From the NCBI RefSeq assembly GCF_008329525.1, contig NZ_NPKQ01000002.1:992001-1056000 (forward strand): DNA of 64,000 bases. The letters run 5' to 3'. The notes under the pieces were generated by a model. It saw only the letters and a list, made by a program, of their open reading frames with translations. It did no database searches and was not told where the DNA came from. This document shows positions 1 through 64,000 of the stretch, in pieces (within the stretch, counting starts at the first letter, position 1; the number at the start of each line of letters is the position of its first letter). The position numbers and the translations under genes are program-made. This stretch comes from Tardiphaga sp. P9-11. GTDB lineage: Bacteria > Pseudomonadota > Alphaproteobacteria > Rhizobiales > Xanthobacteraceae.

Positions 1-181
1 AGATGGACCAGAGCTTGCGGTTGAAGAGAAGAGCCTCATCAAGGCCCGCATCCGTGTGAGCCCAATTGGTCACCACGTCCTGCAGCTTGCGTGCCGCCTT
101 GAGAAGAGCTTGTGATTCGATATCTCGGGGCGATGCTGTCGTCTGGGCGGTACGGGCGTAGGCTTGAGCACCGATCGACAT
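1..181 (-). CDS. flaF: FlaF, flagellin biosynthesis regulator (3' end outside window)
   Basis: The first 60 codons of a FlaF protein are visible, starting at ATG 181 and running off the left edge. The N-terminus reads MSIGAQAYARTAQ and the segment ends ALLFNRKLWSI, which matches the conserved FlaF pattern of an N-terminal AYxxT stretch and a later LxxNxxLW motif. In Caulobacter FlaF is needed for flagellin synthesis and opposes FlbT. It begins 3 nt after the flbT stop, so the two are almost certainly co-transcribed and translationally coupled. The missing 3' half prevents a full-length check. Confidence 0.85.
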   Translation of the reverse strand, partial: MSIGAQAYARTAQTTASPRDIESQALLKAARKLQDVVTNWAHTDAGLDEALLFNRKLWSI

Positions 182-184
182 TCG

Positions 185-562
185 CTACCTCAAAAACTCT
201 TCTTCCCGCTTGATTAGCGGACGCAATTCCTTGAGTGCTTTGTAAAGCGCGCCGCTTAAAATAAGCTTACTGACATCCTCGATTGTCTCGCGAAAGCTCG
301 GAACCGCTTCCATTAGTTCCTTGATGAAACCGAGATAAAGGTCCTGATACGCCGGGATGTCATTCTCCAGATACATCATCTGTACGCAGAGATAGACGCG
401 CTTGACCGGCGTCGTCGCAGTCTCCGCCGTGAGGATGTCCTTTTCACGCATGATCGGCGCATCGCCATCGATCAGGAACGCCGTGCGTGTATCAGAATTG
501 GTGATCACGCTTTGACCGATGATGATTCGCTCACCCGGCTTCAGTTCGACTCGCAAAGGCAT
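185..562 (-). CDS. flbT: FlbT, flagellin mRNA regulator
   Basis: This 125-residue protein matches FlbT in length and pattern: MPLRVELKPGERIIIG at the N-terminus, a central VKRVYLCVQMMYL and a C-terminal YKALKELRPLIKREEEFL helix. FlbT is a small cytoplasmic post-transcriptional regulator. In Caulobacter it associates with the 5' leader of a flagellin mRNA and promotes its decay; in Brucella it acts positively. The ATG at 562 has a strong AGGAG site just upstream. It sits directly downstream of two flagellin genes whose leaders share a small hairpin, which fits a local target. It is followed by flaF after 3 nt. Confidence 0.93.
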   Translation of the reverse strand: MPLRVELKPGERIIIGQSVITNSDTRTAFLIDGDAPIMREKDILTAETATTPVKRVYLCVQMMYLENDIPAYQDLYLGFIKELMEAVPSFRETIEDVSKLILSGALYKALKELRPLIKREEEFLR

Positions 563-773
563 TCAGCTCTCCTTTTCCCTCACCGGCTCCCGTGAGACGG
601 CATGCAAAAGCCGACGGTATCTGGTGCCACGTTTCGGGCGGGCATGCACTATCCAGGAACCCTGAAATTACGCTTGCGATCTGAATAATACCAGCGTTCA
701 GCGGCGTACACCTTCAGGCCCGGGAAAGCTCCGGCCCCGACAAAATGCCACTGATTGATGCCCTGAGAACGAA

Positions 774-799
774 GAACGGCGGAGTTTCCCCCGCCGTTC
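774..799 (-). terminator. Hairpin after first flagellin gene
   Basis: A perfect 9-bp stem (GAACGGCGG / CCGCCGTTC) with an 8-nt loop lies 26 nt past the stop of the flagellin gene ending at 825. There is no clear T-run on the minus strand, so it may act by RNA stabilisation or as a weak terminator. The rest of the 263-nt gap before flbT shows nothing else recognisable. Confidence 0.55.
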
Positions 800-824
800 G
801 GTAATCTTGGTACGGCTGTCAAAC

Positions 825-2423
825 TTACTGGAGCAGCTTGAGCACGCTCTGCTGCGACTGGTTGGCCAGCGCCAGCGCGGAGACTGCGATCGACTGCCGG
901 GTCGACAGCGCCTGGCTGTTGGCCGCTTCCTCATTGGTGTCGGCCAGTGTCAGATTGGATGAACCGGTCTGCAGCACGTTGATCAGGTTCTTGGCGAATT
1001 CCTGACGGATCTGCACGATCGACAGGTTGGAGCCGAGCGCCGAGGCCTGCGCGCGGAGAACCGAGCTGGAGATGTTGAGCGCAGCCAGCGTGTTGTTGGC
1101 CGAAGTATTGTCGAGGAAGTCCGCGCCCTTGGCGAGCTTGCTGAGCCCCAGACCTGCGGGCGTCAGCGTTGTGCCGGCGATGTTGAGCGTCGACTTGCCG
1201 GTCTCGTTGAACACCAGCTTGAGCTGATCGCCACCGAGCAGGTTGATGCCGTTGAACGAGGCATCCTGCGACGTGGTCGTGATCTGGTCGATGATGTTGT
1301 TGTACTGCGCGACGAGATTTGCGCGCGAGGTCTGCGACGCGAAGTCCTGAACCGGTGTGCTCGGCACCAGGCCATTGAACAACTTGCCGACTGCCGCGGC
1401 CGTACCGCCAATGGCGCCAATGGTCGACGAGGCCGCATCGTTGGACGTCTGGATGGTCATGAAGCCGGCGGGATCGATGACGGCCTGCAGGTTGTTCGGC
1501 GCCAGCGCGGCGTTGAGCTGCGCCAGGGTAGAGACCTGGCCGCTCGCGGTACCGAAGGTGATGTTCGTCGCGGTGCTCGACGGGTTGGTTGCGGCGATCG
1601 TCAGCGTCAGCGCCGGCGGGCCACCCAGGGCGGTCGGACCTGAGGTCCGCACCTGAGTCACCGACGTACCCAGGCCGAGCCCGGCGAGCGCGGCGGTGTT
1701 CGAGCTCGTGATCGACAGATCGGAAGCCGCACCCGTGTGCAGCGTGATCGCCCCGATGGGCGCCGCTGTATTGACTGCGGAGCCCGCACCACCCGAAAGC
1801 GCATCGATCTTGCTCAGCAGCGTAGCGACGCTGTCAGTGATGTTGATTTCGTTGGCGCCCGACGCACCCGACGCCCTGAAAGTCAGGCTCTGACCATTGA
1901 CGGTGATGGTGTCGTTCGTTGCGAAGCTGGTGGCGATCGAATCGGTCGCGGCGCCACCCGACAGCAGTGTGGCGCCCGTGATGGCAGCCGCATTCTTGTT
2001 GTTCGCGATGGTACCGACGAAGGTGTTGTCAGTCTTTGCGGATGTACCCAAGAGGTTATCCGCGGTCGCGCCCGGATTGATCGGCGTCGTGATCGACGAC
2101 TTGGCGTTATAGCCGACCGGAATTTGCAGCGCCTGGTTGGCGATCGATTTCGCGGTATCGACCAGCTTTTGCAAGGAAGTGATGCCGGTGTTGGCCGCCT
2201 GCAGTACCTGCACGCCGTTGCCGATGCCATCGAGCAGGCTGTTGATGTCTCCGGCGCGGCTGTCGAGGCCTGCTGCCGTGAAGAAATTGGTGGGGTTGTC
2301 GAGGGCGGTGTTGACCTTCTTGCCAGTCGCAAGACGGTTCTGCGTCGTGGACAAGAGGTCCGCGGTCGACTGCAACGACAGCAGGTTCTGGCGAACCGAA
2401 GCCGATAGAACGATGCCTGACAT
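825..2423 (-). CDS. fliC: Flagellin (first copy)
   Basis: A 532-residue flagellin. It has the conserved N-terminal D0/D1 region (MSGIVLSASVRQNLLSLQS, then STTQNRLATGKKVNTALDNP) and the conserved C-terminal D1/D0 helix ending NQSQQSVLKLLQ. The middle (about residues 150-370) is Ala/Thr/Ser-rich and variable, as expected of the surface-exposed D2/D3 region. A longer reading frame exists upstream, but ATG 2423 is chosen because it aligns with the paralogue at 4382 and has a CAGGAAGGT ribosome site. The protein has no signal peptide and would be exported by the flagellar type III system. It is 375 nt downstream of the second flagellin, with its own leader and terminator, so probably its own transcript. 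Confidence 0.92.
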   Translation of the reverse strand: MSGIVLSASVRQNLLSLQSTADLLSTTQNRLATGKKVNTALDNPTNFFTAAGLDSRAGDINSLLDGIGNGVQVLQAANTGITSLQKLVDTAKSIANQALQIPVGYNAKSSITTPINPGATADNLLGTSAKTDNTFVGTIANNKNAAAITGATLLSGGAATDSIATSFATNDTITVNGQSLTFRASGASGANEINITDSVATLLSKIDALSGGAGSAVNTAAPIGAITLHTGAASDLSITSSNTAALAGLGLGTSVTQVRTSGPTALGGPPALTLTIAATNPSSTATNITFGTASGQVSTLAQLNAALAPNNLQAVIDPAGFMTIQTSNDAASSTIGAIGGTAAAVGKLFNGLVPSTPVQDFASQTSRANLVAQYNNIIDQITTTSQDASFNGINLLGGDQLKLVFNETGKSTLNIAGTTLTPAGLGLSKLAKGADFLDNTSANNTLAALNISSSVLRAQASALGSNLSIVQIRQEFAKNLINVLQTGSSNLTLADTNEEAANSQALSTRQSIAVSALALANQSQQSVLKLLQ

Positions 2424-2451
2424 ATGGAAACCTTCCTGTTCCCAGCGCGGT

Positions 2452-2465
2452 CGACCTTCAGGTCG
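2452..2465 (-). promoter_or_regulatory. Leader hairpin upstream of first flagellin
   Basis: On the minus strand CGACC and GGTCG pair around a 4-nt TGAA loop, 29 nt before the flagellin ATG. The second flagellin leader has the same two arms 32 nt before its ATG. It is a candidate FlbT or RNA-stability element; this role is inference. Confidence 0.45.
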
Positions 2466-2520
2466 CGCAAGCGCATGGTGCATCTGACGAGACCCGTCTC
2501 GCCGCGATGCTGCCGGTTAA

Positions 2521-2529
2521 ATTTGACGC
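2521..2529 (-). promoter_or_regulatory. Shared upstream element GCGTCAAAT of first flagellin
   Basis: The minus-strand word GCGTCAAAT lies 98 nt before the flagellin ATG; an identical word lies 100 nt before the other flagellin ATG. The rest of the two upstream regions is largely different. It may be part of a flagellin promoter, but I see no matching consensus partner element. Confidence 0.3.
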
Positions 2530-2636
2530 CCTTCTGGAAGAGGAATCTCGGTCCGCCTTGCGGCAATGCCCGGATTAACGCGGCCGATTCTCGGCCTACC
2601 TTCTTCCTACTCAGGCCGAATATGACCGACGACCAT

Positions 2637-2652
2637 TTAAGATATGGTTAAC
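2637..2652 (+). promoter_or_regulatory. CtrA-like binding site (TTAA-N7-TTAAC)
   Basis: A perfect full CtrA motif: TTAA, seven bases (gatatgg), TTAAC. It lies in the gap between the two flagellin genes, 214 nt upstream of the ATG at 2423 and 146 nt downstream of the stop at 2799. CtrA controls flagellar genes in many alphaproteobacteria. Confidence 0.5.
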
Positions 2653-2691
2653 AGCGGATTAAGGCTTTCGTAAAACTGTCCCAAAACGGCA

Positions 2692-2723
2692 AAGGCCCGG
2701 AAAGCTTGAGCTTTCCGGGCCTT
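2692..2723. terminator. Long inverted repeat between flagellin genes
   Basis: Two 15-nt arms (AAGGCCCGGAAAGCT and its exact complement) are separated by only 2 nt. It is the second of two hairpins downstream of the flagellin gene that ends at 2799. As RNA the inner pairs would open to form a loop. Likely a bidirectional terminator or stabiliser. Confidence 0.6.
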
Positions 2724-2743
2724 ATGCGACGATCGGACAACGA

Positions 2744-2774
2744 AAGACGGCGGGGCTTTCTGCCCCGCCGTCTT
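2744..2774 (-). terminator. Terminator hairpin after second flagellin gene
   Basis: A perfect 13-bp stem (AAGACGGCGGGGC with its complement) and 5-nt loop sits 25 nt past the stop at 2799. It is followed about 20 nt later by a second strong hairpin. The tandem pair should insulate the two flagellin genes. Confidence 0.7.
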
Positions 2775-2798
2775 CTGTTTCGACTAGTCCGCTGACGT

Positions 2799-4382
2799 TT
2801 AGCGGAGCAGCTGGAGAACGCCCTGCTGCGACTGGTTGGCCAGCGACAGCGCGGAGACGGCGATCGACTGACGGGTCGACAGCGCCTGGCTGTTGGCCGC
2901 TTCCTCGTTGGTGTCGGCGAGCGTGAGGCTCGACGCACCGGTCTGCAGCACGTTGATCAGGTTCTTCGAGAAGTCCTGGCGCAACTGCACGACCGACAGG
3001 TTCGAGCCGAAAGCCGAAGCCTGCGAACGCAGCGTGGAGCTGGCCGTGTTCAAACCAGCCAGCAGCTTGTTGGTACCGGCGTTGTCGAGGAAATCGGTGC
3101 CCTTGGTCAGCGAAGCGAGACCGAGGCCAGCCGGATCGAAGGTGACGCCCGTGATGCTCAGCTTCGACTTGCCGGTCTCGTTGAAGGTGAGAGCCAGCGT
3201 GTCGCCGTTGAGCAGGTTGACACCGTTGAACGACGAGTCGCTCGCGGTGGTCTTGATCTGATCAATCACCGTGTTGTACTGGGCAACCAGGCCAGCGCGG
3301 GCGTTCTGCGCATTGACGTCAGCCACCGGACCACTGAGCGAGAGAGCCGCGCCGAACAGCTTGCCAGAAGCAGCCGCAGTACCACCGAAAACGCTCGTGC
3401 CCTTGGTGAAATCGAAGGACGCTTCGTCGTTGCTCGTAGTAATGGTCAGCTTGCCGGACGTTTTGTCGATCGAAGCCAGCAAGTTGCTGTTGGCCAACGC
3501 CTTGTTGAGGTCGTCGAGGGTGTTGACCTGGCCGGCACCAGTGCCGAACTTGATCGTCTGAGCAGCGCTACCATCGATGGCACCGATCGTCAGTGTTTCA
3601 CCTGCGTGCGAGCTCGTTGCATGGGTCGTTCCGGCTGTGAGGCCGACCTTTGCCAGCGCGGTGCCGCCCAGGACGATGTCTCCGGTCGCGTTGCTGTTCG
3701 TCAGGGTGAGTTTGTTGCCGGCAATCGCTGCGGCAGCGGTGCCGCCACCAAGAGCCGTCTTGATCGCGGTGGTCAGGTCGTCGGTGGTCGCTGCAGCGGT
3801 CGCGGTCGTGTTCAGGTTGATGGTGCCGTCTGCGTCGGTCGTGGACGCAGCTGTGCCCGTACCGGCAGCCGTGACCTTGATCGTCGTACCGTTGACGATG
3901 AGTGTGTCACCAGCCGCGAAGCTACCGCCCGTCGCGCCGGTCAAGGCAGCCGCAGCAGCGATCGTACCGGTGGCAGTACCGGTAAGCGTCGCAGCAGTAT
4001 CCGGCGTGCCGAGCAGATTGTCGGCTGTGGCGCCGGTGATCGTCGCAGTGGCCTGCGACTTCGTCGAATAGCCCGTGGTCGCCTGCAGCGCCTGGTTAGC
4101 GATCGACTTGGCGGAGTCAACGAGCTTCTGCAGCGAAGTGATGCCGGTGTTGGCAGCCTGCAGAATCTGCACGCCGTTGCCGATACCATCGAGCAGGTTG
4201 TTGATATCGCCAGCGCGGTTGTTCAGGCCCTGCGCGGTGAAGAAGTTGGTGGGATTGTCGAGCGCCGAGTTGACCTTGTTGCCGGTCGCGAGGCGGTTCT
4301 GGGTGGTGGAGAGGAGGTCCGCAGTGGACTGCAGCGAGAGCAGGTTCTGACGAACGGAAGCCGAGAGTGTAATGCCGGACAT
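2799..4382 (-). CDS. fliC: Flagellin (second copy)
   Basis: A 527-residue paralogue of the flagellin at 825-2423. The first ~110 and last ~100 residues are near-identical (MSGITLSASVRQNLLSLQS; NQSQQGVLQLLR). The Ala/Thr/Gly-rich centre (about residues 115-350) has diverged, as expected for surface domains. The start at 4382 is supported by a CAGGAAGGT ribosome site, identical to that of the other copy. It forms the flagellar filament after type III export. It is flanked on both sides by strong hairpins, so it is probably transcribed alone. Two tandem flagellins of near-equal length suggest a mixed filament, with expression of each tuned separately. Confidence 0.92.
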   Translation of the reverse strand: MSGITLSASVRQNLLSLQSTADLLSTTQNRLATGNKVNSALDNPTNFFTAQGLNNRAGDINNLLDGIGNGVQILQAANTGITSLQKLVDSAKSIANQALQATTGYSTKSQATATITGATADNLLGTPDTAATLTGTATGTIAAAAALTGATGGSFAAGDTLIVNGTTIKVTAAGTGTAASTTDADGTINLNTTATAAATTDDLTTAIKTALGGGTAAAAIAGNKLTLTNSNATGDIVLGGTALAKVGLTAGTTHATSSHAGETLTIGAIDGSAAQTIKFGTGAGQVNTLDDLNKALANSNLLASIDKTSGKLTITTSNDEASFDFTKGTSVFGGTAAASGKLFGAALSLSGPVADVNAQNARAGLVAQYNTVIDQIKTTASDSSFNGVNLLNGDTLALTFNETGKSKLSITGVTFDPAGLGLASLTKGTDFLDNAGTNKLLAGLNTASSTLRSQASAFGSNLSVVQLRQDFSKNLINVLQTGASSLTLADTNEEAANSQALSTRQSIAVSALSLANQSQQGVLQLLR

Positions 4383-4413
4383 GTTTGGTTACCTTCCTGG
4401 TAGACACAACGAG

Positions 4414-4428
4414 CGACCTTCTTGGTCG
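4414..4428 (-). promoter_or_regulatory. Leader hairpin upstream of second flagellin
   Basis: Minus-strand CGACC-AAGAA-GGTCG, 32 nt before the ATG. The stem is identical to that in the other flagellin leader but the loop differs, which argues that the stem is what is conserved. Candidate FlbT target by inference. Confidence 0.45.
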
Positions 4429-4481
4429 ACGGAGGGAAGATGACGCCGAGGTTCTAAAATTGCGTAAAGGGAACTGTGCGG

Positions 4482-4490
4482 ATTTGACGC
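4482..4490 (-). promoter_or_regulatory. Shared upstream element GCGTCAAAT of second flagellin
   Basis: Same 9-nt word as at 2521-2529, at almost the same distance (100 nt) from the start codon and the same distance from the leader hairpin (54 versus 56 nt). Possible promoter or activator site. Confidence 0.3.
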
Positions 4491-4527
4491 TCTCTGTGCG
4501 TGCGCTTAATTACCTGCACCCGCCCCG

Positions 4528-4570
4528 AAAACAACAAAGCCCGACTCGTAAAAGTCGGGCTTTGTTGTTT
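4528..4570 (-). terminator. Terminator at end of flgE-flgK-flgL operon
   Basis: A perfect 18-bp stem with arms AAACAACAAAGCCCGACT and its complement and a 7-nt loop, 95 nt after the flgL stop. Either strand yields a T-rich 3' arm, so it can stop transcription in both directions. Confidence 0.8.
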
Positions 4571-4664
4571 GTTATCAGTGCTTTTTGTGAAGCTGGAAGG
4601 TTGGCTTCCCGGACTTTCGCGAGGTAGCGAGAGCCCGGCGAAGTTGTAAACACGAAGCATCCCG

Positions 4665-6254
4665 TTAAAGAAACTTAACCAAGCTCATCTGATAAAGATT
4701 TGACGTGGTCTGATACGAGGCCTGCAAAGCGGTCTGCAGCGCCAGAATTTTGGTCGCGACCTCGTCGTCATTGATGCCCTCGATGGAGTCGAGCATCGTT
4801 TGGGCCATCGCCTTGGTCTGCACCTGGCGATCCGTGGACGACTTGATTGAAGCCTGCGCGCCGGCAAAGTCGGCCTGGATGTCCTGGATTGTCTGCTGGC
4901 CGGGAATATTCGCCAGGTTCTGCGCCACGCGCTGGTTCAGCGCCGCGATCTGCGCATTGGCGCTCTTTGCATAAGTCGCATTGCTGAGTTGTGCCGGATC
5001 GACGGCCACGGCTGCGAACACTGCGACGGTCTGCAGCTGCGCGCGCAGGGCCTGCTCATCGGCACGCGCGCCATATTGCACCGTGATCGATGTATCGATC
5101 TGGGAGACTGCCGATCCGCGGGCCGAGCCGTTAGCGGCAGTGTTCTGCTCGCCCTGATACCAGATCACGGTATTGTCGGCCGTGCCGGCGACGAGCGTGG
5201 TCGCAGAACCGAGCGGCGTCGAGCCGACGCGCAGCGGCGGCTGATCGAAGAAATTGTCGCCAGCCTCGATCGCGGATGCCGCAACCATCGGCCCGTTGGC
5301 GAGATCCTTCATCGCGGAGCCGAGCGTGGTATTGAGGTTCGCCGCCGTCGCTGTGCTGTCGGCGCCAATCGCAAAACTGCCTGCCGGCAGCGGCGTCTGA
5401 TCCGACGCTGTCAGGACGATGTCTTCCGTGGTCCCGTCAGGCATCGTGAAAGTGAACTTCACCTGATCGCCGACATTCGGATTGGTTGCCCCGAGATCGA
5501 CCGACATTGATTTCTGCACGGGCGTCGCGGGCAGCGCAGGCGGGATGGTCGCAGGCAAGTCAACCGGCTGGGTGACAGTGGCACCGGCGATCGTGGTGGA
5601 CACACCTGTGACCTTCATGCCGAACGGCTGCGCCGTAGCCGGCGGTGCCGGTGTGGCGTCCTCTTCGGAGATCACCACCGAGGTCACCGGGGTTCCGACT
5701 GCGCTTCCAACGCGCCCGTTTGCGTTGACGCCGAGATCGGCCGTCTTGCGCTCGGCGATCACCTGCTTGAGGCCCGCGACGAGCGCACCATTGCCATTCA
5801 TGATCTGGTCAGCGGGAGCGACAGGCGCCGTATCGGTGGCGCGGCCGGAGAACAGGTAGCGGTCACCCGACCGTGCATTCAGCATATCGACGGAATCGAA
5901 GAAGCCGAGCGAAGCCGTCTTCTGCCCCGGCGTCTGACCGGTATTGTCGAAATTGCTGCCAGCACTGACGGCGGCGCCTTTGACATCCGATCCGATCGCC
6001 ACTAGCCGCTGCAGCGACAGATTTGCGACGCCAATGCGCGTGTTCAGATTGACGGCAGTATCGGCATAGGCCGCAACGCCACTGATCTGCGCGCGCAGCG
6101 CGATCGCGAGACTGCGACCGCTGCCCTGCCCTGCATAGGTGTTGGAAATCTTGCCGCTCGACAGCTGCTGCGTCAGCGCGTCGAGCTGATCGCGCAGATT
6201 GGTAATTCCGGATCCGATATAGGATGTGCGTGAGCCGACACCGCTGATCGTCAT
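4665..6254 (-). CDS. flgL: Flagellar hook-filament junction protein FlgL
   Basis: A 529-residue flagellin-related protein. Its N-terminus (MTISGVGSRTSYI, then LDALTQQLSSGKISNTYAGQ) is the FlgL/flagellin coiled-coil pattern, and the C-terminus again forms a helical D0/D1 segment ending QMSLVKFL. It is longer than enterobacterial FlgL because of a large central insertion (about residues 170-350) that includes a Pro/Ala-rich stretch. It forms the junction ring between hook and filament with FlgK. It starts 7 nt after the flgK stop with a GAGGT ribosome site, so the two are coupled. Its position after flgK distinguishes it from a third flagellin. Confidence 0.88.
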   Translation of the reverse strand: MTISGVGSRTSYIGSGITNLRDQLDALTQQLSSGKISNTYAGQGSGRSLAIALRAQISGVAAYADTAVNLNTRIGVANLSLQRLVAIGSDVKGAAVSAGSNFDNTGQTPGQKTASLGFFDSVDMLNARSGDRYLFSGRATDTAPVAPADQIMNGNGALVAGLKQVIAERKTADLGVNANGRVGSAVGTPVTSVVISEEDATPAPPATAQPFGMKVTGVSTTIAGATVTQPVDLPATIPPALPATPVQKSMSVDLGATNPNVGDQVKFTFTMPDGTTEDIVLTASDQTPLPAGSFAIGADSTATAANLNTTLGSAMKDLANGPMVAASAIEAGDNFFDQPPLRVGSTPLGSATTLVAGTADNTVIWYQGEQNTAANGSARGSAVSQIDTSITVQYGARADEQALRAQLQTVAVFAAVAVDPAQLSNATYAKSANAQIAALNQRVAQNLANIPGQQTIQDIQADFAGAQASIKSSTDRQVQTKAMAQTMLDSIEGINDDEVATKILALQTALQASYQTTSNLYQMSLVKFL

Positions 6255-6261
6255 GATTACC

Positions 6262-8163
6262 TCAGAATGCCTGCATCAGGGTTTTGTATAATTCGTTGAC
6301 CGTCGACATCACGCGCGCATTGGCCGAATAGGCATTCTGCAACGACAGCAGATGCGCCATCTCGTCATCAATGTTCACGCCGGACGCGTCTGCCATCTTC
6401 TTGTCGAGTGTGTTGAGAACGACGTTCTGACCATCCGCAAGTTGCTTGGCGGAATCCGCCGCAGCGCCCTGCTGCCCGACGAACTGGCGCATATAGCTCG
6501 ACAGCGTCCCCTTGAACGGCGCCGTATCACTGCCCGTTCCCGTCGCCGGCGAATAAGTGAAACTGGCATTGTTCAACTGGTTGAGCAGGAGGGCCGACCG
6601 CGTCGTGTCGCCTGCTGCCGTCGATCCGCTATAAACCACAAGCTTGGAGGGATCGGCGACGATCGCATTGTTGATCGTCAGCCGGCCGGCGAGACCGGCC
6701 ATCTGCGAACCGTTCTTGTTGATGCCACCGCTATAAGCGATGCCGCTGTCGGTGAACAGCGCCAGCTCCGGGCTGCCGTTGCTCAGATCGTTAGGACCTT
6801 GCGTGACCGTCACCGACGCCGCATTGACGTTGGCGAATGCGGGATTGTTGACGACGGTGAGTGCGCCGGCCGTGCCGGAGAACGTAGCCTGGCCGCCAAG
6901 CGCCGCGTTCAACTGATTCAGAACCGAGCCGAAGCCCGAAGAAAAATCGAGGCCGATGACAGTATCATTCGGATTGGTCGTTGCCGTATTCGGCAGCGGC
7001 AGCACGCTGGGATCATCAACCCGCATGAACGAAATTTCGCGCTGCGTGTTGGTCGCCGTATCCGTATACGTGAAGTGAATGACATTGCCCGGCTTCATTT
7101 GCGATACATCGAGCGTGAAGCCGGTCGGCGTTCCTGGCGGCAGCGTCGTCGGCGGCACCGTCGGTGCGGGGAACACGCTTCCCGCCGTCGTCTTGTCCGA
7201 CAGCGCGCTCGAGATCGACGCTGCGAACTGATCGAGCTGGTTCTGTGCCTCGACTAGCGTCTTGTCGCGAAGTTCGGTGTATGCGGCGATCGTGCCCGAC
7301 TTGATAGCGCCGGCAGCAGTCAGGTCGATCGATCCGCCGTTCGGAAATTCAATCACCACCGAGCCGAGATTGCTCTTGCTGGGATCCGCGCTCCACGTCG
7401 TGCCGGCCGATACCGTACCCTGGGCATTGAATGCCAGTGTCGCCGCTTCGTTGCCCACCAGCTGTACGCCGGAGCCGGTGAAGATGGTGACCTGATTGGC
7501 ACCATTGGTGGTGACGCGGATATCCATCAGCTGCGATAGCTGCGTGACATATTGATCGCGCTGATCGAGCAGCGCGGCGGTGTTGGAATCCGTCGATGTT
7601 CCGCCTTGCGGATTGGCCGTCAACTGATTGTTGATCTTGGCAATCTGCTTCATCAGCGTGTTGGCGGTCGTCACCGAATCCTTGATGCCGCTTTCCGCCG
7701 CGCTGCGCAGGTTCTGAATGCCCTGCGTCATCGAATTCAATTGTTGCGCGAGTGTTTGCGCGGCGTTGAGCACGCCGATCCGCGCCGACTGACTATCCGC
7801 GCTCGTTGACAGCGCCTGCACTGCTGTCGTCAGGGCATTGAAGGAATATTCGAGCGAGCCGACCGAACCAGGATCGCCATAGAGGCTCTGCATCTGCTGC
7901 AGGAAGCTCGAACGGAGCGAGGCATAGCCCGCTCCCGACGTTTCGGTGCGGAGCTGCGCCTGGATATACTGATCGAGTTCGCGATTGACGCCGACGGTGC
8001 GGACGCTGCTGCCGTTGCCGGAATTGACTGCGACCTGATCCGTCGACTTGCGAATGTAGCCAGGCGTTTCCGCATTGGCCACATTCGAGGAGACCAGCGA
8101 CATCGCGGCCTGATTGGCACGCAGGCCGGACATGGCGATGGAGAGTGCGTCGTTCAGACTCAT
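6262..8163 (-). CDS. flgK: Flagellar hook-associated protein FlgK
   Basis: A 633-residue hook-associated protein. The N-terminus (SLNDALSIAMSGLRANQAAMSLVSSNVANAETPGY, quoted here in part) is the flagellar rod/hook signature, with the NVANAxTPGY motif at about residues 28-38. The C-terminus ends with the matching helix LLSLQNAYSANARVMSTVNELY. Size and order (flgE before, flgL after) match FlgK rather than FlgE/FlgG. It joins hook to filament and is exported by type III secretion. It lies 58 nt after flgE and 7 nt before flgL. Confidence 0.92.
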   Translation of the reverse strand: MSLNDALSIAMSGLRANQAAMSLVSSNVANAETPGYIRKSTDQVAVNSGNGSSVRTVGVNRELDQYIQAQLRTETSGAGYASLRSSFLQQMQSLYGDPGSVGSLEYSFNALTTAVQALSTSADSQSARIGVLNAAQTLAQQLNSMTQGIQNLRSAAESGIKDSVTTANTLMKQIAKINNQLTANPQGGTSTDSNTAALLDQRDQYVTQLSQLMDIRVTTNGANQVTIFTGSGVQLVGNEAATLAFNAQGTVSAGTTWSADPSKSNLGSVVIEFPNGGSIDLTAAGAIKSGTIAAYTELRDKTLVEAQNQLDQFAASISSALSDKTTAGSVFPAPTVPPTTLPPGTPTGFTLDVSQMKPGNVIHFTYTDTATNTQREISFMRVDDPSVLPLPNTATTNPNDTVIGLDFSSGFGSVLNQLNAALGGQATFSGTAGALTVVNNPAFANVNAASVTVTQGPNDLSNGSPELALFTDSGIAYSGGINKNGSQMAGLAGRLTINNAIVADPSKLVVYSGSTAAGDTTRSALLLNQLNNASFTYSPATGTGSDTAPFKGTLSSYMRQFVGQQGAAADSAKQLADGQNVVLNTLDKKMADASGVNIDDEMAHLLSLQNAYSANARVMSTVNELYKTLMQAF

Positions 8164-8221
8164 AACTAACTGTCGCTCTCAAGGTTCACGCGGGAAGAAG
8201 GCCGCCGATGCGGCCTTGCGA

Positions 8222-10078
8222 TTAGCGCATCACGTTCAGCAGATCCTGAACCATGGTGTTGGTGGTCGTGATCACCTTGGTATTGGCCGAATAGGCCTGC
8301 TGGGTGACGATGAGCTTGGTGAATTCATCGGCGATGTCGGTGTTGGACGACTCCAGCGACGAGCCGGAAATGCTGCCACCCTTGCCGTAAAGAGCCTCAC
8401 CGGATTCGTTGGTGGTCTCGAACGCGCCGCCATCGATACGCTTGAGGAAGTTGGCGCCATTGAAGGTGGCAATGCTGACTTCAGCCAGATCGATATTGCG
8501 GCCGTTGGAGTAGCTGCCGACCACGCGTCCTTCATTGCTGACCGATACGCTCTGGAGCTGCCCTGCAGCATAGCCGTCCTGCTCGAGCTGGTTGACCTGG
8601 ACGTTGCCGTTGGTGTCGGCGAATTGCGTGAGACCACCCGTGCCGAACGCCATGGTCACATTACCAAGGCTCTTGCCGCTGACGGTCAGGCCGGTCAGCG
8701 TGATCTGGCCGACGACCGGCTGCATCTGGCCGTTCGGGCCGAACTTGAAGTCGGTGCCGACATTCTGCCAGGCAGGGCTTGCACCCGTGGCCGCTGGATC
8801 GGTCTGGTAGAACAGGTTCCAGGTATCCGTTCCGCCCTGCGTGGCGGACTCGACCTTCGCCCACCTGAATTGCAGGCTGACCGGTGCACCGTTGCCGTCA
8901 TAGACGGTCTTGGCGCCACCGCTGATCGATTCATCGAGGAAGGTCTGGGAGTCACTGCCGATCACGATGCCGGTGCCCGCCGTGCCGCCGCCCGAACGAA
9001 GGCCGGTGACAGTGCCGGTGAAACCCAGGGCCTGGAATGCGGCGACCGCCGTGGTCGTCGAACCTGCCGCCAGCGTAAAGTCGTTCGCCGTACCGGAGTT
9101 CAACGTGATCACGCCGGTGGCGGACACGCTCGATAGCGGCGACGCGTTGCCGGTCGCGGTGTCGATGGCGGTGAGCACGTCGCCGACAGTGGCCGTATCG
9201 ATAGGGATGAAAGTCGTGCCCGGCACGGCTGCGGGAGCAACGGCGCCCGTGTAGAACGAAAGCGTCTTGGTCGTGGTGACGCCGGCACTTGTGGTCTTCA
9301 ATACGAGCGTATCGCCGTTCGCGAAGCCGACCGGCAACGTATCGCTGCCGGACACGGGCGCGAGTTTGGTAGCCGCCGAGATTGGCGCCGGCGTCGTCGC
9401 GAAATTGTTGCGCGCGTTTCCGGGAACACCTGTATTGCCGAAAGGCGTTGCCGCAGTGCCCAGCACGCGCGGGTTCGACACGAAGTCGGCCGATCGCAGC
9501 AGTTCGGAACCGGGCACCGACGTCTGATGCTTGGTGGTCAGCGGATAGCTGGCGAGGTTGGCGCGATAGTCGATCTTGGTGGTGGCCTGCGACGGCAGGA
9601 AGTCATTCTGGAAGCGGAGCACTTCCGGCGTGCTGCCGGCCGGATTGCCGGTCGAGGGATCAATCTTGACGCCCTGCAGATAGTAGCCGGCGCCGTTGAC
9701 GAGATAACCGTTCTTGTCGAGCGAAAAATCGCCGCGACGGGTGTATTTGTTGACGCCATCGAAGATCGGCGTGGAGTCGGAGACATTGCCCGGCTTCTGC
9801 ACCGCAAAGAAGCCGTCGCCGTTGATCGCCATGTAAGTCGCGACCGAAGACGACTGCACCGAACCCGCGATGGTGTTGGTGCTGCGCGATTGGGCCGTGA
9901 CGCTGCCAGCCACCTGGGCGGATGTGCCGGCATCGGGAATGAGGTCGAGGAAGCTGGTATCGATCCGCTTGAAGGCGGTGGTCTGCGAGTTCGCGATGTT
10001 GCCGGAAATGTTTTCCAGCGCATAGGAGTTCGCCCGCAGGCCCGCAACGGACGTGGTGAGAGCGCCGAAGATACCCAT
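8222..10078 (-). CDS. flgE: Flagellar hook protein FlgE
   Basis: A 618-residue hook protein with the flagellar basal-body/hook N-terminus MGIFGALTTSVAGLRANSYA followed by ENISGNIANSQTTAFKR, and a C-terminal hook domain ending VITTTNTMVQDLLNVM. It is longer than the enterobacterial hook protein (about 400 residues) because of central insertions, as is common in alphaproteobacteria. A longer reading frame extends upstream, but ATG 10078 fits the family start and has a GGAG site. It heads an flgE-flgK-flgL operon and is preceded by a sigma-54-type promoter at 10154-10168. Confidence 0.92.
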   Translation of the reverse strand: MGIFGALTTSVAGLRANSYALENISGNIANSQTTAFKRIDTSFLDLIPDAGTSAQVAGSVTAQSRSTNTIAGSVQSSSVATYMAINGDGFFAVQKPGNVSDSTPIFDGVNKYTRRGDFSLDKNGYLVNGAGYYLQGVKIDPSTGNPAGSTPEVLRFQNDFLPSQATTKIDYRANLASYPLTTKHQTSVPGSELLRSADFVSNPRVLGTAATPFGNTGVPGNARNNFATTPAPISAATKLAPVSGSDTLPVGFANGDTLVLKTTSAGVTTTKTLSFYTGAVAPAAVPGTTFIPIDTATVGDVLTAIDTATGNASPLSSVSATGVITLNSGTANDFTLAAGSTTTAVAAFQALGFTGTVTGLRSGGGTAGTGIVIGSDSQTFLDESISGGAKTVYDGNGAPVSLQFRWAKVESATQGGTDTWNLFYQTDPAATGASPAWQNVGTDFKFGPNGQMQPVVGQITLTGLTVSGKSLGNVTMAFGTGGLTQFADTNGNVQVNQLEQDGYAAGQLQSVSVSNEGRVVGSYSNGRNIDLAEVSIATFNGANFLKRIDGGAFETTNESGEALYGKGGSISGSSLESSNTDIADEFTKLIVTQQAYSANTKVITTTNTMVQDLLNVMR

Positions 10079-10153
10079 TACATCGTCTCCAACTTCGATC
10101 CGGGCGGCCCGCCGGATGGTGCCAAATTCGCAGCCGCTGTCGGAGGAGATGTC

Positions 10154-10168
10154 GCAAACCCCGTGCCA
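10154..10168 (-). promoter_or_regulatory. Sigma-54 (-24/-12) promoter of flgE operon
   Basis: The minus strand reads TGGCAC, five bases (GGGGT), TTGC, an exact match to the sigma-54 core including the G after TGGCAC. It lies about 76 nt upstream of the flgE ATG and points toward it. Mid/late flagellar genes in Caulobacter use sigma-54, so the position is biologically sensible. Confidence 0.75.
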
Positions 10169-10202
10169 AGGGCATAAATCCAGTAAATTCAATGCACTAA
10201 AG

Positions 10203-10229
10203 AAAAAGCCCCGGTCCTGGGACCGGGGC
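10203..10229 (-). terminator. Rho-independent terminator of msrB
   Basis: A perfect 10-bp G+C-rich stem (GCCCCGGTCC / GGACCGGGGC) is followed on the minus strand by TTTTTCTTT. It lies 82 nt after the msrB stop and separates msrB from the flgE promoter. Confidence 0.85.
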
Positions 10230-10310
10230 ACAATTGCCTAGAGGGGTAATAATTGCCGGATCGGCGCCCGATTTCGCCGGGTTCGACGTAGCCGGCGCCA
10301 GGCCTCCGGC

Positions 10311-10817
10311 TCAGGTCGCCGAAGGCGCTGCCGGTTTGAAGATCATCGCGAAGCCGTCCATGCAGTAGCGCAGACCGGTCGGCTTCGGGCCGTCATCGAA
10401 AACGTGACCAAGATGGCCGCCACAGCGACGGCAGTGGATCTCGGTGCGAACCATCCCGAGCGTCGAATCCTTGCGCTCGCCCACGGCATTCTGCAGTGGC
10501 TGCCAGAAGCTCGGCCAGCCAGTGCCGCTCTCGAACTTGGTCTCCGACGAGAACAGCGCATTGTCGCAGCTGGCGCAGGCGAAGGTGCCCTTGCGCTTTT
10601 CCTTGTTCAGCGGGCTCGAATACGGCCGCTCGGTGCCTTCCTTGCGCAGGATCTCGTATTGCTGCGGCGTCAGCTGCTTGCGCCATTCCTCATCGGTCTT
10701 CATGACCTCGAACTTCTCGTTCGAGGCAGCCCGCGCCGGCGAAGCCGTCAGCCATTTCAGCGACAGCAATCCTCCCAGGCCAGCAGCGGTCGTCAAAAGA
10801 AAGCGGCGGTCGATCAT
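10311..10817 (-). CDS. msrB: Peptide-methionine (R)-S-oxide reductase MsrB, Tat-exported
   Basis: A 168-residue MsrB that reduces methionine-R-sulfoxide in oxidised proteins. It shows the family signature GTGWPSFW, two zinc-binding CxxC pairs (CASC and CRRC) and the catalytic cysteine in GLRYCMDG. The N-terminus [18 protein letters not shown] is a twin-arginine signal ending near ASPARA, so this copy probably acts in the periplasm. ATG 10817 is preferred over an ATG nine codons upstream because it has an AGGGAG ribosome site and places the twin arginines at the very start. It is monocistronic, with a strong terminator. Confidence 0.93.
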
Positions 10818-10947
10818 GGTTGGTCTCCCTGACAATCGAGACAATCATCTCGTTCGCCTGAAATACGGGGCGGACGGGCCGGAAGTTACACACCGGTTCA
10901 GAAATATTACTCACGTTTTGTTGCGCACCGGAAGCGGGCGGATCGGC

Positions 10948-12321
10948 CTAGCCCGGCCGCGGGCCACGTGTTCCCGCGCGCAGATTGGCCTCGGCCAGCC
11001 GCGCTTCGCGGATCCGCTCCCGTGCCCCGGCCCGTTCGCGATACCGTGCCAGTGTGCCGGCCAACGCCGAACCCTGCCGCTCCCATAGCCCGACCGCGTA
11101 GCCGACGGCCCGCCCGGTCGTGCCACCAGCCCAGACCAGTTCGAACGGCGCGAACAGCTTGAAGCGATCGTCATGGGCATACATGCCACGGGCGATCAGT
11201 TGCCCGGCCATGGCCGTCGTGTTCAGGCCCCGATGGCTGAAGCCACTGGCGACCCACAATCCCTGACGGAGTTGCCCGATCTGCGGCATGCCATGCACGG
11301 TCTGCCCGAGCGCGCCGCCGAAGGTCTCCGCCATGGCGACCTTGCCCAGCGCCGGAAACACGGTGCGGATGCGGCGCGCGATGGCGCCGGCATAACGCTC
11401 CGGCTGCCCGGCCCAGGTCGTTTCCGGGCTCGACCACATCAGCCGGTCACCCTCGACAATACGGAAGTGATCGACGCCGTCACTGTCACTCACCGAGCCC
11501 TGAAACGTCACAGCCTCGGCAAGACGCTCGCCAAGCGGTTCGGTGATGCCTGCATAGCGCCACACCGGCAACAGCGTGTCCGACAGCTTTTGGGCAGGCG
11601 CACCGAGATGGATATTGCCGGCCAGCACGATGTGTGTGGCACGCATCCGCGCCGACGGAGTCACGATGCGTTTGCGGATACCGCCGGCATCGATGCTGAC
11701 TACGGGCGTGTCCTCGAAGATCCGCACACCAGCCTGTTTCGCCAGCGCTGCGAGACCCAACAGATATTTGCGGCCATCGATCTGGAACGCTTTCGGATAG
11801 TGCACGCCGTGAAAGTAGCGTCTGGTTTTCAGCACGTCGCGGACGCGGTCGATCTGCCAGCCTTCTACTTCAGTATCGAAATCTTCGCCGAGCATCTGCA
11901 GGCGTGCGATCAGACGATCGCCGACATCGACATTGGAGACTTCCAGCGCCCCCTCGGACAGGCCGAGACCGGGGATCAGGTCGTCCGATGCCTGGGTCCG
12001 GACATACTCTGCGCCCTGCTTCGACAGCGCCCACAACTCACGAGCGTCTTCCAGACCAACACGCGCAATCAGATCGGCGAGCGGCAGGCCAAAACCCGGC
12101 ATCACGGTTCCCAACTGATTGCCGGATGCGTTCCAGCCGACATGACGCCCTTCGAGCACCGCGACGCTGGCACCCAGACGCGCCGCTTCCAGCGCAATGC
12201 TGAGCCCGGCGAGCCCGGCCCCGACCACGCAAACATCCACATCGAGGCTGAAGGTCAGCCGCGCGCGGTCGGCGTCGGCGACCTCAGGTCCAAATGTCAC
12301 GCTTGCGGAAGGGGCGGTCAT
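10948..12321 (-). CDS. FAD-dependent oxidoreductase, DAO/OrdL family
   Basis: A 457-residue flavoprotein of the D-amino-acid oxidase superfamily. The dinucleotide-binding VCVVGAGLAGLSIALEAARLG is at about residues 31-50, followed by an acidic strand end (VLEG). The C-terminal FAD contact is in WVASGFSHRGLNTTAMAG. These enzymes oxidise C-N bonds of amino acids, polyamines or glycine derivatives; the substrate cannot be told from sequence. The ATG at 12321 lies 135 nt from the divergent sixA-like gene. No linked transporter or aldehyde dehydrogenase helps assign a pathway. Confidence 0.8.
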   Translation of the reverse strand: MTAPSASVTFGPEVADADRARLTFSLDVDVCVVGAGLAGLSIALEAARLGASVAVLEGRHVGWNASGNQLGTVMPGFGLPLADLIARVGLEDARELWALSKQGAEYVRTQASDDLIPGLGLSEGALEVSNVDVGDRLIARLQMLGEDFDTEVEGWQIDRVRDVLKTRRYFHGVHYPKAFQIDGRKYLLGLAALAKQAGVRIFEDTPVVSIDAGGIRKRIVTPSARMRATHIVLAGNIHLGAPAQKLSDTLLPVWRYAGITEPLGERLAEAVTFQGSVSDSDGVDHFRIVEGDRLMWSSPETTWAGQPERYAGAIARRIRTVFPALGKVAMAETFGGALGQTVHGMPQIGQLRQGLWVASGFSHRGLNTTAMAGQLIARGMYAHDDRFKLFAPFELVWAGGTTGRAVGYAVGLWERQGSALAGTLARYRERAGARERIREARLAEANLRAGTRGPRPG

Positions 12322-12456
12322 GACGTTTTCTTACGGACAGGTGGGGCGCTTGTCACCTTGTCCTCACGGTACATGTCCATTAATCCGCTGACCTGACGTC
12401 TGGCGCGACCGCGCCGCCTGCCTCGCTGCTACCTCTTGCCGAATCGAGATCGCGCC

Positions 12457-12993
12457 ATGCGCCGTTTACTGCTGCTGCGTCACGCCAAGACTGAACCGGA
12501 CGCGCCGAGCGGCAAGGATTTCGATCGCCGGCTCGATGACCGCGGCCGGCTGGATGCGGCTCTCATGGGCGCCTGGCTCAACAGAAATCCGCCGCTGCCC
12601 GACCTGGTCTGCGTCTCCACGGCGGTACGCGCGCAGCAGACCTGGAGCCTCGTGGCCGCGGCGATGCCGGCGGCGAAACCGACAGTGGCCAGCCTCGATG
12701 AACTCTATGGCGCCGGCCTCTCCGAATTGCTGGCGGTGATCCGCGGCGCAGCCGTGGAAGACCCAAAGCAGCTGATGCTGGTCGGTCACAATCCCGGCCT
12801 GCATGAAATGGCGCTCAGCCTGATCGGCGGCGGCGACGCCGCAAGCAGGAAAGCCGTCGCCGACAACCTGCCGACCGGCAGCATCGTGGTGATCGACTTT
12901 ACCATCGAGGACTGGAACGACGTTGCCTTCCGCGATGGACAACTCGTGCAATTCGTCAGTCCGAAACTGCTGAAGGGCGCCGCGGGCCAATAA
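12457..12993 (+). CDS. SixA-type histidine phosphatase
   Basis: A 178-residue member of the histidine phosphatase superfamily. The catalytic RHG-like motif is LLLRHAK at residues 4-10 (phospho-accepting His in RHA), and the second catalytic histidine is in VGHNPGLHEM near residue 110. Length and motifs match the SixA branch, which removes phosphate from phosphohistidine proteins such as Hpt domains or PTS carriers. ATG 12457 is used; an in-frame TTG lies 21 nt upstream. It is followed after 58 nt by a universal stress protein on the same strand. Confidence 0.8.
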   Translation: MRRLLLLRHAKTEPDAPSGKDFDRRLDDRGRLDAALMGAWLNRNPPLPDLVCVSTAVRAQQTWSLVAAAMPAAKPTVASLDELYGAGLSELLAVIRGAAVEDPKQLMLVGHNPGLHEMALSLIGGGDAASRKAVADNLPTGSIVVIDFTIEDWNDVAFRDGQLVQFVSPKLLKGAAGQ

Positions 12994-13051
12994 GCCGCGC
13001 CCATCGAACACGGTTTGTGCTATCCTCCTCCGGACGACAATGGAGGTGCGC

Positions 13052-13477
13052 ATGTACAAATCCATTCTGGTCCCGATCGATCTGGCCGAAACCGATGTGG
13101 CGAAACCCGCGATCGCCCAGGCCGCCACACTGTCGCAGACCTTCGGCGCAACCGTCCGGCTGCTCAATGTGATGCCTATGACGCCAGTGATGCTGGCGGA
13201 ATATGTCCCCGCAGATTTCGATACTCAGCAACTGGAATCATCACAGGCGGCGCTCGCGGCGGTCGCCAGCGATTGTGGCATCGACGGCGCCCACGTCTCC
13301 AGCGTGGTGCGACAGGGCGGCATCTATCACGAAATTCTCGAAGAGGCCTCGGCGATCAAGGCCGATCTCATCGTGATGACCTCGCACCGCCCGGCGATGC
13401 GCACTTACTTCCTCGGCTCCAATGCCGGCCACGTGGTGCGTTATGCCAAGTGCTCAGTGTTGGTGGTACGGCCGTGA
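13052..13477 (+). CDS. Universal stress protein, UspA family
   Basis: A 141-residue single Usp domain. The N-terminus MYKSILVPIDLAE has the family strand and Asp, and the C-terminus carries the ATP-binding type signature G-SNAGHVVRYAKCSVLVVR. The start is set by GGAGGT located 4 nt before ATG 13052. These cytoplasmic proteins help survival under starvation or redox stress. Its stop touches the stop of the convergent gene at 13478 with no gap. Confidence 0.9.
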   Translation: MYKSILVPIDLAETDVAKPAIAQAATLSQTFGATVRLLNVMPMTPVMLAEYVPADFDTQQLESSQAALAAVASDCGIDGAHVSSVVRQGGIYHEILEEASAIKADLIVMTSHRPAMRTYFLGSNAGHVVRYAKCSVLVVRP

Positions 13478-14116
13478 CTACGGTAGCAGCTCTTTTGGCA
13501 GGTCGTCGAAACTGTAGTTGCGGGGCTTGTTGCGGAGGATGAAGCCGCCGATTTGCCAGCCAAACAGAGCTGCAAAACCAGCAATGAACAGGACGCCGCC
13601 GAACTCACCGACAGCAACTGCGCGCGCCAGCAATCCGGCCATGGCGATGGCGACGAGTCCGATGACGGCAAGGCCCGCATTGTATATCCACGGCCGCAAC
13701 CCGCCGGTCAGCACGATGCGACCCTCGACGCTTGCGACGCGCTTGTGCAGTTCGACGATGAAGGCGCGGTAGTCACGATCCTGCGGCTCCATCAGCGCGA
13801 CGGTCTGCCATGTGGTGGAGAGGATCGCGATCCGTTCGCCTGACGCATTGCCGATATCGGCGCGAAAACGCCGCGACCGCATCGAGACCGGCCGGTAGGA
13901 CAACCTGACGCTGGAGATATCGGCATAGGGCCAGATGCCGGACTTGCGGCCGACATGAAACGATAGCCCGTACTCGGTGAGCTCGAACCGATGCGCCGAA
14001 CCGACCAGCGACGCCTTGTAGGCATAGGTCGTGCCATCGGATGCTGCGACATTCGCCGAGGAGCCAGATCTCTTGAACACGTCTACCCCGCTGCTGACCG
14101 CCACGTCCCCGCGCAT
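13478..14116 (-). CDS. Conserved membrane protein of unknown function
   Basis: A 212-residue protein I do not recognise. The N-terminal ~135 residues are soluble and mostly beta, with ELTEYGLSFHVGRKSG, IWPYADISSVRLSY and RRFRADIG; the pattern resembles a pleckstrin-like or DUF-type fold. Two hydrophobic segments follow at about 143-165 and 168-190. The stop abuts the universal stress protein stop. The ATG at 14116 lies 39 nt from a divergent membrane protein gene, so the two may share a promoter region. Confidence 0.7.
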   Translation of the reverse strand: MRGDVAVSSGVDVFKRSGSSANVAASDGTTYAYKASLVGSAHRFELTEYGLSFHVGRKSGIWPYADISSVRLSYRPVSMRSRRFRADIGNASGERIAILSTTWQTVALMEPQDRDYRAFIVELHKRVASVEGRIVLTGGLRPWIYNAGLAVIGLVAIAMAGLLARAVAVGEFGGVLFIAGFAALFGWQIGGFILRNKPRNYSFDDLPKELLP

Positions 14117-14155
14117 TGCTTGCGCAGCGGCCCCGACGTCCTTTACAAGCTCCGC

Positions 14156-14590
14156 ATGGCCGAGACGACCACTTTTCCGCGCCGCCTGATCCTGGCCGGC
14201 GCGATGATTTCAGGATTGCTGCTGGCGTTGGCCGTACACATGCTCGGCCAGCGTTTCGGCCTCGACCTTGGCGGCCTCTGGCGCAACGATTCCGACAATT
14301 TCATGCCGATCGGATCGGCCTTCGCCTGGTGGTTGATTGCGGCAATGGCCTTTGTCGGCGGCTACGTCACCGCGAACCTGCTGCACAGCGCAGCGTCTGG
14401 CCGCATTCCGCAGCGCATGCGCCAGTTTCTGATCGCCATCGGCGTGCTGTTTCTGGCTGGCGCCGGTCAGGCGGCCTCGGCGCCCAACGCGATACCAACC
14501 GCATCAGGTGTTCTGGCAAGCCTTGCCGCCCTGGGCCTCGGCGGTGTCATGGCGTTCTGCGGCGCCCATTTCGCGCTGCGAAAGGCGTAG
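14156..14590 (+). CDS. Small integral membrane protein of unknown function
   Basis: A 144-residue protein with four hydrophobic segments (about residues 9-30, 54-76, 92-110 and 117-140), suggesting a four-helix inner membrane protein. The start is ATG 14156 (MAETTTFPRRLILAG), since the longer upstream reading frame overlaps the divergent gene. No catalytic motif is visible. It is followed by a very strong hairpin shared with the convergent DUF892 gene. Confidence 0.65.
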   Translation: MAETTTFPRRLILAGAMISGLLLALAVHMLGQRFGLDLGGLWRNDSDNFMPIGSAFAWWLIAAMAFVGGYVTANLLHSAASGRIPQRMRQFLIAIGVLFLAGAGQAASAPNAIPTASGVLASLAALGLGGVMAFCGAHFALRKA

Positions 14591-14591
14591 G

Positions 14592-14643
14592 CAACGCATA
14601 GAAAGTCGCGCAGATTTTGCCTGCGCGACGTTTCTATGCGTTG
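14592..14643. terminator. Large bidirectional hairpin between convergent genes
   Basis: Arms of 22 and 23 nt (CAACGCATAGAAA-GTCGCGCAG and complement) pair with a single bulged G at 630 and a 7-nt loop. It lies 2 nt past one stop and 19 nt past the other, so it can terminate both transcripts. Confidence 0.8.
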
Positions 14644-14661
14644 TGATCGCGCGTACCGCGA

Positions 14662-15168
14662 TCAGCTTGCGGCGCGCATATTGACCTGACCTTCGGCCAA
14701 TGACGTCAGCTTCTTGTCGGTAGTTTTTTCCTCGTCGAGCGTCTTTTGCAGCACGGCCGCGCAGTCGTTGCGGCCAAGCTGGCGCGCCCAGGCGATCAGG
14801 CTGCCGTAACGCACAATTTCGTAGTGCTCGGCGGCCTGCGCCGCATTGATTAAAGCGGCATCGAGCACCTTCTTGTCCTCGACTTCCCCGGCAGTCTCGT
14901 CGGCTTCCTTGATGATACCGTCGATTGCCGGACAGGTAACCGCCTTCACCTCGGCGCCGTGCATCGCGAAAACCTGCTCAAGCCGCTGCACATGCACTTC
15001 AGTTTCCTGCAAATGCGTCTTGAAAGCCTGCTTCAACAGTGGTTCTGCAGCCTTGTCAGCCATTTTCGGCAGGGCCTTCAGAAGCTGTTTCTCCGCATAA
15101 TAGATGTCCTGCAGCTGATGCACGAACAGGTCATCCATTGTCTTGATGTCCTTGGTGAACAGTCCCAT
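14662..15168 (-). CDS. DUF892/YciF-like ferritin-fold stress protein
   Basis: A 168-residue all-helical protein of the DUF892 family: MGLFTKDIKTMDDLFVHQLQDIYYAEKQLL at the N-terminus (quoted in parts: MDDLFVHQLQDIYYAEKQ), then TETEVHVQRLEQVF-type and AAEHYEIVRYGSLI segments with Glu/His positions typical of ferritin-like di-metal sites. Relatives are induced by general, osmotic and desiccation stress. ATG 15168 is chosen because it is the family start; a longer frame extends upstream without homology. An EcfG-type promoter at 15242-15266 fits general stress control. Confidence 0.87.
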   Translation of the reverse strand: MGLFTKDIKTMDDLFVHQLQDIYYAEKQLLKALPKMADKAAEPLLKQAFKTHLQETEVHVQRLEQVFAMHGAEVKAVTCPAIDGIIKEADETAGEVEDKKVLDAALINAAQAAEHYEIVRYGSLIAWARQLGRNDCAAVLQKTLDEEKTTDKKLTSLAEGQVNMRAAS

Positions 15169-15241
15169 CGTTTCGATCCCGGTGTTCTGGAACGGGGTGG
15201 CCGCTGCGGCGCATTGTCCCGCTCGGTTGCGATAGGCCGGT

Positions 15242-15266
15242 AACCATCGATATTGGGACGTGTTCC
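15242..15266 (-). promoter_or_regulatory. EcfG-type general stress promoter
   Basis: The minus strand carries GGAAC, a 16-nt spacer, then GGTT. The alphaproteobacterial EcfG consensus is GGAAC-N16/17-CGTT, so one position differs. It is 74 nt upstream of the DUF892 start, in the right direction. Confidence 0.5.
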
Positions 15267-15559
15267 TGTGAACGTCTTGATTCGCCGCATGGAACATTCG
15301 ACTTGCCTGCCTATATGAAATGCAGGACGAATGCTTCGAGATTATCTTGTAGGGTCAGGGCTTTGCAGCCAGCGCGGGTATGTGGCGACCTTGCGGCGTG
15401 GCATTAACGCTGGCGCTGTCAAGGACTGCACAACGGAACGTTTTTGCCGTAAGGGTTTGGCCTTGATGAGTGAACTTCGCGTATGAGTGAATTGGTCGCC
15501 GCTTGCCGTCTGTTACCCCGATCGGCTTTCCACCTGTTCGCGCTCCGCCGGGAGGACGA
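15267..15559. other. Intergenic remainder between DUF892 and YbhN-like genes
   Basis: The whole gap between the divergent genes spans 15169-15559. Apart from the EcfG-type promoter, I see no gene, repeat or terminator in it. It must contain the promoter of the YbhN-like gene, but no clear -35/-10 pair stands out. Confidence 0.4.
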
Positions 15560-16636
15560 ATGCAACGATTGCTGACCGCGCTCGGGCGCGGCTTCAAGCA
15601 ACACGTCGGCTGGAAACGGCTGGGTGTTGTCGCGAGCCTGATCGTTATCGCCCTCGCCATCTCCCATCTGGTGCATACGCTGAAGGGCCTCGATACCGCC
15701 AAGATCCTGGCAGCGATGGCCGCAAAGTCGACGATGCAAATCGCCATGGCGACGCTGTGCGTGATCGGCGCCTTCTGCACCCTCACCTTCTACGATTACT
15801 TCGCGCTCAGAACGATCGGCAAGAAGCATGTGCCGTATCGGATCGCAGCGCTCTCCGGCTTCACCAGCTACACCATCGGCCACAATATCGGGGCCACCGT
15901 GTTCACTGGCGGCGCCATCCGCTTCCGCATCTATTCGGACTACGGCCTTAACGCCATCGACGTTGCCAAGATCTGCTTCATCTCCGGACTGACTTTCTGG
16001 CTCGGCAATCTCTTTGTGCTGGGCATCGGCATGATCTGGCACCCACAGGCAGCCTCGGCCATCGATCTCCTGCCCAACGCCATCAATCGGCTGATCGGCT
16101 TCGGCTGCCTGGCCGGCATCGTCGGTTACCTGGTCTGGCTGTCAGTCGGCAAACAGCGCCGCGAGCTCGGTCAGAACGGCTGGAAGGTCGTGCTCCCGTC
16201 AGCCCAATTGACGCTCCTGCAGATCGCCATAGGCGTTGTCGATCTCGGCTTCTGCGCGCTGGCGATGTATCTGCTGATGCCAGATCAGCCCACTATCGAT
16301 TTCGTCTCGCTGGCCGTGGTGTTCATCCTCGCCACCTTGCTGGGCTTCGCCAGCCATGCGCCGGGCAGCCTCGGCGTGTTTGACGCCGCTTTGCTGGTGG
16401 CGCTGCCGCAGTTTCGTCAGGAGGAGCTGGTTGCCACCGTGGTCATGTTCCGGATCCTGTATTTCATGATCCCGTTCGCCATCTCGATCTGCATCATGGG
16501 CACCCGCGAACTCTGGCTCAGTGTCATCCAGCCATGGCACAATCGCCGCATGGATGACCGCAATGAACGTCGCGAGATCGAGCCCGCCCCGGTCGTGGTG
16601 CATGAGCAGCCATTGAAACGTCAGTCACAGGGTTGA
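15560..16636 (+). CDS. YbhN/UPF0104 (MprF flippase-like) membrane protein
   Basis: A 358-residue inner-membrane protein with about eight hydrophobic segments. It is homologous to the lysylphosphatidylglycerol synthetase transmembrane region and YbhN; typical stretches are GFTSYTIGHNIGATVFTGGA at about residues 99-118 and GFASHAPGSLGVFDAAL near 270. It lacks the C-terminal aminoacyl-transferase domain of true MprF, so a lipid-handling or flippase-like role is inferred. The start has a perfect GGGAGGACGA ribosome site. The gene ends 80 nt before the signal peptide start of the SGNH hydrolase and may share its transcript. Confidence 0.78.
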   Translation: MQRLLTALGRGFKQHVGWKRLGVVASLIVIALAISHLVHTLKGLDTAKILAAMAAKSTMQIAMATLCVIGAFCTLTFYDYFALRTIGKKHVPYRIAALSGFTSYTIGHNIGATVFTGGAIRFRIYSDYGLNAIDVAKICFISGLTFWLGNLFVLGIGMIWHPQAASAIDLLPNAINRLIGFGCLAGIVGYLVWLSVGKQRRELGQNGWKVVLPSAQLTLLQIAIGVVDLGFCALAMYLLMPDQPTIDFVSLAVVFILATLLGFASHAPGSLGVFDAALLVALPQFRQEELVATVVMFRILYFMIPFAISICIMGTRELWLSVIQPWHNRRMDDRNERREIEPAPVVVHEQPLKRQSQG

Positions 16637-16716
16637 ATCAGTCGCGGACGCGCCACGCCGCGCGTCCGGCCAATCGATTTCTTACTTCCGCCCCATACGT
16701 GACGTTCAACACCGCC

Positions 16717-18675
16717 ATGGCCTCCATTTATTTCAGACGTTCATTGATCAACCTCGCCGTGCTGCTCGGCATGCTGGGCGGGCTGCCGGTTGGGCCGGCC
16801 GCCGCGCAGGGCGTGGCTAACAGTTCGATCCAGATCTCCTGGGAAGTGCGTAACCGCTTCCGGCTGTTCCGCGAGGAACGTGACTTCCAGCTCCATGTCG
16901 ACGCCATGCGCAACCGTAGCGTACTGGCCGCCGAACAGGCCTTGGGCGTGCAGAGCGATGGCCGCGGCTGGGCGCGCAACACCGTCAACCGGCTGTGCAT
17001 CGATCTGGCCGGAAAGGTCAGCGAGCCCTGCACCCGTGACACCGTCAAGGAAAGCTACCTGACGCCGACCGAACATCCGGTCACAGTCCGCCTTACCGGC
17101 GAAGTGCCGGTCGGTGCGATCTGCGCCTGGACCTTCGAGGACGGCGAAGGCCCGCGTCAATCCACGCTCGATTGCGCCGAGCCGATTAATTTCCGAGCCA
17201 TCTATGGTCGCCGCACGGTGGCGACCGTGGAGGTCACCAGCGGCGCAGAGACACCTGTCCGCATCTCTGCAGACATCGCCGTGCGCGACATCCTGATCGC
17301 CGGCCTCGGCGATTCCATCGCGTCGGGCGAAGGCAATCCGGATCGACCTGTCGCATTGTCTGATGACGGCTTCTGCTTCCGCTCATATCTCGGCGGCCCC
17401 AGCGGGCAGTTCTACCGGCCGAGCCGCGCCGGCTTCAAAGGCGGCCGCTCCTGCGACTCCTATGAGTCGCTACAGGCCTGGCAGCGCGCAGGCGCCCAGT
17501 GGTTCAACGCTGCATGCCACCGCTCGCTCTACAGCTACCAGACCCGCGCCGCGCTCGCCCTCGCCGTGCAGTATCCGCACATCGCCGTCACCTATCTGCC
17601 GTTGGCCTGTTCGGGCGCGACCATCGCCGAAGGACTGCTGGGCGGACAACGTGCGCGCGAATGCCTCACCACGAAGAATGCGAGCACCTGTGCGGGAAGC
17701 GTCAACGCGCAGATCGCCGAACTGCGCGAAGCCCTCACTGCCGCCAAGCGCCGTCAGCCGGCACGCCGCCTCGACCTCGTGCTGTTGTCGATCGGTGCCA
17801 ACGACATCAACTTCTCCGGGCTCGTTGCCGACGTCATCGTCGAGAACGCCACCGAACGTGCGCTGTTCAAGCGCGGCGGCATTCTTGGCGCGGTCGAGGA
17901 CTCCCGCGGCGCGCTGGTGCGCGAACTGCCCTCCAGCTTCGGCAAGGTGCGGGAAGCCCTGAAGCCACTGCTCGGCGGAGACATGTCGCGCGTGGTGTTT
18001 GCGGCTTACGCCAACCCGACTTTCGCCAATGGCGCGCCCTGCCCCGGTGGCCCGGCCGGCTTCGACGTGCATCCGTCATTCTCAGCCGATCCACGGCGGC
18101 TGGCCAACGTCGCAAATTTCGTCGAATCCGAATTCCTGCCGCAACTGAAATCCATCGCGCTTTGCCAGGGCGGCGTACTGTGCCGCAATCCCGAAGCCGA
18201 CCGCATGACCTTCGTCGATCAGCATCAGGCGAATTTCGCCAATCACGGCTTCTGCGCACGCTCTGCATCCGATCCCGAATTCGATCGCGCCTGCTTCTCG
18301 CCCAAGGGCGACAGCTTCGAGAGCAGTCTCGTCGAGGCGGCTGCGCAGCCGATGGTCTGCGGTCGCGGCGCCAGTGAATTCCGCCCCTATCTACCCCGTG
18401 GCCGCTGGATCCGCGACGCCAATGACAGCTACTTCGCGGCGATGACCTATCCGCAGGGCTATTCGGCAGCGATCCAGCCGGCCGATATCCACGATGCGAC
18501 CTGGGGCATCCTCTCGGCCGTCTATGGTGGTGCAATCCACCCGACCGGCGAAGGTCACGCCGCAATGGCCGATGCCGTCGTGCCGGCCGCGGCGAGCGTA
18601 TTGCGGCTGGGCGCGGAAGCTGATGTCACGCAAGAGCCGCTGGCACCGATGTTGCTGCAGCCAGCGGCGCGGTAG
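16717..18675 (+). CDS. Secreted SGNH/GDSL-type hydrolase
   Basis: A 652-residue exported protein. A signal peptide spans residues ~1-31 (RRSLINLAVLLGMLGG, cleavage after AAA near QGV). The SGNH blocks are present: catalytic Ser200 in GLGDSIASGEGNPD, Asn362 in GANDINFSG and His608 in IHPTGEGH. This family includes lipases, esterases and acyl-polysaccharide esterases; substrate unknown. About 17 cysteines suggest disulfides in the periplasm or outside. ATG 16717 is chosen because it begins the signal peptide. The ~150 residues before the catalytic serine form an additional beta-rich domain. Confidence 0.8.
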   Translation: MASIYFRRSLINLAVLLGMLGGLPVGPAAAQGVANSSIQISWEVRNRFRLFREERDFQLHVDAMRNRSVLAAEQALGVQSDGRGWARNTVNRLCIDLAGKVSEPCTRDTVKESYLTPTEHPVTVRLTGEVPVGAICAWTFEDGEGPRQSTLDCAEPINFRAIYGRRTVATVEVTSGAETPVRISADIAVRDILIAGLGDSIASGEGNPDRPVALSDDGFCFRSYLGGPSGQFYRPSRAGFKGGRSCDSYESLQAWQRAGAQWFNAACHRSLYSYQTRAALALAVQYPHIAVTYLPLACSGATIAEGLLGGQRARECLTTKNASTCAGSVNAQIAELREALTAAKRRQPARRLDLVLLSIGANDINFSGLVADVIVENATERALFKRGGILGAVEDSRGALVRELPSSFGKVREALKPLLGGDMSRVVFAAYANPTFANGAPCPGGPAGFDVHPSFSADPRRLANVANFVESEFLPQLKSIALCQGGVLCRNPEADRMTFVDQHQANFANHGFCARSASDPEFDRACFSPKGDSFESSLVEAAAQPMVCGRGASEFRPYLPRGRWIRDANDSYFAAMTYPQGYSAAIQPADIHDATWGILSAVYGGAIHPTGEGHAAMADAVVPAAASVLRLGAEADVTQEPLAPMLLQPAAR

Positions 18676-18697
18676 GACGATCAGCTCAGCCATCCAG

Positions 18698-18725
18698 CGA
18701 GGTCCGAGCAAGAGCAAGGACCTCG
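18698..18725. terminator. Possible hairpin between convergent genes
   Basis: An 8-bp inverted repeat (CGAGGTCC / GGACCTCG) with a 12-nt loop sits between the SGNH hydrolase stop (18675) and the MFS stop (18736). There is no T-run, so termination activity is uncertain. Confidence 0.35.
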
Positions 18726-18735
18726 TCGGTCCGGG

Positions 18736-20280
18736 CTACGCCCGACTGTCACCTTCGACACAGCTTTGGCCATGGGGGGCGCGTCTCGGCAATCCATGGC
18801 CGAAGACTAGAAGGCTAATGCCCGCGAGAATCCACACGCTAATTCCGCCATAAAGCAGGACCCAACCGAACCCTTGGGTCAGGGCCTCTTGAACGACAGC
18901 TCCGCCGAGATTGTATTCGGGCGCCAGCGCCGTGCCGGCGGCGACGCCTTCCGCCAGCGAGCGTAATAGCTCGACACTGGTACCGCTCGGCAGCGCGGCC
19001 TTCAAAGACGCGCGCACCCCCTCGACAAGAATGAGGCCCATGAGCGCGATATTGACAGCGAGCGCAATCATGCGGGCGCTCATGTCGATGCCTGACGCCA
19101 TGCCCGCGCGTTCCTGCGGCACCGATCCGGTCGTCGTATTGGTCACGGGCGTGTTGGTCAGTCCCAATCCGATACCGGCAAGGACGCATCCCGGCAGCAT
19201 CGTCAGCCAGCTTGCATGCTCGACCGAGCTGCCGATCTTCATGGCGAAGAAGCCCGTTCCGATCGTGAACAGGCCGAACGGGATGACCAGACCCGGATGG
19301 AAACGTAGCATGAGGCGTTCGGCCACCGGCGGTACGACCAGCGTCGGCAACGTATAGGCCAAAAGCGACAGTCCGCTGCCGACGCTGCCATAGCCCAGCC
19401 CTGCCTGGAAATAGATGGGCAGATAGATCATGAGCGACCAGAAGCTGAAGTTCATGGCCATCGAGCTAATCAGCGCGCCGGCAAAATTACGGATTCGGAA
19501 GACGCTAAAGTCGAACATCGGCCTCGGGCTGAGACGCTCGACGAAGACAAAGCCGATCAGGCTTGCAACGAACACGCCGACGATCGCAAACGCCGTCCAG
19601 CTGCCGAAGCCGATATCCGGGCCTTGCGTAATGAAGAATGCGAGGCAGAAGACCGCGAGCGAGAGCATGATGATCCCTGCAAGATCAAGACTGCTGGCCT
19701 CCGGATCGCGCGACTCGCGAACTCCGCTCCCGGCGAGGATCAGGGCGATCACGGCGAGCGGGACATGGACGAGGAAGACCCATTCCCAGCTCGACAAAGC
19801 CACGATCGCGCCGCCGATGATCGGGCCGAAACCCAGGCCGATGCCAAAGATGATCCCCCACCACCCGAAGGCAATGGCGCGCTGCCGTCCTTCCGGAAAT
19901 TGATGGGACAGCACCGCGACCTGACAGATCAGCATCGCGCCGCCGCTCATGCCCTGAAGAGACCTGGCGACGATCAGAACGGACACGTTTGCGGTCAGAC
20001 CGCAAACCAGCGACGCGGCGGCAAATGCGACGATCGAAATCAGATACACACACTTGCGCCCATAGCGATCCGCAAGCGTCCCGGTTGCCATCAGCACCGT
20101 CGTCACCGCGATCGTGTAGGCGTTCATCACCCATTGGAGCTGTTTGAAATCGGCATGAAGCACCTGCTCCAGTGTCGGCAGGATCGCGGGAATGCTGGAA
20201 ATCTCCAGACCGAACATCAGGGAGGTAAGACAGGCAGCCGCCAAAGCCAGTGTGCTTTGTCGTGTCGATTCGGAGAGCAT
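18736..20280 (-). CDS. MFS drug efflux transporter, DHA2 (EmrB/QacA) type
   Basis: A 514-residue major facilitator with about 14 transmembrane segments, the DHA2 topology. Motif A-like GTLADRYGRK is after TM2 (about residues 70-80), and the long second half contains the family's APPVAERLMLRF loop. It likely exports lipophilic toxins by proton antiport. ATG 20280 is chosen; the upstream extension has no homology and overlaps the regulatory region. It is divergent from a LysR gene 159 nt away with a perfect inverted repeat between them, so the pump is probably controlled by that regulator. Confidence 0.87.
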   Translation of the reverse strand: MLSESTRQSTLALAAACLTSLMFGLEISSIPAILPTLEQVLHADFKQLQWVMNAYTIAVTTVLMATGTLADRYGRKCVYLISIVAFAAASLVCGLTANVSVLIVARSLQGMSGGAMLICQVAVLSHQFPEGRQRAIAFGWWGIIFGIGLGFGPIIGGAIVALSSWEWVFLVHVPLAVIALILAGSGVRESRDPEASSLDLAGIIMLSLAVFCLAFFITQGPDIGFGSWTAFAIVGVFVASLIGFVFVERLSPRPMFDFSVFRIRNFAGALISSMAMNFSFWSLMIYLPIYFQAGLGYGSVGSGLSLLAYTLPTLVVPPVAERLMLRFHPGLVIPFGLFTIGTGFFAMKIGSSVEHASWLTMLPGCVLAGIGLGLTNTPVTNTTTGSVPQERAGMASGIDMSARMIALAVNIALMGLILVEGVRASLKAALPSGTSVELLRSLAEGVAAGTALAPEYNLGGAVVQEALTQGFGWVLLYGGISVWILAGISLLVFGHGLPRRAPHGQSCVEGDSRA

Positions 20281-20401
20281 AAAGAGCCTTTCGGGATAAT
20301 AACGCGCCACAGTGAAGCCCGACGACAGAGGACGAGGTCCACCCGGTTTGCGTTGCGATGACCCCAACATAGGCGGCGGTTGACCATTTCGGAATTCGAT
20401 G

Positions 20402-20422
20402 GTTGTCTATTTCAGAGACAAC
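20402..20422 (+). promoter_or_regulatory. LysR-type operator (T-N11-A inverted repeat)
   Basis: GTTGTCT and AGACAAC form a perfect 7-bp inverted repeat around a 7-nt spacer and contain the LysR T-N11-A core. It starts 38 nt before the LysR start codon, where autoregulatory sites usually lie, and about 120 nt upstream of the pump gene. Confidence 0.65.
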
Positions 20423-20439
20423 AAATCCGGATAATTGGT

Positions 20440-21297
20440 ATGACCTCTCTGGACGTGGATGCGGTGCAGGCATTCGTGACCATCGCCAATCTTCAAAGCT
20501 TCACGCGTGCAGCAGAAGCGCTCGGCACGACGCAGGGCGCCATCAGCGTGAAGCTGAAGCGGCTGGAAGATCACCTCGGCCACAGGCTGATCGAGCGCAC
20601 GCCACGACTGGTGCGCCTTTCGGCGCAAGGCGCATTATTCGTCGATGCAGCGCGCGACTTCCTGGCCGCGCATGATCGCGCTGTCGCAGCTTTGTCCGCG
20701 ACCCGTCGCCGTTTCGCACTCGGCATTGCCGCCCATGTGGCCGGGCCGGAGGTTCCGACGCTGTTGGCTCGCCTGAATGCGCATGACCCCACGCTCACCA
20801 TCGAGGTTCGCCTCGATAATTCACGCAATTTGCTGGACGCATTCGACCGCGGCGAAATCGATGCGGCCATCGTCCGCCGCGAGGATGACCGACGCGACGG
20901 CGAAGTGCTCGCGCCCGAGCATTTCGGCTGGTTCGCAGCACCAGGCTTTGTGCACCGGCCGGGCGAGGCATTGCGACTGGCGGCGCTAACGCCAGTATGT
21001 GGCGTGCACGACGTTGCCATTCATGCGCTGGACGCGGCCGGCATCGCATGGACGGAGGTGTTTCTCGGTGGCGGCTCTTCAGTCGTGTCGGACGCTGTCT
21101 CGGCGGGCCTTGCCACCGCGGTCTTCTCCTGCCGGCTTGCGCCGGCCGGCACCATCGAAGTCAGCCAGAAATTTGGCCTGCCACCGCTGGCGTCATCGGA
21201 AATCGTACTTCTCTCGACACTGTCGGATATGCAGTCTCGCCAAGCGCTGCGAACCCTCGCGGCTGCGTTCCGCGAACACCGCGCGCATACGAGCTAG
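20440..21297 (+). CDS. LysR-family transcriptional regulator
   Basis: A 285-residue LysR regulator. The winged helix-turn-helix is at residues ~1-60 (LDVDAVQAFVTIANLQSFTR, then AAEALGTTQGAISVKLKRLE); the rest is the periplasmic-binding-like effector domain. ATG 20440 is the family start. The gene is divergent from the MFS pump and probably represses or activates it in response to a pump substrate. The stop overlaps the stop of the convergent DUF4865 gene by 3 nt. Confidence 0.9.
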   Translation: MTSLDVDAVQAFVTIANLQSFTRAAEALGTTQGAISVKLKRLEDHLGHRLIERTPRLVRLSAQGALFVDAARDFLAAHDRAVAALSATRRRFALGIAAHVAGPEVPTLLARLNAHDPTLTIEVRLDNSRNLLDAFDRGEIDAAIVRREDDRRDGEVLAPEHFGWFAAPGFVHRPGEALRLAALTPVCGVHDVAIHALDAAGIAWTEVFLGGGSSVVSDAVSAGLATAVFSCRLAPAGTIEVSQKFGLPPLASSEIVLLSTLSDMQSRQALRTLAAAFREHRAHTS

Positions 21298-21863
21298 GTA
21301 GCGTGTGGAAGGCGATCCAGCAGCGGCTGCGCCAGATGCAGGATCTGGTAGCAAGCGCCAGCATCGGTCTGTTCATTTTCTGACAGCAGAACGCGGATGA
21401 AGACCCACTTCTCGGCATCCAATCCGATGACGGCCGCAACGATTCCGGCGCGCGCCGAGAGATCCGCGTTGCGCTCGATCTCGCCTGTCATTGCCGCTGC
21501 GAGATCGGCATCGGGCGGAATGGCGACGTCCTGCCGATAAGCAAAGCGCGCCTCCCGTCCAGCCCCCTTCCGGGCATCGAGGGCAACGCGTGTTTCGATC
21601 CGCGCCCGACCGAACATATCGACGACGATCTTGTAACCGCCGTTCACGAGAAAATCGCGAAACGCCTCGTCGTGCCGCCACAGATAAAGCGAGGAATAGC
21701 TAGACGTCGTTGCACCGAAGCGCCCGCTCTCTCGCAAGAGAAATCCCTTGAAATAAAGCTCCGGCTTTGCATCCCAGAGCGGCCCACGCTCCTGTGCGCG
21801 TGAGCGGATCAAGCCGAGATCATAGTCAGCGGGCAAGCGATGCTCGTAATGCGCAACGATCAT
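21294..21863 (-). CDS. DUF4865 family protein
   Basis: A 189-residue protein matching the DUF4865 pattern: MIVAHYEHRLPADYDLGLIR at the start and LWDAKPELYFKGFLLRESG soon after, with a YSSLYLWRHDEAFRDFL centre resembling alpha/beta-barrel (antibiotic monooxygenase-like) dimers. The family is uncharacterised and often lies beside LysR regulators, as here. The 4-nt 3' overlap with the LysR gene is convergent. A 265-nt gap upstream (21864-22128) holds nothing I recognise besides its presumed promoter. Confidence 0.75.
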   Translation of the reverse strand: MIVAHYEHRLPADYDLGLIRSRAQERGPLWDAKPELYFKGFLLRESGRFGATTSSYSSLYLWRHDEAFRDFLVNGGYKIVVDMFGRARIETRVALDARKGAGREARFAYRQDVAIPPDADLAAAMTGEIERNADLSARAGIVAAVIGLDAEKWVFIRVLLSENEQTDAGACYQILHLAQPLLDRLPHAT

Positions 21864-22128
21864 CGTGGTGAACTCCTTCAGCAGCCATTGTCATTTGATC
21901 AATGCACGATATCGATCGACAGGCCGCGAAGAACAGACGTGGAACCATATTTCTATGATCCGGTATTCAAATGAATGACGTCCGGGGGGCAACAAGCAAC
22001 GTTGGAAACTGGCGCGCCACGATTGAATTGGCAATGGAAAGTCCGACGCGCCATGGCGTCGGCTTCCAGAATGCGGCGGTGTTGGACAGTTCTTGCTTAT
22101 GGGAAAATCACAAGCGAGCTGGCCGTGA

Positions 22129-22755
22129 TCAGCGCGGGACGTTGGCGCCCGGTGTCACGTTGCTGGCCTTCTTCATCGGCGCAACGGGAGCTTTCGCGTT
22201 ACCGACGGTCGGCGGCTTCACGGCTGCTGCGGCGAGGGTCGGCATATATTTCGCGATCACGGTCGGATCGAGCGAGGCCATTTCGGTGTCGGGCAAACGA
22301 TACCAGGTTTCGTCCTTACCGAGCAGTGCGATGCCCCAATAGCCCCGCACGGTGAGTGCCCGACCGTCGGCGCTGACGCTCATCTTGGCCTTGTAGACCT
22401 TGCCGTCGCGGGGATCGAGAATGTTGCCGTTCTCGTATTTCAGTCCCTGCTGCTGCATGTTGCGGATAAAGGAGATGCCCAGCACTGGCTGGCCCTTCCG
22501 GTCATCGACGCATTTGCCGCAGAAGTCATCGCCCGGCTTGTCGTCGGCGCTCGGGAACGTCTTGGCAATTGCGCCTTCGAACATGCCGCCGTGGTCGACC
22601 ACCAGCACCCAGACCACTGGCTTGCCGTTCTCGACCTTCTGCCAGAGTCCGGCGGCGGTCGGTTCTGCCGCGTGTAGAGGGCCCGCGAACATCGCGCATG
22701 CGGCCACACCTGAAGCGACTGTGAGCGCCAGACGTCGGGATCGGAATTGTGCCAT
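22129..22755 (-). CDS. Secreted DUF2147 protein
   Basis: A 208-residue exported protein. The signal peptide is at residues 1-29 ([20 protein letters not shown], cleaved after LHA). The mature part has the DUF2147 features: [20 protein letters not shown] near the start, a CGKC pair, GISFIRNMQ, and the [18 protein letters not shown] beta-barrel strand. Family members are small periplasmic beta-barrels of unknown role. The ~35 C-terminal residues are Ala/Pro/Lys-rich and probably disordered. ATG 22755 is chosen because it begins the signal peptide. Confidence 0.8.
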
Positions 22756-22984
22756 CGTCTTCCCCGCACTTGATGCGATTGCATAGACTATCAATCTTCC
22801 GCGACGAGAGAGTGACTGCGGTTGATGGCTTTTGCAAGATTGCCAATCGCGCGCCGGATGTCCGATTGTGTCAGCGGCCACAGCTTTGCCACAAGCTGTC
22901 CCCGCCGACCCCGACGCGACTACCAGCGATCCGACCAGTCGTCGCGTTCCCGTCATGGAAGCTGACATTAACAACTAGGCGAAG

Positions 22985-24205
<1,221 letters not shown>

Positions 24206-24213
24206 TCAATTTC

Positions 24214-24666
24214 GTGAACGCCCCTGCCCGCGCCCCGGCGCCCGTCCTCGACGACTATCCCTATCGCCTGTCGGACAATGTGCGCTTTGCGGATCTCGAT
24301 CCGAACAACCACGTCAACAACGCGGTCTATTCCAGCTATTTCGAGACCAGCCGCGTGCTGCTGATGCGGGACCCGGCCTGCGGGCTGATAGCGCCCGGGC
24401 AAAGCTGGGTGCTGGCACGGCTCGACATCCACTTTCGCGCCGAATTGCACTGGCCAGGCAAAATCGAGCTCGGTCTCGGCGTCACCAAGATCGGCCGAAC
24501 CTCGGTGACCTATTCGCAGGTGGTGTTTTCGGAAGGCAAGTGCATGGCATCGGCGGTCGCAACGACCGTGATGGTCGGCCTGCAAAGCCGCCAGCCAACG
24601 CCAATCCCGCCCGAGGTCATCGAACGGTTTCAACCATGGATGCTGCGCGGCGTGAATGCGCAGTAA
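24214..24666 (+). CDS. Acyl-CoA thioesterase, 4HBT hotdog family
   Basis: A 150-residue hotdog-fold thioesterase. VRFADLDPNNHVNNAVYSSY (about residues 23-42) is the 4-hydroxybenzoyl-CoA thioesterase/FadM-like signature, with the catalytic Asp in the DLD segment. It hydrolyses acyl-CoA thioesters; chain length is not predictable. GTG 24214 is chosen because GGAGA lies 7 nt upstream; a TTG 18 nt earlier has no ribosome site. It is divergent from the ferredoxin reductase. Confidence 0.8.
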   Translation: MNAPARAPAPVLDDYPYRLSDNVRFADLDPNNHVNNAVYSSYFETSRVLLMRDPACGLIAPGQSWVLARLDIHFRAELHWPGKIELGLGVTKIGRTSVTYSQVVFSEGKCMASAVATTVMVGLQSRQPTPIPPEVIERFQPWMLRGVNAQ

Positions 24667-24706
24667 ATAACAAGTCTGGGTAAGCTCAGCATAAGTGTTG
24701 TGAAGC

Positions 24707-25027
24707 TCAGGCCTGGCGTTCCGGCGTGAGCACAACAAGGCCATCAAGCGCCTCGGTGATCTTGATCTGGCACGACAGCCGGGAGTTCGGCTTGATGTCG
24801 TAGCCAAAGTCCAGCATGTCCTCTTCCATCGGCGTCGGCGCACCGACGCGCTCCTGCCAGGCTTCGTCGACATAGACATGGCAGGTGGCACAAGCGCAGG
24901 CGCCGCCGCATTCGGCTTCGATACCCGGAATGGCGTTGCGGATGGCCGCCTCCATCACCGTGGAGCCGATCTCGGCGTCAATGCTGCGGGTCTCACCGGA
25001 GTGATCGACAAAGTTTATCTTGGCCAT
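24707..25027 (-). CDS. 2Fe-2S ferredoxin, adrenodoxin/FdxB type
   Basis: A 106-residue vertebrate-type ferredoxin. Cluster ligands are the four cysteines in [13 protein letters not shown] (C-x5-C-x2-C, about residues 40-49) and RLSCQIK near 86. This class feeds electrons to P450s, Rieske oxygenases or Fe-S assembly. It is not in an isc cluster here. Nearby are the ferredoxin reductase (22985-24013) and a thioesterase, so reductase plus ferredoxin may form one electron chain, though they are not in one operon because the thioesterase is on the other strand. Confidence 0.9.
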
Positions 25028-25123
25028 GATGCTCGCGCTGCCGAAAGGAAGATACCGGCTGTCCTATAACGGGTCGATCCGGATCGCGCCAGCGCTCCGC
25101 AGCAAAACCGTCATCTGGAAAAG

Positions 25124-25210
25124 GGGGATCAGCATGATCCCTGGGGATCAAAAGCGATCCTGGGGATCAAAGCTGATCCCTGGGGATCAAAGCTGATGCC
25201 CGGGGATCAA
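25124..25210. repeat. Tandem 19-20 bp palindromic GGGGATCA repeats
   Basis: Four consecutive units of 19, 19, 20 and 20 nt, each starting GGGGATCA and most ending TGATCCCT, plus a fifth partial unit at 25202-25210. Each intact unit is itself a small inverted repeat. The stop codon of the Hpt gene (25207-25209) lies inside the fifth unit. The array sits 97 nt before the ferredoxin start. Purpose unknown. Confidence 0.85.
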
Positions 25211-25584
25211 GACCGCTTCAGAAGGACGTCGATCTCCGCCCGCGCATCGAGAACGGCGTCGGTGAGCGTTATCAGGGCCTCAGCGATATCGCTGTTGTCG
25301 CGCAGCCCACCTTCCACCCACTCGGCGGCTTCCGTGATGCGGAACGCACCGACTGCCTGCGCCGAGCCCTTCAGCTTGTGCGTGAGCTCGGCCATATCTG
25401 CCGGCATTTTGACGATCTTCTCGATCAACTCGCTCGATTGGGCCGCGAACATCGCCAGAACTTCGCGCTCCAGGCTGACATCGCCCATAGTCATACGCTG
25501 AAGGTGGGTAAAATCGATCGGTCCGTCATCGGGAACCAGCGGCGGTGACGGCATCCATTGAACCCGTTCGAGGTGAAGCGGCAT
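25207..25584 (-). CDS. Stand-alone Hpt (histidine phosphotransfer) protein
   Basis: A 125-residue Hpt-domain protein. The phospho-accepting histidine is in LTHKLKGSAQAVGAF, the canonical HxLKGxA pattern, flanked by four helices. Such proteins relay phosphate between receiver domains. No kinase or receiver is next to it. The start is uncertain: ATG 25584 is used, ATG 25554 is also possible, and neither has a strong ribosome site. It is divergent from the giant polar-growth-like gene, with a CtrA motif between. The last codons run into the GATC repeat array. Confidence 0.8.
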   Translation of the reverse strand: MPLHLERVQWMPSPPLVPDDGPIDFTHLQRMTMGDVSLEREVLAMFAAQSSELIEKIVKMPADMAELTHKLKGSAQAVGAFRITEAAEWVEGGLRDNSDIAEALITLTDAVLDARAEIDVLLKRS

Positions 25585-25781
25585 TGATGATGGCCCAAAT
25601 TCCGCCAACCGGCCAATCCAGCTGCGATTTTTCGCAGCCAACCATGGAATTGGTTAACGGAACGTTCTGGGTACAATCCGCCGCGTTGACCCAGTTTTGA
25701 CGCAAACTCGCCACGATTGAGCGGCGGTTCCGTTTATTTGAGGCGCCACAAGACGTTACCGGCGGAAGCCGTTAACTATCA

Positions 25782-25797
25782 TTAAGAATGTCTTAAC
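25782..25797 (+). promoter_or_regulatory. CtrA-like binding site (TTAA-N7-TTAAC)
   Basis: TTAA, seven bases (gaatgtc), TTAAC: a perfect full site in the 394-nt gap between the Hpt gene and the giant repeat protein, 182 nt before the latter's ATG. The rest of the gap (25585-25978) shows extra TTAAC half-sites but no gene. Confidence 0.55.
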
Positions 25798-25978
25798 CAG
25801 AAGCATTTCATTCGCGCGACCAAGCCAATAGGATGTTTGCGGAAGTAGCGGACAAGCCGAGCGACCGGCAGTCCGAAATTCGTCCCGCGGGGTGCACATG
25901 GCCAGTCGCCATGCTGCAAGCGGGAGCGAATCATGGGGACTTCCGAGTAGTTGCGTAATCAGGGGGCGTGGAACGAGC

Positions 25979-28900
25979 ATGGCAAACAACACCAAAAAGG
26001 CCAAGGATCCGACCGAAGTCGCGCTCTCTGCCATCCAGGAAGCACTCAACATCAGTGACCCCGCGCCTGTCGATCGCGATCAATCCGCGATCCGTGCCGA
26101 CAACACTCCCACCCATCCATCGTCCCCCATTGACCTCGACGACAATGCCTTCGACGCGCGCATCTCCAATGATCGCCCCGGCTTCGAACCACAGGACGAG
26201 CAGCGCTTTGCGCGCCGTCCCGCGAACGATGACCGCGAAACCATCGGTCAGATCCTGCAGGCGCTGCAGAAGAACCGGCCCGCCCGCAACGTCTATACGC
26301 TCGCTACCCTGTTCGCCGGCCTGTGGATCGTCGGCGCAGGCCTGTTGACCGTTGCGTTCCTGCCGTCGCTGCAGGCCCTGATCGGTCAGGGCTCCGGCGG
26401 CACGCTGGCGCTGGCTGGCCTTGCTGCGCTGCTGTTCGCGCCCATTTTGCTGTTTTACTTCCTCGCCAGCCTCGCATGGCGCGGCCAGGAAATGCGCCTG
26501 ATCGCCCAATCGATGGCACAGGTCGCGATCCGCTTCTCCGAACCAGAAAACACTGCCAGCGATTCGATGGTCACAGTCGGACAGGCGATCCGCCGCGAAG
26601 TCGCCGCAATGGGCGACGGCGTCGAGCGCGCGATTGCGCGCGCCGGCGAACTCGAAACCCTCGTCGCCAACGAAGTTTCCGCGCTGGAGCGCGCCTACTC
26701 GGATAACGAAGTCCGTATCCGCGCGCTGCTGCAGGACATCGCGCATCAGCGCGACAACCTGGTCGGTCAGGCCGAGCAGGTTCGCTCTGCCATTTCAGGC
26801 GTGCAGATCGATCTGCGCCACGACATCGCTTTGATCTCGGACGCCATCGCGTCGCGCGTCGATGAGGTCGCCAAGAGCATCACCGGCGCTCTCGAAGAGC
26901 GCGGCGAACACATCACCCGCGCGCTCGGCAATGCCGGCGACAACATGATCCTCGCCCTCGGTGAACGCGGCGGCGACCTGCTCGACCGCCTCGAGGAAGC
27001 CAGCGCCGAAACTACCCGCGCTGTGCTCGACGCCAGCGAGCGGCTGACCACCAGCCTCAACTTCAAGACCGGCCACGTGCATGACGAATTCGTCGACCTC
27101 GCTGATCGCGTCCACGAAATGCTCAACGAGCGCATCGATCGCATCACCAACGAGTTCGAACAGCGCTCCTCGACCATCGTCGATCGCGTGTCGGATCGTA
27201 CTGAGCAGGTCCACGATTCGCTGAAGAATTCCAGCGACAGCCTGCTGCTCGAACTCGAACTGCGCAGCGGTGATCTCGTCAGCAAGATCGACGATGCCGG
27301 CAACCGCCTGGCCACACAGATCCTCAGCAGCGGCGACAAGGCGAGCGAGTCCCTCGACGCCACCGTCAACGCGCTCGTGGCCAAGGTCGCGAGCCAGACC
27401 GAAACCGCGCACGACACCATCAGCCTGCAGATGAACGCCTTCGATGAACTGGTGAAGGAACAGGGGTCTGAGCTGGCCGAGCGCTTCTCGCGCGACAGCG
27501 GCACGCTCGGCGCGCTGATCACCAAGCACATCTCGGAATTCGACCGCACCGTGAAGACCTTCGGCGGCGAAGTCGTCGATCGTCTGGGTCAGCGCACCCA
27601 GGACATCTCGGAAACGCTGAAGACCTATGTCGACAATTTCGACACCCGCGTTGCGTCTAATGTCGGCGGCATCACGTCGTCGCTCGACACCCGCCTCGCA
27701 GAATTCGAGACCAAATTCGAGGGCCGCGTCGTCAATCTCGATGCGTCGCTCGACACCAGGATCAAATCGTTCGACGAGACCGTCGATGGACGTCTCAAGA
27801 GCCTTGAAGAAACGTTCGACGCTCGGGCGCAGTCGGTCACCGCGACCATCGATACGCGCCTTGAAAATCTCGCATCGACGCTCTCGGACGGTGCCAATCA
27901 AGCCGTCCAGTCGGTCGACGCACGCCTCACGCATCTGACCACTGCCCTGACCGAAGGCGCGAACCTGGCAGTCAGCTCGGTCGATGGCCGCCTGACCCAC
28001 CTGACCACCGCACTCACGGAAGGCGCCGTGCAGGCGATCCATTCGATCGACGACCGCCTCACCTACTTCACGACCTCGCTCACCGAAGGCACGACACAGG
28101 CGATCACGGCCATCGACAGCCGCATCAACAACGTCACCGATGCCATCGACAGCCGCAGCACGCAGTTCGCGGATACGATCACGGCACGCTTCCAGACCAT
28201 CCACGAAGGCATGGAAGGTCGTATCGGCATCGTTGCCGGCGGTATCGAAACCCGCGTCGAACAGTTCGAGGAACTACTCGGCTCTCGCATCGAAGCCGTC
28301 GCCGGCCGTATCGAAACGTCCGGCCGCACCGCCAGCGACGCACTCATGGCCCGCGCCGAGGAACTCTCGGTCGGCATCAAGACCAATGTCGAGGACGCCG
28401 AGCGCTCGCTTACGAGCCTCATGGTCAATACCAGCGAGACCATTCAAGCCGGCGCCCGCGCCGCGCAAGAATCCCTCATGTCCGTCTCGACCGATGTCGG
28501 CGCGCAGCTCAAGCTGACTGCATCCGATATCGAGAGCTCGCTGACCGCCGTCGGGACCACTGCCGCCACGGCCATCGTCAACAGCGCCCGCGATGCACAG
28601 GTCACGCTGGTCAGCACATCGACGGAGGCTTCGCTGCAGGTCAAGTCGCTGTCGGCCGATGTTGAACGCACGATCACCGCAGCCGGCTCCGCCACCGCAG
28701 CCTCGATGCTGTCGGGTGCCCGCGAGGTTCAATCCACTCTGGTCGCCACCTCTTCGGAAATCGCAAGCCAGATCCAGTCGCTGTCAGCCGATATCGAGCG
28801 CAGCCTCACCGCGGCCGGCACCGCCACGGCCGACTCGGTCCTGTCCGGCGCCCGCGCTGCGCAGAGCACGCTGGTCGCCGCATCGACCGATGCCTCGCAG

Positions 28901-31393
28901 CAGGTCCGCACCCTTGCGGCCGATGTGGAGCGCACGCTGATCGCCGCCGGCACTGCCAGCGCGGAATCGATCCTCGCCAGCACGCGCAACGTTCAGTCCT
29001 CACTGATCGAGGCTTCGACCGAGGCATCGAACCACGTCCGCAACCTCGCGGCCGACATGGAGCGCAGCCTCACCACGGCCGGCACCACCACCGCGGAGTC
29101 GATCGTCGCCGGCGCCCGCGAAGCCCAGAGCACACTGGTCAACGCATCGTCCGATGCGGCGAGCCATGTGAAGTCGCTCTCCATCGACGTGCAGCGCACG
29201 CTCACTTCGGTTGGTGCCGATACGGCAGCTGCGATCCTGGCGAGCGCCCGTGAAGCGCAGACCTCGCTGGCGACCTCGTCGGCGGATGCCGCAAGCCAGA
29301 TCAAGGCGATCTCGGCCGACATCGAGCATTCCCTCTCGAACGTGACCACCAACACCACCGACAACATCATAGCCAGCGCACAGAATGCACAGAATTCGCT
29401 GGTCGCAGCTTCGAACGAGATGACCACCAAGATCAAGACGACATCGTCGGAGATCGAGCGTTCAGTGTTCGCCGCTTCGGGCAGCTTCAGCACCACGATG
29501 ACCGGCAAGACCGACGAAATCGTCACCTATGTGCAGCAGCAGACCGATCGCCTGTCGCAGATGGTCGACGCCAAGCGCGGCTCGCTGGTCGATGCGCTGG
29601 GCAACAAGGCCAATCAGCTCACGGTCGATATCGATCGCGTCACCGCCGACGCGCTCAAGGCGATCGAGAGCCGCGGCCATACCTTCTCGCAGACCATGGT
29701 CACCAACAGCACCGACGTGGCACGCGCTATCACCACGGCTGGTGAACTCGCCACCGGTGCGGTCAACAAGTCGTTGAAGGATCTCGAGCAGAGCTCGCGT
29801 ACCGCCATCGAGCAGTCGCGCCAGGTCTCGATCACTGCAGTCACCGAGATGCAGGAAACCAGCAAGATCCTGCGCACCGATACCGTTGCGCTGTTCGAGC
29901 GGCTGCGTGAAGGCAACATCCTGCTGCAGGAAGTTCTCACCGGCGCTCATGACAACCTGAACTCGCTGGAGCGCGCTTTGGTCACCCGCGTGGCGGACTT
30001 CGTGTCCACCATGAACGACGTGACCTCGCGCAACGGCCTGGCGACCCAGACGCTGGAGGAACAGCTCACCGTCTTCACCTCCAAGACCTCGAAGGCGCTG
30101 GGCGATCTCGGCTCGCTATCGGCCCAGTTCGAAACCCATGGCCGCGCGTTGGAAGACGCTGCCACGCTGGTCGAACAGAGCAATCGCACGACGCTGTCCT
30201 CCGTTGGCGAGCGCAAGGCCGCGCTGGAATCACTGGTCACGACCATCGACCTGCGCACCACCGATCTCGATCAACGCCTCACCCGCTTCACCGGCCTGCT
30301 CGATGAATCGCTGGCAGCCGCTGAAGAGCGTGCCCGCGACATCGCCCGCGTCGTCGCGGAAACCGCGGGTCAGGGTTCGGCTGCGATCAGCCGGCAGTTC
30401 GAAGCCGTCCGCACTGCGGCGGAAGAAGAACGCCGCGCGACAACGCAAGCCATGAGCGAAATCTACCAACAGGGCACGCAGGAAGCCGATGCCATGTTCA
30501 AGCAGTCGGCTGACAAGTTCTCTTCGATGGTCGCCAGCATGAAGCAGATGGCTGCCGAAATGCACAGCGAGCTCGAGAGCACCCGCACCGAACTGCGCCG
30601 TGGCGTTCTCGACATGCCGCAGGAAGCAGCCGAGAGCACTGCGCAGATGCGCAAGGTGATCGTCGACCAGATCGAGGCGCTCGCCGAGCTGAACCGCATC
30701 GTCGCACGCCACGGCCGCGGTCTCGACGTGGTCTCGACCAGCCGCACCACCAGCGTGCAGCGTGACGAAGAGCCGGCAATGGCGATCACCAGCAGCCGCG
30801 TTGAGGCACGCCATGAGGCCCCGCGTCCCGCACCGCGCCGCGAGGACCCGCCGGCTCGCAGCGCGTCGAGCCTGCCGATGCCCGATATCGGTGGCCCCGG
30901 CCCGCGCCGCACCGAAGCGCCGTCGGTCGCACCGGCAAGCTCCGATCAGGGCCGCGACGGCTGGCTGTCGGATCTCCTTGGCCGCGCCGATCACGTGGAA
31001 GAAGATCGCACGCCGCCACGCCGCGCCCCCGCTGCACAGCCGCCCGCTGCCGCGGCCAATCCGCTGGAGTCGCTGTCACTCGACATCGCCCGCCTGATGG
31101 ACCGTACGCTGGCTGCCGAGATGTGGGATCGCTATCAGCGCGGCGAGAGCAAGGCTTTCAGCAAGCGGCTCTACACGCCTGCCGGCCAGAAAGCTTTCGA
31201 CGAGGTCGCCCGCAAGTATCGCTCCGACCGCAACTTCAAGGGCACGGTGGATCGCTACATCACCGAGTTCGAACGCCTGCTCGACGAAGTCGCCCGCGAT
31301 GAACGCGGCCCGGCAGCGCTGCGCAGCCACCTGACCTCGGAAACGGGTCTGGTTTACACCCTGCTCGCGCATGCAGCGGGTCGGCTGGGCTAA
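25979..31393 (+). CDS. Giant apolipoprotein-like repeat membrane protein (growth pole ring, GPR-like)
   Basis: A 1804-residue protein. Residues ~1-100 are soluble and acidic; two membrane segments lie at ~106-128 and ~139-160. The rest up to ~1600 is almost entirely helical with 11-residue (hendecad) periodicity, including four 22-residue repeats (~624-711) and eight exact 44-residue repeats (~808-1159). A Pro/Ala/Arg-rich linker (~1600-1690) precedes a conserved C-terminal helical domain with MWDRYQRGESKAFSKRLYT. This architecture resembles the Rhizobiales growth pole ring protein of Agrobacterium (Atu1348), which shapes the growing pole; that assignment is inference. ATG 25979 is chosen as the first Met before the conserved KKAKDPTEVALSAIQEAL segment. 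It is followed by a strong terminator, so monocistronic. Confidence 0.75.
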   Translation: MANNTKKAKDPTEVALSAIQEALNISDPAPVDRDQSAIRADNTPTHPSSPIDLDDNAFDARISNDRPGFEPQDEQRFARRPANDDRETIGQILQALQKNRPARNVYTLATLFAGLWIVGAGLLTVAFLPSLQALIGQGSGGTLALAGLAALLFAPILLFYFLASLAWRGQEMRLIAQSMAQVAIRFSEPENTASDSMVTVGQAIRREVAAMGDGVERAIARAGELETLVANEVSALERAYSDNEVRIRALLQDIAHQRDNLVGQAEQVRSAISGVQIDLRHDIALISDAIASRVDEVAKSITGALEERGEHITRALGNAGDNMILALGERGGDLLDRLEEASAETTRAVLDASERLTTSLNFKTGHVHDEFVDLADRVHEMLNERIDRITNEFEQRSSTIVDRVSDRTEQVHDSLKNSSDSLLLELELRSGDLVSKIDDAGNRLATQILSSGDKASESLDATVNALVAKVASQTETAHDTISLQMNAFDELVKEQGSELAERFSRDSGTLGALITKHISEFDRTVKTFGGEVVDRLGQRTQDISETLKTYVDNFDTRVASNVGGITSSLDTRLAEFETKFEGRVVNLDASLDTRIKSFDETVDGRLKSLEETFDARAQSVTATIDTRLENLASTLSDGANQAVQSVDARLTHLTTALTEGANLAVSSVDGRLTHLTTALTEGAVQAIHSIDDRLTYFTTSLTEGTTQAITAIDSRINNVTDAIDSRSTQFADTITARFQTIHEGMEGRIGIVAGGIETRVEQFEELLGSRIEAVAGRIETSGRTASDALMARAEELSVGIKTNVEDAERSLTSLMVNTSETIQAGARAAQESLMSVSTDVGAQLKLTASDIESSLTAVGTTAATAIVNSARDAQVTLVSTSTEASLQVKSLSADVERTITAAGSATAASMLSGAREVQSTLVATSSEIASQIQSLSADIERSLTAAGTATADSVLSGARAAQSTLVAASTDASQQVRTLAADVERTLIAAGTASAESILASTRNVQSSLIEASTEASNHVRNLAADMERSLTTAGTTTAESIVAGAREAQSTLVNASSDAASHVKSLSIDVQRTLTSVGADTAAAILASAREAQTSLATSSADAASQIKAISADIEHSLSNVTTNTTDNIIASAQNAQNSLVAASNEMTTKIKTTSSEIERSVFAASGSFSTTMTGKTDEIVTYVQQQTDRLSQMVDAKRGSLVDALGNKANQLTVDIDRVTADALKAIESRGHTFSQTMVTNSTDVARAITTAGELATGAVNKSLKDLEQSSRTAIEQSRQVSITAVTEMQETSKILRTDTVALFERLREGNILLQEVLTGAHDNLNSLERALVTRVADFVSTMNDVTSRNGLATQTLEEQLTVFTSKTSKALGDLGSLSAQFETHGRALEDAATLVEQSNRTTLSSVGERKAALESLVTTIDLRTTDLDQRLTRFTGLLDESLAAAEERARDIARVVAETAGQGSAAISRQFEAVRTAAEEERRATTQAMSEIYQQGTQEADAMFKQSADKFSSMVASMKQMAAEMHSELESTRTELRRGVLDMPQEAAESTAQMRKVIVDQIEALAELNRIVARHGRGLDVVSTSRTTSVQRDEEPAMAITSSRVEARHEAPRPAPRREDPPARSASSLPMPDIGGPGPRRTEAPSVAPASSDQGRDGWLSDLLGRADHVEEDRTPPRRAPAAQPPAAAANPLESLSLDIARLMDRTLAAEMWDRYQRGESKAFSKRLYTPAGQKAFDEVARKYRSDRNFKGTVDRYITEFERLLDEVARDERGPAALRSHLTSETGLVYTLLAHAAGRLG
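27848..28111 (+). repeat. Four 66-bp (22-residue) coding repeats
   Basis: Inside the giant protein gene. Units begin IDTRL, VDARL, VDGRL and IDDRL, with LTHLTTALTEGA in the two best-matched copies, spaced exactly 66 nt. Twenty-two residues is two hendecads, the apolipoprotein spacing. Confidence 0.85.
28400..29455 (+). repeat. Eight 132-bp (44-residue) coding repeats
   Basis: Inside the giant protein gene. Units begin at the ER-like position of AERSL, IESSL, VERTI, IERSL, VERTL, MERSL, VQRTL and IEHSL, and the next such position is at 29456. The span is exactly 8 x 132 nt, with no insertions or deletions. Forty-four residues equals four hendecads. Confidence 0.85.
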
Positions 31394-31414
31394 GCAAGAC
31401 CACATACAAACGCG

Positions 31415-31444
31415 AAAAGCGGAGGCAGCGATGCCTCCGCTTTT
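31415..31444 (+). terminator. Rho-independent terminator with GCGA tetraloop
   Basis: A perfect 13-bp stem (AAAAGCGGAGGCA and its complement) closes a GCGA loop, of the stable GNRA type, and ends in TTTT. It lies 21 nt after the giant gene stop and, being symmetric, also serves the convergent gene at 31472. Confidence 0.9.
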
Positions 31445-31471
31445 ATGTTGCAGGAAACGATGGTCATAGCC

Positions 31472-31852
31472 TTACGGCTTGAGCTCGACCAGATGTGCCC
31501 TCGAAGGCGCAGGATCGAACTGATCGGCGAAATATTGCGTTTCACTTGCCACCAGTCCGTCGCGGAACTGCATGATGCTCACCGCATAAGACGGGATGCC
31601 GTCATAGGCCAGCACGAACTCGGTAACCCACAAGTCGCCACTGCCGACAATTCGCTGGACCGTAAAGCGCTTCTTGTTGGGCTGGACGAAGCGACTCTCC
31701 TGGATGTTGCGTCGGCTGCGGATGCGCTCGCCTGACTGCGGATAATGAAGCACCGCATCCTCGTGGTAGATGTCGTGCTCGGCCGCAAAGTCGTTCTGGT
31801 CCGAAGCCGTCCACTGGCGCTGCAATGTTGCAAGCACGGTTTGATCGTCCAT
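31472..31852 (-). CDS. SnoaL/NTF2-like protein
   Basis: A 126-residue single-domain protein of the NTF2-like superfamily: LQRQWTASDQNDFAAEHDIY, then EDAVLHYPQSGERIRSRRNI and a final YFADQFDPAP strand. Members include isomerases, hydrolases and ligand-binding proteins; no specific function can be read. ATG 31852 is used; a longer frame overlaps the aldose epimerase-like gene. It lies 82 nt downstream of that gene. Confidence 0.75.
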   Translation of the reverse strand: MDDQTVLATLQRQWTASDQNDFAAEHDIYHEDAVLHYPQSGERIRSRRNIQESRFVQPNKKRFTVQRIVGSGDLWVTEFVLAYDGIPSYAVSIMQFRDGLVASETQYFADQFDPAPSRAHLVELKP

Positions 31853-31934
31853 CGCACTCTCCCATCTGATGCAGTCTCGCCACTGAGAACGACGCGAAGG
31901 CGCATGCAGGGACGACAGCGGCGATGGCATGCGC

Positions 31935-32810
31935 CTAGCCGAATCCGATTCGCTGCACGAAGCGGCGTGTCTCGCCCACCGCGATATGCATGACGCCCGG
32001 CTTGTCGGAGAACTCGCCATCGAAATCCACGGGGCTGGCGTAACCGTACCACGGCTCGATGCAGAGAAACGCGGCACCGGACGGCTTCGACCAGATGCCG
32101 AGCTCGCGAAAGCCTTCCCAGGCGAAGGTGATGGTCGGCCCGCCAGGCGCGCTATAGCTCAACGATGTGCTGGCGAGATGATCGAAGATCATCGCATCCT
32201 TGATGAACAGCGATTCCGACAGTGCCAATGCGCCGCCCTGCACGGGCGACGGCTCCGGCTCCTTCAACAACAATCCGCCCTCAAGACGACGGATCGGCTC
32301 CGGCTCGGCGTCCGAGAAGATGATCGTATGCGCACGCTTGTCGGCGCCGTCCGTCAGCGGCCAGTGAAATGCCGGATGTGCGCCGATCGAGGCCGGCAGC
32401 ATCTCGTCGCCAGTATTGGTGACGGCATAACCGATCACCAGTTCATCGCCTTCGATGGCGTAGGTCACGTCCAGCCTGAAGGCGAACGGATACTTTGCCC
32501 GGCTGACGTCGCTGTCGGTCAGCGACAGCGCGCAGGATGACGCCCCCTGCCCGGTCCAGCTGAAGCGCAGATCGCGCGCAAAGCCATGCTGGGTCATCGC
32601 ATAGACCTGACCACGATGCCGCAGCACATCATCCTTTAGCTTGCCGACGATCGGGAACAACAGCGGCGCGTGGCGCGGCCACTCCTCGCCGGCCTGCCAC
32701 AGTACTTCGTGCCCGTTGGCATTTTTCAGCGAGCAGAGCTCGGCGCCATTGGCCTTGATGGTCGCCGTGACGCGACCGTTGCTGATGGTGAAGCAATCCT
32801 CGTTCTTCAT
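31935..32810 (-). CDS. Aldose 1-epimerase family protein (LacX-like)
   Basis: A 291-residue galactose-mutarotase-like beta-sandwich protein. Expected elements are the N-terminal GAELCSLKNANGHEVLWQAG, the HGFARDLRF segment with catalytic-type His, IGAHPAFHWPL, and a C-terminal CIEPWYG with conserved Glu. It matches the LacX-like subgroup; true substrate unknown. ATG 32810 gives 7-nt spacing to AGGAAG and is preferred over ATG 32816. It starts 15 nt after the mlaD-like stop and is probably the last gene of that operon. Confidence 0.85.
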   Translation of the reverse strand: MKNEDCFTISNGRVTATIKANGAELCSLKNANGHEVLWQAGEEWPRHAPLLFPIVGKLKDDVLRHRGQVYAMTQHGFARDLRFSWTGQGASSCALSLTDSDVSRAKYPFAFRLDVTYAIEGDELVIGYAVTNTGDEMLPASIGAHPAFHWPLTDGADKRAHTIIFSDAEPEPIRRLEGGLLLKEPEPSPVQGGALALSESLFIKDAMIFDHLASTSLSYSAPGGPTITFAWEGFRELGIWSKPSGAAFLCIEPWYGYASPVDFDGEFSDKPGVMHIAVGETRRFVQRIGFG

Positions 32811-32825
32811 CAGCATTCTTCCTGT

Positions 32826-33746
32826 TTATTGAGTCTGGCGACGACGCGGCGGAGCGACGGGTGCCGGAGCCGCTGCCGGTGCAGCCGCGGGTGTGCTGCT
32901 ACTGGCGCCGAACAACAGGCGCGTCGGGTTGCGGTCGAGATTGTTCACGGCACGACTGATATCCGCCAGGGTACGGCGGCCATCGAGCATCAATGCGCCG
33001 GAACGCTTGTCGAGATTCTCTGTCAGCTCATGGAACGACTTCACGGCCGCGGTCAGCTCACCGCCGTCCTTACCACCCGCGAGCGCATCCAGGCCGAGCA
33101 GGATGCTGTCGGTCCGCGCGACCACGCTATCGGCCTTGCCCATGACACCGTCGGCCTTGCCCATCACGCTGTCGATCTTCAGCATGATGCTATCGATCAC
33201 CTCGGAATTCTTCGCCAGCGTCGCCGTGAAGGTTTCAACATTCTTCATCGCGCCCTTCAGGGTTTCCTGATTATCGGCGACCAGACGATTGACGTTGTTG
33301 AGCGTAGCGCGGATCGATTCAGAGATGTCGCGCAGCAATTCCGGATCGGCCGTCAGCACGGGCACGCCATCGGTGTCGAGCGGCACCGCGGGGGCGCCCT
33401 CATCGCCGCCCTTCAGAGCGATGGCAGCCACACCCGTCAACCCCTGAAATTCGAGACCGACCATCGTATCCTTGCGGATCGGCGCAATGTTCTCGACCAT
33501 CGCCAGTGCCACGACACGCTTTGGATTATCGAGCTTCACGGAAACAACTTCACCGACCCGAATACCATTGAAATTGACATTGCCGCCGTTGCGCAAACCG
33601 GAGGCTGCCCCTTCGAAGATAATGCGCAGCGGCGTGCGCTGCGTGGTCGAATGCAAATTCTGGAACCACAGCACGAAGCCGAACGCTGCGGCGATCACCG
33701 CCAGCGTGAAAGTTCCGATCAGGACGAAGTTCGCCCGCGTTTCCAT
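32826..33746 (-). CDS. mlaD: MlaD-family (MCE) substrate-binding protein
   Basis: A 306-residue MCE protein. One N-terminal membrane anchor (residues ~8-28, NFVLIGTFTLAVIAAAFG) precedes the MCE domain (~35-115) with the typical ASGLRNGGNVNFNGIRVGEV. A long helical periplasmic segment follows, then a Pro/Ala tail. It binds phospholipids and passes them between membranes with the MlaE/MlaF core. ATG 33746 has a GGAG site. It lies 20 nt after mlaF, within an mlaE-mlaF-mlaD-aldose epimerase operon. Whether transport is retrograde or antegrade is unknown. Confidence 0.9.
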   Translation of the reverse strand: METRANFVLIGTFTLAVIAAAFGFVLWFQNLHSTTQRTPLRIIFEGAASGLRNGGNVNFNGIRVGEVVSVKLDNPKRVVALAMVENIAPIRKDTMVGLEFQGLTGVAAIALKGGDEGAPAVPLDTDGVPVLTADPELLRDISESIRATLNNVNRLVADNQETLKGAMKNVETFTATLAKNSEVIDSIMLKIDSVMGKADGVMGKADSVVARTDSILLGLDALAGGKDGGELTAAVKSFHELTENLDKRSGALMLDGRRTLADISRAVNNLDRNPTRLLFGASSSTPAAAPAAAPAPVAPPRRRQTQ

Positions 33747-33766
33747 CAAACCAACTCCAGTATCAA

Positions 33767-34579
33767 CTAGCCGATAACAGCGCGTGCGCGCTTGCCGTGG
33801 AAATATTCCCGTAGCCAGGGATGTTGCGAGGCCAGCATGTCGGCCATCGTTCCCTGCGCGATGATCTTGCCATTGCCGAGAACGGCGATCCGGTCGCAGG
33901 CTGTATGCAGGCTGTCGAGATCATGGGTTACCATGAAAACAGTCAGCCCCAAAGTTCGCTGCAGCGTGCGCACCAGTTCGTCGAAGTCGCCGGCACCGAT
34001 CGGATCTAGACCCGAGGTCGGCTCGTCCAGGAATACGATCTCCGGATCGAGTGCGAGCGCCCGCGCCAGCGCCACGCGCTTGATCATGCCGCCCGATAGT
34101 TCTGACGGATAGCGGTCCGCGACCTCCGGCTTGAGACCGACCATGGTGAGCTTGGCCATAGTGATCTCATCGAGCAGACGCTCCGAGACCTTGAGATATT
34201 CGCGCACCGGAAACTGGATGTTCTGCCGCACGCTGAGCGACGAGAACAGTGCGCCGTGCTGGAACAGGATACCCCAGCGCCGCTCAACGTCACGACGCGC
34301 CTTGTCGCCGCCATCGAGATCGGTGCCGAACACTTCGATCGTACCGGAGACCTTCGGCACGAGGCCAATGATCGTGCGCATCAGCACCGACTTGCCGGCG
34401 CCGGACGCACCGACGAAGCCCAGGATTTCTCCGCGCGCGACGTTAAGATTGAGGCCATCGAGCACCCGACGGCTGCCGAACGCCACCGTGAGGTCGCGCA
34501 CGCTGATGATCGCGTCAGCGGATGTGGAAGCGGCAGCCGTCGCAGTCGCGCTAGCGGGGGTCGCAGTCGTCGAGGTCAT
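33767..34579 (-). CDS. mlaF: MlaF-family ABC ATPase for lipid transport
   Basis: A 270-residue ABC ATPase. Walker A is GASGAGKS (about residues 57-64), the signature is LSGGMIKRVALARALALDPE, Walker B is IVFLDEPTSGLDP, and the switch His is in VMVTHD. SGGM in place of SGGQ is typical of MlaF/Ttg2A proteins. The first ~22 residues are an Ala/Thr-rich tail. It powers the MlaE permease. The start is 5 nt after the mlaE stop, so the two are coupled. Confidence 0.92.
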   Translation of the reverse strand: MTSTTATPASATATAAASTSADAIISVRDLTVAFGSRRVLDGLNLNVARGEILGFVGASGAGKSVLMRTIIGLVPKVSGTIEVFGTDLDGGDKARRDVERRWGILFQHGALFSSLSVRQNIQFPVREYLKVSERLLDEITMAKLTMVGLKPEVADRYPSELSGGMIKRVALARALALDPEIVFLDEPTSGLDPIGAGDFDELVRTLQRTLGLTVFMVTHDLDSLHTACDRIAVLGNGKIIAQGTMADMLASQHPWLREYFHGKRARAVIG

Positions 34580-34584
34580 GGTCG

Positions 34585-35715
34585 TCAGATCCCGATCGTT
34601 GCGAAGAAGATCGCGAACACGCCGTCCATCACGATCACGAAGAAGATTCCCTTCACCACCGACGACGTGGTGTGCTGACCGAGCGACTCGGCACTGCCCT
34701 GGACGGCCAGGCCTTCGACGCAGGCGACAATGCCGATCACCATCGCCATCACGGGGGCCTTCACCATGCCGACGATGAAGTGGTTGATCGAAATCGCCTC
34801 GCGCAGGCGCGACAGGAACGACGACGGGTCGACGCCGCCATAGAGCCAGGCGACCAGACCACCGCCATAGAGCGCAGCCATCGCGCCGAGGAATGCGAGA
34901 ATGGGCAGCGCCAGCACCAGCGCCACCATACGTGGCAGGATCAGAACTTCGATAGCATCGAAGCCCATGGTGCGGAGCGCGTCGATCTCCTCGCGCATCT
35001 TCATGGAACCGAGCTCGGCGGTATAGGCGCTCCCCGAGCGGCCGGCGACCATGATCGCCACCAGCAGCACGCCAAGCTCGCGCAGCACCAGCACGCCGAG
35101 CATGTCGACCACGAAAACGTCCGCGCCGAAGCGGCGGAAATGGAACAGACCCTGCTGGGCAACAATACAGCCGATCAGGAAGGTGATCAGCACCACGATC
35201 GGCACGGCGTTCCAACACACCTGTTGCAAGTGATGTACCACCGAGGTCAGCCGGAACTTCGAAGGATGCCGCCAGACCCGGAACCAGGCAGCGATCACCG
35301 CGCCGATCATGTCGACCAGCGCGACGAGGGTTTCCCCGATGCCATAGATATTGCGGCCGATCCCATCGAGCACAGCGGTCAGGTGGCTGCCGGCCGCCGG
35401 CGGCGCCACGGCCGGCTTTACGCGGCGAACCTCGTCGACAAGGGTCGCGTAATTTGCCGAAAGACCCGCGATCTGCGCCTCATGGCCGCCATTGGTCAGC
35501 GCCCGGCGCAGCCGCTCGATCAGCCAGGCGCCGAACGTGTCCAGCTTGGAGACCTGCGACACGTCGATGAAGATGTTGGGACGGCTGCCGGTCAGCTTCT
35601 CGGCCTCGCCCACGAGCTTTTCCAGGGCCGGCGCAAAGCGCGCGGTCCATGAGCCGGCGGCGCACAGCGCCAAGCCGTCGCCCTTCGCGATCTGTTCCAG
35701 AGTCGGGCCGCTCAA
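34585..35715 (-). CDS. mlaE: MlaE-family permease with N-terminal STAS (MlaB-like) domain
   Basis: A 376-residue fusion. Residues ~1-105 form a STAS domain (PNIFIDVSQVSKLDTFGAWL), doing the job of separate MlaB. Residues ~130-376 are the MlaE permease with five or six membrane helices and the family motifs GIGRNIYGIGE and AELGSMKMREEIDALRTMG. The start codon is TTG 35715 with a GGGAG site; no in-frame ATG is suitable. It is the first gene of the lipid-transport operon. No mlaA or mlaC gene is present here. Confidence 0.9.
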   Translation of the reverse strand: MSGPTLEQIAKGDGLALCAAGSWTARFAPALEKLVGEAEKLTGSRPNIFIDVSQVSKLDTFGAWLIERLRRALTNGGHEAQIAGLSANYATLVDEVRRVKPAVAPPAAGSHLTAVLDGIGRNIYGIGETLVALVDMIGAVIAAWFRVWRHPSKFRLTSVVHHLQQVCWNAVPIVVLITFLIGCIVAQQGLFHFRRFGADVFVVDMLGVLVLRELGVLLVAIMVAGRSGSAYTAELGSMKMREEIDALRTMGFDAIEVLILPRMVALVLALPILAFLGAMAALYGGGLVAWLYGGVDPSSFLSRLREAISINHFIVGMVKAPVMAMVIGIVACVEGLAVQGSAESLGQHTTSSVVKGIFFVIVMDGVFAIFFATIGI

Positions 35716-35812
35716 AACAGGCTCCCGCGGGCGTTCAGTCTGTGCATGAACAAAGTATTAACACGCCCAAATACGTTTCTGAGAAGCCAAGTGAAGCCAA
35801 CACGTTGCTATG

Positions 35813-35828
35813 GTTAATATAGCCTTAA
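35813..35828 (-). promoter_or_regulatory. CtrA-like binding site (TTAA-N7-TTAAC)
   Basis: On the minus strand: TTAA, seven bases (GGCTATA), TTAAC. It lies in the 223-nt divergent region, about 98 nt upstream of the mlaE start and 110 nt upstream of the epimerase start. Confidence 0.5.
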
Positions 35829-35938
35829 TCCGCTTTGTCAGACACCGGCATTGCGTCGCAAACAAGTTCACGGCGATCACGTAAACTTATAGACACGCCA
35901 TAACCCGCCGTTGCCGGCACAGCCCGAAAGACGCCGCA

Positions 35939-36940
35939 TTGCCCTTTTCCGACGCTGCCCCCGCCCAACTGACCGCCCGGATCGAACATTGGCCGATCGC
36001 TGGCGCCTTCACCATCAGCCGCGGCGCCAAGACCGAGGCTGTTGTCGTGGTCGCGGAGATCAGCCGCGGCGGACTGACCGGCCGCGGGGAATGCGTGCCC
36101 TATGCGCGCTATGGCGAGACCCCGGAAGCCACGCTGGCCGCGGTCCTGGCGATGCAGGAGCGATTTGGCGCCGGTCTCGACCGTAACGCCCTCCAATCGG
36201 CCATGCCCGCCAGTGCTGCCCGCAACGCGGTGGATTGCGCCCTGCTCGATCTCGATGCCAAAAGCGAGGGGCTGCGCGTGTGGGACATGCTCAAGCGCCC
36301 TGCGCCCCGCGCCTGCACCACCGCCTATACGATCTCGCTCGGCACGCCAGAGGCTATGGCCTCGGCCACAGCAAAGGCCGCCTACCGGCCGTTGCTGAAA
36401 ATCAAGCTCGGCAGTGACGACGACATCAGCCGCATCAAAGCGGTTCGGAAGGCCGCCCCGGAATCCGAATTGATCGTCGATGCCAATGAGGCGTGGACCC
36501 CGGAAAACCTGAAGGCAAATCTCGACGCTTGTCATAATGCCGGCGTGACGCTGATCGAACAGCCCCTGCCCGCCGGCAAAGACGATGCGCTGATGCATGT
36601 GCACCGGACGATCATGGTCTGCGCCGACGAAAGCGTGCACGGCCTCGCCTCGCTCGACGCACTGCGCGGGCGCTATGATGCGATCAATATCAAGCTCGAC
36701 AAGGCCGGCGGCCTGACTGAAGCGCTGGCGATGGCGGATGCGGCGCGTGCCATGAACCTCGACATCATGGTGGGCTGCATGGTGGCGACGTCGCTGGCGA
36801 TGGCGCCGGCGATGCTGATTGCGCAATATGCGCGCTTCGTCGATCTCGATGGTCCGCTGTTACTAGCCGGCGATCGCGACGACGGCCTGCGCTACGACGA
36901 GAGCACGGTCTATCCGCCCGACGCGGCATTCTGGGGCTGA
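35939..36940 (+). CDS. Dipeptide (L-Ala-D/L-Glu type) epimerase, enolase superfamily
   Basis: A 333-residue enolase-superfamily enzyme of the muconate-lactonizing subgroup. Catalytic Lys is in LLKIKLG (KxK), metal ligands are in VDANEAW, LIEQPLP and CADESV, and the second Lys is in INIKLDKAGG. This set is typical of YcjG/YkfB dipeptide epimerases involved in recycling of murein peptides. It begins with TTG 35939; the next in-frame ATG is ~74 codons later and would remove the capping domain. The 3' end overlaps the convergent MFS gene by 31 nt. Confidence 0.85.
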   Translation: MPFSDAAPAQLTARIEHWPIAGAFTISRGAKTEAVVVVAEISRGGLTGRGECVPYARYGETPEATLAAVLAMQERFGAGLDRNALQSAMPASAARNAVDCALLDLDAKSEGLRVWDMLKRPAPRACTTAYTISLGTPEAMASATAKAAYRPLLKIKLGSDDDISRIKAVRKAAPESELIVDANEAWTPENLKANLDACHNAGVTLIEQPLPAGKDDALMHVHRTIMVCADESVHGLASLDALRGRYDAINIKLDKAGGLTEALAMADAARAMNLDIMVGCMVATSLAMAPAMLIAQYARFVDLDGPLLLAGDRDDGLRYDESTVYPPDAAFWG

Positions 36941-38127
36941 TCGTCCGCAACGCGCGGCGGCTGCGCGGCGCGATGCCGGCCCAGCCATATGACGGTCGCG
37001 CCGGCAAGGCCAAGCACGGCCATCACGTAGTAAACGCCCTCGCCGTAACGAGCATAGATCGCACCTGACAGAACCGCCATGCTGCTCATCACAAGGCCGG
37101 TGCAGGCGGTGACATAACCCTGCGCGCGCGCCATGACGTGCGGCGGCACGTGATGCAGCAACAGGCCCATGGTGCCGAGTTGCGTCAGACCGTAGGTCGC
37201 GCCGTGCAGCAATTGCACAACCACGAGAATCGGGAGCGGAAGCGTTTGCGCGGTCAGCGTCCAGCGGATCAGCGCGCTGATGCCGCCCAGCATCACCAGC
37301 AGCATCGGCGCGAGCGTGAAGCGCGGCGACAATGCAAAAAGAACGATCTCGGCGAGCACGCCAAGCGTCCAAAGCCCCGCGATGGTCAGGCCGTCAAGAC
37401 CTGCCGCCTGCCAGGTGATCGAGGCGAAGGTGTAGTATCCCGCGTGACTTCCCTGGATCAGCGCCGCGGAGATTGCGATCGCCAGGAAGCCGGGATCGCG
37501 CAGCAGTGCACTTGCCTTGGACAGTCTCATGGTATCGCCAACCGGCGCACCCAACGGCTGCAGGCCGAGACTGACGATAGCGGACAGCACCATCGCCGCG
37601 ACGATCACCCAGATCAGATGCTGGCCGTCGAGCCAATTCACGACCATGCCGCAGGCGAGCGCCCCGACGACAAAAGCCACCGAGCCCCATAGCCGCAGCG
37701 GTCCGTAATCGAAACCGAACCGGATGACGCCCTTCAGCGCATAGCCGTCGGTCAGCGCAGTCAGCGGGGTCCAAACCACCGCTGTCAGCGCGAACACCAA
37801 GAGCACGGCAAGCGGCTCGCGTAGCGTGCCCACTGTCGCAAAGCCGATCATGGTGAGGAAGGCACAGACAATCATCGTCTGGCGCAAGGCATGACGCCGC
37901 TCGGCAAAGGCGGTAATGAAAGGCAGCGTCGTGAAACGCGTCATCGATGGCACCGCCAGGATGGCGCCGATCCATGTCGGGTCGATCCCGATCGCCTTCA
38001 ACCAGACTGGGAAGAACGGCAGATAGAAGCCACTAGAGCCGAACACCGTGCCGTAGAACATCGCCAGCCGCAGCGCGAATTTGCGGCGGATTTGCGGGGC
38101 GCTATGGGGAGCGGATTCGGCTATCAT
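36910..38127 (-). CDS. MFS transporter, HcaT/phenylpropionate-permease-like
   Basis: A 405-residue major facilitator with 12 predicted helices. The N-terminus (RLAMFYGTVFGSSGFYLPFF) and the LTDGYALKGVIRFGFDYGPLR segment, with GSVAFVVG next, match the MFS_1-like branch that includes HcaT and LacY relatives. Substrate cannot be assigned. Its 3' end overlaps the epimerase by 31 nt on the other strand. The start is ATG 38127. Confidence 0.82.
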   Translation of the reverse strand: MIAESAPHSAPQIRRKFALRLAMFYGTVFGSSGFYLPFFPVWLKAIGIDPTWIGAILAVPSMTRFTTLPFITAFAERRHALRQTMIVCAFLTMIGFATVGTLREPLAVLLVFALTAVVWTPLTALTDGYALKGVIRFGFDYGPLRLWGSVAFVVGALACGMVVNWLDGQHLIWVIVAAMVLSAIVSLGLQPLGAPVGDTMRLSKASALLRDPGFLAIAISAALIQGSHAGYYTFASITWQAAGLDGLTIAGLWTLGVLAEIVLFALSPRFTLAPMLLVMLGGISALIRWTLTAQTLPLPILVVVQLLHGATYGLTQLGTMGLLLHHVPPHVMARAQGYVTACTGLVMSSMAVLSGAIYARYGEGVYYVMAVLGLAGATVIWLGRHRAAQPPRVADDQPQNAASGG

Positions 38128-38206
38128 GAGGTGAACTGCGATTCGCTACGGGATCGTGGTGATGGTTACATACCGCGCATCCCCTCGCGCGCCACGAGTT
38201 ATCCTG

Positions 38207-39451
38207 ATGGCCGAAGAAGCATTTGCCCTGTCGCCGATCAACGCCCGCCCCACTATACCGGGCGAGGCAGACTATGATGCGATCCGCGAAGCCTTCATGG
38301 AAACCGCGCGCGGTCGCTGGTTTCTCGCCGAATATGCCAAGCGGAACCGCACAGCCGATACCAGCCTGGTGCTTGAGGCCGTTACGCGCCTTGAAGCCAA
38401 CCTCGCCGCCCAGAAACAGGCGCCTGCGCTCAGCCTGGTTGCGGCCCTCGGCGCCATCCGCTCAGCCGTCCGCCAGGCCAAGGCAACCGCCATCGAGGCA
38501 ATGCCGCGCGTCGAGACCGATGAGACACTGACCGGCGCTCGCAACGGCATCCGGATCATTCGCGAAATCGCCTGGACACTGCGCGAATGCGGCGCTGACA
38601 CGCGCATCTGCGACCTGCTCGATACCCAGGTCAAAGCCATCGAGGCTGGCCAGCAGGCGCTCAACGGCAACGGCCGTGAGGACGTGCTGGCGAGCTATGA
38701 CATGCTGATGCAGCGCATCGAGCAGATGGTTGATGGCAGCGCGACGACCGTTGCGCGGGACGAGCCGGCTCACGTTGCTGAAAAACCCGAGCCCGTTGTT
38801 GCCGAGACCCGCGAAGCGTCCGTGACGCCACTGTTCAAGTCGCAAGCCAGCGAAGTATTGGCCGAAACAGTCACGATCTCTCATCATGTTCCACCGACTG
38901 CAATAACGCAGCCGGCTCCGGTAGCGGTTGACGAAGAAGCAGTTGCTGCAGTCACTGAAGCTGTCGCCGAACTCGCTGCGACCATGGCTGAGGAATCGAC
39001 GATCGAGACTTCGGCGTCCATTGCAATGGACGACGTTGTCAGCGCGCCTGACGCGGCTATCGATGCCGAAGAGCATGATCTGGCCGTGCTCGACATGGTC
39101 GCCGCCGAAATGGGGGCACTCGATCTGAGCGAACCGGATGTCGTCGAACCTCAGGCTGCCGAGTCTCAAGTTGTCGCATCTGGGGGGATGCAGGCCGAGG
39201 CTGTCGTCGGACTCGCCGAACCTGAGATCCTCAATTCCGATCTGATGACACTGGCGCAGATCGCCGAGGCCGCGCTGGCACCCGAGCCACCGCCGCCGGA
39301 TCTGGTTCCTCAGATGGAAGCTGCTGCGCCATCGCTTGGTGCAGCCCTGATCGCTGGCGGCGTGATCGCGGATCCGAATGCCCCGGCATCAGACCCGCTG
39401 GCGCCAATCCGCAAGATGACGCAGGCCGAGAAGATCGCGTTCTTCTCGTAG
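38207..39451 (+). CDS. Acidic protein of unknown function, conserved N-terminal domain
   Basis: A 414-residue protein I cannot name. The first ~190 residues look folded and helical, with the strong FMETARGRWFLAEYAKRNR segment at about 30-48 and a helical LEANLAAQKQ region. Residues ~190-390 are Glu/Ala/Val-rich and low complexity, probably disordered. The last ~20 residues (PIRKMTQAEKIAFFS) look conserved, perhaps a binding tail. ATG 38207 is chosen; GTG 38156 is possible but has no homology support. No signal peptide or membrane segment. The gene stands alone. Confidence 0.7.
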   Translation: MAEEAFALSPINARPTIPGEADYDAIREAFMETARGRWFLAEYAKRNRTADTSLVLEAVTRLEANLAAQKQAPALSLVAALGAIRSAVRQAKATAIEAMPRVETDETLTGARNGIRIIREIAWTLRECGADTRICDLLDTQVKAIEAGQQALNGNGREDVLASYDMLMQRIEQMVDGSATTVARDEPAHVAEKPEPVVAETREASVTPLFKSQASEVLAETVTISHHVPPTAITQPAPVAVDEEAVAAVTEAVAELAATMAEESTIETSASIAMDDVVSAPDAAIDAEEHDLAVLDMVAAEMGALDLSEPDVVEPQAAESQVVASGGMQAEAVVGLAEPEILNSDLMTLAQIAEAALAPEPPPPDLVPQMEAAAPSLGAALIAGGVIADPNAPASDPLAPIRKMTQAEKIAFFS

Positions 39452-39466
39452 GCGCTTTAGCCCCGA

Positions 39467-40453
39467 TCAGGCGTTGATGATCCTGGCGTAGAGATCCGCA
39501 TCGACATTGCCGCCCGACAACACGATCGCCACCGTCTTGCCGCGCGCGTCCATGCGCCCCTGCATCAGCGCCGCCAGCGCCACGGCGCCGCCGGGCTCGA
39601 CCACCAGCTTCAAGTCGCGGAACGCAAAAGCCATCGCCTTGCCGACTTCCTCGTCGGTGGCAGTGACGGCCCCCGACAGCAGATACTGATTGACGGCGAA
39701 AGTGATCTCGCCGGGCGTCAGGGCCATCAGCGCGTCGCAGATCGTGCGGCCGGAATTGCCGTGGGCGACGCGCTTGCCCGCGCGCAGAGAGAGCCCATGG
39801 TCGTCAAAGCCCGCAGGCTCCGCGACGATGATCGCCGTCTCGGGAAAGCGCGCCCTGACGGCCGTCGCGATACCGCCGATCAGGCCGCCGCCGGAGGCCT
39901 GTGCAGACACGATATCCGGCACGATGCCCAGCGCGGCCAAGTCCTCCGCGATCTCGCGGCCGACGGTGCCCTGCCCGGCCATGACGAAGACATCGTCATA
40001 GGGCGGCACGACGGTGGCGCCGCTCTTGCCGGCGATGTCGCGCGCGATAGCTTCGCGGTCTTCCTTGTCGCGATCATAGAGCACGACCTCGGCGCCGTAG
40101 CCCCGGGTGCGCTCGACCTTCGAAACCGGCGCATCGGACGGCATTACGATGGTCGCCTTCATGCCGAGGATCTGCGCCGCGGCAGCGACGCCCTGCGCGT
40201 GATTGCCGGAGGAGAATGCGACGACACCGTTGCCGCGCTTGTTCTCGGGAATCGAGGAGATCTTGTTGAAGGCGCCGCGAAACTTGAACGAACCTGTCCG
40301 CTGCAGCACTTCCGGCTTCAGGAAGACCTTCGCGCCGGTCAGCGCATCGAGCGCAGGCGACTGGAGCAACGGCGTGCGCACCGCATAAGGTGCGATGACG
40401 CGCGCAGCGGCATCGATATCGGCGGATGTGATCGGCAGTGGGGTGTTTGTCAT
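39467..40453 (-). CDS. PLP-dependent threonine/serine dehydratase-like enzyme
   Basis: A 328-residue fold-type II PLP enzyme. The PLP lysine is in TGSFKFRGA (about residue 58), the glycine-rich phosphate loop is ASGGGLIGG, and SSGNHAQGVA binds the cofactor. With no C-terminal ACT domain, it resembles catabolic threonine dehydratase, serine racemase or hydroxyaspartate dehydratase. It would deaminate L-threonine or L-serine to a 2-oxoacid. Start at ATG 40453; stop 15 nt from the convergent unknown gene. Confidence 0.85.
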   Translation of the reverse strand: MTNTPLPITSADIDAAARVIAPYAVRTPLLQSPALDALTGAKVFLKPEVLQRTGSFKFRGAFNKISSIPENKRGNGVVAFSSGNHAQGVAAAAQILGMKATIVMPSDAPVSKVERTRGYGAEVVLYDRDKEDREAIARDIAGKSGATVVPPYDDVFVMAGQGTVGREIAEDLAALGIVPDIVSAQASGGGLIGGIATAVRARFPETAIIVAEPAGFDDHGLSLRAGKRVAHGNSGRTICDALMALTPGEITFAVNQYLLSGAVTATDEEVGKAMAFAFRDLKLVVEPGGAVALAALMQGRMDARGKTVAIVLSGGNVDADLYARIINA

Positions 40454-40506
40454 GCGCGCATTTTATCGCGCGGCATAACCGGCGGGCAAGCTATACCAAT
40501 CGCAGA

Positions 40507-41556
40507 TCAGGCAGCAAAACGCGGATGCTTCGCTGCGGACGGCGCATGGGCTGCGATCTCGGCCCGCACGTGGCTGATATTGTTGACGAAAGCACGTGCC
40601 GAGGCCTCCCATGTATGGCCTGCGGCAAAGCTGAGACAATCCTGCGGCGAAATCTCGAGCGCCTTGAGACAGGCCTGCCGCAAGTCATCCGACAACACAC
40701 CGACCGGCGACACGCCGATCACGTCCTTCGGACCCGTTACCGGGAACGCTGCCACCGGCACGCCGCTCGCCAGCGCCTCGAGCAGGACGAGACCATAGGT
40801 GTCGGTCTTGCTTGGAAACACGAAGACATCGGCCGAGGCATAGGCAACGGCCAGTGCCTCGCCCTGCAACGCGCCCGTAAACAACGCCTCGGGATATTTC
40901 GCTTCGAGCGCGGCACGCGCCGGGCCATCGCCGACCACGACCTTGGTACCTGGCAGATCGAGATCGAGAAACGCCTCGAGATTTTTCTCAACGGCGACGC
41001 GGCCAACCGAAAGAAAAATTGGCTTCGGCTTGCCGAGATCGACCTGGCGCGGATGAAACAGATTGGCATCGACGCCGCGCGGCCACAGCACGACATTGCG
41101 GAAGCCGCGGTCACGTAGCTCAGTCGCGAGCGCCGGCGTGGCGGCCATCACTGCGGAACTCGCGCCATGGAAGCGACGCAGGCCGGCCCAAACCCAGGAC
41201 TCCGGGATCGGGAAACGCGCCGAGATATATTCCGGGAAGCGCGTGTGAAAACTGGTGGTGAAGGGAATGTTGCGACGACGGCAATACGCGCGCACGAAAA
41301 ATCCGATCGGGCCTTCTGTCGCGATATGGAGGTTGTCCGGCCTGGCCTCGTCAATCAGTCGCGCGATCTTGCGGCGGCTCGGGATCGCGACGCGCAAATC
41401 AGCGTAGCTCGGCAAACCGACCGTACGAAACGATTCCGGCGTGAGAAAACTCACATCGACGCCAAAGCCCTTCGCCGCCTCCGCCATCATCGTCAGCGTC
41501 CGCACGACACCGTTGACTTGGGGGTGCCAGGCATCGGTAGCGACGAGAATGCGCAT
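40507..41556 (-). CDS. GT4-family glycosyltransferase
   Basis: A 349-residue GT-B glycosyltransferase. The N-terminal DAWHPQVNGVVRTL is typical of the PimB/MgtA-like branch of GT4; the C-terminal donor site shows SVGRVAVEKNLEAFL, VVGDGPARAALE and the E-x7-E motif in DTYGLVLLEALASG. It transfers a sugar from a nucleotide donor, likely to a lipid. It lies 16 nt after a LpxH-like phosphoesterase gene and downstream of pmtA, supporting a membrane-lipid role by inference. ATG 41556 starts at the family MRILVATDAW; its ribosome site is weak. Confidence 0.85.
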   Translation of the reverse strand: MRILVATDAWHPQVNGVVRTLTMMAEAAKGFGVDVSFLTPESFRTVGLPSYADLRVAIPSRRKIARLIDEARPDNLHIATEGPIGFFVRAYCRRRNIPFTTSFHTRFPEYISARFPIPESWVWAGLRRFHGASSAVMAATPALATELRDRGFRNVVLWPRGVDANLFHPRQVDLGKPKPIFLSVGRVAVEKNLEAFLDLDLPGTKVVVGDGPARAALEAKYPEALFTGALQGEALAVAYASADVFVFPSKTDTYGLVLLEALASGVPVAAFPVTGPKDVIGVSPVGVLSDDLRQACLKALEISPQDCLSFAAGHTWEASARAFVNNISHVRAEIAAHAPSAAKHPRFAA

Positions 41557-41572
41557 CAGGTCGCCATCTTTC

Positions 41573-42370
41573 CTAAGCAGCCTTGGCTGCTGCGAGCGTC
41601 GGCACGGAAGCACCGCGACGGACAGGATCGGTCCAGGTGATGATTTCGAAGCGGCCGTCTTCGTGCTCGACCAGCGCCGTGCAGCTCTCGACCCAGTCGC
41701 CGCAATTCATGTAACGGATGCCGTGTTCGTCACGGATGGTCGCATAGTGAATGTGACCGCAGATGACGCCATCGGCCCCGTGGCGCCGCGCCTCGCCGGC
41801 CAACGTCTCTTCGAAGGCGCCGATATAGTTGACCGCGTTCTTCACTTTCAGCTTGGCCCATTGCGACAGCGACCAATAGGGGAAGCCGAACAACTTGCGC
41901 AGCGCATTGACCATGCGATTCATCTGGATCGCGAAATCATAGGCCTTGTCGCCGAGATGAGCGAGCCAACGCGCGTTCTGCACGACGAGGTCGAAAATAT
42001 CGCCGTGAATGACGAGATATTTCTTGCCGTCGGCACCTTCATGGATCGCGGTCTCGACGACGTCGATGCCGCCAAAATGCGTACCGTAATAATTGCGCAG
42101 GAACTCGTCGTGATTGCCGGGGACATAGACGATCTTCGCGCCCTTACGGGCCTTGCGGAGCATCTTCTGGACGAAATCGTTATGGGATTGCGGCCAGTGC
42201 CAGCCGGACTTCAACGCCCAGCCATCGACGATATCGCCAACGAGGTAAATCGTATCGGCATCATGGACGCGGAGAAAATCCAGCAGCCGGTCTGCCTGCG
42301 ATCCGCGGGCGCCGAGGTGGACGTCGGAGATAAACAAGGTGCGAAAGCGCTTTTCGTTGCCTTCACTCAT
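41573..42370 (-). CDS. LpxH-like metallophosphoesterase
   Basis: A 265-residue calcineurin-type phosphoesterase. Metal motifs in order are SDVHLG (Asp, His), VGDIVDGW, PGNHDE, VIHGDIFD and GHIHYA. This matches the UDP-2,3-diacylglucosamine diphosphatase-like family, but many alphaproteobacteria use LpxI or related enzymes for lipid A, so this protein may act on another lipid intermediate. ATG 42370 is chosen with AGAGACG just upstream. It lies in a pmtA-phosphoesterase-GT4 row on the minus strand, with gaps of 56 and 16 nt. Confidence 0.85.
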   Translation of the reverse strand: MSEGNEKRFRTLFISDVHLGARGSQADRLLDFLRVHDADTIYLVGDIVDGWALKSGWHWPQSHNDFVQKMLRKARKGAKIVYVPGNHDEFLRNYYGTHFGGIDVVETAIHEGADGKKYLVIHGDIFDLVVQNARWLAHLGDKAYDFAIQMNRMVNALRKLFGFPYWSLSQWAKLKVKNAVNYIGAFEETLAGEARRHGADGVICGHIHYATIRDEHGIRYMNCGDWVESCTALVEHEDGRFEIITWTDPVRRGASVPTLAAAKAA

Positions 42371-42426
42371 CACGTCTCTTTCCATGTCGAGCAGCTAACT
42401 GATTTGCATGACACGGCGATGACGAT

Positions 42427-43086
42427 TTAGGCCGCCAGTGCCGCCGCGGTTCGTTCGAAAGTTACCAGCGTGTAGATACCGAACGGCGCCACCTTGCGGC
42501 GTTCGACGAGAATGGATTCAGATGTCGACTGCGACCATGCCTGCAGCCGCGCGAAAGGGAATTCCGGGCGCAGGCCAAGCGAGCGGGTCTTGACGGCTGC
42601 CCAGCGCTCGACGGCGGCTGCGAGGCCGGTTTCCGAATACAGATGATTGACGAGAATGATGCGGCCGCCCGGCTTCACCACGCGGTGGCATTCGGACAGC
42701 ACCTGCTCGGGATTCTCGACCAGAGTAATGACGAACTGTGCAACGACGCAGTCGAAGGTGGCGTCCGCAAAGTTCATCGCATGAGCGTCCATCTCCTGGA
42801 CCCCCTTGACCCATGGATAGCGCCCGGTCGCCATCTTGGCGCGCGCCTTGGCGAGCATGGGCGCGCTCAGATCGATACCGGTGATCTCTGTGGTCACATC
42901 GTAGTCATCGAATGACAGACCGGTACCGACGCCGACTTCCAGCACCTTGCCGCCCACGGCACGTGCTGCCGCGGCAGCCGCACGGCGCCCCTTCAGCATC
43001 ACGGGGCCGCACACCGCATCATAGATCGGAGCCCAGCGCGCATAAGCTGTTTCAACAATGGATTTTTCGAGATCCAGCGTCGTCAT
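42427..43086 (-). CDS. pmtA: Phosphatidylethanolamine N-methyltransferase PmtA
   Basis: A 219-residue SAM-dependent methyltransferase. The SAM motif is VLEVGVGTGLSF (about residues 48-59), and the N-terminal YARWAPIYDAVCGPVMLKGR is the signature of the Rhodobacter/Bradyrhizobium-type PmtA. It would methylate phosphatidylethanolamine stepwise to phosphatidylcholine at the inner membrane. It is the first gene of a probable lipid operon with an LpxH-like phosphatase and a glycosyltransferase. Confidence 0.82.
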   Translation of the reverse strand: MTTLDLEKSIVETAYARWAPIYDAVCGPVMLKGRRAAAAAARAVGGKVLEVGVGTGLSFDDYDVTTEITGIDLSAPMLAKARAKMATGRYPWVKGVQEMDAHAMNFADATFDCVVAQFVITLVENPEQVLSECHRVVKPGGRIILVNHLYSETGLAAAVERWAAVKTRSLGLRPEFPFARLQAWSQSTSESILVERRKVAPFGIYTLVTFERTAAALAA

Positions 43087-43667
43087 CAGATGTTCCGTCC
43101 AGCGTGTCCGGAAGAATCGGACAACCCGTTTGCCGTTCGGCTGATATCAAGCGGGGATGACAGATCGACGACATCCGCGGCTAAACGTCCTGCGGCACTG
43201 ACGGGAAAATGAGGCTCAGATATACCTGATCACCCTGTTCCTGTCTGGCGTGGCGGTGGCTCATGTGGTTGGCGCACCTTACTTCTGCACGATGGCCCGA
43301 GCACGAGGGTTCGACTGTCATCACCGTGATCCACTGTTAGCACGCGACGACCATTCGTCCTTGTGCATATGATCGAGGGAATGACGGACACCGGCCCACC
43401 TTTCCAGGTAGTACCCAGCTGCATCAAGCGGCGATACTCCGTGTGGCAAGAGGCTTCACAACACTGTTTCCAGACGCGCCTTCCGTCCTTCCGGCAAGAA
43501 GTCGTCAGACACGTGTCGTTTCTCGGCGCGGCAATCGCCTTTTGTGTCATTGTCAGCGTCAACTTACCGACTTGATCTGAGTCCGGGCCTTTTGTGACTA
43601 CCGTCCGGATATCCGGTGACGCAGATGGGCTGCTCGTTGAACCGTTACTTCGAGAGAGGAGCGCCAT
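43087..43667. other. 581-nt region without a convincing gene
   Basis: It holds the pmtA promoter on one side and the DUF6647 promoter on the other. A 70-codon open frame at 43363-43575 (plus) ends in a hydrophobic VSFLGAAIAFCVIVSV stretch, and a 208-codon frame at 43230-43856 (minus) overlaps the DUF6647 gene. Neither has a good ribosome site or recognisable motif. It may contain a decayed gene. Confidence 0.35.
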
Positions 43668-44087
43668 GTGAATACTTTGATTGCAATCTATATCGCGTGG
43701 ATCGTCGCTCAAACCGGTCTGCTGGCCCCCGATCAGCCACCTATCCACTTCATAGCACGAGTGGACATGGCAGCTCTTGGCGGCGTTCCGGAGAATAACG
43801 CGCTTGAATTTCAGGCACTCTACAATCGCGAAGAAGGATCGATCTATCTGCCTCATGGATGGCAGCCAGACGATTTAAAGCGGAAGAGCGCGTTGCTGCA
43901 TGAATTGGTGCACCATGTGCAGCGGGCCAACAATGTCGAAGCCCCCTGCGTGGCAGCGTACGAACGTCAGGCCTACGAGCTTCAAATGAAGTGGCTGCGC
44001 GAGCAAGGGATAGACGATCCCTACCACCTCGTTGGAACGAACGAGCTCACCATCTATCTCGTGAGCGTCTGCCGCGACGGTTCGTAG
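43668..44087 (+). CDS. DUF6647-type small metallopeptidase-like protein
   Basis: A 139-residue protein with a hydrophobic N-terminus (IAIYIAWIVAQTGLLA) and a zinc-peptidase HEXXH core in LLHELVHHVQ at about residues 77-86. Other parts (IYLPHGWQPDDLKRKS before, CVAAYERQAYELQMKWL after) fit the DUF6647 family, which is uncharacterised. The start is GTG 43668 with a GAGAGGAG site; the overlapping ATG is followed at once by a stop codon. The hydrophobic start suggests a signal or membrane anchor, so it probably acts outside the cytoplasm. Confidence 0.75.
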   Translation: MNTLIAIYIAWIVAQTGLLAPDQPPIHFIARVDMAALGGVPENNALEFQALYNREEGSIYLPHGWQPDDLKRKSALLHELVHHVQRANNVEAPCVAAYERQAYELQMKWLREQGIDDPYHLVGTNELTIYLVSVCRDGS

Positions 44088-44176
44088 GCTCAACACGACG
44101 GGTTCCAGCATCCGTCCACAAGAGACACTGTCGCAGATGCGTCGTGGAACTTAACCAGACTGTGAACGCATAAATC

Positions 44177-44212
44177 GGGAATGACCGAGATTGATAGTTC
44201 TCGGTCATTCCC
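44177..44212. terminator. Bidirectional terminator hairpin
   Basis: A perfect 14-bp stem (GGGAATGACCGAGA and complement) with an 8-nt loop lies between the convergent DUF6647 and monooxygenase genes, 90 and 38 nt from their stops. Confidence 0.75.
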
Positions 44213-44249
44213 CTTTCGAGCGACGCAAGCATAACACAGCCATTCCGCT

Positions 44250-45812
44250 TCAAGCGTCAAAGTTAGACCCGGAGACTGATCGTGCAAAATCATTCGGTTT
44301 GCCAAACCACCGCGTTGCGATCTGCGCTACCTCTCCGATATCGGCCTTCGCCTCGCAAGCCCAGGCAATCACGCCGTCAGGCCGAACCAGCGCGGCCTTC
44401 ACCCCAAACCGCTCGATCGCGCTCTCCGAGATATAGCTGATCCTATTGCCCCACTGGCCCGCAAGTGCCTGTAGTGACGCGTCCGCGTCGAAATCCATCA
44501 GCAGGCCACGCCCGTTCCGCAGTTTCTGGTTCACTCTGCTGCCGCCGAGCAATGCGAAATCCGGCACGCTGCGACCAACCAGCGGATGGCTCTCGCCCAG
44601 ATCATAGCGGAGCCCAACGCCCCATACGCGCTCGGCGAAATAGGTCGCGCCGTCCCGCGTCCCGATGAGATCGCGGATGATGCCTTCCAGCGCGCGCGAG
44701 CTAGCGCTTGGCCGCATCAACGCGACCTGTGCGCGGGACCAATCGAGGACCTGCGCTCCCACCGGACGCCGTTCGTTCGCATAGCTGTCGAGCAAGTCGT
44801 CCGGCGCGCCACCCCAGATCGTGGCGGCGAGCTTCCAGCCAAGGTTCATCGCGTCGCCGAGGCCGAGATTCAGGCCCTGGCCGCCCAACGGCGAGTGGAT
44901 GTGTGCGGCATCCCCCGCCAGCAACACACGACCCTCGCGATAGTTGGTCGCCTGAAAGGCTCGGTCGGTCCAGGTGGTAGCAAGATGAAGGGCCGTCACC
45001 GTCACGTCGATGCCTGAGACCCTACGCAACACTGCCTCGATATGGTCCCGCTTCGGCTCGATGCGGTGGAAGGCGCCGCCGTCGAAATCGACCATCGCGA
45101 TCGTACCGGGCGCCACGTAGGTGTACATGCCGGACGCCGTGTAATGGCGACCGGGTTTGAGCGCGGTCGGATCGGCCAGCTCGACCTGCACCGAATAGCC
45201 GGTGAACTCCGGATCCGTGCCAGTGAAACCAATACCGGCCGCCTTTCGCACGCTACTGCGCCCGCCATCGCAGCCGACGAGCCAACGGCCTCGGATCGTT
45301 TCGCCGCCCGCCTCAATGGTGACGGCATCGGCTGATGATCGGAGATCCTTTACGTCGCAGCCACGCCGTATCTCGGCGTCCAGCGTCGCGGCGCGGATCG
45401 CCAAGACCGCCTCGATACTCGCCATGTCTGCCGCGATGCTGCCGATTGGGCCGGACAGGCGGTATGGCCACTGCGTGCTGTCGATCTGACCGTGGAAAAA
45501 CTGGATACCGGCAAAATGACCGCCCGCGCGGCGCGGCTGCTTCATCCAGTGCGCGGTCCCCGCCGTGTCTGGGCCGGCGGCGCGGGCTGTTAGCTCATCC
45601 AGCAGGCCACGACGGTCGAAGCTCTCAATGGTCGGCACCGAGAGGCCGCGTAGCCCGAATGGCAGACACTTCAGCGGCGAATGCGGGTCTTGCGCCTTCT
45701 CCAGCACCAGTACCGAGCAGCCCGCCAGCCGCAGCTCACAAGCCAGGAACAGGCCGACCGGGCCGGCGCCGGCGATGATGACATCGTAGGGAATCGTGTC
45801 GGAATTAGGCAT
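44250..45812 (-). CDS. FAD-dependent aromatic-ring monooxygenase
   Basis: A 520-residue class A flavin monooxygenase. The FAD site is VIIAGAGPVGLFLACELRLAG (near the N-terminus, quoted here in part: GAGPVG), the DG motif is WLVGCDGGRSSVRK, and the GD motif is RVLLAGDAAHIHSPLGGQG. The ~130-residue C-terminal thioredoxin-like domain is typical of the phenol/rifampicin hydroxylase branch. Substrate is unknown. ATG 45812 is chosen with GGAG 6 nt upstream. It stands alone, with an insertion-sequence relic behind its promoter. Confidence 0.85.
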   Translation of the reverse strand: MPNSDTIPYDVIIAGAGPVGLFLACELRLAGCSVLVLEKAQDPHSPLKCLPFGLRGLSVPTIESFDRRGLLDELTARAAGPDTAGTAHWMKQPRRAGGHFAGIQFFHGQIDSTQWPYRLSGPIGSIAADMASIEAVLAIRAATLDAEIRRGCDVKDLRSSADAVTIEAGGETIRGRWLVGCDGGRSSVRKAAGIGFTGTDPEFTGYSVQVELADPTALKPGRHYTASGMYTYVAPGTIAMVDFDGGAFHRIEPKRDHIEAVLRRVSGIDVTVTALHLATTWTDRAFQATNYREGRVLLAGDAAHIHSPLGGQGLNLGLGDAMNLGWKLAATIWGGAPDDLLDSYANERRPVGAQVLDWSRAQVALMRPSASSRALEGIIRDLIGTRDGATYFAERVWGVGLRYDLGESHPLVGRSVPDFALLGGSRVNQKLRNGRGLLMDFDADASLQALAGQWGNRISYISESAIERFGVKAALVRPDGVIAWACEAKADIGEVAQIATRWFGKPNDFARSVSGSNFDA

Positions 45813-46035
45813 TAATCGCTCCATGGGTCGAAGTTCGACCGGAGCGTTTCCCGAGCTGAGAACCTCACGGACGAACATAGGGTCGCTTGAAGAGCGACCG
45901 GTGTTCGTCGTGGGGATCTTGAGCGCGAGGCCAAAGACCAGAGCTTCCGTTACCGAAAGGACTTGGGCTTACCAAACCAAGTCTGCCTTTTCCGACGCGG
46001 CTCCCCTAGCATCACGGCGTTCTGCCCGCAACGTC

Positions 46036-46128
46036 ACAGACAAGTTGCTCGATCATCGCAGGCCACGGACCATCGTGCTGGCAGGCAAGGCTTTTGACGC
46101 AGACCGTATCCGCGACCTTATCCAGCAG
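46036..46128 (+). pseudogene. IS5-family (IS427-type) transposase relic
   Basis: A 31-codon stretch reads TDKLLDHRRPRTIVLAGKAF then DADRIRDLIQQ, close to the conserved LLDH-PRTIVLADKAYDADRIR segment of IS5/IS427 transposases. A D-to-G change (AGKAF for ADKAY) removes a catalytic aspartate. Flanking sequence (45813-46209) shows no transposase N- or C-terminus or terminal repeats I can find. Confidence 0.6.
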
Positions 46129-46209
46129 CACGTGCTGCACCGAAAAACTTCCCGGCTATCGTTCAGCTCGGCTCGTTGCGGCTTCGGCTATGGCCTATGA
46201 GTCCACGTC

Positions 46210-47010
46210 CTAATAAAACGCATGAAAATGATGCACGGGACCGTGGCCGTGACCGACGGCAAAGCGATCCGCCGCAGAGATGGCCGCCGTGACATAAGCC
46301 TTCGCCGAACGCACCGCCGCTTCCAGTGCCTCGCCCTTGGCAAGCCCTGCCGCGATGGCGGAGGACAGCGTGCAGCCCGTACCATGCGTGTTCTTCGTCG
46401 CAACGCGCGGTGCCGGCAATGCTATGGCGCGGTCTGCGGTGATAAAATAGTCGGTGCTCTCCGGGCCGGTCCCGTGGCCGCCCTTGATCAGGACGGCCTT
46501 GCAACCGAGCGTGAGCAAACGCTTGCCTTGCGCCTCGATGGCAGTATCGCCTTCCGCCATCGGCTCATCGAGCAGCGCGGCTGCCTCCGGCAGATTCGGC
46601 GTGATAATCTGCGCCAGCGGAATCAGTGTGCTGCGCAGCGCTGCGATGGCCTCCGGCGCCAGCAGGCGATCGCCTGATGTCGCGACCATTACGGGATCGA
46701 GCACCACATGTTTCGGCTGCCATGTCGCGAGGCCCGCGGCGATGGCCTCGATCACGTCGCGCTGCGCAACCATCCCAATTTTAACGGCGCCGACCGCGAG
46801 ATCGACGAACACAGCGTTGATCTGTTCGGCAACAAACTCCGCCGGCACCTGGTGGATACCGGTGACGCCCTTGGTGTTCTGGGCAGTCAGCGCGGCGATC
46901 ACCGACGCGCCATAGACGCCCAGCGCGGCGAAGGTTTTGAGGTCGGCCTGGATCCCAGCCCCGCCCGAGGAATCCGAACCGGCAATGGTCAGCGCAACGG
47001 GCGTGGGCAT
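46210..47010 (-). CDS. thiD: Hydroxymethylpyrimidine/phosphomethylpyrimidine kinase ThiD
   Basis: A 266-residue ribokinase-family enzyme. The N-terminal [20 protein letters not shown] is the HMP-kinase signature; [25 protein letters not shown] and the anion-hole [16 protein letters not shown] follow. It phosphorylates hydroxymethylpyrimidine twice in thiamine diphosphate synthesis. ATG 47010 matches the family start. No other thi genes are nearby. The downstream E1 enzyme needs thiamine diphosphate, though co-regulation is not shown. Confidence 0.93.
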
Positions 47011-47163
47011 CAGAAAAACTCGCACGAGATCAAGGGATAAGCGGGCGCCTCAGTCCTAGCCCTCTATTGCCGGACCGACAAGGTGGCGACATGCTGGCGG
47101 CTTGCGCCGCCCCCTGTTTTGGGCTTGATGATCAATAAAATAGCCCGTTTCCGGAGAATCCCG

Positions 47164-47400
47164 ATGGTCCCCTTCTTTGTCCAGTTCAAGTGCAAGCTTG
47201 GCCAATCCTACGCCGTCGCCAACGCGCTGGCCGAAGCCGAAATCGCCTCGGAGATCTATTCCACCGCCGGCCACTACGACCTGCTGGTGAAATTCTATGT
47301 CGATAACGCCATCGACATCGGCCATTTCGTGAGCGAGAAAGTACAGACCATCCCGGGCATCCAGGACACGCATACGATCATTACGTTCAAGGCGTTTTGA
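47164..47400 (+). CDS. Stand-alone RAM (Lrp/AsnC effector-binding) domain protein
   Basis: A 78-residue protein that is just the AsnC-type ligand-binding domain: FVQFKCKLGQSYAVANALAE, then EIYSTAGHYDLLVKFYV and TIPGIQDTHTIITFKAF. There is no DNA-binding domain. Such proteins form rings and bind amino acids; role unknown. GGAGA is 5 nt before ATG 47164. A complete Lrp regulator is 2.6 kb away (49998), but a direct link is not shown. Confidence 0.85.
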   Translation: MVPFFVQFKCKLGQSYAVANALAEAEIASEIYSTAGHYDLLVKFYVDNAIDIGHFVSEKVQTIPGIQDTHTIITFKAF

Positions 47401-47423
47401 GGCGGAGCGCCGTCGATGGGCTT

Positions 47424-47449
47424 CCTCTCCCCGCAAAGGGTGGGAGAGG
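47424..47449. repeat. REP-like hairpin between convergent genes
   Basis: CCTCTCCC and GGGAGAGG pair around a 10-nt loop between the RAM-domain gene (stop 47400) and the E1 gene (stop 47461). Short CCTCTCCCC-type palindromes are common dispersed elements in Bradyrhizobiaceae. It may act as a terminator. Confidence 0.55.
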
Positions 47450-47460
47450 GGTTAAGAGAA

Positions 47461-49845
47461 CTACACTGCCATCTTCCGGTGTAAGACCGGAACGCCGCTC
47501 AGCCCTTCCGCCGCGTCGACGATCGCATTCGCGTCGATGCCGTGATGGCGATAGAGATCGTCGATGGTGCCGGTCTGGCCGAACTGCTCGACGCCCAGCG
47601 CTTCCATGCGATGACCGCAGACGCTGCCGATCCAGCCTAGGGTCGCCGGATGCCCGTCGAGCACGGTGACGATGCCGCAATCACGCGGCAGCGGCTGCAA
47701 GAGCTTCTCGATGTGGCTCAGATGCTGCGGGTTGCGCCTGTCGCGGCGGATTTTTCGCGCTGATGTCCAACCGGCATGGAGACGATCCGCCGAGGTGATC
47801 GCCAGCAGGCCGATGTCGCGGTGGCTGTCGCCGAGCAATCCCGTGGCCTCGATCGCTTCCGGCGCCAGCGTGCCGGCATAGGCAATCACCAGATCGCAAT
47901 TGGCGCCCGGCTTGCGCAGCCAGTACGCGCCGTCGGTAATGCCTTGCTGCAATTCCGGCGTCATCATCCGCTGCGGCTGCTCGATAGTCCGCGTGGACAG
48001 TCGCAGATAGACCGAGCCGCCGGCGTGCTGGCCGACGTCATCAGTGCCCGCCTCGCGCTGCATGTGCTGGAAGCCCCAGCCCATGATGACCGCAAGTTCG
48101 TCGACGAAAGCCGGTTCGAACGATGCGAGTCCGTCCTGCGCCATACCGATCAGCGGCGTCGCTATCGACTGATGCGCGCCGCCTTCCGGCGCCAGCGTGA
48201 TGCCCGACGGCGTCGCTGCCACCATGAAACGGGCGTCCTGATAGCAGGCATAGTTGAGCTGATCGAGCGCGCGGCTGATGAAAGGATCGTACAGTGTCGC
48301 GATCGGCAGCAGCCGCGTGCCGTTGACGCTGCTCGACAAGCCCAAGGCCGACATCAGGATGAAAAGATTGCTCTCGGCAATGCCGAGTTCGATGTGCTGG
48401 CCCTTCGGTGAGAAATCCCAGTTGAAGGTGGACGGGATCTTCTCGCTGCGGAAGTGATCCGCCTTCTCCGCGCGAGCGAACAGCCCGCGGCGATTGACCC
48501 AGGCGCCGAGATTCGTCGAGACGGTAACATCGGGCGACGCGGTCACGATGCGCGACGCCAGCTCGGTGTCGCCGCGTGCCAGTTCGTGCAGAACGAGGCC
48601 GAAGCCCTGTTGCGTGGACATCGCCGGCGATGACTTGAACGACAGATGCACGGGAACGTCGATCAGATCAGCGCTCAGGCGTCGCGTGCCCTGCTGCACG
48701 AAGGGCACGTCCTTCAGGAACGCATCGAGCTGCGCAGCGTCCTGCGTCAGGCCTTCATACTTGTCCCACTCATGGCCGGGCCGGATGTTCTGCGCCGCGC
48801 GCCAGGTCTCCATCTGCGTCGGCGTCATGAGGCCGGCATGGTTGTCCTTGTGGCCCTGGAACGGCAGGCCAACGCCCTTGATGGTGTAGGCGATGAAACA
48901 CACTGGACGATCGTGATCGATCGCCTCGAAGGCTTCGATCATGCTGGCCATGTCATGTCCGCCCAGATTGGACATCAACGCCAGCAATTCCTCGTCGTTG
49001 CGTGCCTCGATCAGCCGCGACACCGGGCCTTGATCGCCGATCTCATCATTGAGTCGCTTGCGGAAGGCTGCGCCGCCCTGGAAACACAGCGCCGAATAGA
49101 TCTGGTTCGGACAGTTGTCGATCCAGGTCTTCAGCGCTTCGCCACCCGGTTCGTCAAAGGCCGCGTCCATCAACCGGCCATACTTCACGATGACCACGTC
49201 CCAGCCGAAATTACGGAACATGGATTCGAACTTTTCCCAGAGGCCTTCGCGCACAACGGCATCGAGGCTTTGTCTGTTATAGTCGACGATCCACCAGGTG
49301 TTGCGCAACCCATGCTTCCAGCCTTCGAGCAAGGCTTCGAAGATGTTGCCCTCGTCCATCTCGGCGTCTCCCACCAGCGCGATCATGCGGCCCTCACGGC
49401 GGTCCTTCATCCAGCCATGAGCCGAGACGTAATCCTGCACCAGTGACGAGAACAATGTCTGCGCGACACCAAGGCCGACCGAGCCGGTGGAGAAATCGAC
49501 ATCGTCGATATCCTTGGTGCGCGATGGATAGCTCTGCGCGCCTTTGAAGCCTCGAAAGTTCTCGAGCTTCTCGCGCGTCTGGTTGCCGAACAGATACTGG
49601 ATGGCGTGAAACACCGGGCTCGCATGCGGCTTCACCGCGACGCGATCTTCCGGCTTCAGCACGGAAAAATACAGTGCCGACATGATCGTTGCCAGCGACG
49701 CCGACGAGGCCTGATGGCCGCCGACCTTGAGCCCGTCGGTGTTGGGACGGATGTGGTTGGCGTTGTGGATGGTCCATGACGAGAGCCAGAGCACCTTGCG
49801 CGCCAATGCGGTCAGGGTCTGAAGGCGGTTGTGATCGATCGGCAT
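47461..49845 (-). CDS. Homodimeric 2-oxoacid dehydrogenase E1 (AceE/MdeB/transketolase-like)
   Basis: A 794-residue thiamine-diphosphate enzyme of the AceE type. The TPP motif is GDAEMDEGNIFEALLEGWKH to WWIVDYNRQS (about residues 160-190); the pyrimidine-binding part shows HIELGIAESNLFILM. It is ~90 residues shorter than E. coli AceE. Pseudomonas putida MdeB, an AceE-like enzyme for 2-oxobutyrate next to an Lrp-type regulator, is the best contextual parallel; here too an Lrp gene is divergent 152 nt away. No E2/E3 genes are adjacent. It may decarboxylate 2-oxobutyrate or pyruvate. Confidence 0.82.
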   Translation of the reverse strand: MPIDHNRLQTLTALARKVLWLSSWTIHNANHIRPNTDGLKVGGHQASSASLATIMSALYFSVLKPEDRVAVKPHASPVFHAIQYLFGNQTREKLENFRGFKGAQSYPSRTKDIDDVDFSTGSVGLGVAQTLFSSLVQDYVSAHGWMKDRREGRMIALVGDAEMDEGNIFEALLEGWKHGLRNTWWIVDYNRQSLDAVVREGLWEKFESMFRNFGWDVVIVKYGRLMDAAFDEPGGEALKTWIDNCPNQIYSALCFQGGAAFRKRLNDEIGDQGPVSRLIEARNDEELLALMSNLGGHDMASMIEAFEAIDHDRPVCFIAYTIKGVGLPFQGHKDNHAGLMTPTQMETWRAAQNIRPGHEWDKYEGLTQDAAQLDAFLKDVPFVQQGTRRLSADLIDVPVHLSFKSSPAMSTQQGFGLVLHELARGDTELASRIVTASPDVTVSTNLGAWVNRRGLFARAEKADHFRSEKIPSTFNWDFSPKGQHIELGIAESNLFILMSALGLSSSVNGTRLLPIATLYDPFISRALDQLNYACYQDARFMVAATPSGITLAPEGGAHQSIATPLIGMAQDGLASFEPAFVDELAVIMGWGFQHMQREAGTDDVGQHAGGSVYLRLSTRTIEQPQRMMTPELQQGITDGAYWLRKPGANCDLVIAYAGTLAPEAIEATGLLGDSHRDIGLLAITSADRLHAGWTSARKIRRDRRNPQHLSHIEKLLQPLPRDCGIVTVLDGHPATLGWIGSVCGHRMEALGVEQFGQTGTIDDLYRHHGIDANAIVDAAEGLSGVPVLHRKMAV

Positions 49846-49886
49846 GGTGAGCTCCCGCGTCGGCCAGCTGTGCTGGTTCGTAATTA

Positions 49887-49909
49887 GGCCGCCATTCTAT
49901 CAGGCGGCC
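49887..49909. promoter_or_regulatory. 7-bp inverted repeat in divergent promoter region
   Basis: GGCCGCC, 9-nt A+T-rich spacer, GGCGGCC, centred about 50 nt upstream of the E1 start. Candidate operator for the E1 gene, unproven. Confidence 0.35.
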
Positions 49910-49973
49910 CAAAGTGATTTTCTCAATTCCTCGCGACAACCAGGGCGATATTGGGATAAACAGATGGTGCAAG

Positions 49974-49988
49974 TCCATAATTCATGGA
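49974..49988. promoter_or_regulatory. 15-bp palindrome, candidate Lrp-family operator
   Basis: TCCAT-AATTC-ATGGA, a 15-bp inverted repeat with an A+T-rich centre, the size and shape of Lrp/AsnC binding sites. It ends 9 nt before the regulator's ATG, fitting autoregulation. Confidence 0.5.
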
Positions 49989-49997
49989 ATTTTACCA

Positions 49998-50459
49998 ATG
50001 TCAGCACTCGACGCGATTGACCGCAGAATCCTCGCCGCGCTGCAGATTGACAGCCGTATCACCATGCAGGAGCTCGCCGAGAAAGTCGGGCTCTCGATCT
50101 CGCCCTGTCATCGCAGGGTGAAACTGCTGGAAGAACGTGGCGTCATCACGCGCTACATGGCGCTGGTGGACCAGAAGGAGATCGGGCTTCCGGTCAGCGT
50201 CTTCATCTCCATCAAGCTTGTCAGGCAGAAAGAGGAAGACCTCAATCGTTTCGCCAAGGCGATCTCGAAATGGGAGGAAGTGCTGGAGTGCTACCTGATG
50301 ACCGGCAATCGCGACTATCTCCTGCGCGTCGTCGCGGCAGACCTGTCATCCTACGAGGCATTCCTGAAGAACAAGCTGACCCGGCTCGACGGCATCGCCT
50401 CGATCGAGTCGAGCTTCGCGCTCAGCCAGGTGAAGTATTCGATTGCCCTGCCGGTGTGA
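49998..50459 (+). CDS. Lrp/AsnC-family transcriptional regulator
   Basis: A 153-residue Lrp regulator. The N-terminal helix-turn-helix is LDAIDRRILAALQIDSRITM (residues ~4-23) followed by LAEKVGLSISPCHRRVKLLE; the C-terminal RAM domain includes MTGNRDYLLRVVAADLSSYE. ATG 49998 is the family start. It is divergent from the AceE-like gene and likely responds to an amino acid such as methionine or a 2-oxoacid-linked one, by analogy to MdeR. Stop is 10 nt from the convergent GGDEF-EAL gene. Confidence 0.9.
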   Translation: MSALDAIDRRILAALQIDSRITMQELAEKVGLSISPCHRRVKLLEERGVITRYMALVDQKEIGLPVSVFISIKLVRQKEEDLNRFAKAISKWEEVLECYLMTGNRDYLLRVVAADLSSYEAFLKNKLTRLDGIASIESSFALSQVKYSIALPV

Positions 50460-50469
50460 GGGCCCAGAG

Positions 50470-52887
50470 CTAGCTGGCTAGCTTCACGGCGGCGGCAGTA
50501 CCACCAAGGGCGCTGACGATACTCTGGTAGTGCGCAATCGGCTGCGGCCGGCCGATCAGGAAGCCCTGGATCTCCGCACAGCCTTCACTCGCAAGAAACG
50601 ACAGTTGGGCGACGGTCTCGACGCCCTCGGCGATCACCGGAAGCTTCAACGAGCGACCGAGCCCGATGATGGCGTGGACAATAGCCGCGGACTGCGGATT
50701 GTCCTCGAGCTTGGCCACGAAGGTCTGGTCGATCTTGATCTTGTCGAAGGGGAAGGCCTGCAGATAGCTCAGGCTCGAATAACCCGTGCCGAAATCATCC
50801 ATGGCGACGCGAACGCCCAGTTCCTTGACGGCGTGCAGGATCGCGATGGCGCCAGCGAAATCGTCGATCAGCACGCCTTCGGTGATTTCGATCTCGACAC
50901 GCTTTGGACTGAGACCGGTTTCCGCCAGAATGGCGGCGAGCATCCACGGTACATCGCCGCGCCGAAAGTTAACCGGCGACAGGTTGATGGCGATCGACAG
51001 TGGATTGACCCAGGTCGCCGCCTCGCGACAGGCCTCGCGCACAACCCATTCGTCGATAGCGCCTATCAGGCCGGTCTCCTCCGCCAGCGGGATGAACACT
51101 GTCGGCGAGATCATACCCCGTTCGGGATGTCGCCAGCGCAGCAGAACCTCGAAGGCAACGACAGGGCCGTCGGTAGTCGCCTGCGGCTGAAAATAAAGTT
51201 GGAATTGTTTGTTCTCGATTGCGACCACGAGATCACGTTGCAACAGCCGCTTCTCGCGGATGTGCTGATCCATAGCAGCCTCGAAGAAGCGGATGGTCCC
51301 GCGTTCCTCGGCCTTGGCGCGATCGAGCGCCAGATCCGCATGCGCAATAAGAGCTTCGATATCCTGCCCGTCCTGCGGATAGACCGAGATGCCGATACTA
51401 CAGCGAACATTGATGTGCTGGCTGTCGATCTGAAACGTATTATCGAGAATGCTCGACAACCGCGCGCAGAGATCTTCCGCTGTCTGCGGCTCCGCACCGA
51501 GATGAGACACGATCGAGAAGACATCGCCACTCGGCCGTGCCAGAAATGCACCGTTGCAGGCTTGCGCCAACCGCTTTGCCAGCTGGGCCAGTACGGCGTC
51601 GCCCGTGGCCTGGCCGTATAAGTCATTTATCTCCCTGAAGCGGTCGATATCGATCCGCGCGATGGCAAACGAGCCATGTCCAGCCGAGGCCTCGCTGAAA
51701 ACACGGGTGAGATGCTCGTTAAAAGCGACACGGTTCGGCAGATCAGTGATCGGATCGTGGCGCGCCAGATGCACCATGCGCGCCTCGGTTAGCTTGCGCT
51801 CGGTGATATCGGCGTGGGTGACCACCCAGCCGCCATTGTCCATCGGACGATAGCGCACATTAATGCTGCGGCCGTCAGGGAGTTCGGCGGTTTGGCTCGC
51901 CGGCTTGCGCTCGGCGATAGCCACCTTCAGTTGCTCGTCATAGCGGTCCTGATCGACGAACAGCATGCCGGCCTTGCCGCGCAGCGTGACCACTTCGTCC
52001 ATAGTGGCACCGAGCGACATCGCCTCGGGCGGGATGCGATACATGCGCACATAACTGTCGTTCCAAAGCTCCAGCCGGCCCTGCGCATCATACATGCACA
52101 GGCCCTGCCCCATATTGTTGAGCGCCGCATCGAGCTGCAAATTGCGCTCGCTCATGCTGCGGCGGGTGCGGTGGTCCGAGACAGCAACGATGAGGCCTGC
52201 AATGACGATCGCGGCCGTGAAGGCCGCGATCGCCAGCGACAATTCGATCGGCGACAGCAAACTGCCGCTGGCCGCCGCCTCAGCTCGGTAGACAAGATCG
52301 ACAGCGCCCATCGCCACAAAGTGATGGACGCTGATGGCCAGGGTCAGGAGCAGCGCTGCAAGGAGAACCTTGACCGGACCATCGCTGCGCTGCGCGACGA
52401 GCACGGCAGCCGCACCAAGCAGCACGCCGAACAGGATCGATGCCAGCACCAGATCCGGCAGCCAGACAATGGTGGCGGGAATCCGCAGCGACGCCATGCC
52501 CATATAGTGCATGCAGGCGATACCGATTCCGATCAGCGATCCACCGGTCAGTGCTCCCTGCCGCGTATCCTTGAATAGCGCTACCGCAAAGCCTGCAGTG
52601 GTCATCACCGTCGCCGCCACCAGCGAACACGCCGTGATGATCAGATCGTAGCTGATCGCAAAGCCCGGCGTATAAGCCAGCATCGCAATAAAGTGTGTCG
52701 CCCATATGCCGCAGCCGGTGACGAAGCCGGCGGTCATCAGCCAAGCCAGCCGCGTGTCGGATGATGCCGTGCGCGCACGTGTGAAAAGATGGACTGCAGC
52801 GAAGCTGGTGAGAAAGCATACCGCAGCCGCCAGCAAAACCTGCCGCCAGTCATGCTGCAATTCGATGCAATTCCAGACTCGTAGCAT
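50470..52887 (-). CDS. MHYT-PAS-GGDEF-EAL protein with degenerate GGDEF
   Basis: An 805-residue inner-membrane c-di-GMP protein. Residues ~15-245 are an MHYT sensor with three copies of the His-rich motif (THFIAM, MHYMGM, HHFVAM) on seven helices, proposed in the family to bind copper and sense O2, CO or NO. A PAS-like domain (~255-365), a GGDEF domain (~375-535) and an EAL domain (~550-790) follow. The cyclase site is SGDVF (453-457) instead of GGDEF, so synthesis is unlikely. The EAL motif is EVL (580-582), and the other catalytic segments (NLSPVNF, DDFGTGYSS, KIDQTFV, AEGVET) are kept, so phosphodiesterase activity is plausible. Confidence 0.9.
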   Translation of the reverse strand: MLRVWNCIELQHDWRQVLLAAAVCFLTSFAAVHLFTRARTASSDTRLAWLMTAGFVTGCGIWATHFIAMLAYTPGFAISYDLIITACSLVAATVMTTAGFAVALFKDTRQGALTGGSLIGIGIACMHYMGMASLRIPATIVWLPDLVLASILFGVLLGAAAVLVAQRSDGPVKVLLAALLLTLAISVHHFVAMGAVDLVYRAEAAASGSLLSPIELSLAIAAFTAAIVIAGLIVAVSDHRTRRSMSERNLQLDAALNNMGQGLCMYDAQGRLELWNDSYVRMYRIPPEAMSLGATMDEVVTLRGKAGMLFVDQDRYDEQLKVAIAERKPASQTAELPDGRSINVRYRPMDNGGWVVTHADITERKLTEARMVHLARHDPITDLPNRVAFNEHLTRVFSEASAGHGSFAIARIDIDRFREINDLYGQATGDAVLAQLAKRLAQACNGAFLARPSGDVFSIVSHLGAEPQTAEDLCARLSSILDNTFQIDSQHINVRCSIGISVYPQDGQDIEALIAHADLALDRAKAEERGTIRFFEAAMDQHIREKRLLQRDLVVAIENKQFQLYFQPQATTDGPVVAFEVLLRWRHPERGMISPTVFIPLAEETGLIGAIDEWVVREACREAATWVNPLSIAINLSPVNFRRGDVPWMLAAILAETGLSPKRVEIEITEGVLIDDFAGAIAILHAVKELGVRVAMDDFGTGYSSLSYLQAFPFDKIKIDQTFVAKLEDNPQSAAIVHAIIGLGRSLKLPVIAEGVETVAQLSFLASEGCAEIQGFLIGRPQPIAHYQSIVSALGGTAAAVKLAS

Positions 52888-53127
52888 AAGGGCACCGGCA
52901 TATGACGAGATTCAGGGAGCATGACGCGCGCTAGTTTCGGATTGTTTAAAACTCACGCAAAACGTGCGATGAAATGCTTCCTTCTTAAGCCGCGATAAAG
53001 CCGGAAATATGCTTGGTATCATCGTCCACGTTGCGGAAAAATATACAACATACTCGGATGTCCCTGCCGCAAGCACTCATGGAAAATCGCGATGGGGACG
53101 ACCTGTTTCGTTCGCAAGTAATCGCGG

Positions 53128-54078
53128 TCACACGCTCGGATAAGGTTCCGCAGGTACGCTGATCTGCGCGCGGCGCACACGCTCGCGATGCGCGGTGTAG
53201 ACGCCTGACGCAATGATGATCGCAGCGCCCGTAAAGGTCACGGCATCGGGAACTTCACCGAAGATGAAGAAGCCGATCAGCGTCACCCACACCAGCTGAA
53301 TATAGGAGAACGGCGCCAGCACCGATGCGTCTGCGTAGCGGAAGGCGAGGACAACGATCCAGTGGCCGACTGTTGCTGCGACGCCGATGCCGACGCCCAG
53401 CATGATCTGCGTCGTGTTCGGCATGATCCAATAGAACGGCACGACCACGCTCATCACCAGAAAGCCGACAAGTGCGGTGAAAGCCATCGTAGTGATTTCA
53501 CGATCGGCACCGCTGATTTTGCGCGTCAACACCAATGCCACGGCCCAGCCGAGCGCCGACAAGATCGGAAAGATCGCCGCGGGATCGAACGCCGCAGTGC
53601 CAGGCCGAACGACGACGAGCACGCCGAAAAGGCCCATCATGGTTGCCGCCCATCGCCGCATGCCGACCTTCTCGCCGAGAAAGACCATCGACAGACCAGT
53701 GACGAATACCGGCGCGATGAAAGCGGTCGCTGCAGCTTCTGCAATTGGTAGATGGCCGAGCCCAACGATGAAGAAGATCGACGACGACAGCAGCGCCAAC
53801 CCGCGAAACACCTGGACCAGCGGGCGCGTGGATCGCATCGCGTTCGGCTTGCCCGCTGCCAACACCATGGGTCCCATGATCAGCAAAAACACGAGAAAGC
53901 GGATCCAGGCGATCTCTGCAGCCGGCAAGCTCTTGGTCAGATACTTGGCCATCGCATCCGACGAGGCGAGGAATATCGTCGAAAAAATGATCAGCGCGAT
54001 GCCGCGAAATGGGCGGTCGGTATGGCGATGCGCCAGAGCGGGGGTAGCAGTCGTCGGCGGGGGAACATGGCTTGTCAC
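53128..54078 (-). CDS. DMT-superfamily (EamA) transporter
   Basis: A 316-residue drug/metabolite transporter with ten predicted helices in two EamA repeats. Typical segments are SSDAMAKYLTKSLPAAEIAW, ERVGMRRWA-type EKVGMRRWAATMMGLFGVL, and the end FGEVPDAVTFTGAAIIIASG. It probably exports small metabolites. The start is uncertain: GTG 54078 is used, but a TTG at 54141 would add 21 residues; neither has a clear ribosome site. The 240-nt gap before it (52888-53127) contains nothing recognised. Confidence 0.8.
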   Translation of the reverse strand: MTSHVPPPTTATPALAHRHTDRPFRGIALIIFSTIFLASSDAMAKYLTKSLPAAEIAWIRFLVFLLIMGPMVLAAGKPNAMRSTRPLVQVFRGLALLSSSIFFIVGLGHLPIAEAAATAFIAPVFVTGLSMVFLGEKVGMRRWAATMMGLFGVLVVVRPGTAAFDPAAIFPILSALGWAVALVLTRKISGADREITTMAFTALVGFLVMSVVVPFYWIMPNTTQIMLGVGIGVAATVGHWIVVLAFRYADASVLAPFSYIQLVWVTLIGFFIFGEVPDAVTFTGAAIIIASGVYTAHRERVRRAQISVPAEPYPSV

Positions 54079-54266
54079 AAGCGGGGACCAATATGCAGGC
54101 TCATCAAGGCATGCGAGCCGAATCGAATAGAGCTCAGACAACGACGATCACGATGCCGGGACAACTGCCTATATCAGGACACGGATATGCACGCAGGCAA
54201 AAAGTCTATGCCGGCTGACACCTCGGCTGGCCAGAGTGCGGCGCAGCATCGCTTTTGCCGCACACC

Positions 54267-55106
54267 CTACAACATGGGTAGGCTGGAAGGCTCCCGGCCA
54301 CGCGGGAATGCGTTTTCGATATCGGCCAGTTCGGCTGCGCCGAGCGTCAATGCACTCGCCACCGCGTTGTCCGCGGCATGGGCCGCCGAAGACGCCTTCG
54401 GAATTGCGAAGACCGTTGGCTGACGGATCAGGAATGCCAGCGCCACCTGCCGCGGCGTGGCGTGATGGGCTTCCGCGATCTGCTGCAAGACTTTGCCGCC
54501 CGGCGAACGCATTGACGGGAAATCATTATGACCGAACGGCGAATAGGCCACGACGGCGACGCCATGGCTCTCGCACCACGGGATTACGCGGTGTTCGATG
54601 GCGCGCTCCTGCAGATGATAGAGCACCTGATTGCAGGCAATAGCGCCCTTGCCCGCCAATTTCGACAGCTCGTTGAGATCGTCGACATCGAAATTGCTGA
54701 CGCCCCAGGAGGCAATCTTGCCGGCGGCTTTCAGTTCCTCGAAGGCGGCGACAGTCTCGGCAAGCGAGACCTGACCGCGCCAGTGCAGCAGATAGCAATC
54801 GAGCCGGTCGGTCCCCAGCCGCTTCAGCGAGCGCTCGCAAGCGGCGATAGTGCCCTTCCGCGACGCGTTGCTCGGCAGCACCTTGGAGACCAGAAACACC
54901 TCGTCGCGACGGCCGGCGATGGCCTCTGCAATCACGAACTCAGCGTCGCCATACATTTCGGCGGTATCGATATGGCTCATGCCGGCATCGAGGCCGGCGC
55001 GGAGGGCGGAGACGGCAGAAGAGCGGTCACCCTGGTCAATATACCACGTGCCCTGGCCGATCACGGACACGTCGCGCGTGGTGTGGCCGAATGGATTGTG
55101 TCGCAT
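54267..55106 (-). CDS. Aldo/keto reductase
   Basis: A 279-residue NADPH-dependent aldo/keto reductase. The catalytic tetrad is visible: Asp and Tyr in HIDTAEMYGDAE, Lys in VFLVSKVLP and His in CYLLHWRG. The NADP-binding end is FAIPKASSAAHAADN. The closest type is the YeaE/DkgA-like branch acting on methylglyoxal or diketogluconate, but substrate is not certain. The gene starts 69 nt after the fmdB stop, so it may be read from the amide operon. Confidence 0.88.
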   Translation of the reverse strand: MRHNPFGHTTRDVSVIGQGTWYIDQGDRSSAVSALRAGLDAGMSHIDTAEMYGDAEFVIAEAIAGRRDEVFLVSKVLPSNASRKGTIAACERSLKRLGTDRLDCYLLHWRGQVSLAETVAAFEELKAAGKIASWGVSNFDVDDLNELSKLAGKGAIACNQVLYHLQERAIEHRVIPWCESHGVAVVAYSPFGHNDFPSMRSPGGKVLQQIAEAHHATPRQVALAFLIRQPTVFAIPKASSAAHAADNAVASALTLGAAELADIENAFPRGREPSSLPML

Positions 55107-55174
55107 GGTCGCGCCTCCGCCTCCCGTGGAACCTGGCGCACGGGAGTGGACTCTAGCGCATCAATTCAGAGGAG

Positions 55175-55516
55175 TCAGTGACTGATCATCCACGGCCGCG
55201 CGGTCGGGAAGCTCTTGGCGCCGGAGCGGGTCTGCTTCACCAACCGTGACGGCTTCTTGCCGGAACAGCAGCCGCAACCGGCCCCGTGCGATGCCTTGTA
55301 CTCCGCCGATGTCTTCGGCGCATTGCGGCTGCGCTCGTTGGTGGCGTGGGCCTTGCGCTTGTCGGAGGGCATGCAGAAGAACGCCGGCGCGGTGAGGATC
55401 ACCCGCGGCGCCTGCGTCGCGCAATGCGGACAATCCTGCGGATCATCACATTCCGCCATCGGCCGCATGTCAGTGAACGGGCCGCAATCGTTGCAGAGAT
55501 ATTCATAGACCGGCAT
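55175..55516 (-). CDS. fmdB: FmdB-family zinc-ribbon protein
   Basis: A 113-residue protein. The N-terminal MPVYEYLCNDCGPFTDMRPM with the pairs CNDC and CPHC is the FmdB zinc ribbon. A Lys/Arg-rich linker with a second Cys cluster (CGCC) follows, and the C-terminus is basic. In Methylophilus FmdB accompanies formamidase and was suggested to regulate it. It lies 79 nt after fmdA and closes the amide operon. Confidence 0.88.
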   Translation of the reverse strand: MPVYEYLCNDCGPFTDMRPMAECDDPQDCPHCATQAPRVILTAPAFFCMPSDKRKAHATNERSRNAPKTSAEYKASHGAGCGCCSGKKPSRLVKQTRSGAKSFPTARPWMISH

Positions 55517-55594
55517 AGCGCATCACTCTCGTTCGACATCAGAAAAGGATGGCTGCGGGGCCGTGACTTCTGCCCCGCAGCCGAGTTAACCGCG

Positions 55595-56824
55595 TTACTT
55601 GTCCGGCGAGAGCGGCATCTGGATGTCGCCCTTGATGTGCTTGATCGGTCCGGCCGATGACGGGTTGATGTCGAAGTCGAAGATCTGTGTCGGCAGCCAC
55701 AGCGTGGCGCAGGCATTGGGCACGTCGACGACGCCCGAGATGTGGCCCTGCACCGGCGCGGTGCCGAGGATCGAATAGGCTTGCGCACCGGAGTAGCCGA
55801 ACTTCTTCAGATACTCGATGGCATTCAAGCAGGCCTGACGATAGGCGATATGGACGTCGAGGTAATGCTGCTTGCCCTGCTCATCGACCGAGATGCCTTC
55901 AAAGATCAGGAAGTCGTTGTAGTTCGGCGTCATCGGTGACGGCTTGAACACCGGATTCTTGATGCCGTATTTCGACACGCCGTCCTTGATGATATCAACC
56001 TTGATGTGCAGCCAGCCCGCCATTTCAATGGCGCCGCAGAAAGTGATTTCGCCGTCGCCCTGCGAGAAGTGCAGGTCGCCCATGGAGAGACCTCCGCCGG
56101 GGACATAGACCGGGAAATAGACCTTCGAGCCACGCGACAGATCCTTGATGTCGCAATTGCCGCCGTGTTCGCGCGGCGGCACCGTGCGTGCACCTTCGGC
56201 TGCAGCCTTCTCCTTCGCCTCACCCTTCAGCCGGCCCATATGCGCGGTCGGGCCGAACGGGGGATTGGCGAGACCGGGCACGCGCTCCGGATTGGTGGCA
56301 ATCAGCGCGGTCTCGCGCTCGTTCCAGGTAGCGAGCAATTTCGGATCGGGCAGACAGCCGATCAGGCCGGGATGGATCAGGCCTGCGAAGTTCACGCCGG
56401 GGATATGGCGCGACGAGGTGTACATGCCCTTGAAGTCCCAGATCGACTTCTGCGCTTCCGGGAAGTGATCGGTCAGGAAGCCGCCGCCATTCTGTTTCGA
56501 GAAGAAGCCGTTGAACCCCCACAGCGCGTCCTTCATCGGGCCGACATCGAGCAGGTCGACGACGAGGAGATCTCCGGGCTCGGCGCCCTTGACCCCGATC
56601 GGGCCCGACAGGAAATGCACGATCGACAGATCGATATCGCGCACGTCATCGGCGCTGTCGTTGTTCTTGATGAAGCCGCCGGTCCAGTCATAGGTCTCGA
56701 CGATGAAGTCATCGCCCGGATTGACCCATGCCACCATGGGAATGTCAGAATGCCAGCGATTGTGAATCATGTCGTTGTCGTAGGCCGATTGCGTGAGGTC
56801 GACCTTGATCAGTGTATCTGGCAT
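55595..56824 (-). CDS. fmdA: Formamidase FmdA (acetamidase/formamidase family)
   Basis: A 409-residue enzyme with the full-length FmdA/AmdA pattern: MPDTLIKVDLTQSAYDNDMI start, HFLSGPIGVKGAEPGDLLVV, IPGVNFAGLIHPGLIGC, REHGGNCDIKDLSRGSKVYF (each conserved) and VDVPNACATLWLP near the end. It hydrolyses formamide to formate and ammonia, and some members take acetamide. It is encoded directly downstream of the urtABCDE-type transporter (49 nt after urtE) and before fmdB, the same gene set as the Methylophilus fmd cluster. ATG 56824 has a GGGGAG ribosome site. Confidence 0.94.
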   Translation of the reverse strand: MPDTLIKVDLTQSAYDNDMIHNRWHSDIPMVAWVNPGDDFIVETYDWTGGFIKNNDSADDVRDIDLSIVHFLSGPIGVKGAEPGDLLVVDLLDVGPMKDALWGFNGFFSKQNGGGFLTDHFPEAQKSIWDFKGMYTSSRHIPGVNFAGLIHPGLIGCLPDPKLLATWNERETALIATNPERVPGLANPPFGPTAHMGRLKGEAKEKAAAEGARTVPPREHGGNCDIKDLSRGSKVYFPVYVPGGGLSMGDLHFSQGDGEITFCGAIEMAGWLHIKVDIIKDGVSKYGIKNPVFKPSPMTPNYNDFLIFEGISVDEQGKQHYLDVHIAYRQACLNAIEYLKKFGYSGAQAYSILGTAPVQGHISGVVDVPNACATLWLPTQIFDFDINPSSAGPIKHIKGDIQMPLSPDK

Positions 56825-56873
56825 TCAATGCTCCCCTTCGGTTACTGGTCTTGGTGGTTGAACGTAAGGCTGG

Positions 56874-57563
56874 TTAGACGGACAGGTACTTCGCGATCTG
56901 CGCGGCATCGATCCCTTCGCGCGCTTCGTCGCGAACGATTTCGCCGTTCTCGATAACGAGGACGCGATCAGCGACATCGAGCGCGAAGCTCAGAACCTGT
57001 TCGGAAACGATGATCGACAGACCCTTGGTGTCGCGGATGTGCTTCAGCGTGCGGGCCATGTCCTTGATGATCGACGGCTGAATGCCTTCGGTGGGTTCAT
57101 CGAGCAACAACACCTTCGGCTTGGTCGCAAGCGCACGCGCGATGGCGAGTTGCTGCTGCTGACCACCTGACAGGTTGCCGCCGCGACGACCTTTCATTTC
57201 GAGCAGCACCGGAAACAGCTCGTAGAGATCGCCAGGCACTTCCTTCTCGCCGGAAGCGACGAGGCCGGTCTCGATATTCTCCTTCACCGTCATATGGGAG
57301 AAGATCATGCGGCCTTGCGGCACATATGCGAGGCCGTGCGCGACGCGTTCATAGCTCTTCAGCGCGCCGAGCTCCTTGCCCTCCATGGTCACCGAGCCCG
57401 ACTTGGTCGGCACGATGCCCATCAGCGATTTCATCAACGTGGTCTTACCCATACCGTTGCGGCCCATGATGGCCACGATTTCGTTGGGCTGCACTTGCAC
57501 ATTCAGGCCATGCAGGACCTCGCTCTGGCCGTAAGCGACGTGGAGATCGTTGATCGCGAGCAT
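56874..57563 (-). CDS. urtE: ABC transporter ATPase, UrtE/FmdF type
   Basis: A 229-residue LivF-like ATPase. Walker A is GRNGMGKTT (about residues 34-42), the signature is LSGGQQQQLAIARAL and Walker B is VLLLDEPTEGIQP. The PTEGIQPSII stretch is characteristic of UrtE. It pairs with UrtD to power uptake of urea or short amides. ATG 57563 is chosen with GAGGAG upstream. It starts 10 nt after urtD. Confidence 0.93.
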   Translation of the reverse strand: MLAINDLHVAYGQSEVLHGLNVQVQPNEIVAIMGRNGMGKTTLMKSLMGIVPTKSGSVTMEGKELGALKSYERVAHGLAYVPQGRMIFSHMTVKENIETGLVASGEKEVPGDLYELFPVLLEMKGRRGGNLSGGQQQQLAIARALATKPKVLLLDEPTEGIQPSIIKDMARTLKHIRDTKGLSIIVSEQVLSFALDVADRVLVIENGEIVRDEAREGIDAAQIAKYLSV

Positions 57564-57573
57564 GGTGATCTCC

Positions 57574-58329
<756 letters not shown>

Positions 58330-58340
58330 GACGTGTCCCC

Positions 58341-59486
58341 TTACTCTGCTGGCGCGCCGTCGGCGGCGGATTTGATGGCCCAGGCCCTCTTTGATTTTTC
58401 AGAGCGCATGGCGATCAGACGGTCGATGTGTCGCGCCACGTGGTCGCGCCAGATGCCAGACAGGCCGCTGGGGAAGAACAACACCACGGCGATGAACAGA
58501 CCGCCGAGGCCGAACAGCCACAATTCGGGGAAGGATTCCGACAGCATGGTCTTGGCGTAGTTCACGAGCAACGTGCCGTAGACCGCGCCGAAGATTGACA
58601 TCCGGCCACCGACCGCGGTGTAGATCACCATTTCGATGGACGGTACGATGCCGACGAAGGACGGCGACATGAACCCGATCTGCAGCGTGAACATCGCGCC
58701 ACCGATCGACGCGAACATCGCCGCCGCGCAGAAGGCGAATATCTTGAAATTGGCCACGCTGTAGCCGGAGAAGCGCACGCGATCCTCCTGCTCACGCATC
58801 GCCACCAGGATGCGGCCCAGCTTGGTCAGCCGGATGAACTGCGCCGTGATGATGCAGGCGAACAGCACGAACACTTCGAAGAAGTAGAGGATGACCTTGG
58901 CGTGATCGGTGCGGATGTCCCAGCCGTTCAGCGTGCGGAGATCGGTCATGCCGTTGATGCCGCCGGTATAGCCCTGCTGGCCAATGATCAGGATGGTCGC
59001 GATTGCGGCGATCGCTTGCGTGATGATGGCGAAATAGACGCCGCCGACACGGCGTTTGAACATCGCGGCACCGATGATGAAAGCGAGCAGTGTCGGAACC
59101 AACAGAATGGCGATGATGGTCAACGGCAGCGAGTGGAACGGCTTCCAGAACATCGGCAGCGCCGTGATCTGGTTCCAGTCCATGAAATCCGGAATGCCGG
59201 GAGTCGACTGGATCTTGGTGTTGGCGACGCTGGAGGCTTCCAGCTTGAGAAACATCGCCATGCAGTAGCCGCCAAGGCCGAAAAACACACCCTGGCCGAG
59301 GCTGAGAATGCCGCCATAGCCCCAGCACATCACGAGGCCGAGCGCGACGAAGGCATAGGTCAGATATTTGGCGACCAGGTTGAGACGAAACGTGTCGAGA
59401 AAAAACGGCAGGATCACCGCGAGCAGCAACAGCAGCGACAGGAAACCGATCAGCTCCGAGCGGTTGAAGAAGCGAGAATTGATCAT
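58341..59486 (-). CDS. urtC: ABC transporter permease, UrtC type
   Basis: A 381-residue LivM-like permease with about ten helices. Family-specific segments are CWGYGGILSLGQGVFFGLGG, GGVYFAIITQAIAAIATILI, and GQQGYTGGINGMTDLRTLNG, the last typical of urea/amide rather than branched-chain amino acid permeases. The EAA-like loop MREQEDRVRFSGYSV contacts the ATPases. It lies 36 nt after urtB. Confidence 0.93.
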   Translation of the reverse strand: MINSRFFNRSELIGFLSLLLLLAVILPFFLDTFRLNLVAKYLTYAFVALGLVMCWGYGGILSLGQGVFFGLGGYCMAMFLKLEASSVANTKIQSTPGIPDFMDWNQITALPMFWKPFHSLPLTIIAILLVPTLLAFIIGAAMFKRRVGGVYFAIITQAIAAIATILIIGQQGYTGGINGMTDLRTLNGWDIRTDHAKVILYFFEVFVLFACIITAQFIRLTKLGRILVAMREQEDRVRFSGYSVANFKIFAFCAAAMFASIGGAMFTLQIGFMSPSFVGIVPSIEMVIYTAVGGRMSIFGAVYGTLLVNYAKTMLSESFPELWLFGLGGLFIAVVLFFPSGLSGIWRDHVARHIDRLIAMRSEKSKRAWAIKSAADGAPAE

Positions 59487-59522
59487 GATGCGTATGCCCT
59501 GCTCTTTCTGTACTGCGCGCGC

Positions 59523-60449
59523 TTACTTGCGGACCTTGAGGGCGAACAGGCCCTGCGGCCGGATCATCAGGATCGCGACGATGGTGAGCAGCGTCAGCAC
59601 CTTGGCCATCGAGCCGGACATGAAGAACTCCATAGTCGACTGCGCCTGGGAGATGGTGAAGGCCGAGGCAATGGTCCCGAACAGGCTGGCGGCGCCGCCG
59701 AACACCACGACGAGGAACGTATCGACGATATAGAGCTGGCCTGAGGTCGGCCCGGTCGAGCCGATCATGGTGAAGGCGGAGCCGGCGATCCCGGCAATGC
59801 CGCAGCCGAGGCCGAAAGTGTAGCGGTCGACCTTCTCGGTATTGATACCGACGGCGCCGGCCATCACGCGGTTCTGCACCACAGCACGAACCTGCTTGCC
59901 CCAACGAGATTTATACATGATCCAGGCGACGACCACGGTGATCGCTAGCGTTAGGCACATCACGAAGATGCCGTTGATCGGTACTTCGATCGTATCGGTC
60001 ACCTGCTTGGAGCCCATCATCCATTGCGGCAGTTCGACGCCGACTTCACGGGCACCGAACACCGAGCGATAGGCCTGCTGAAGGATCAGGCTGAGGCCCC
60101 ATGTGGCAAGCAGCGTGTCGAGCGGGCGTTTGTAGAGATGTCGTATGAGCGCCCATTCGACGAGCATCCCCAGCGCACCGGAGGCGATGAAGGCGAGGAT
60201 CATGGCGACAAAGAAGTAGCCCGAGAACAGCGACGGCAGATGCGACTGGAAGAAACTCGACGTCATCCAGGTGACGTAGGCGCCGAGGATCATGAATTCG
60301 CCATGGGCCATGTTGATGACGCCCATCTGGCCGAAGATGATCGCCAGGCCGAGCGCCATCAGCACATAGACCGAAAACAGGATCAGGCCGGCAAAGCCCT
60401 GCATTGCGAAGATGGCGCCAAGGTCGCCAATCGAATAGTCGCCGAACAT
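59523..60449 (-). CDS. urtB: ABC transporter permease, UrtB type
   Basis: A 308-residue LivH-like permease with about eight helices: ALGLAIIFGQMGVINMAHGE and MILGAYVTWMTSSFF near the start and FGGAASLFGTIASAFTISQA near the end. VVQNRVMAGAVGINTEKVDR is the UrtB-type coupling loop. ATG 60449 is chosen because GGAGG precedes it; an upstream extension has no homology. It is 134 nt after urtA; this gap holds a small hairpin. Confidence 0.92.
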   Translation of the reverse strand: MFGDYSIGDLGAIFAMQGFAGLILFSVYVLMALGLAIIFGQMGVINMAHGEFMILGAYVTWMTSSFFQSHLPSLFSGYFFVAMILAFIASGALGMLVEWALIRHLYKRPLDTLLATWGLSLILQQAYRSVFGAREVGVELPQWMMGSKQVTDTIEVPINGIFVMCLTLAITVVVAWIMYKSRWGKQVRAVVQNRVMAGAVGINTEKVDRYTFGLGCGIAGIAGSAFTMIGSTGPTSGQLYIVDTFLVVVFGGAASLFGTIASAFTISQAQSTMEFFMSGSMAKVLTLLTIVAILMIRPQGLFALKVRK

Positions 60450-60547
60450 CGATCCGTCCTCCGTCAGGGAAAGGGTCCCGCGCCGCGCGATGAGACGCGA
60501 CGCGGGGTTGTCGTGCGCGGATAGGTCGTCCGCGCCAGGGAGAGGTG

Positions 60548-60571
60548 GAGCGCGGCGATCACGCCGCACTC
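60548..60571 (-). promoter_or_regulatory. Intercistronic hairpin between urtA and urtB
   Basis: GCGGCG-ATCA-CGCCGC with 3 further pairs beyond one mismatch, 13 nt after the urtA stop. Stem-loops here often stabilise the binding-protein mRNA or partly stop transcription, giving more UrtA than permease. Confidence 0.5.
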
Positions 60572-60583
60572 GGGGAGGAAGGC

Positions 60584-61843
60584 TTACTGATAGCCCTTGG
60601 GGAACGGATCCGGCTCGATCAGTTCGGGCGTCTCGTAGACCACCTTGAACTGGCCATCGAGCTGGGCCTGACCGACGCGGGCCTTCGACCACAGATGGTG
60701 GTTCGGATGGATCTTGACGTAGCCTTCCGGGGCCTTGGTGAATTCGATGCCGGCGGAAGCCGCAGCGATCTTGTCGATATCGAAGGATCCGGCTTTTTCG
60801 ACGGTCATTTTCCATAGCCACGGGCCGAGATAGGCAGCCTGCGTCACGTCGCCGATCACGGTCTTCTCACCCCACATCTTCTTGAAGGCGGCGACGAATT
60901 CCTTGTTGTTCGGATTATCGAGCGATTGGAAGTACTTCATACAGGCATAGGCGCCCGCGATGTTCTCGCCGCCGATACCGTCGATTTCATCCTCAGTGAC
61001 CGAGATGGTCAGCATGGTCTGCTTCGACAGATCGATGCCCGCTGCCTTGAGCTGCTTGTAGAAGGCGACGTTGGAGCCGCCGACGACTGCGGCATAGATC
61101 ACATCCGGCTTGGTCAACTTGATCTTGTTGATGACCGAGTTGAACTGGGTGTGGCCGAGCGGGAAGTATTCTTCGCCTGCGACCTTGCCACCGAGCTTGC
61201 CCTCGATGTGCTTGCGGGCAATCTTCATTGACGTGCGTGGCCAGATATAGTCCGAGCCGATCAGATAGTAGCTCTTGCCGTTCTTCGTCTTGGAGACCCA
61301 GTCGAGGCCGGCGAGGATCTGTTGGGTGGCTTCCTGACCGGTGTAGATCACGTTCTTGGACTGCTCGAGGCCTTCATAGAAGGTCGGGTAGTACAGCATG
61401 CCGTTGTACTGCTCCATGACCGGCAGCACCGCCTTGCGGGAGGCCGAGGTCCAGCAGCCCATGATGGCGGCGACCTTGTCGTTGACCAGCAGCTTTTTGG
61501 CCTTTTCGGCGAAAGTCGGCCAGTCCGAGGCACCGTCTTCCTGGATGAATTTGATCTTGCGGCCGAGCACGCCGCCCATGGCGTTGATCTGGTCGATGGC
61601 TAGCTTTTCAGCCTGCACCGAGCCGGTTTCCGAGATGGCCATGGTACCGGTAACCGAATGCAGGATGCCGACAGTGACTTCCGTATCGGTGACCGCGAGG
61701 CCGGTGGTGTTGATGGCCGAAGTGGCAGGCGCCTGCGCAAAAGATGTGCGCGGAAGCAACGACATTGCCGGCAAAGCCGCCATGCCCATCAGCAGTTTAC
61801 GCCGCAATGGCGAGTGCAAGCCCGGTTTCTTCTCGTCTGACAT
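60584..61843 (-). CDS. urtA: Amide/urea ABC transporter substrate-binding protein, UrtA type
   Basis: A 419-residue periplasmic binding protein. The signal (residues ~1-36) begins with LRRKLLMGMAALPAMSLL, a twin-arginine-like start ending FAQA. The mature protein has UrtA/AmiC features: TVGILHSVTGTMAISETG, GCWTSASRKAVLPVMEQYNG, LLYYPTFYEG-type MLYYPTFYEGLEQS and YLIGSDYIWPRTS. The family binds urea, formamide or acetamide. ATG 61843 is chosen since it begins the signal. It heads the operon with fmdA and fmdB. A 41-bp inverted repeat lies 57 nt upstream. Confidence 0.92.
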   Translation of the reverse strand: MSDEKKPGLHSPLRRKLLMGMAALPAMSLLPRTSFAQAPATSAINTTGLAVTDTEVTVGILHSVTGTMAISETGSVQAEKLAIDQINAMGGVLGRKIKFIQEDGASDWPTFAEKAKKLLVNDKVAAIMGCWTSASRKAVLPVMEQYNGMLYYPTFYEGLEQSKNVIYTGQEATQQILAGLDWVSKTKNGKSYYLIGSDYIWPRTSMKIARKHIEGKLGGKVAGEEYFPLGHTQFNSVINKIKLTKPDVIYAAVVGGSNVAFYKQLKAAGIDLSKQTMLTISVTEDEIDGIGGENIAGAYACMKYFQSLDNPNNKEFVAAFKKMWGEKTVIGDVTQAAYLGPWLWKMTVEKAGSFDIDKIAAASAGIEFTKAPEGYVKIHPNHHLWSKARVGQAQLDGQFKVVYETPELIEPDPFPKGYQ

Positions 61844-61899
61844 TTCAACCCCACTGGTTTCGAGTACGCCTATTGGTGAGGCAAGCATTGCTGAACTTG

Positions 61900-61940
61900 T
61901 GCGGTGCACGGATACGCGAGATCGCGTATACTGCACCGCA
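61900..61940. promoter_or_regulatory. 41-bp interrupted inverted repeat in divergent promoter region
   Basis: Outer arms TGCGGTGCA / TGCACCGCA and inner arms ATACGCG / CGCGTAT are nested, with loop AGAT and 3-nt and 2-nt spacers. It is centred at about 61920, 77 nt from the urtA start and 85 nt from the sensor start. A further GCATTGC / GCAATGC pair flanks it at 61885 and 61962. Likely an operator for a dimeric regulator. Confidence 0.6.
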
Positions 61941-62004
61941 AAATGCCGACGTAGGTTTTCGGCAATGCAAATATGCGTAGTTGAACAGGGTCAGGAGCGA
62001 AGTA

Positions 62005-64000
62005 GTGGCAGGGCGGCAGCGTATCGACCGCGTGAGACGCCAGTACAACCAATGGGTCGCCAACCAGACCCTTGAGGACTACGCCCTCCGCTTCACCGCG
62101 AAGAGCGCCCGGCGCTGGTCCGCCGCGCGGGTCGCCAATACGGCGCTCGGCGCCATCTCGTTTCTGGCCCTCGAGGCCATCGGCGGCACCATCACCATCA
62201 ATTACGGCATGACCAACGCCACAGCGGCGATCCTGGTGGTCAGTGTCATCATTTTTTGCTGCGGATTGCCGATCGCGTATCATGCCGCAAAATGCGGCAT
62301 CGATATTGACCTCCTCACCCGCGGCGCCGGCTTCGGCTATATTGGCTCAACTGTTACATCGCTAATCTACGCGTCTTTCACCTTCATCTTTTTCGCCATC
62401 GAGGCCGTCATTCTCGCTTCGGCGCTGGAGATGTGTTTCGATATTCCGCGTCCTATCGGCTACCTGATATCGGCGGTGGTCATCATCCCCCTGGTGACTC
62501 ACGGCATCACGCTGATCAGCCGTTTCCAGCTCTGGACCCAGCCGATCTGGCTGGTACTAAATCTGCTGCCCTTCGCGGCCATCGCCTATTCCAGCCGCGA
62601 CTCCTTCGTGGCATGGACCAAATTTCCGGGCGACCACGGCAGCGCCGCTGGCCATCTCGATCTCCTGCTGTTTGGCACGGCCGCGTCCGTCGTGTTCTCG
62701 CTGGTCGCGCAGATCGGCGAACAGGTCGACTTCCTGCGCTTTCTGCCTCGCGACCGCCGCAGCTCCAAGGTGAGCTGGTGGGTGGCGCTACTCTGCGCAG
62801 GCCCGGGCTGGATCATCGTCGGCGCCATCAAGCTGCTGGCCGGCTCATTCCTCGCCTATTTTGCACTGACCCACGGCATCTCCGCCGAACACGCCGCCGA
62901 GCCTGCGCATATGTATCTCGAAGCGTTTCGCTATGTGCTGTCGCAGCCAGATTTGGCGCTCGCACTGACCGGCACCTTCGTGATCCTGTCGCAGCTCAAG
63001 ATCAACGTGACCAATGCCTATGCCGGCTCGATCGCCTGGTCGAACTTCTTCTCGCGCCTCACCCACAGCCATCCCGGCCGCGTCGTCTGGCTGGTGTTTA
63101 ACGTTCTGGTCGCGCTGCTGCTGATGGAGATCGGCGTCTACAAGGCGCTGGAGCAGACACTGGCGCTCTACTCCAACGTTGCGATTGCATGGGTCGGCGC
63201 GCTGGTCGCCGATCTGGTCATCAACAAGCCGCTCGGACTGCGCCCGCAGCAGATGGAGTTCAAGCGCGCGCATCTCTACGACATCAACCCGGTCGGCGTC
63301 GGCGCCATGCTGGCCGCCACCGTGATGTCGGTCAGCGCGTTTTATGGATTGTTCGGCCCCACGGCCAAGGCACTGTCGCCCTTCGTCGCTCTGGTTACTG
63401 CCCTCGTGATTGCCCCGATCATCGCCTTTGCGACAGGCGGGAAATACTACATTGCCCGCAAGCCGAAGCGCGCCTGGCAAAATATGGCGGCGATCCAATG
63501 CTGTATCTGCGAGCACTCGTTCGAGCCCGAGGACATGGCCCACTGCCCGGCCTATGCCGGCCCGATCTGCTCGCTGTGCTGCTCGCTCGACGCCCGCTGC
63601 CACGATCTCTGCAAGCCGCATGCGCGGATCGACGCGCAGATGTCGGCGACGTTCGGAAAATTGCTGCCGGAGCCGATCCTGGCCCGGCTCAACTCGCAGC
63701 TCGGCCATTATCTTGGCGTGTTCATGATCGCTGCCGGCCTCGTCGGCCTGACGCTGGGACTGATCTATCTGCAGACCTCCGCCGCCTCGCCGGGAGACAG
63801 CGCGCAGGTCTCGGAAGTGCTGTGGAAAGTGTTCTTCGCGCTGGCGATCATCATCGGCGTGGTGGCATGGCTATTCGTGCTGGCCAAGCAAAGCCGTCGC
63901 GCCGCTGAAGCCGAGACCAAGCGGCAGACCACGCTGCTGATGCAGGAAATCGACGCGCACAAGCGCACCGATGCCGAGCTGCAGCGCGCCAAGGAGGTCG
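62005..64000 (+). CDS. NCS1-type permease fused to probable sensor histidine kinase (C-terminus outside window)
   Basis: At least 665 residues, open to the right edge. Residues ~45-480 are a 12-helix NCS1 (purine-cytosine/hydantoin) permease: NYGMTNATAAILVVSV, FGYIGSTVTSLIYASFTFIF, NVTNAYAGSIAWSNFFSRLT. Residues 499-536 carry nine cysteines (499, 500, 502, 514, 522, 525, 526, 532, 536), a probable metal-binding knot. Two more helices (~565-585, ~605-628) lead into a coiled coil (LLMQEIDAHKRTDAELQRAK) of the kind that precedes a HisKA domain. GTG 62005 is chosen with AGGAG upstream. It is divergent from the amide transporter operon. The kinase part itself is inferred. Confidence 0.8.
   Translation, partial: MAGRQRIDRVRRQYNQWVANQTLEDYALRFTAKSARRWSAARVANTALGAISFLALEAIGGTITINYGMTNATAAILVVSVIIFCCGLPIAYHAAKCGIDIDLLTRGAGFGYIGSTVTSLIYASFTFIFFAIEAVILASALEMCFDIPRPIGYLISAVVIIPLVTHGITLISRFQLWTQPIWLVLNLLPFAAIAYSSRDSFVAWTKFPGDHGSAAGHLDLLLFGTAASVVFSLVAQIGEQVDFLRFLPRDRRSSKVSWWVALLCAGPGWIIVGAIKLLAGSFLAYFALTHGISAEHAAEPAHMYLEAFRYVLSQPDLALALTGTFVILSQLKINVTNAYAGSIAWSNFFSRLTHSHPGRVVWLVFNVLVALLLMEIGVYKALEQTLALYSNVAIAWVGALVADLVINKPLGLRPQQMEFKRAHLYDINPVGVGAMLAATVMSVSAFYGLFGPTAKALSPFVALVTALVIAPIIAFATGGKYYIARKPKRAWQNMAAIQCCICEHSFEPEDMAHCPAYAGPICSLCCSLDARCHDLCKPHARIDAQMSATFGKLLPEPILARLNSQLGHYLGVFMIAAGLVGLTLGLIYLQTSAASPGDSAQVSEVLWKVFFALAIIIGVVAWLFVLAKQSRRAAEAETKRQTTLLMQEIDAHKRTDAELQRAKEV

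Follow-up and report, generated by a model that had tools for sequence, protein, structure and literature searches.

At the right-hand end of the window (the whole 64,000-nucleotide stretch of Tardiphaga sp. P9-11 DNA analysed here), a gene encoding a hybrid sensor histidine kinase lies divergent from a urtABCDE-fmdA gene set, and the kinase begins with a complete carrier-type membrane region modelled in the NCS1 fold. It is likely that this kinase senses urea or a short amide and, with a LuxR-type response regulator, controls the divergent urtABCDE-fmdA genes, or urease and canonical urt genes in other genomes. The choice of urea and short amides as the ligand class follows from the H2N-C=O group, which is common to urea and formamide. 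Since members of the family usually lie beside the genes for uptake and breakdown of these compounds, the kinase is probably the means by which many bacteria detect urea and formamide. The features of the locus are collected in Table 1.

Table 1. Features of the kinase locus, in window positions
Feature	Position	Strand	Basis or remark
fmdA, formamidase	55595..56824	-	NF045496, 767.6 bits (cut-off 500); PF03069
urtE, ATPase	56874..57596	-	TIGR03410 over cut-off; ORF start, true start may be further in
urtD, ATPase	57574..58329	-	TIGR03411 over cut-off
urtC, permease	58341..59486	-	TIGR03408 over cut-off
urtB, permease	59523..60449	-	TIGR03409 over cut-off
urtA, start at MSDEKK	60584..61843	-	TIGR03407, 542.9 bits (cut-off 492.75)
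Perfect 16-bp inverted repeat TACGCGAGATCGCGTA, proposed response-regulator binding site	61913..61928		TACG-N8-CGTA
Hybrid sensor kinase, 5' part (673 of 1132 aa)	61981..63999	+	Continues to G000:C16:1057379
Predicted NCS1-fold membrane region, about residues 22-495	62044..63465	+	AlphaFold model, Foldseek, hhalign
Glu141 codon, aligned with Mhp1 Gln121 (substrate site, TM3)	62401..62403	+	Joint alignment; E in 148/148
Lys340 codon, aligned with Mhp1 Ser312 / CodB Thr278 (sodium site Na2, TM8)	62998..63000	+	K in 148/148
Cysteine module, residues 507-544, C-x2-C-x11-C-P-x6-C-x2-C-C-x5-C-x3-C	63499..63612	+	8 Cys invariant, 148/148 rows
Two long helices and coiled coil toward HisKA	63697..63999	+	AlphaFold model

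The kinase and its carrier-type sensor

The kinase frame runs without a stop from a TTG at 61981 up to 63999, at the very end of the window, and in the whole-genome contig the stop falls 1132 codons past this TTG, from which residues are numbered throughout. A preliminary description, made from the window alone, had begun the protein at 62005, where a GTG in the same frame does offer a possible alternative start; the kinase would then be of 1124 amino acids, which is the ORF length of three relatives (G597, G384 and G315). Beyond the window's right edge the protein matches the Pfam HisKA (residues 681-746), HATPase (794-901) and receiver (928-1038) families, all over cut-off, and a HisKA histidine, a HATPase_c domain and a receiver aspartate mark it as a hybrid sensor histidine kinase. 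Its order of parts is the NCS1-fold membrane region, a cysteine module, two helices with a coiled coil, HisKA, HATPase and receiver; a Pfam scan of the kinase gave no PAS match. The sensor-kinase architecture proposed from the window was thus recovered once the contig was extended, the frame running on to 1132 residues with its kinase domains instead of stopping early.

Conservation was assessed over 148 full-length rows of 153 (five rows shorter than 850 amino acids were dropped), which are not all independent because some genomes are present in both collections. His690 was kept in 148/148 rows and Asp976 in 145/148, the other three being gaps, and a chance or spurious ORF is ruled out by the invariant motifs across these rows. 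The column majority was highest in the cysteine module (0.809), with HisKA (0.736), the sensor (0.735), HATPase (0.674), the receiver (0.573), the linker (0.488) and the C-terminus (0.432) following in this comparison of seven parts, such that conservation of the sensor roughly equals that of HisKA and exceeds that of the HATPase and receiver domains. The next gene, overlapping the 3' end of the kinase gene by 11 bp, encodes a 307-aa response regulator with a receiver and a LuxR-type domain, and of the 73 kinase loci sampled, 72 have this partner, L165 being the exception. Shorter kinases of the family, of 894 and 899 amino acids, are encoded at L165 (5629 downwards) and L166 (5775 downwards), with fmdA downstream on the same strand. 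A separate 416-aa receiver-HisKA-HATPase protein sits between kinase and fmdA at L165, and the parts of the hybrid may therefore be split there over two proteins.

An AlphaFold model of the window part of the kinase, computed from 51 sequences (the window's and 50 of 69 reference relatives), reached a mean pLDDT of 81.3 and a pTM of 0.81 and comprised a helical bundle, the cysteine module and two long helices (model residues 553-582 and 584-652), the second of which enters a coiled coil, in agreement with the helices and coiled coil first described after the cysteine region. In a Foldseek search of the PDB, the sensor model placed two CodB chains and three Mhp1 entries at ranks 1-5 (E 1.6e-8 to 8.4e-7; TM by target 0.66-0.74), with SLC5, APC and Nramp structures ranking below. 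An SLC5 identity was rejected on this ranking, and no SSF was found among the five Pfam families matched. When the sensor profile was compared by hhalign in global mode with a profile of six NCS1 proteins (L001, L219, L220, L221, Mhp1 and CodB), the two aligned end to end over 430 columns with a probability of 99.2. Comparisons with single sequences were weak for Mhp1 (probability 24), CodB (6) and L001 (7), and strong for the free carriers L024, L168 and L170 (97 to 99.9). No Pfam family was matched at E<=1 by the 673-aa window part and no PDB sequence at E<=1 by the sensor profile; PF02133 missed the kinase sensor in a search of its own genome and matched none of 11 kinase family members at E<=10. 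Since Pfam and PF02133 give no match, the label NCS1 rests on fold and profile comparison, by which the membrane region is a divergent branch of the NCS1 fold, and it is not filed as a member of the PF02133 family. The NCS1-like carrier region of the preliminary description was in this way upheld by structure and profile comparison, not by PF02133.

The pairing of sensor residues with those of Mhp1 and CodB derives from sequence alignment. Glu141 stands at the position of Mhp1 Gln121, a substrate-site residue (PMC4195764; papers are cited here by PMC number, from those portions of them that were available), and Lys340 at that of CodB Thr278, the hydroxyl of which binds sodium (PMC9379551). Ile341 (I in 147/148 rows) takes the second Na2 hydroxyl position in the joint alignment, and the Na2 hydroxyl residues of TM8 are absent both from the kinase sensor and from its four nearest free carriers. 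E141, Q244, E247, Q248, D250, Q338, K340, N342 and N345 are identical in all 148 full-length kinases, and the TM3 Trp position is occupied by Phe in 136/148 and by Leu in 12/148; N345 pairs with Mhp1 Asn318 in the joint alignment, the L001-Mhp1 alignment being shifted at that place. The four free carriers L168, L024, L169 and L170 share the same Glu and have Lys or Arg at the Lys340 position, and both the Glu and the Lys or Arg are missing from six other NCS1 proteins. As regards the conservation of NCS1 substrate-site residues, a check that the preliminary description had called for, Glu141 is invariant in the family, but it replaces Mhp1 Gln121 and the Na2 hydroxyls are lost. The invariant site residues speak for a sensor that still binds a ligand of some kind. 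In losing the sodium site it parallels CbrA, in which histidine uptake is not sodium-driven and seems to be proton-driven (PMC7096432).

The nine cysteines first described do fall within exactly 38 residues (507-544). One of them, C508, is a cysteine in only 72/148 rows, and the other eight are kept in 148/148 and equally so in formamidase-type loci. A search of 299 genomes with this module alone, in which first-look candidates were scored in part in some genomes, returned 42 strong matches, with E-values of 1.1e-17 or less, every one of which fell at a kinase locus of the family; the other 24 matches listed, mostly short frames, had E-values of 0.0056-0.0955. A generally shuffled domain was accordingly rejected, the strong matches in these 299 genomes being confined to kinase loci. 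The Pfam treble clef was touched by one of 25 members (E 1.6e-4). A model of the module with its flanks had a core pLDDT of about 90 and a whole pTM of 0.49; the best Foldseek matches to it were PHD, RING, LIM and FYVE folds, all non-significant (E 0.75 and above), and the module's profile found only weak zinc-finger pieces among PDB sequences. We read the module as a probable two-metal, zinc-type brace. Of the metal or redox coupling element envisaged in the preliminary description, a treble-clef or cross-brace metal site looks the likelier half, on the weak evidence of the non-significant Foldseek matches and the one Pfam match.

Family distribution, neighbouring genes and free carriers

An alignment search of a bacterial and archaeal collection matched at least 595 stretches, at least 589 of them relatives, and the best 80 were retained. 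By their titles, these best 80 of at least 589 belong to alpha-, beta- and gammaproteobacteria and one cyanobacterial MAG, and the nearest named relatives by identity among the matches listed were Bradyrhizobium and Afipia. An even draw of 398 genomes of the phylum, with up to three first-look candidates scored per genome so that further copies may be missed, contained 58 genomes with a match: 57 kinase loci in 52 genomes (two each in five), and free carriers, weak matches or a fragment in the remaining six. In a draw from the class the kinase was present in 20 of 289 genomes, that of Tardiphaga sp. P9-11 included, and four loci were common to both draws.

Flanks of the sampled loci were scored for urt, fmdA, urease and allophanate-hydrolase genes, initially over some 10 kb upstream and a few kb downstream, and six loci were given extra downstream DNA. 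At least one of these genes lay near 68 of the 73 kinase loci of the two draws (67 before extension), corresponding to 56/57 loci in the phylum draw and 16/20 (15/20 before extension) in the class draw. The initial flanks held window-type urtA at 44 loci, fmdA at 44, canonical urtA at 14, urease at 17 and atzF at three; in the phylum draw, window-type urtA occurred at 37 of the 57 loci and urease at 16. The longer flank added L117 (canonical urt), and urt and urease also appeared at L121. The five loci lacking such neighbours are L119, L120 and L122 (one genus) and L125, where none of these genes was found even with the extra downstream DNA, and L218, which is without upstream DNA to judge. 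Among the best 80 of at least 589 relatives, 72 loci have a UrtA that is divergent and at least 68% identical, and 62 have fmdA; L055, L067 and L099 have at most 373 bases before the kinase match, L085 and L104 lie by urease, L087 by canonical urt and L096 by an urt-like ABC set, and L026 had none of these urea/amide genes nearby. Neighbours that never included amide or ureide genes would have told against the preliminary description, a prospect removed by these counts; of the amides, ureides or nitrogen supply that it had offered as signals, the neighbours, in flanks scored for urea/amide genes, point to urea and formamide.

The divergent transporter at the window locus, previously called an amide importer, is indeed present, but it is a UrtABCDE set above the NCBIfam cut-offs. 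Since a urt-urease site occurs at one other place in this genome, on contig 3, the chance of nearness within 10 kb is estimated at about one per cent.

On a quick tree of 72 kinases, formamidase-type and urease-type neighbours require six changes. Their clustering is far stronger than that of shuffled labels, and from the well-supported branches alone at least four changes of the urease label and at least two of the formamidase label follow. The neighbour type is thus inherited, yet it has been re-paired several times. At L161, L162, L163, L167, L172 and L175, ureA is divergent within 421 bases of the kinase and no urt gene occurs in the flank. Three such ureA-type genomes (G513, G492 and G636) have a second kinase copy at urt-fmdA (L181, L193 and L182, respectively), and two paralogues may therefore divide urea and formamide between them. 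Downstream of the response regulator at L003 (5488-10007) are genes for a Peripla_BP_6 binding protein and a FAD-binding dehydrogenase, together with two genes assigned solely from their letters to a short-chain dehydrogenase and an IclR-type regulator; they probably form a separate catabolic operon. Divergent from the kinase at L119 (5024-9304) is a frame of 1427 amino acids that matches nSTAND3 weakly.

The class-wide search also yielded a free 473-aa carrier, L024 (25% identity, E 9e-10), and a back-search with it in 58 class genomes returned L024 itself and four of these kinases. L024 and L168 match PF02133, the former over cut-off. L168 is the nearest free carrier (28% identity to the sensor) and is followed, within L168:7949-12981, by genes for a carbon-nitrogen hydrolase, a Peripla_BP_5 binding protein and an AmiR/ANTAR protein, a set which we take to resemble an amidase operon and which is likely an amide or nitrile uptake operon. 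The free carriers at L169:7243-9787 and L170:7327-14030, with the same Glu and with Arg at the sodium site, have, in the case of L169, a carboxyltransferase A/B gene close by and, in that of L170, a hydantoinase/oxoprolinase gene, and are possibly carriers of 5-oxoproline or lactams. Because of the genes beside L168, L169 and L170, this carrier branch seems to handle amide-type compounds. The weak matches L171 and L180, presumably alanine/glycine symporters, have the letters of another carrier family and were not counted as relatives.

The intergenic repeat and the proposed signalling route

Word counts over 46 diverse kinase-urtA intergenic regions singled out TGACGTA and its complement. The pattern TACG-N8-CGTA was present in 46 of 71 such regions (those of 70 of the best 80 loci, with a UrtA of more than 60% identity within 900 bases, and that of the window), against a mean of 0.18 and a maximum of 2 in shuffles; 25 of the 71, those preceding L051, are closely related to the genus group of the window and among themselves, and in a diverse subset the pattern was present in 22 of 45 regions. 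The spacer is fixed at eight bases (46 loci), any other spacing from 2 to 15 being found at two loci at most, and the density of 2.14 per kb inside the intergenic regions compares with 0.010 outside, where the pattern is some 200 times rarer. The window copy is the sole perfect match to the degenerate form TACGYRWRATYRCGTA in the 6.16-Mb genome. A larger regulon in this genome was considered and rejected: counted together, the single perfect repeat and the two sites with one mismatch do not exceed a backwards control. In the even draws, a strict repeat occurred within 550 bases at 42 of 73 loci, but 29 of the loci have no window-type urtA and just 7 of these showed it; urease-type loci therefore often have either no such site or a diverged one. 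The upstream region of the L119 kinase, in the genus without urea neighbours, still holds TACGCAAAATAACGTA. An imperfect inverted repeat, different in sequence, is required by CrbR, the LuxR-type partner of an SLC5-STAC kinase (PMC5715377), which by analogy makes an operator site plausible between kinase and urtA.

We propose that urea or a short-chain amide would bind at the central site of the carrier, at Glu141 and its neighbours, and shift the carrier's conformation, and that the last carrier helix would pass this movement to the eight-cysteine module. This small and probably metal-braced module would play the part that STAC plays in CbrA, and the two helices and coiled coil would carry the movement on to HisKA. 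Phosphate would then pass from His690 to the receiver Asp976 and on to the LuxR regulator, which would bind TACG-N8-CGTA between kinase and urtA; the ligand, the metal, the relay and the direction of control all belong to what we infer. CbrA, in which a single protein is both histidine carrier and sensor kinase (PMC7096432), serves as a precedent.

The evidence from neighbours is guilt by association, and the kinase could sense, for example, nitrogen status and yet control urea genes. Histidine was without significant effect on the CbrA activities tested, according to the available part of PMC7096432, and a carrier domain therefore need not report its substrate. The substrates of characterised bacterial NCS1 carriers are said to be nitrogen rings, metformin being a reported exception (PMC13390362), which, with the four judgeable loci and L026 that lack urea genes, counts against urea/amide sensing. 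A kinase that responds to some other signal, whether a ring ureide, a nucleobase, ammonium or the nitrogen supply in general, and does no more than control urea/amide genes would suit this preference for ring compounds, and also the position of the more distant free carriers L169 and L170 by carboxyltransferase and hydantoinase/oxoprolinase genes, respectively; we nevertheless regard it as unlikely, since in flanks scored for urea/amide genes urea/amide uptake and hydrolysis are what the neighbours have in common through six switches on the tree, and the nearest free carrier, L168, lies in an amide-type operon. Still less probable is a cysteine module that gates the kinase as an independent redox or metal sensor, for nickel as an example, and not as a structural relay. 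Its eight invariant cysteines and the nickel that urease requires would agree with such a role, but the cysteines are kept just as well at formamidase-type loci, the model resembles binuclear zinc folds (non-significantly, E 0.75 and above) and one of 25 members matches the Pfam treble clef.

How the carrier domain of a urea/amide-sensing kinase would act is more evenly balanced. That it has lost transport and serves purely as a binding receptor, a variant of the preferred reading, has a little under an even chance: both Na2 hydroxyl positions are changed (Lys340 in 148/148, Ile341 in 147/148), Phe or Leu occupies the TM3 Trp position, and a urea ABC importer is encoded next door. Loss of the sodium site does not, however, imply loss of transport, because the four free carriers share the same Glu and Lys/Arg, and CbrA, without the sodium residues, carries histidine, probably with protons (PMC7096432). 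More tentatively, and with some doubt, the family may consist of true transceptors, in which a carrier of the NCS1 branch itself imports urea or short amides independently of sodium, signals through the metal-braced eight-cysteine module and has repeatedly been re-paired with formamidase and urease operons. Were this so, it would constitute a dedicated urea-sensing two-component system, with a coupling module so far seen in this family only.

Comparison with known systems

Literature searches on NCS1 with histidine kinases and on urea-sensing two-component systems, with most subscription journals outside their range, yielded no description of such a kinase; in the available portions of PMC6066579, PMC8399564 and PMC12369341, NCS1 occurs in one gene table and two reference lists. 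Fusions of carrier and kinase are already known (CbrA, CrbS, RpuS and an Amt-kinase), and those such as CbrA have been described as rare (PMC13022988); what sets this family apart is the carrier fold, the linker and the pathway. The route from carrier motion to kinase is an unsolved problem, which becomes directly testable, in tractable strains, because this family is common, has its own compact linker and comes with predictions for both the class of ligand and the operator. It would also supply pathways important to nitrogen cycling, in soil as well as in marine habitats, with a sensor of urea and amides.

The SLC5-STAC kinases CbrA, CrbS and RpuS have the same succession of a complete N-terminal carrier fold, a small cytosolic linker domain and a kinase, and CrbS/R and RpuS/R also employ a LuxR-family regulator, in the case of CrbR with an inverted-repeat operator (PMC5715377, PMC9100948, PMC7096432, PMC13022988). 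The window kinase differs from these in its NCS1-type carrier, in a linker formed by the eight-cysteine module and two helices, and in the urea/amide genes that neighbour its family; STAC was not among its Pfam matches, although Pfam may hold no STAC model, and the cysteine module stands in its place. The CbrA-like reading of the preliminary description, a kinase using a carrier as its input, is therefore supported, with an NCS1-type carrier instead of SLC5. In the Amt-histidine kinase of Kuenenia a carrier is likewise fused to a histidine kinase and a nitrogen compound is concerned, but the domain is an ammonium transporter and the ligand another one (PMC5764959). Mhp1 and CodB share with the sensor the fold, an aromatic or large stacking residue in TM3 and a polar TM8 (PMC4195764, PMC9379551), whereas the sensor has Glu at the Gln121 position and Lys-Ile in place of the Na2 hydroxyls, is fused to a kinase and lies below PF02133 detection. 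A counterpart in gene content is urea cluster III of Ectopseudomonas guguanensis G3, which likewise combines urtABCDE with a histidine kinase and a LuxR-family regulator, and which an fmdA locus tag adjoins; in the available portion of that report its kinase is named as a generic hybrid, with sensor and function undiscussed (PMC13296017).
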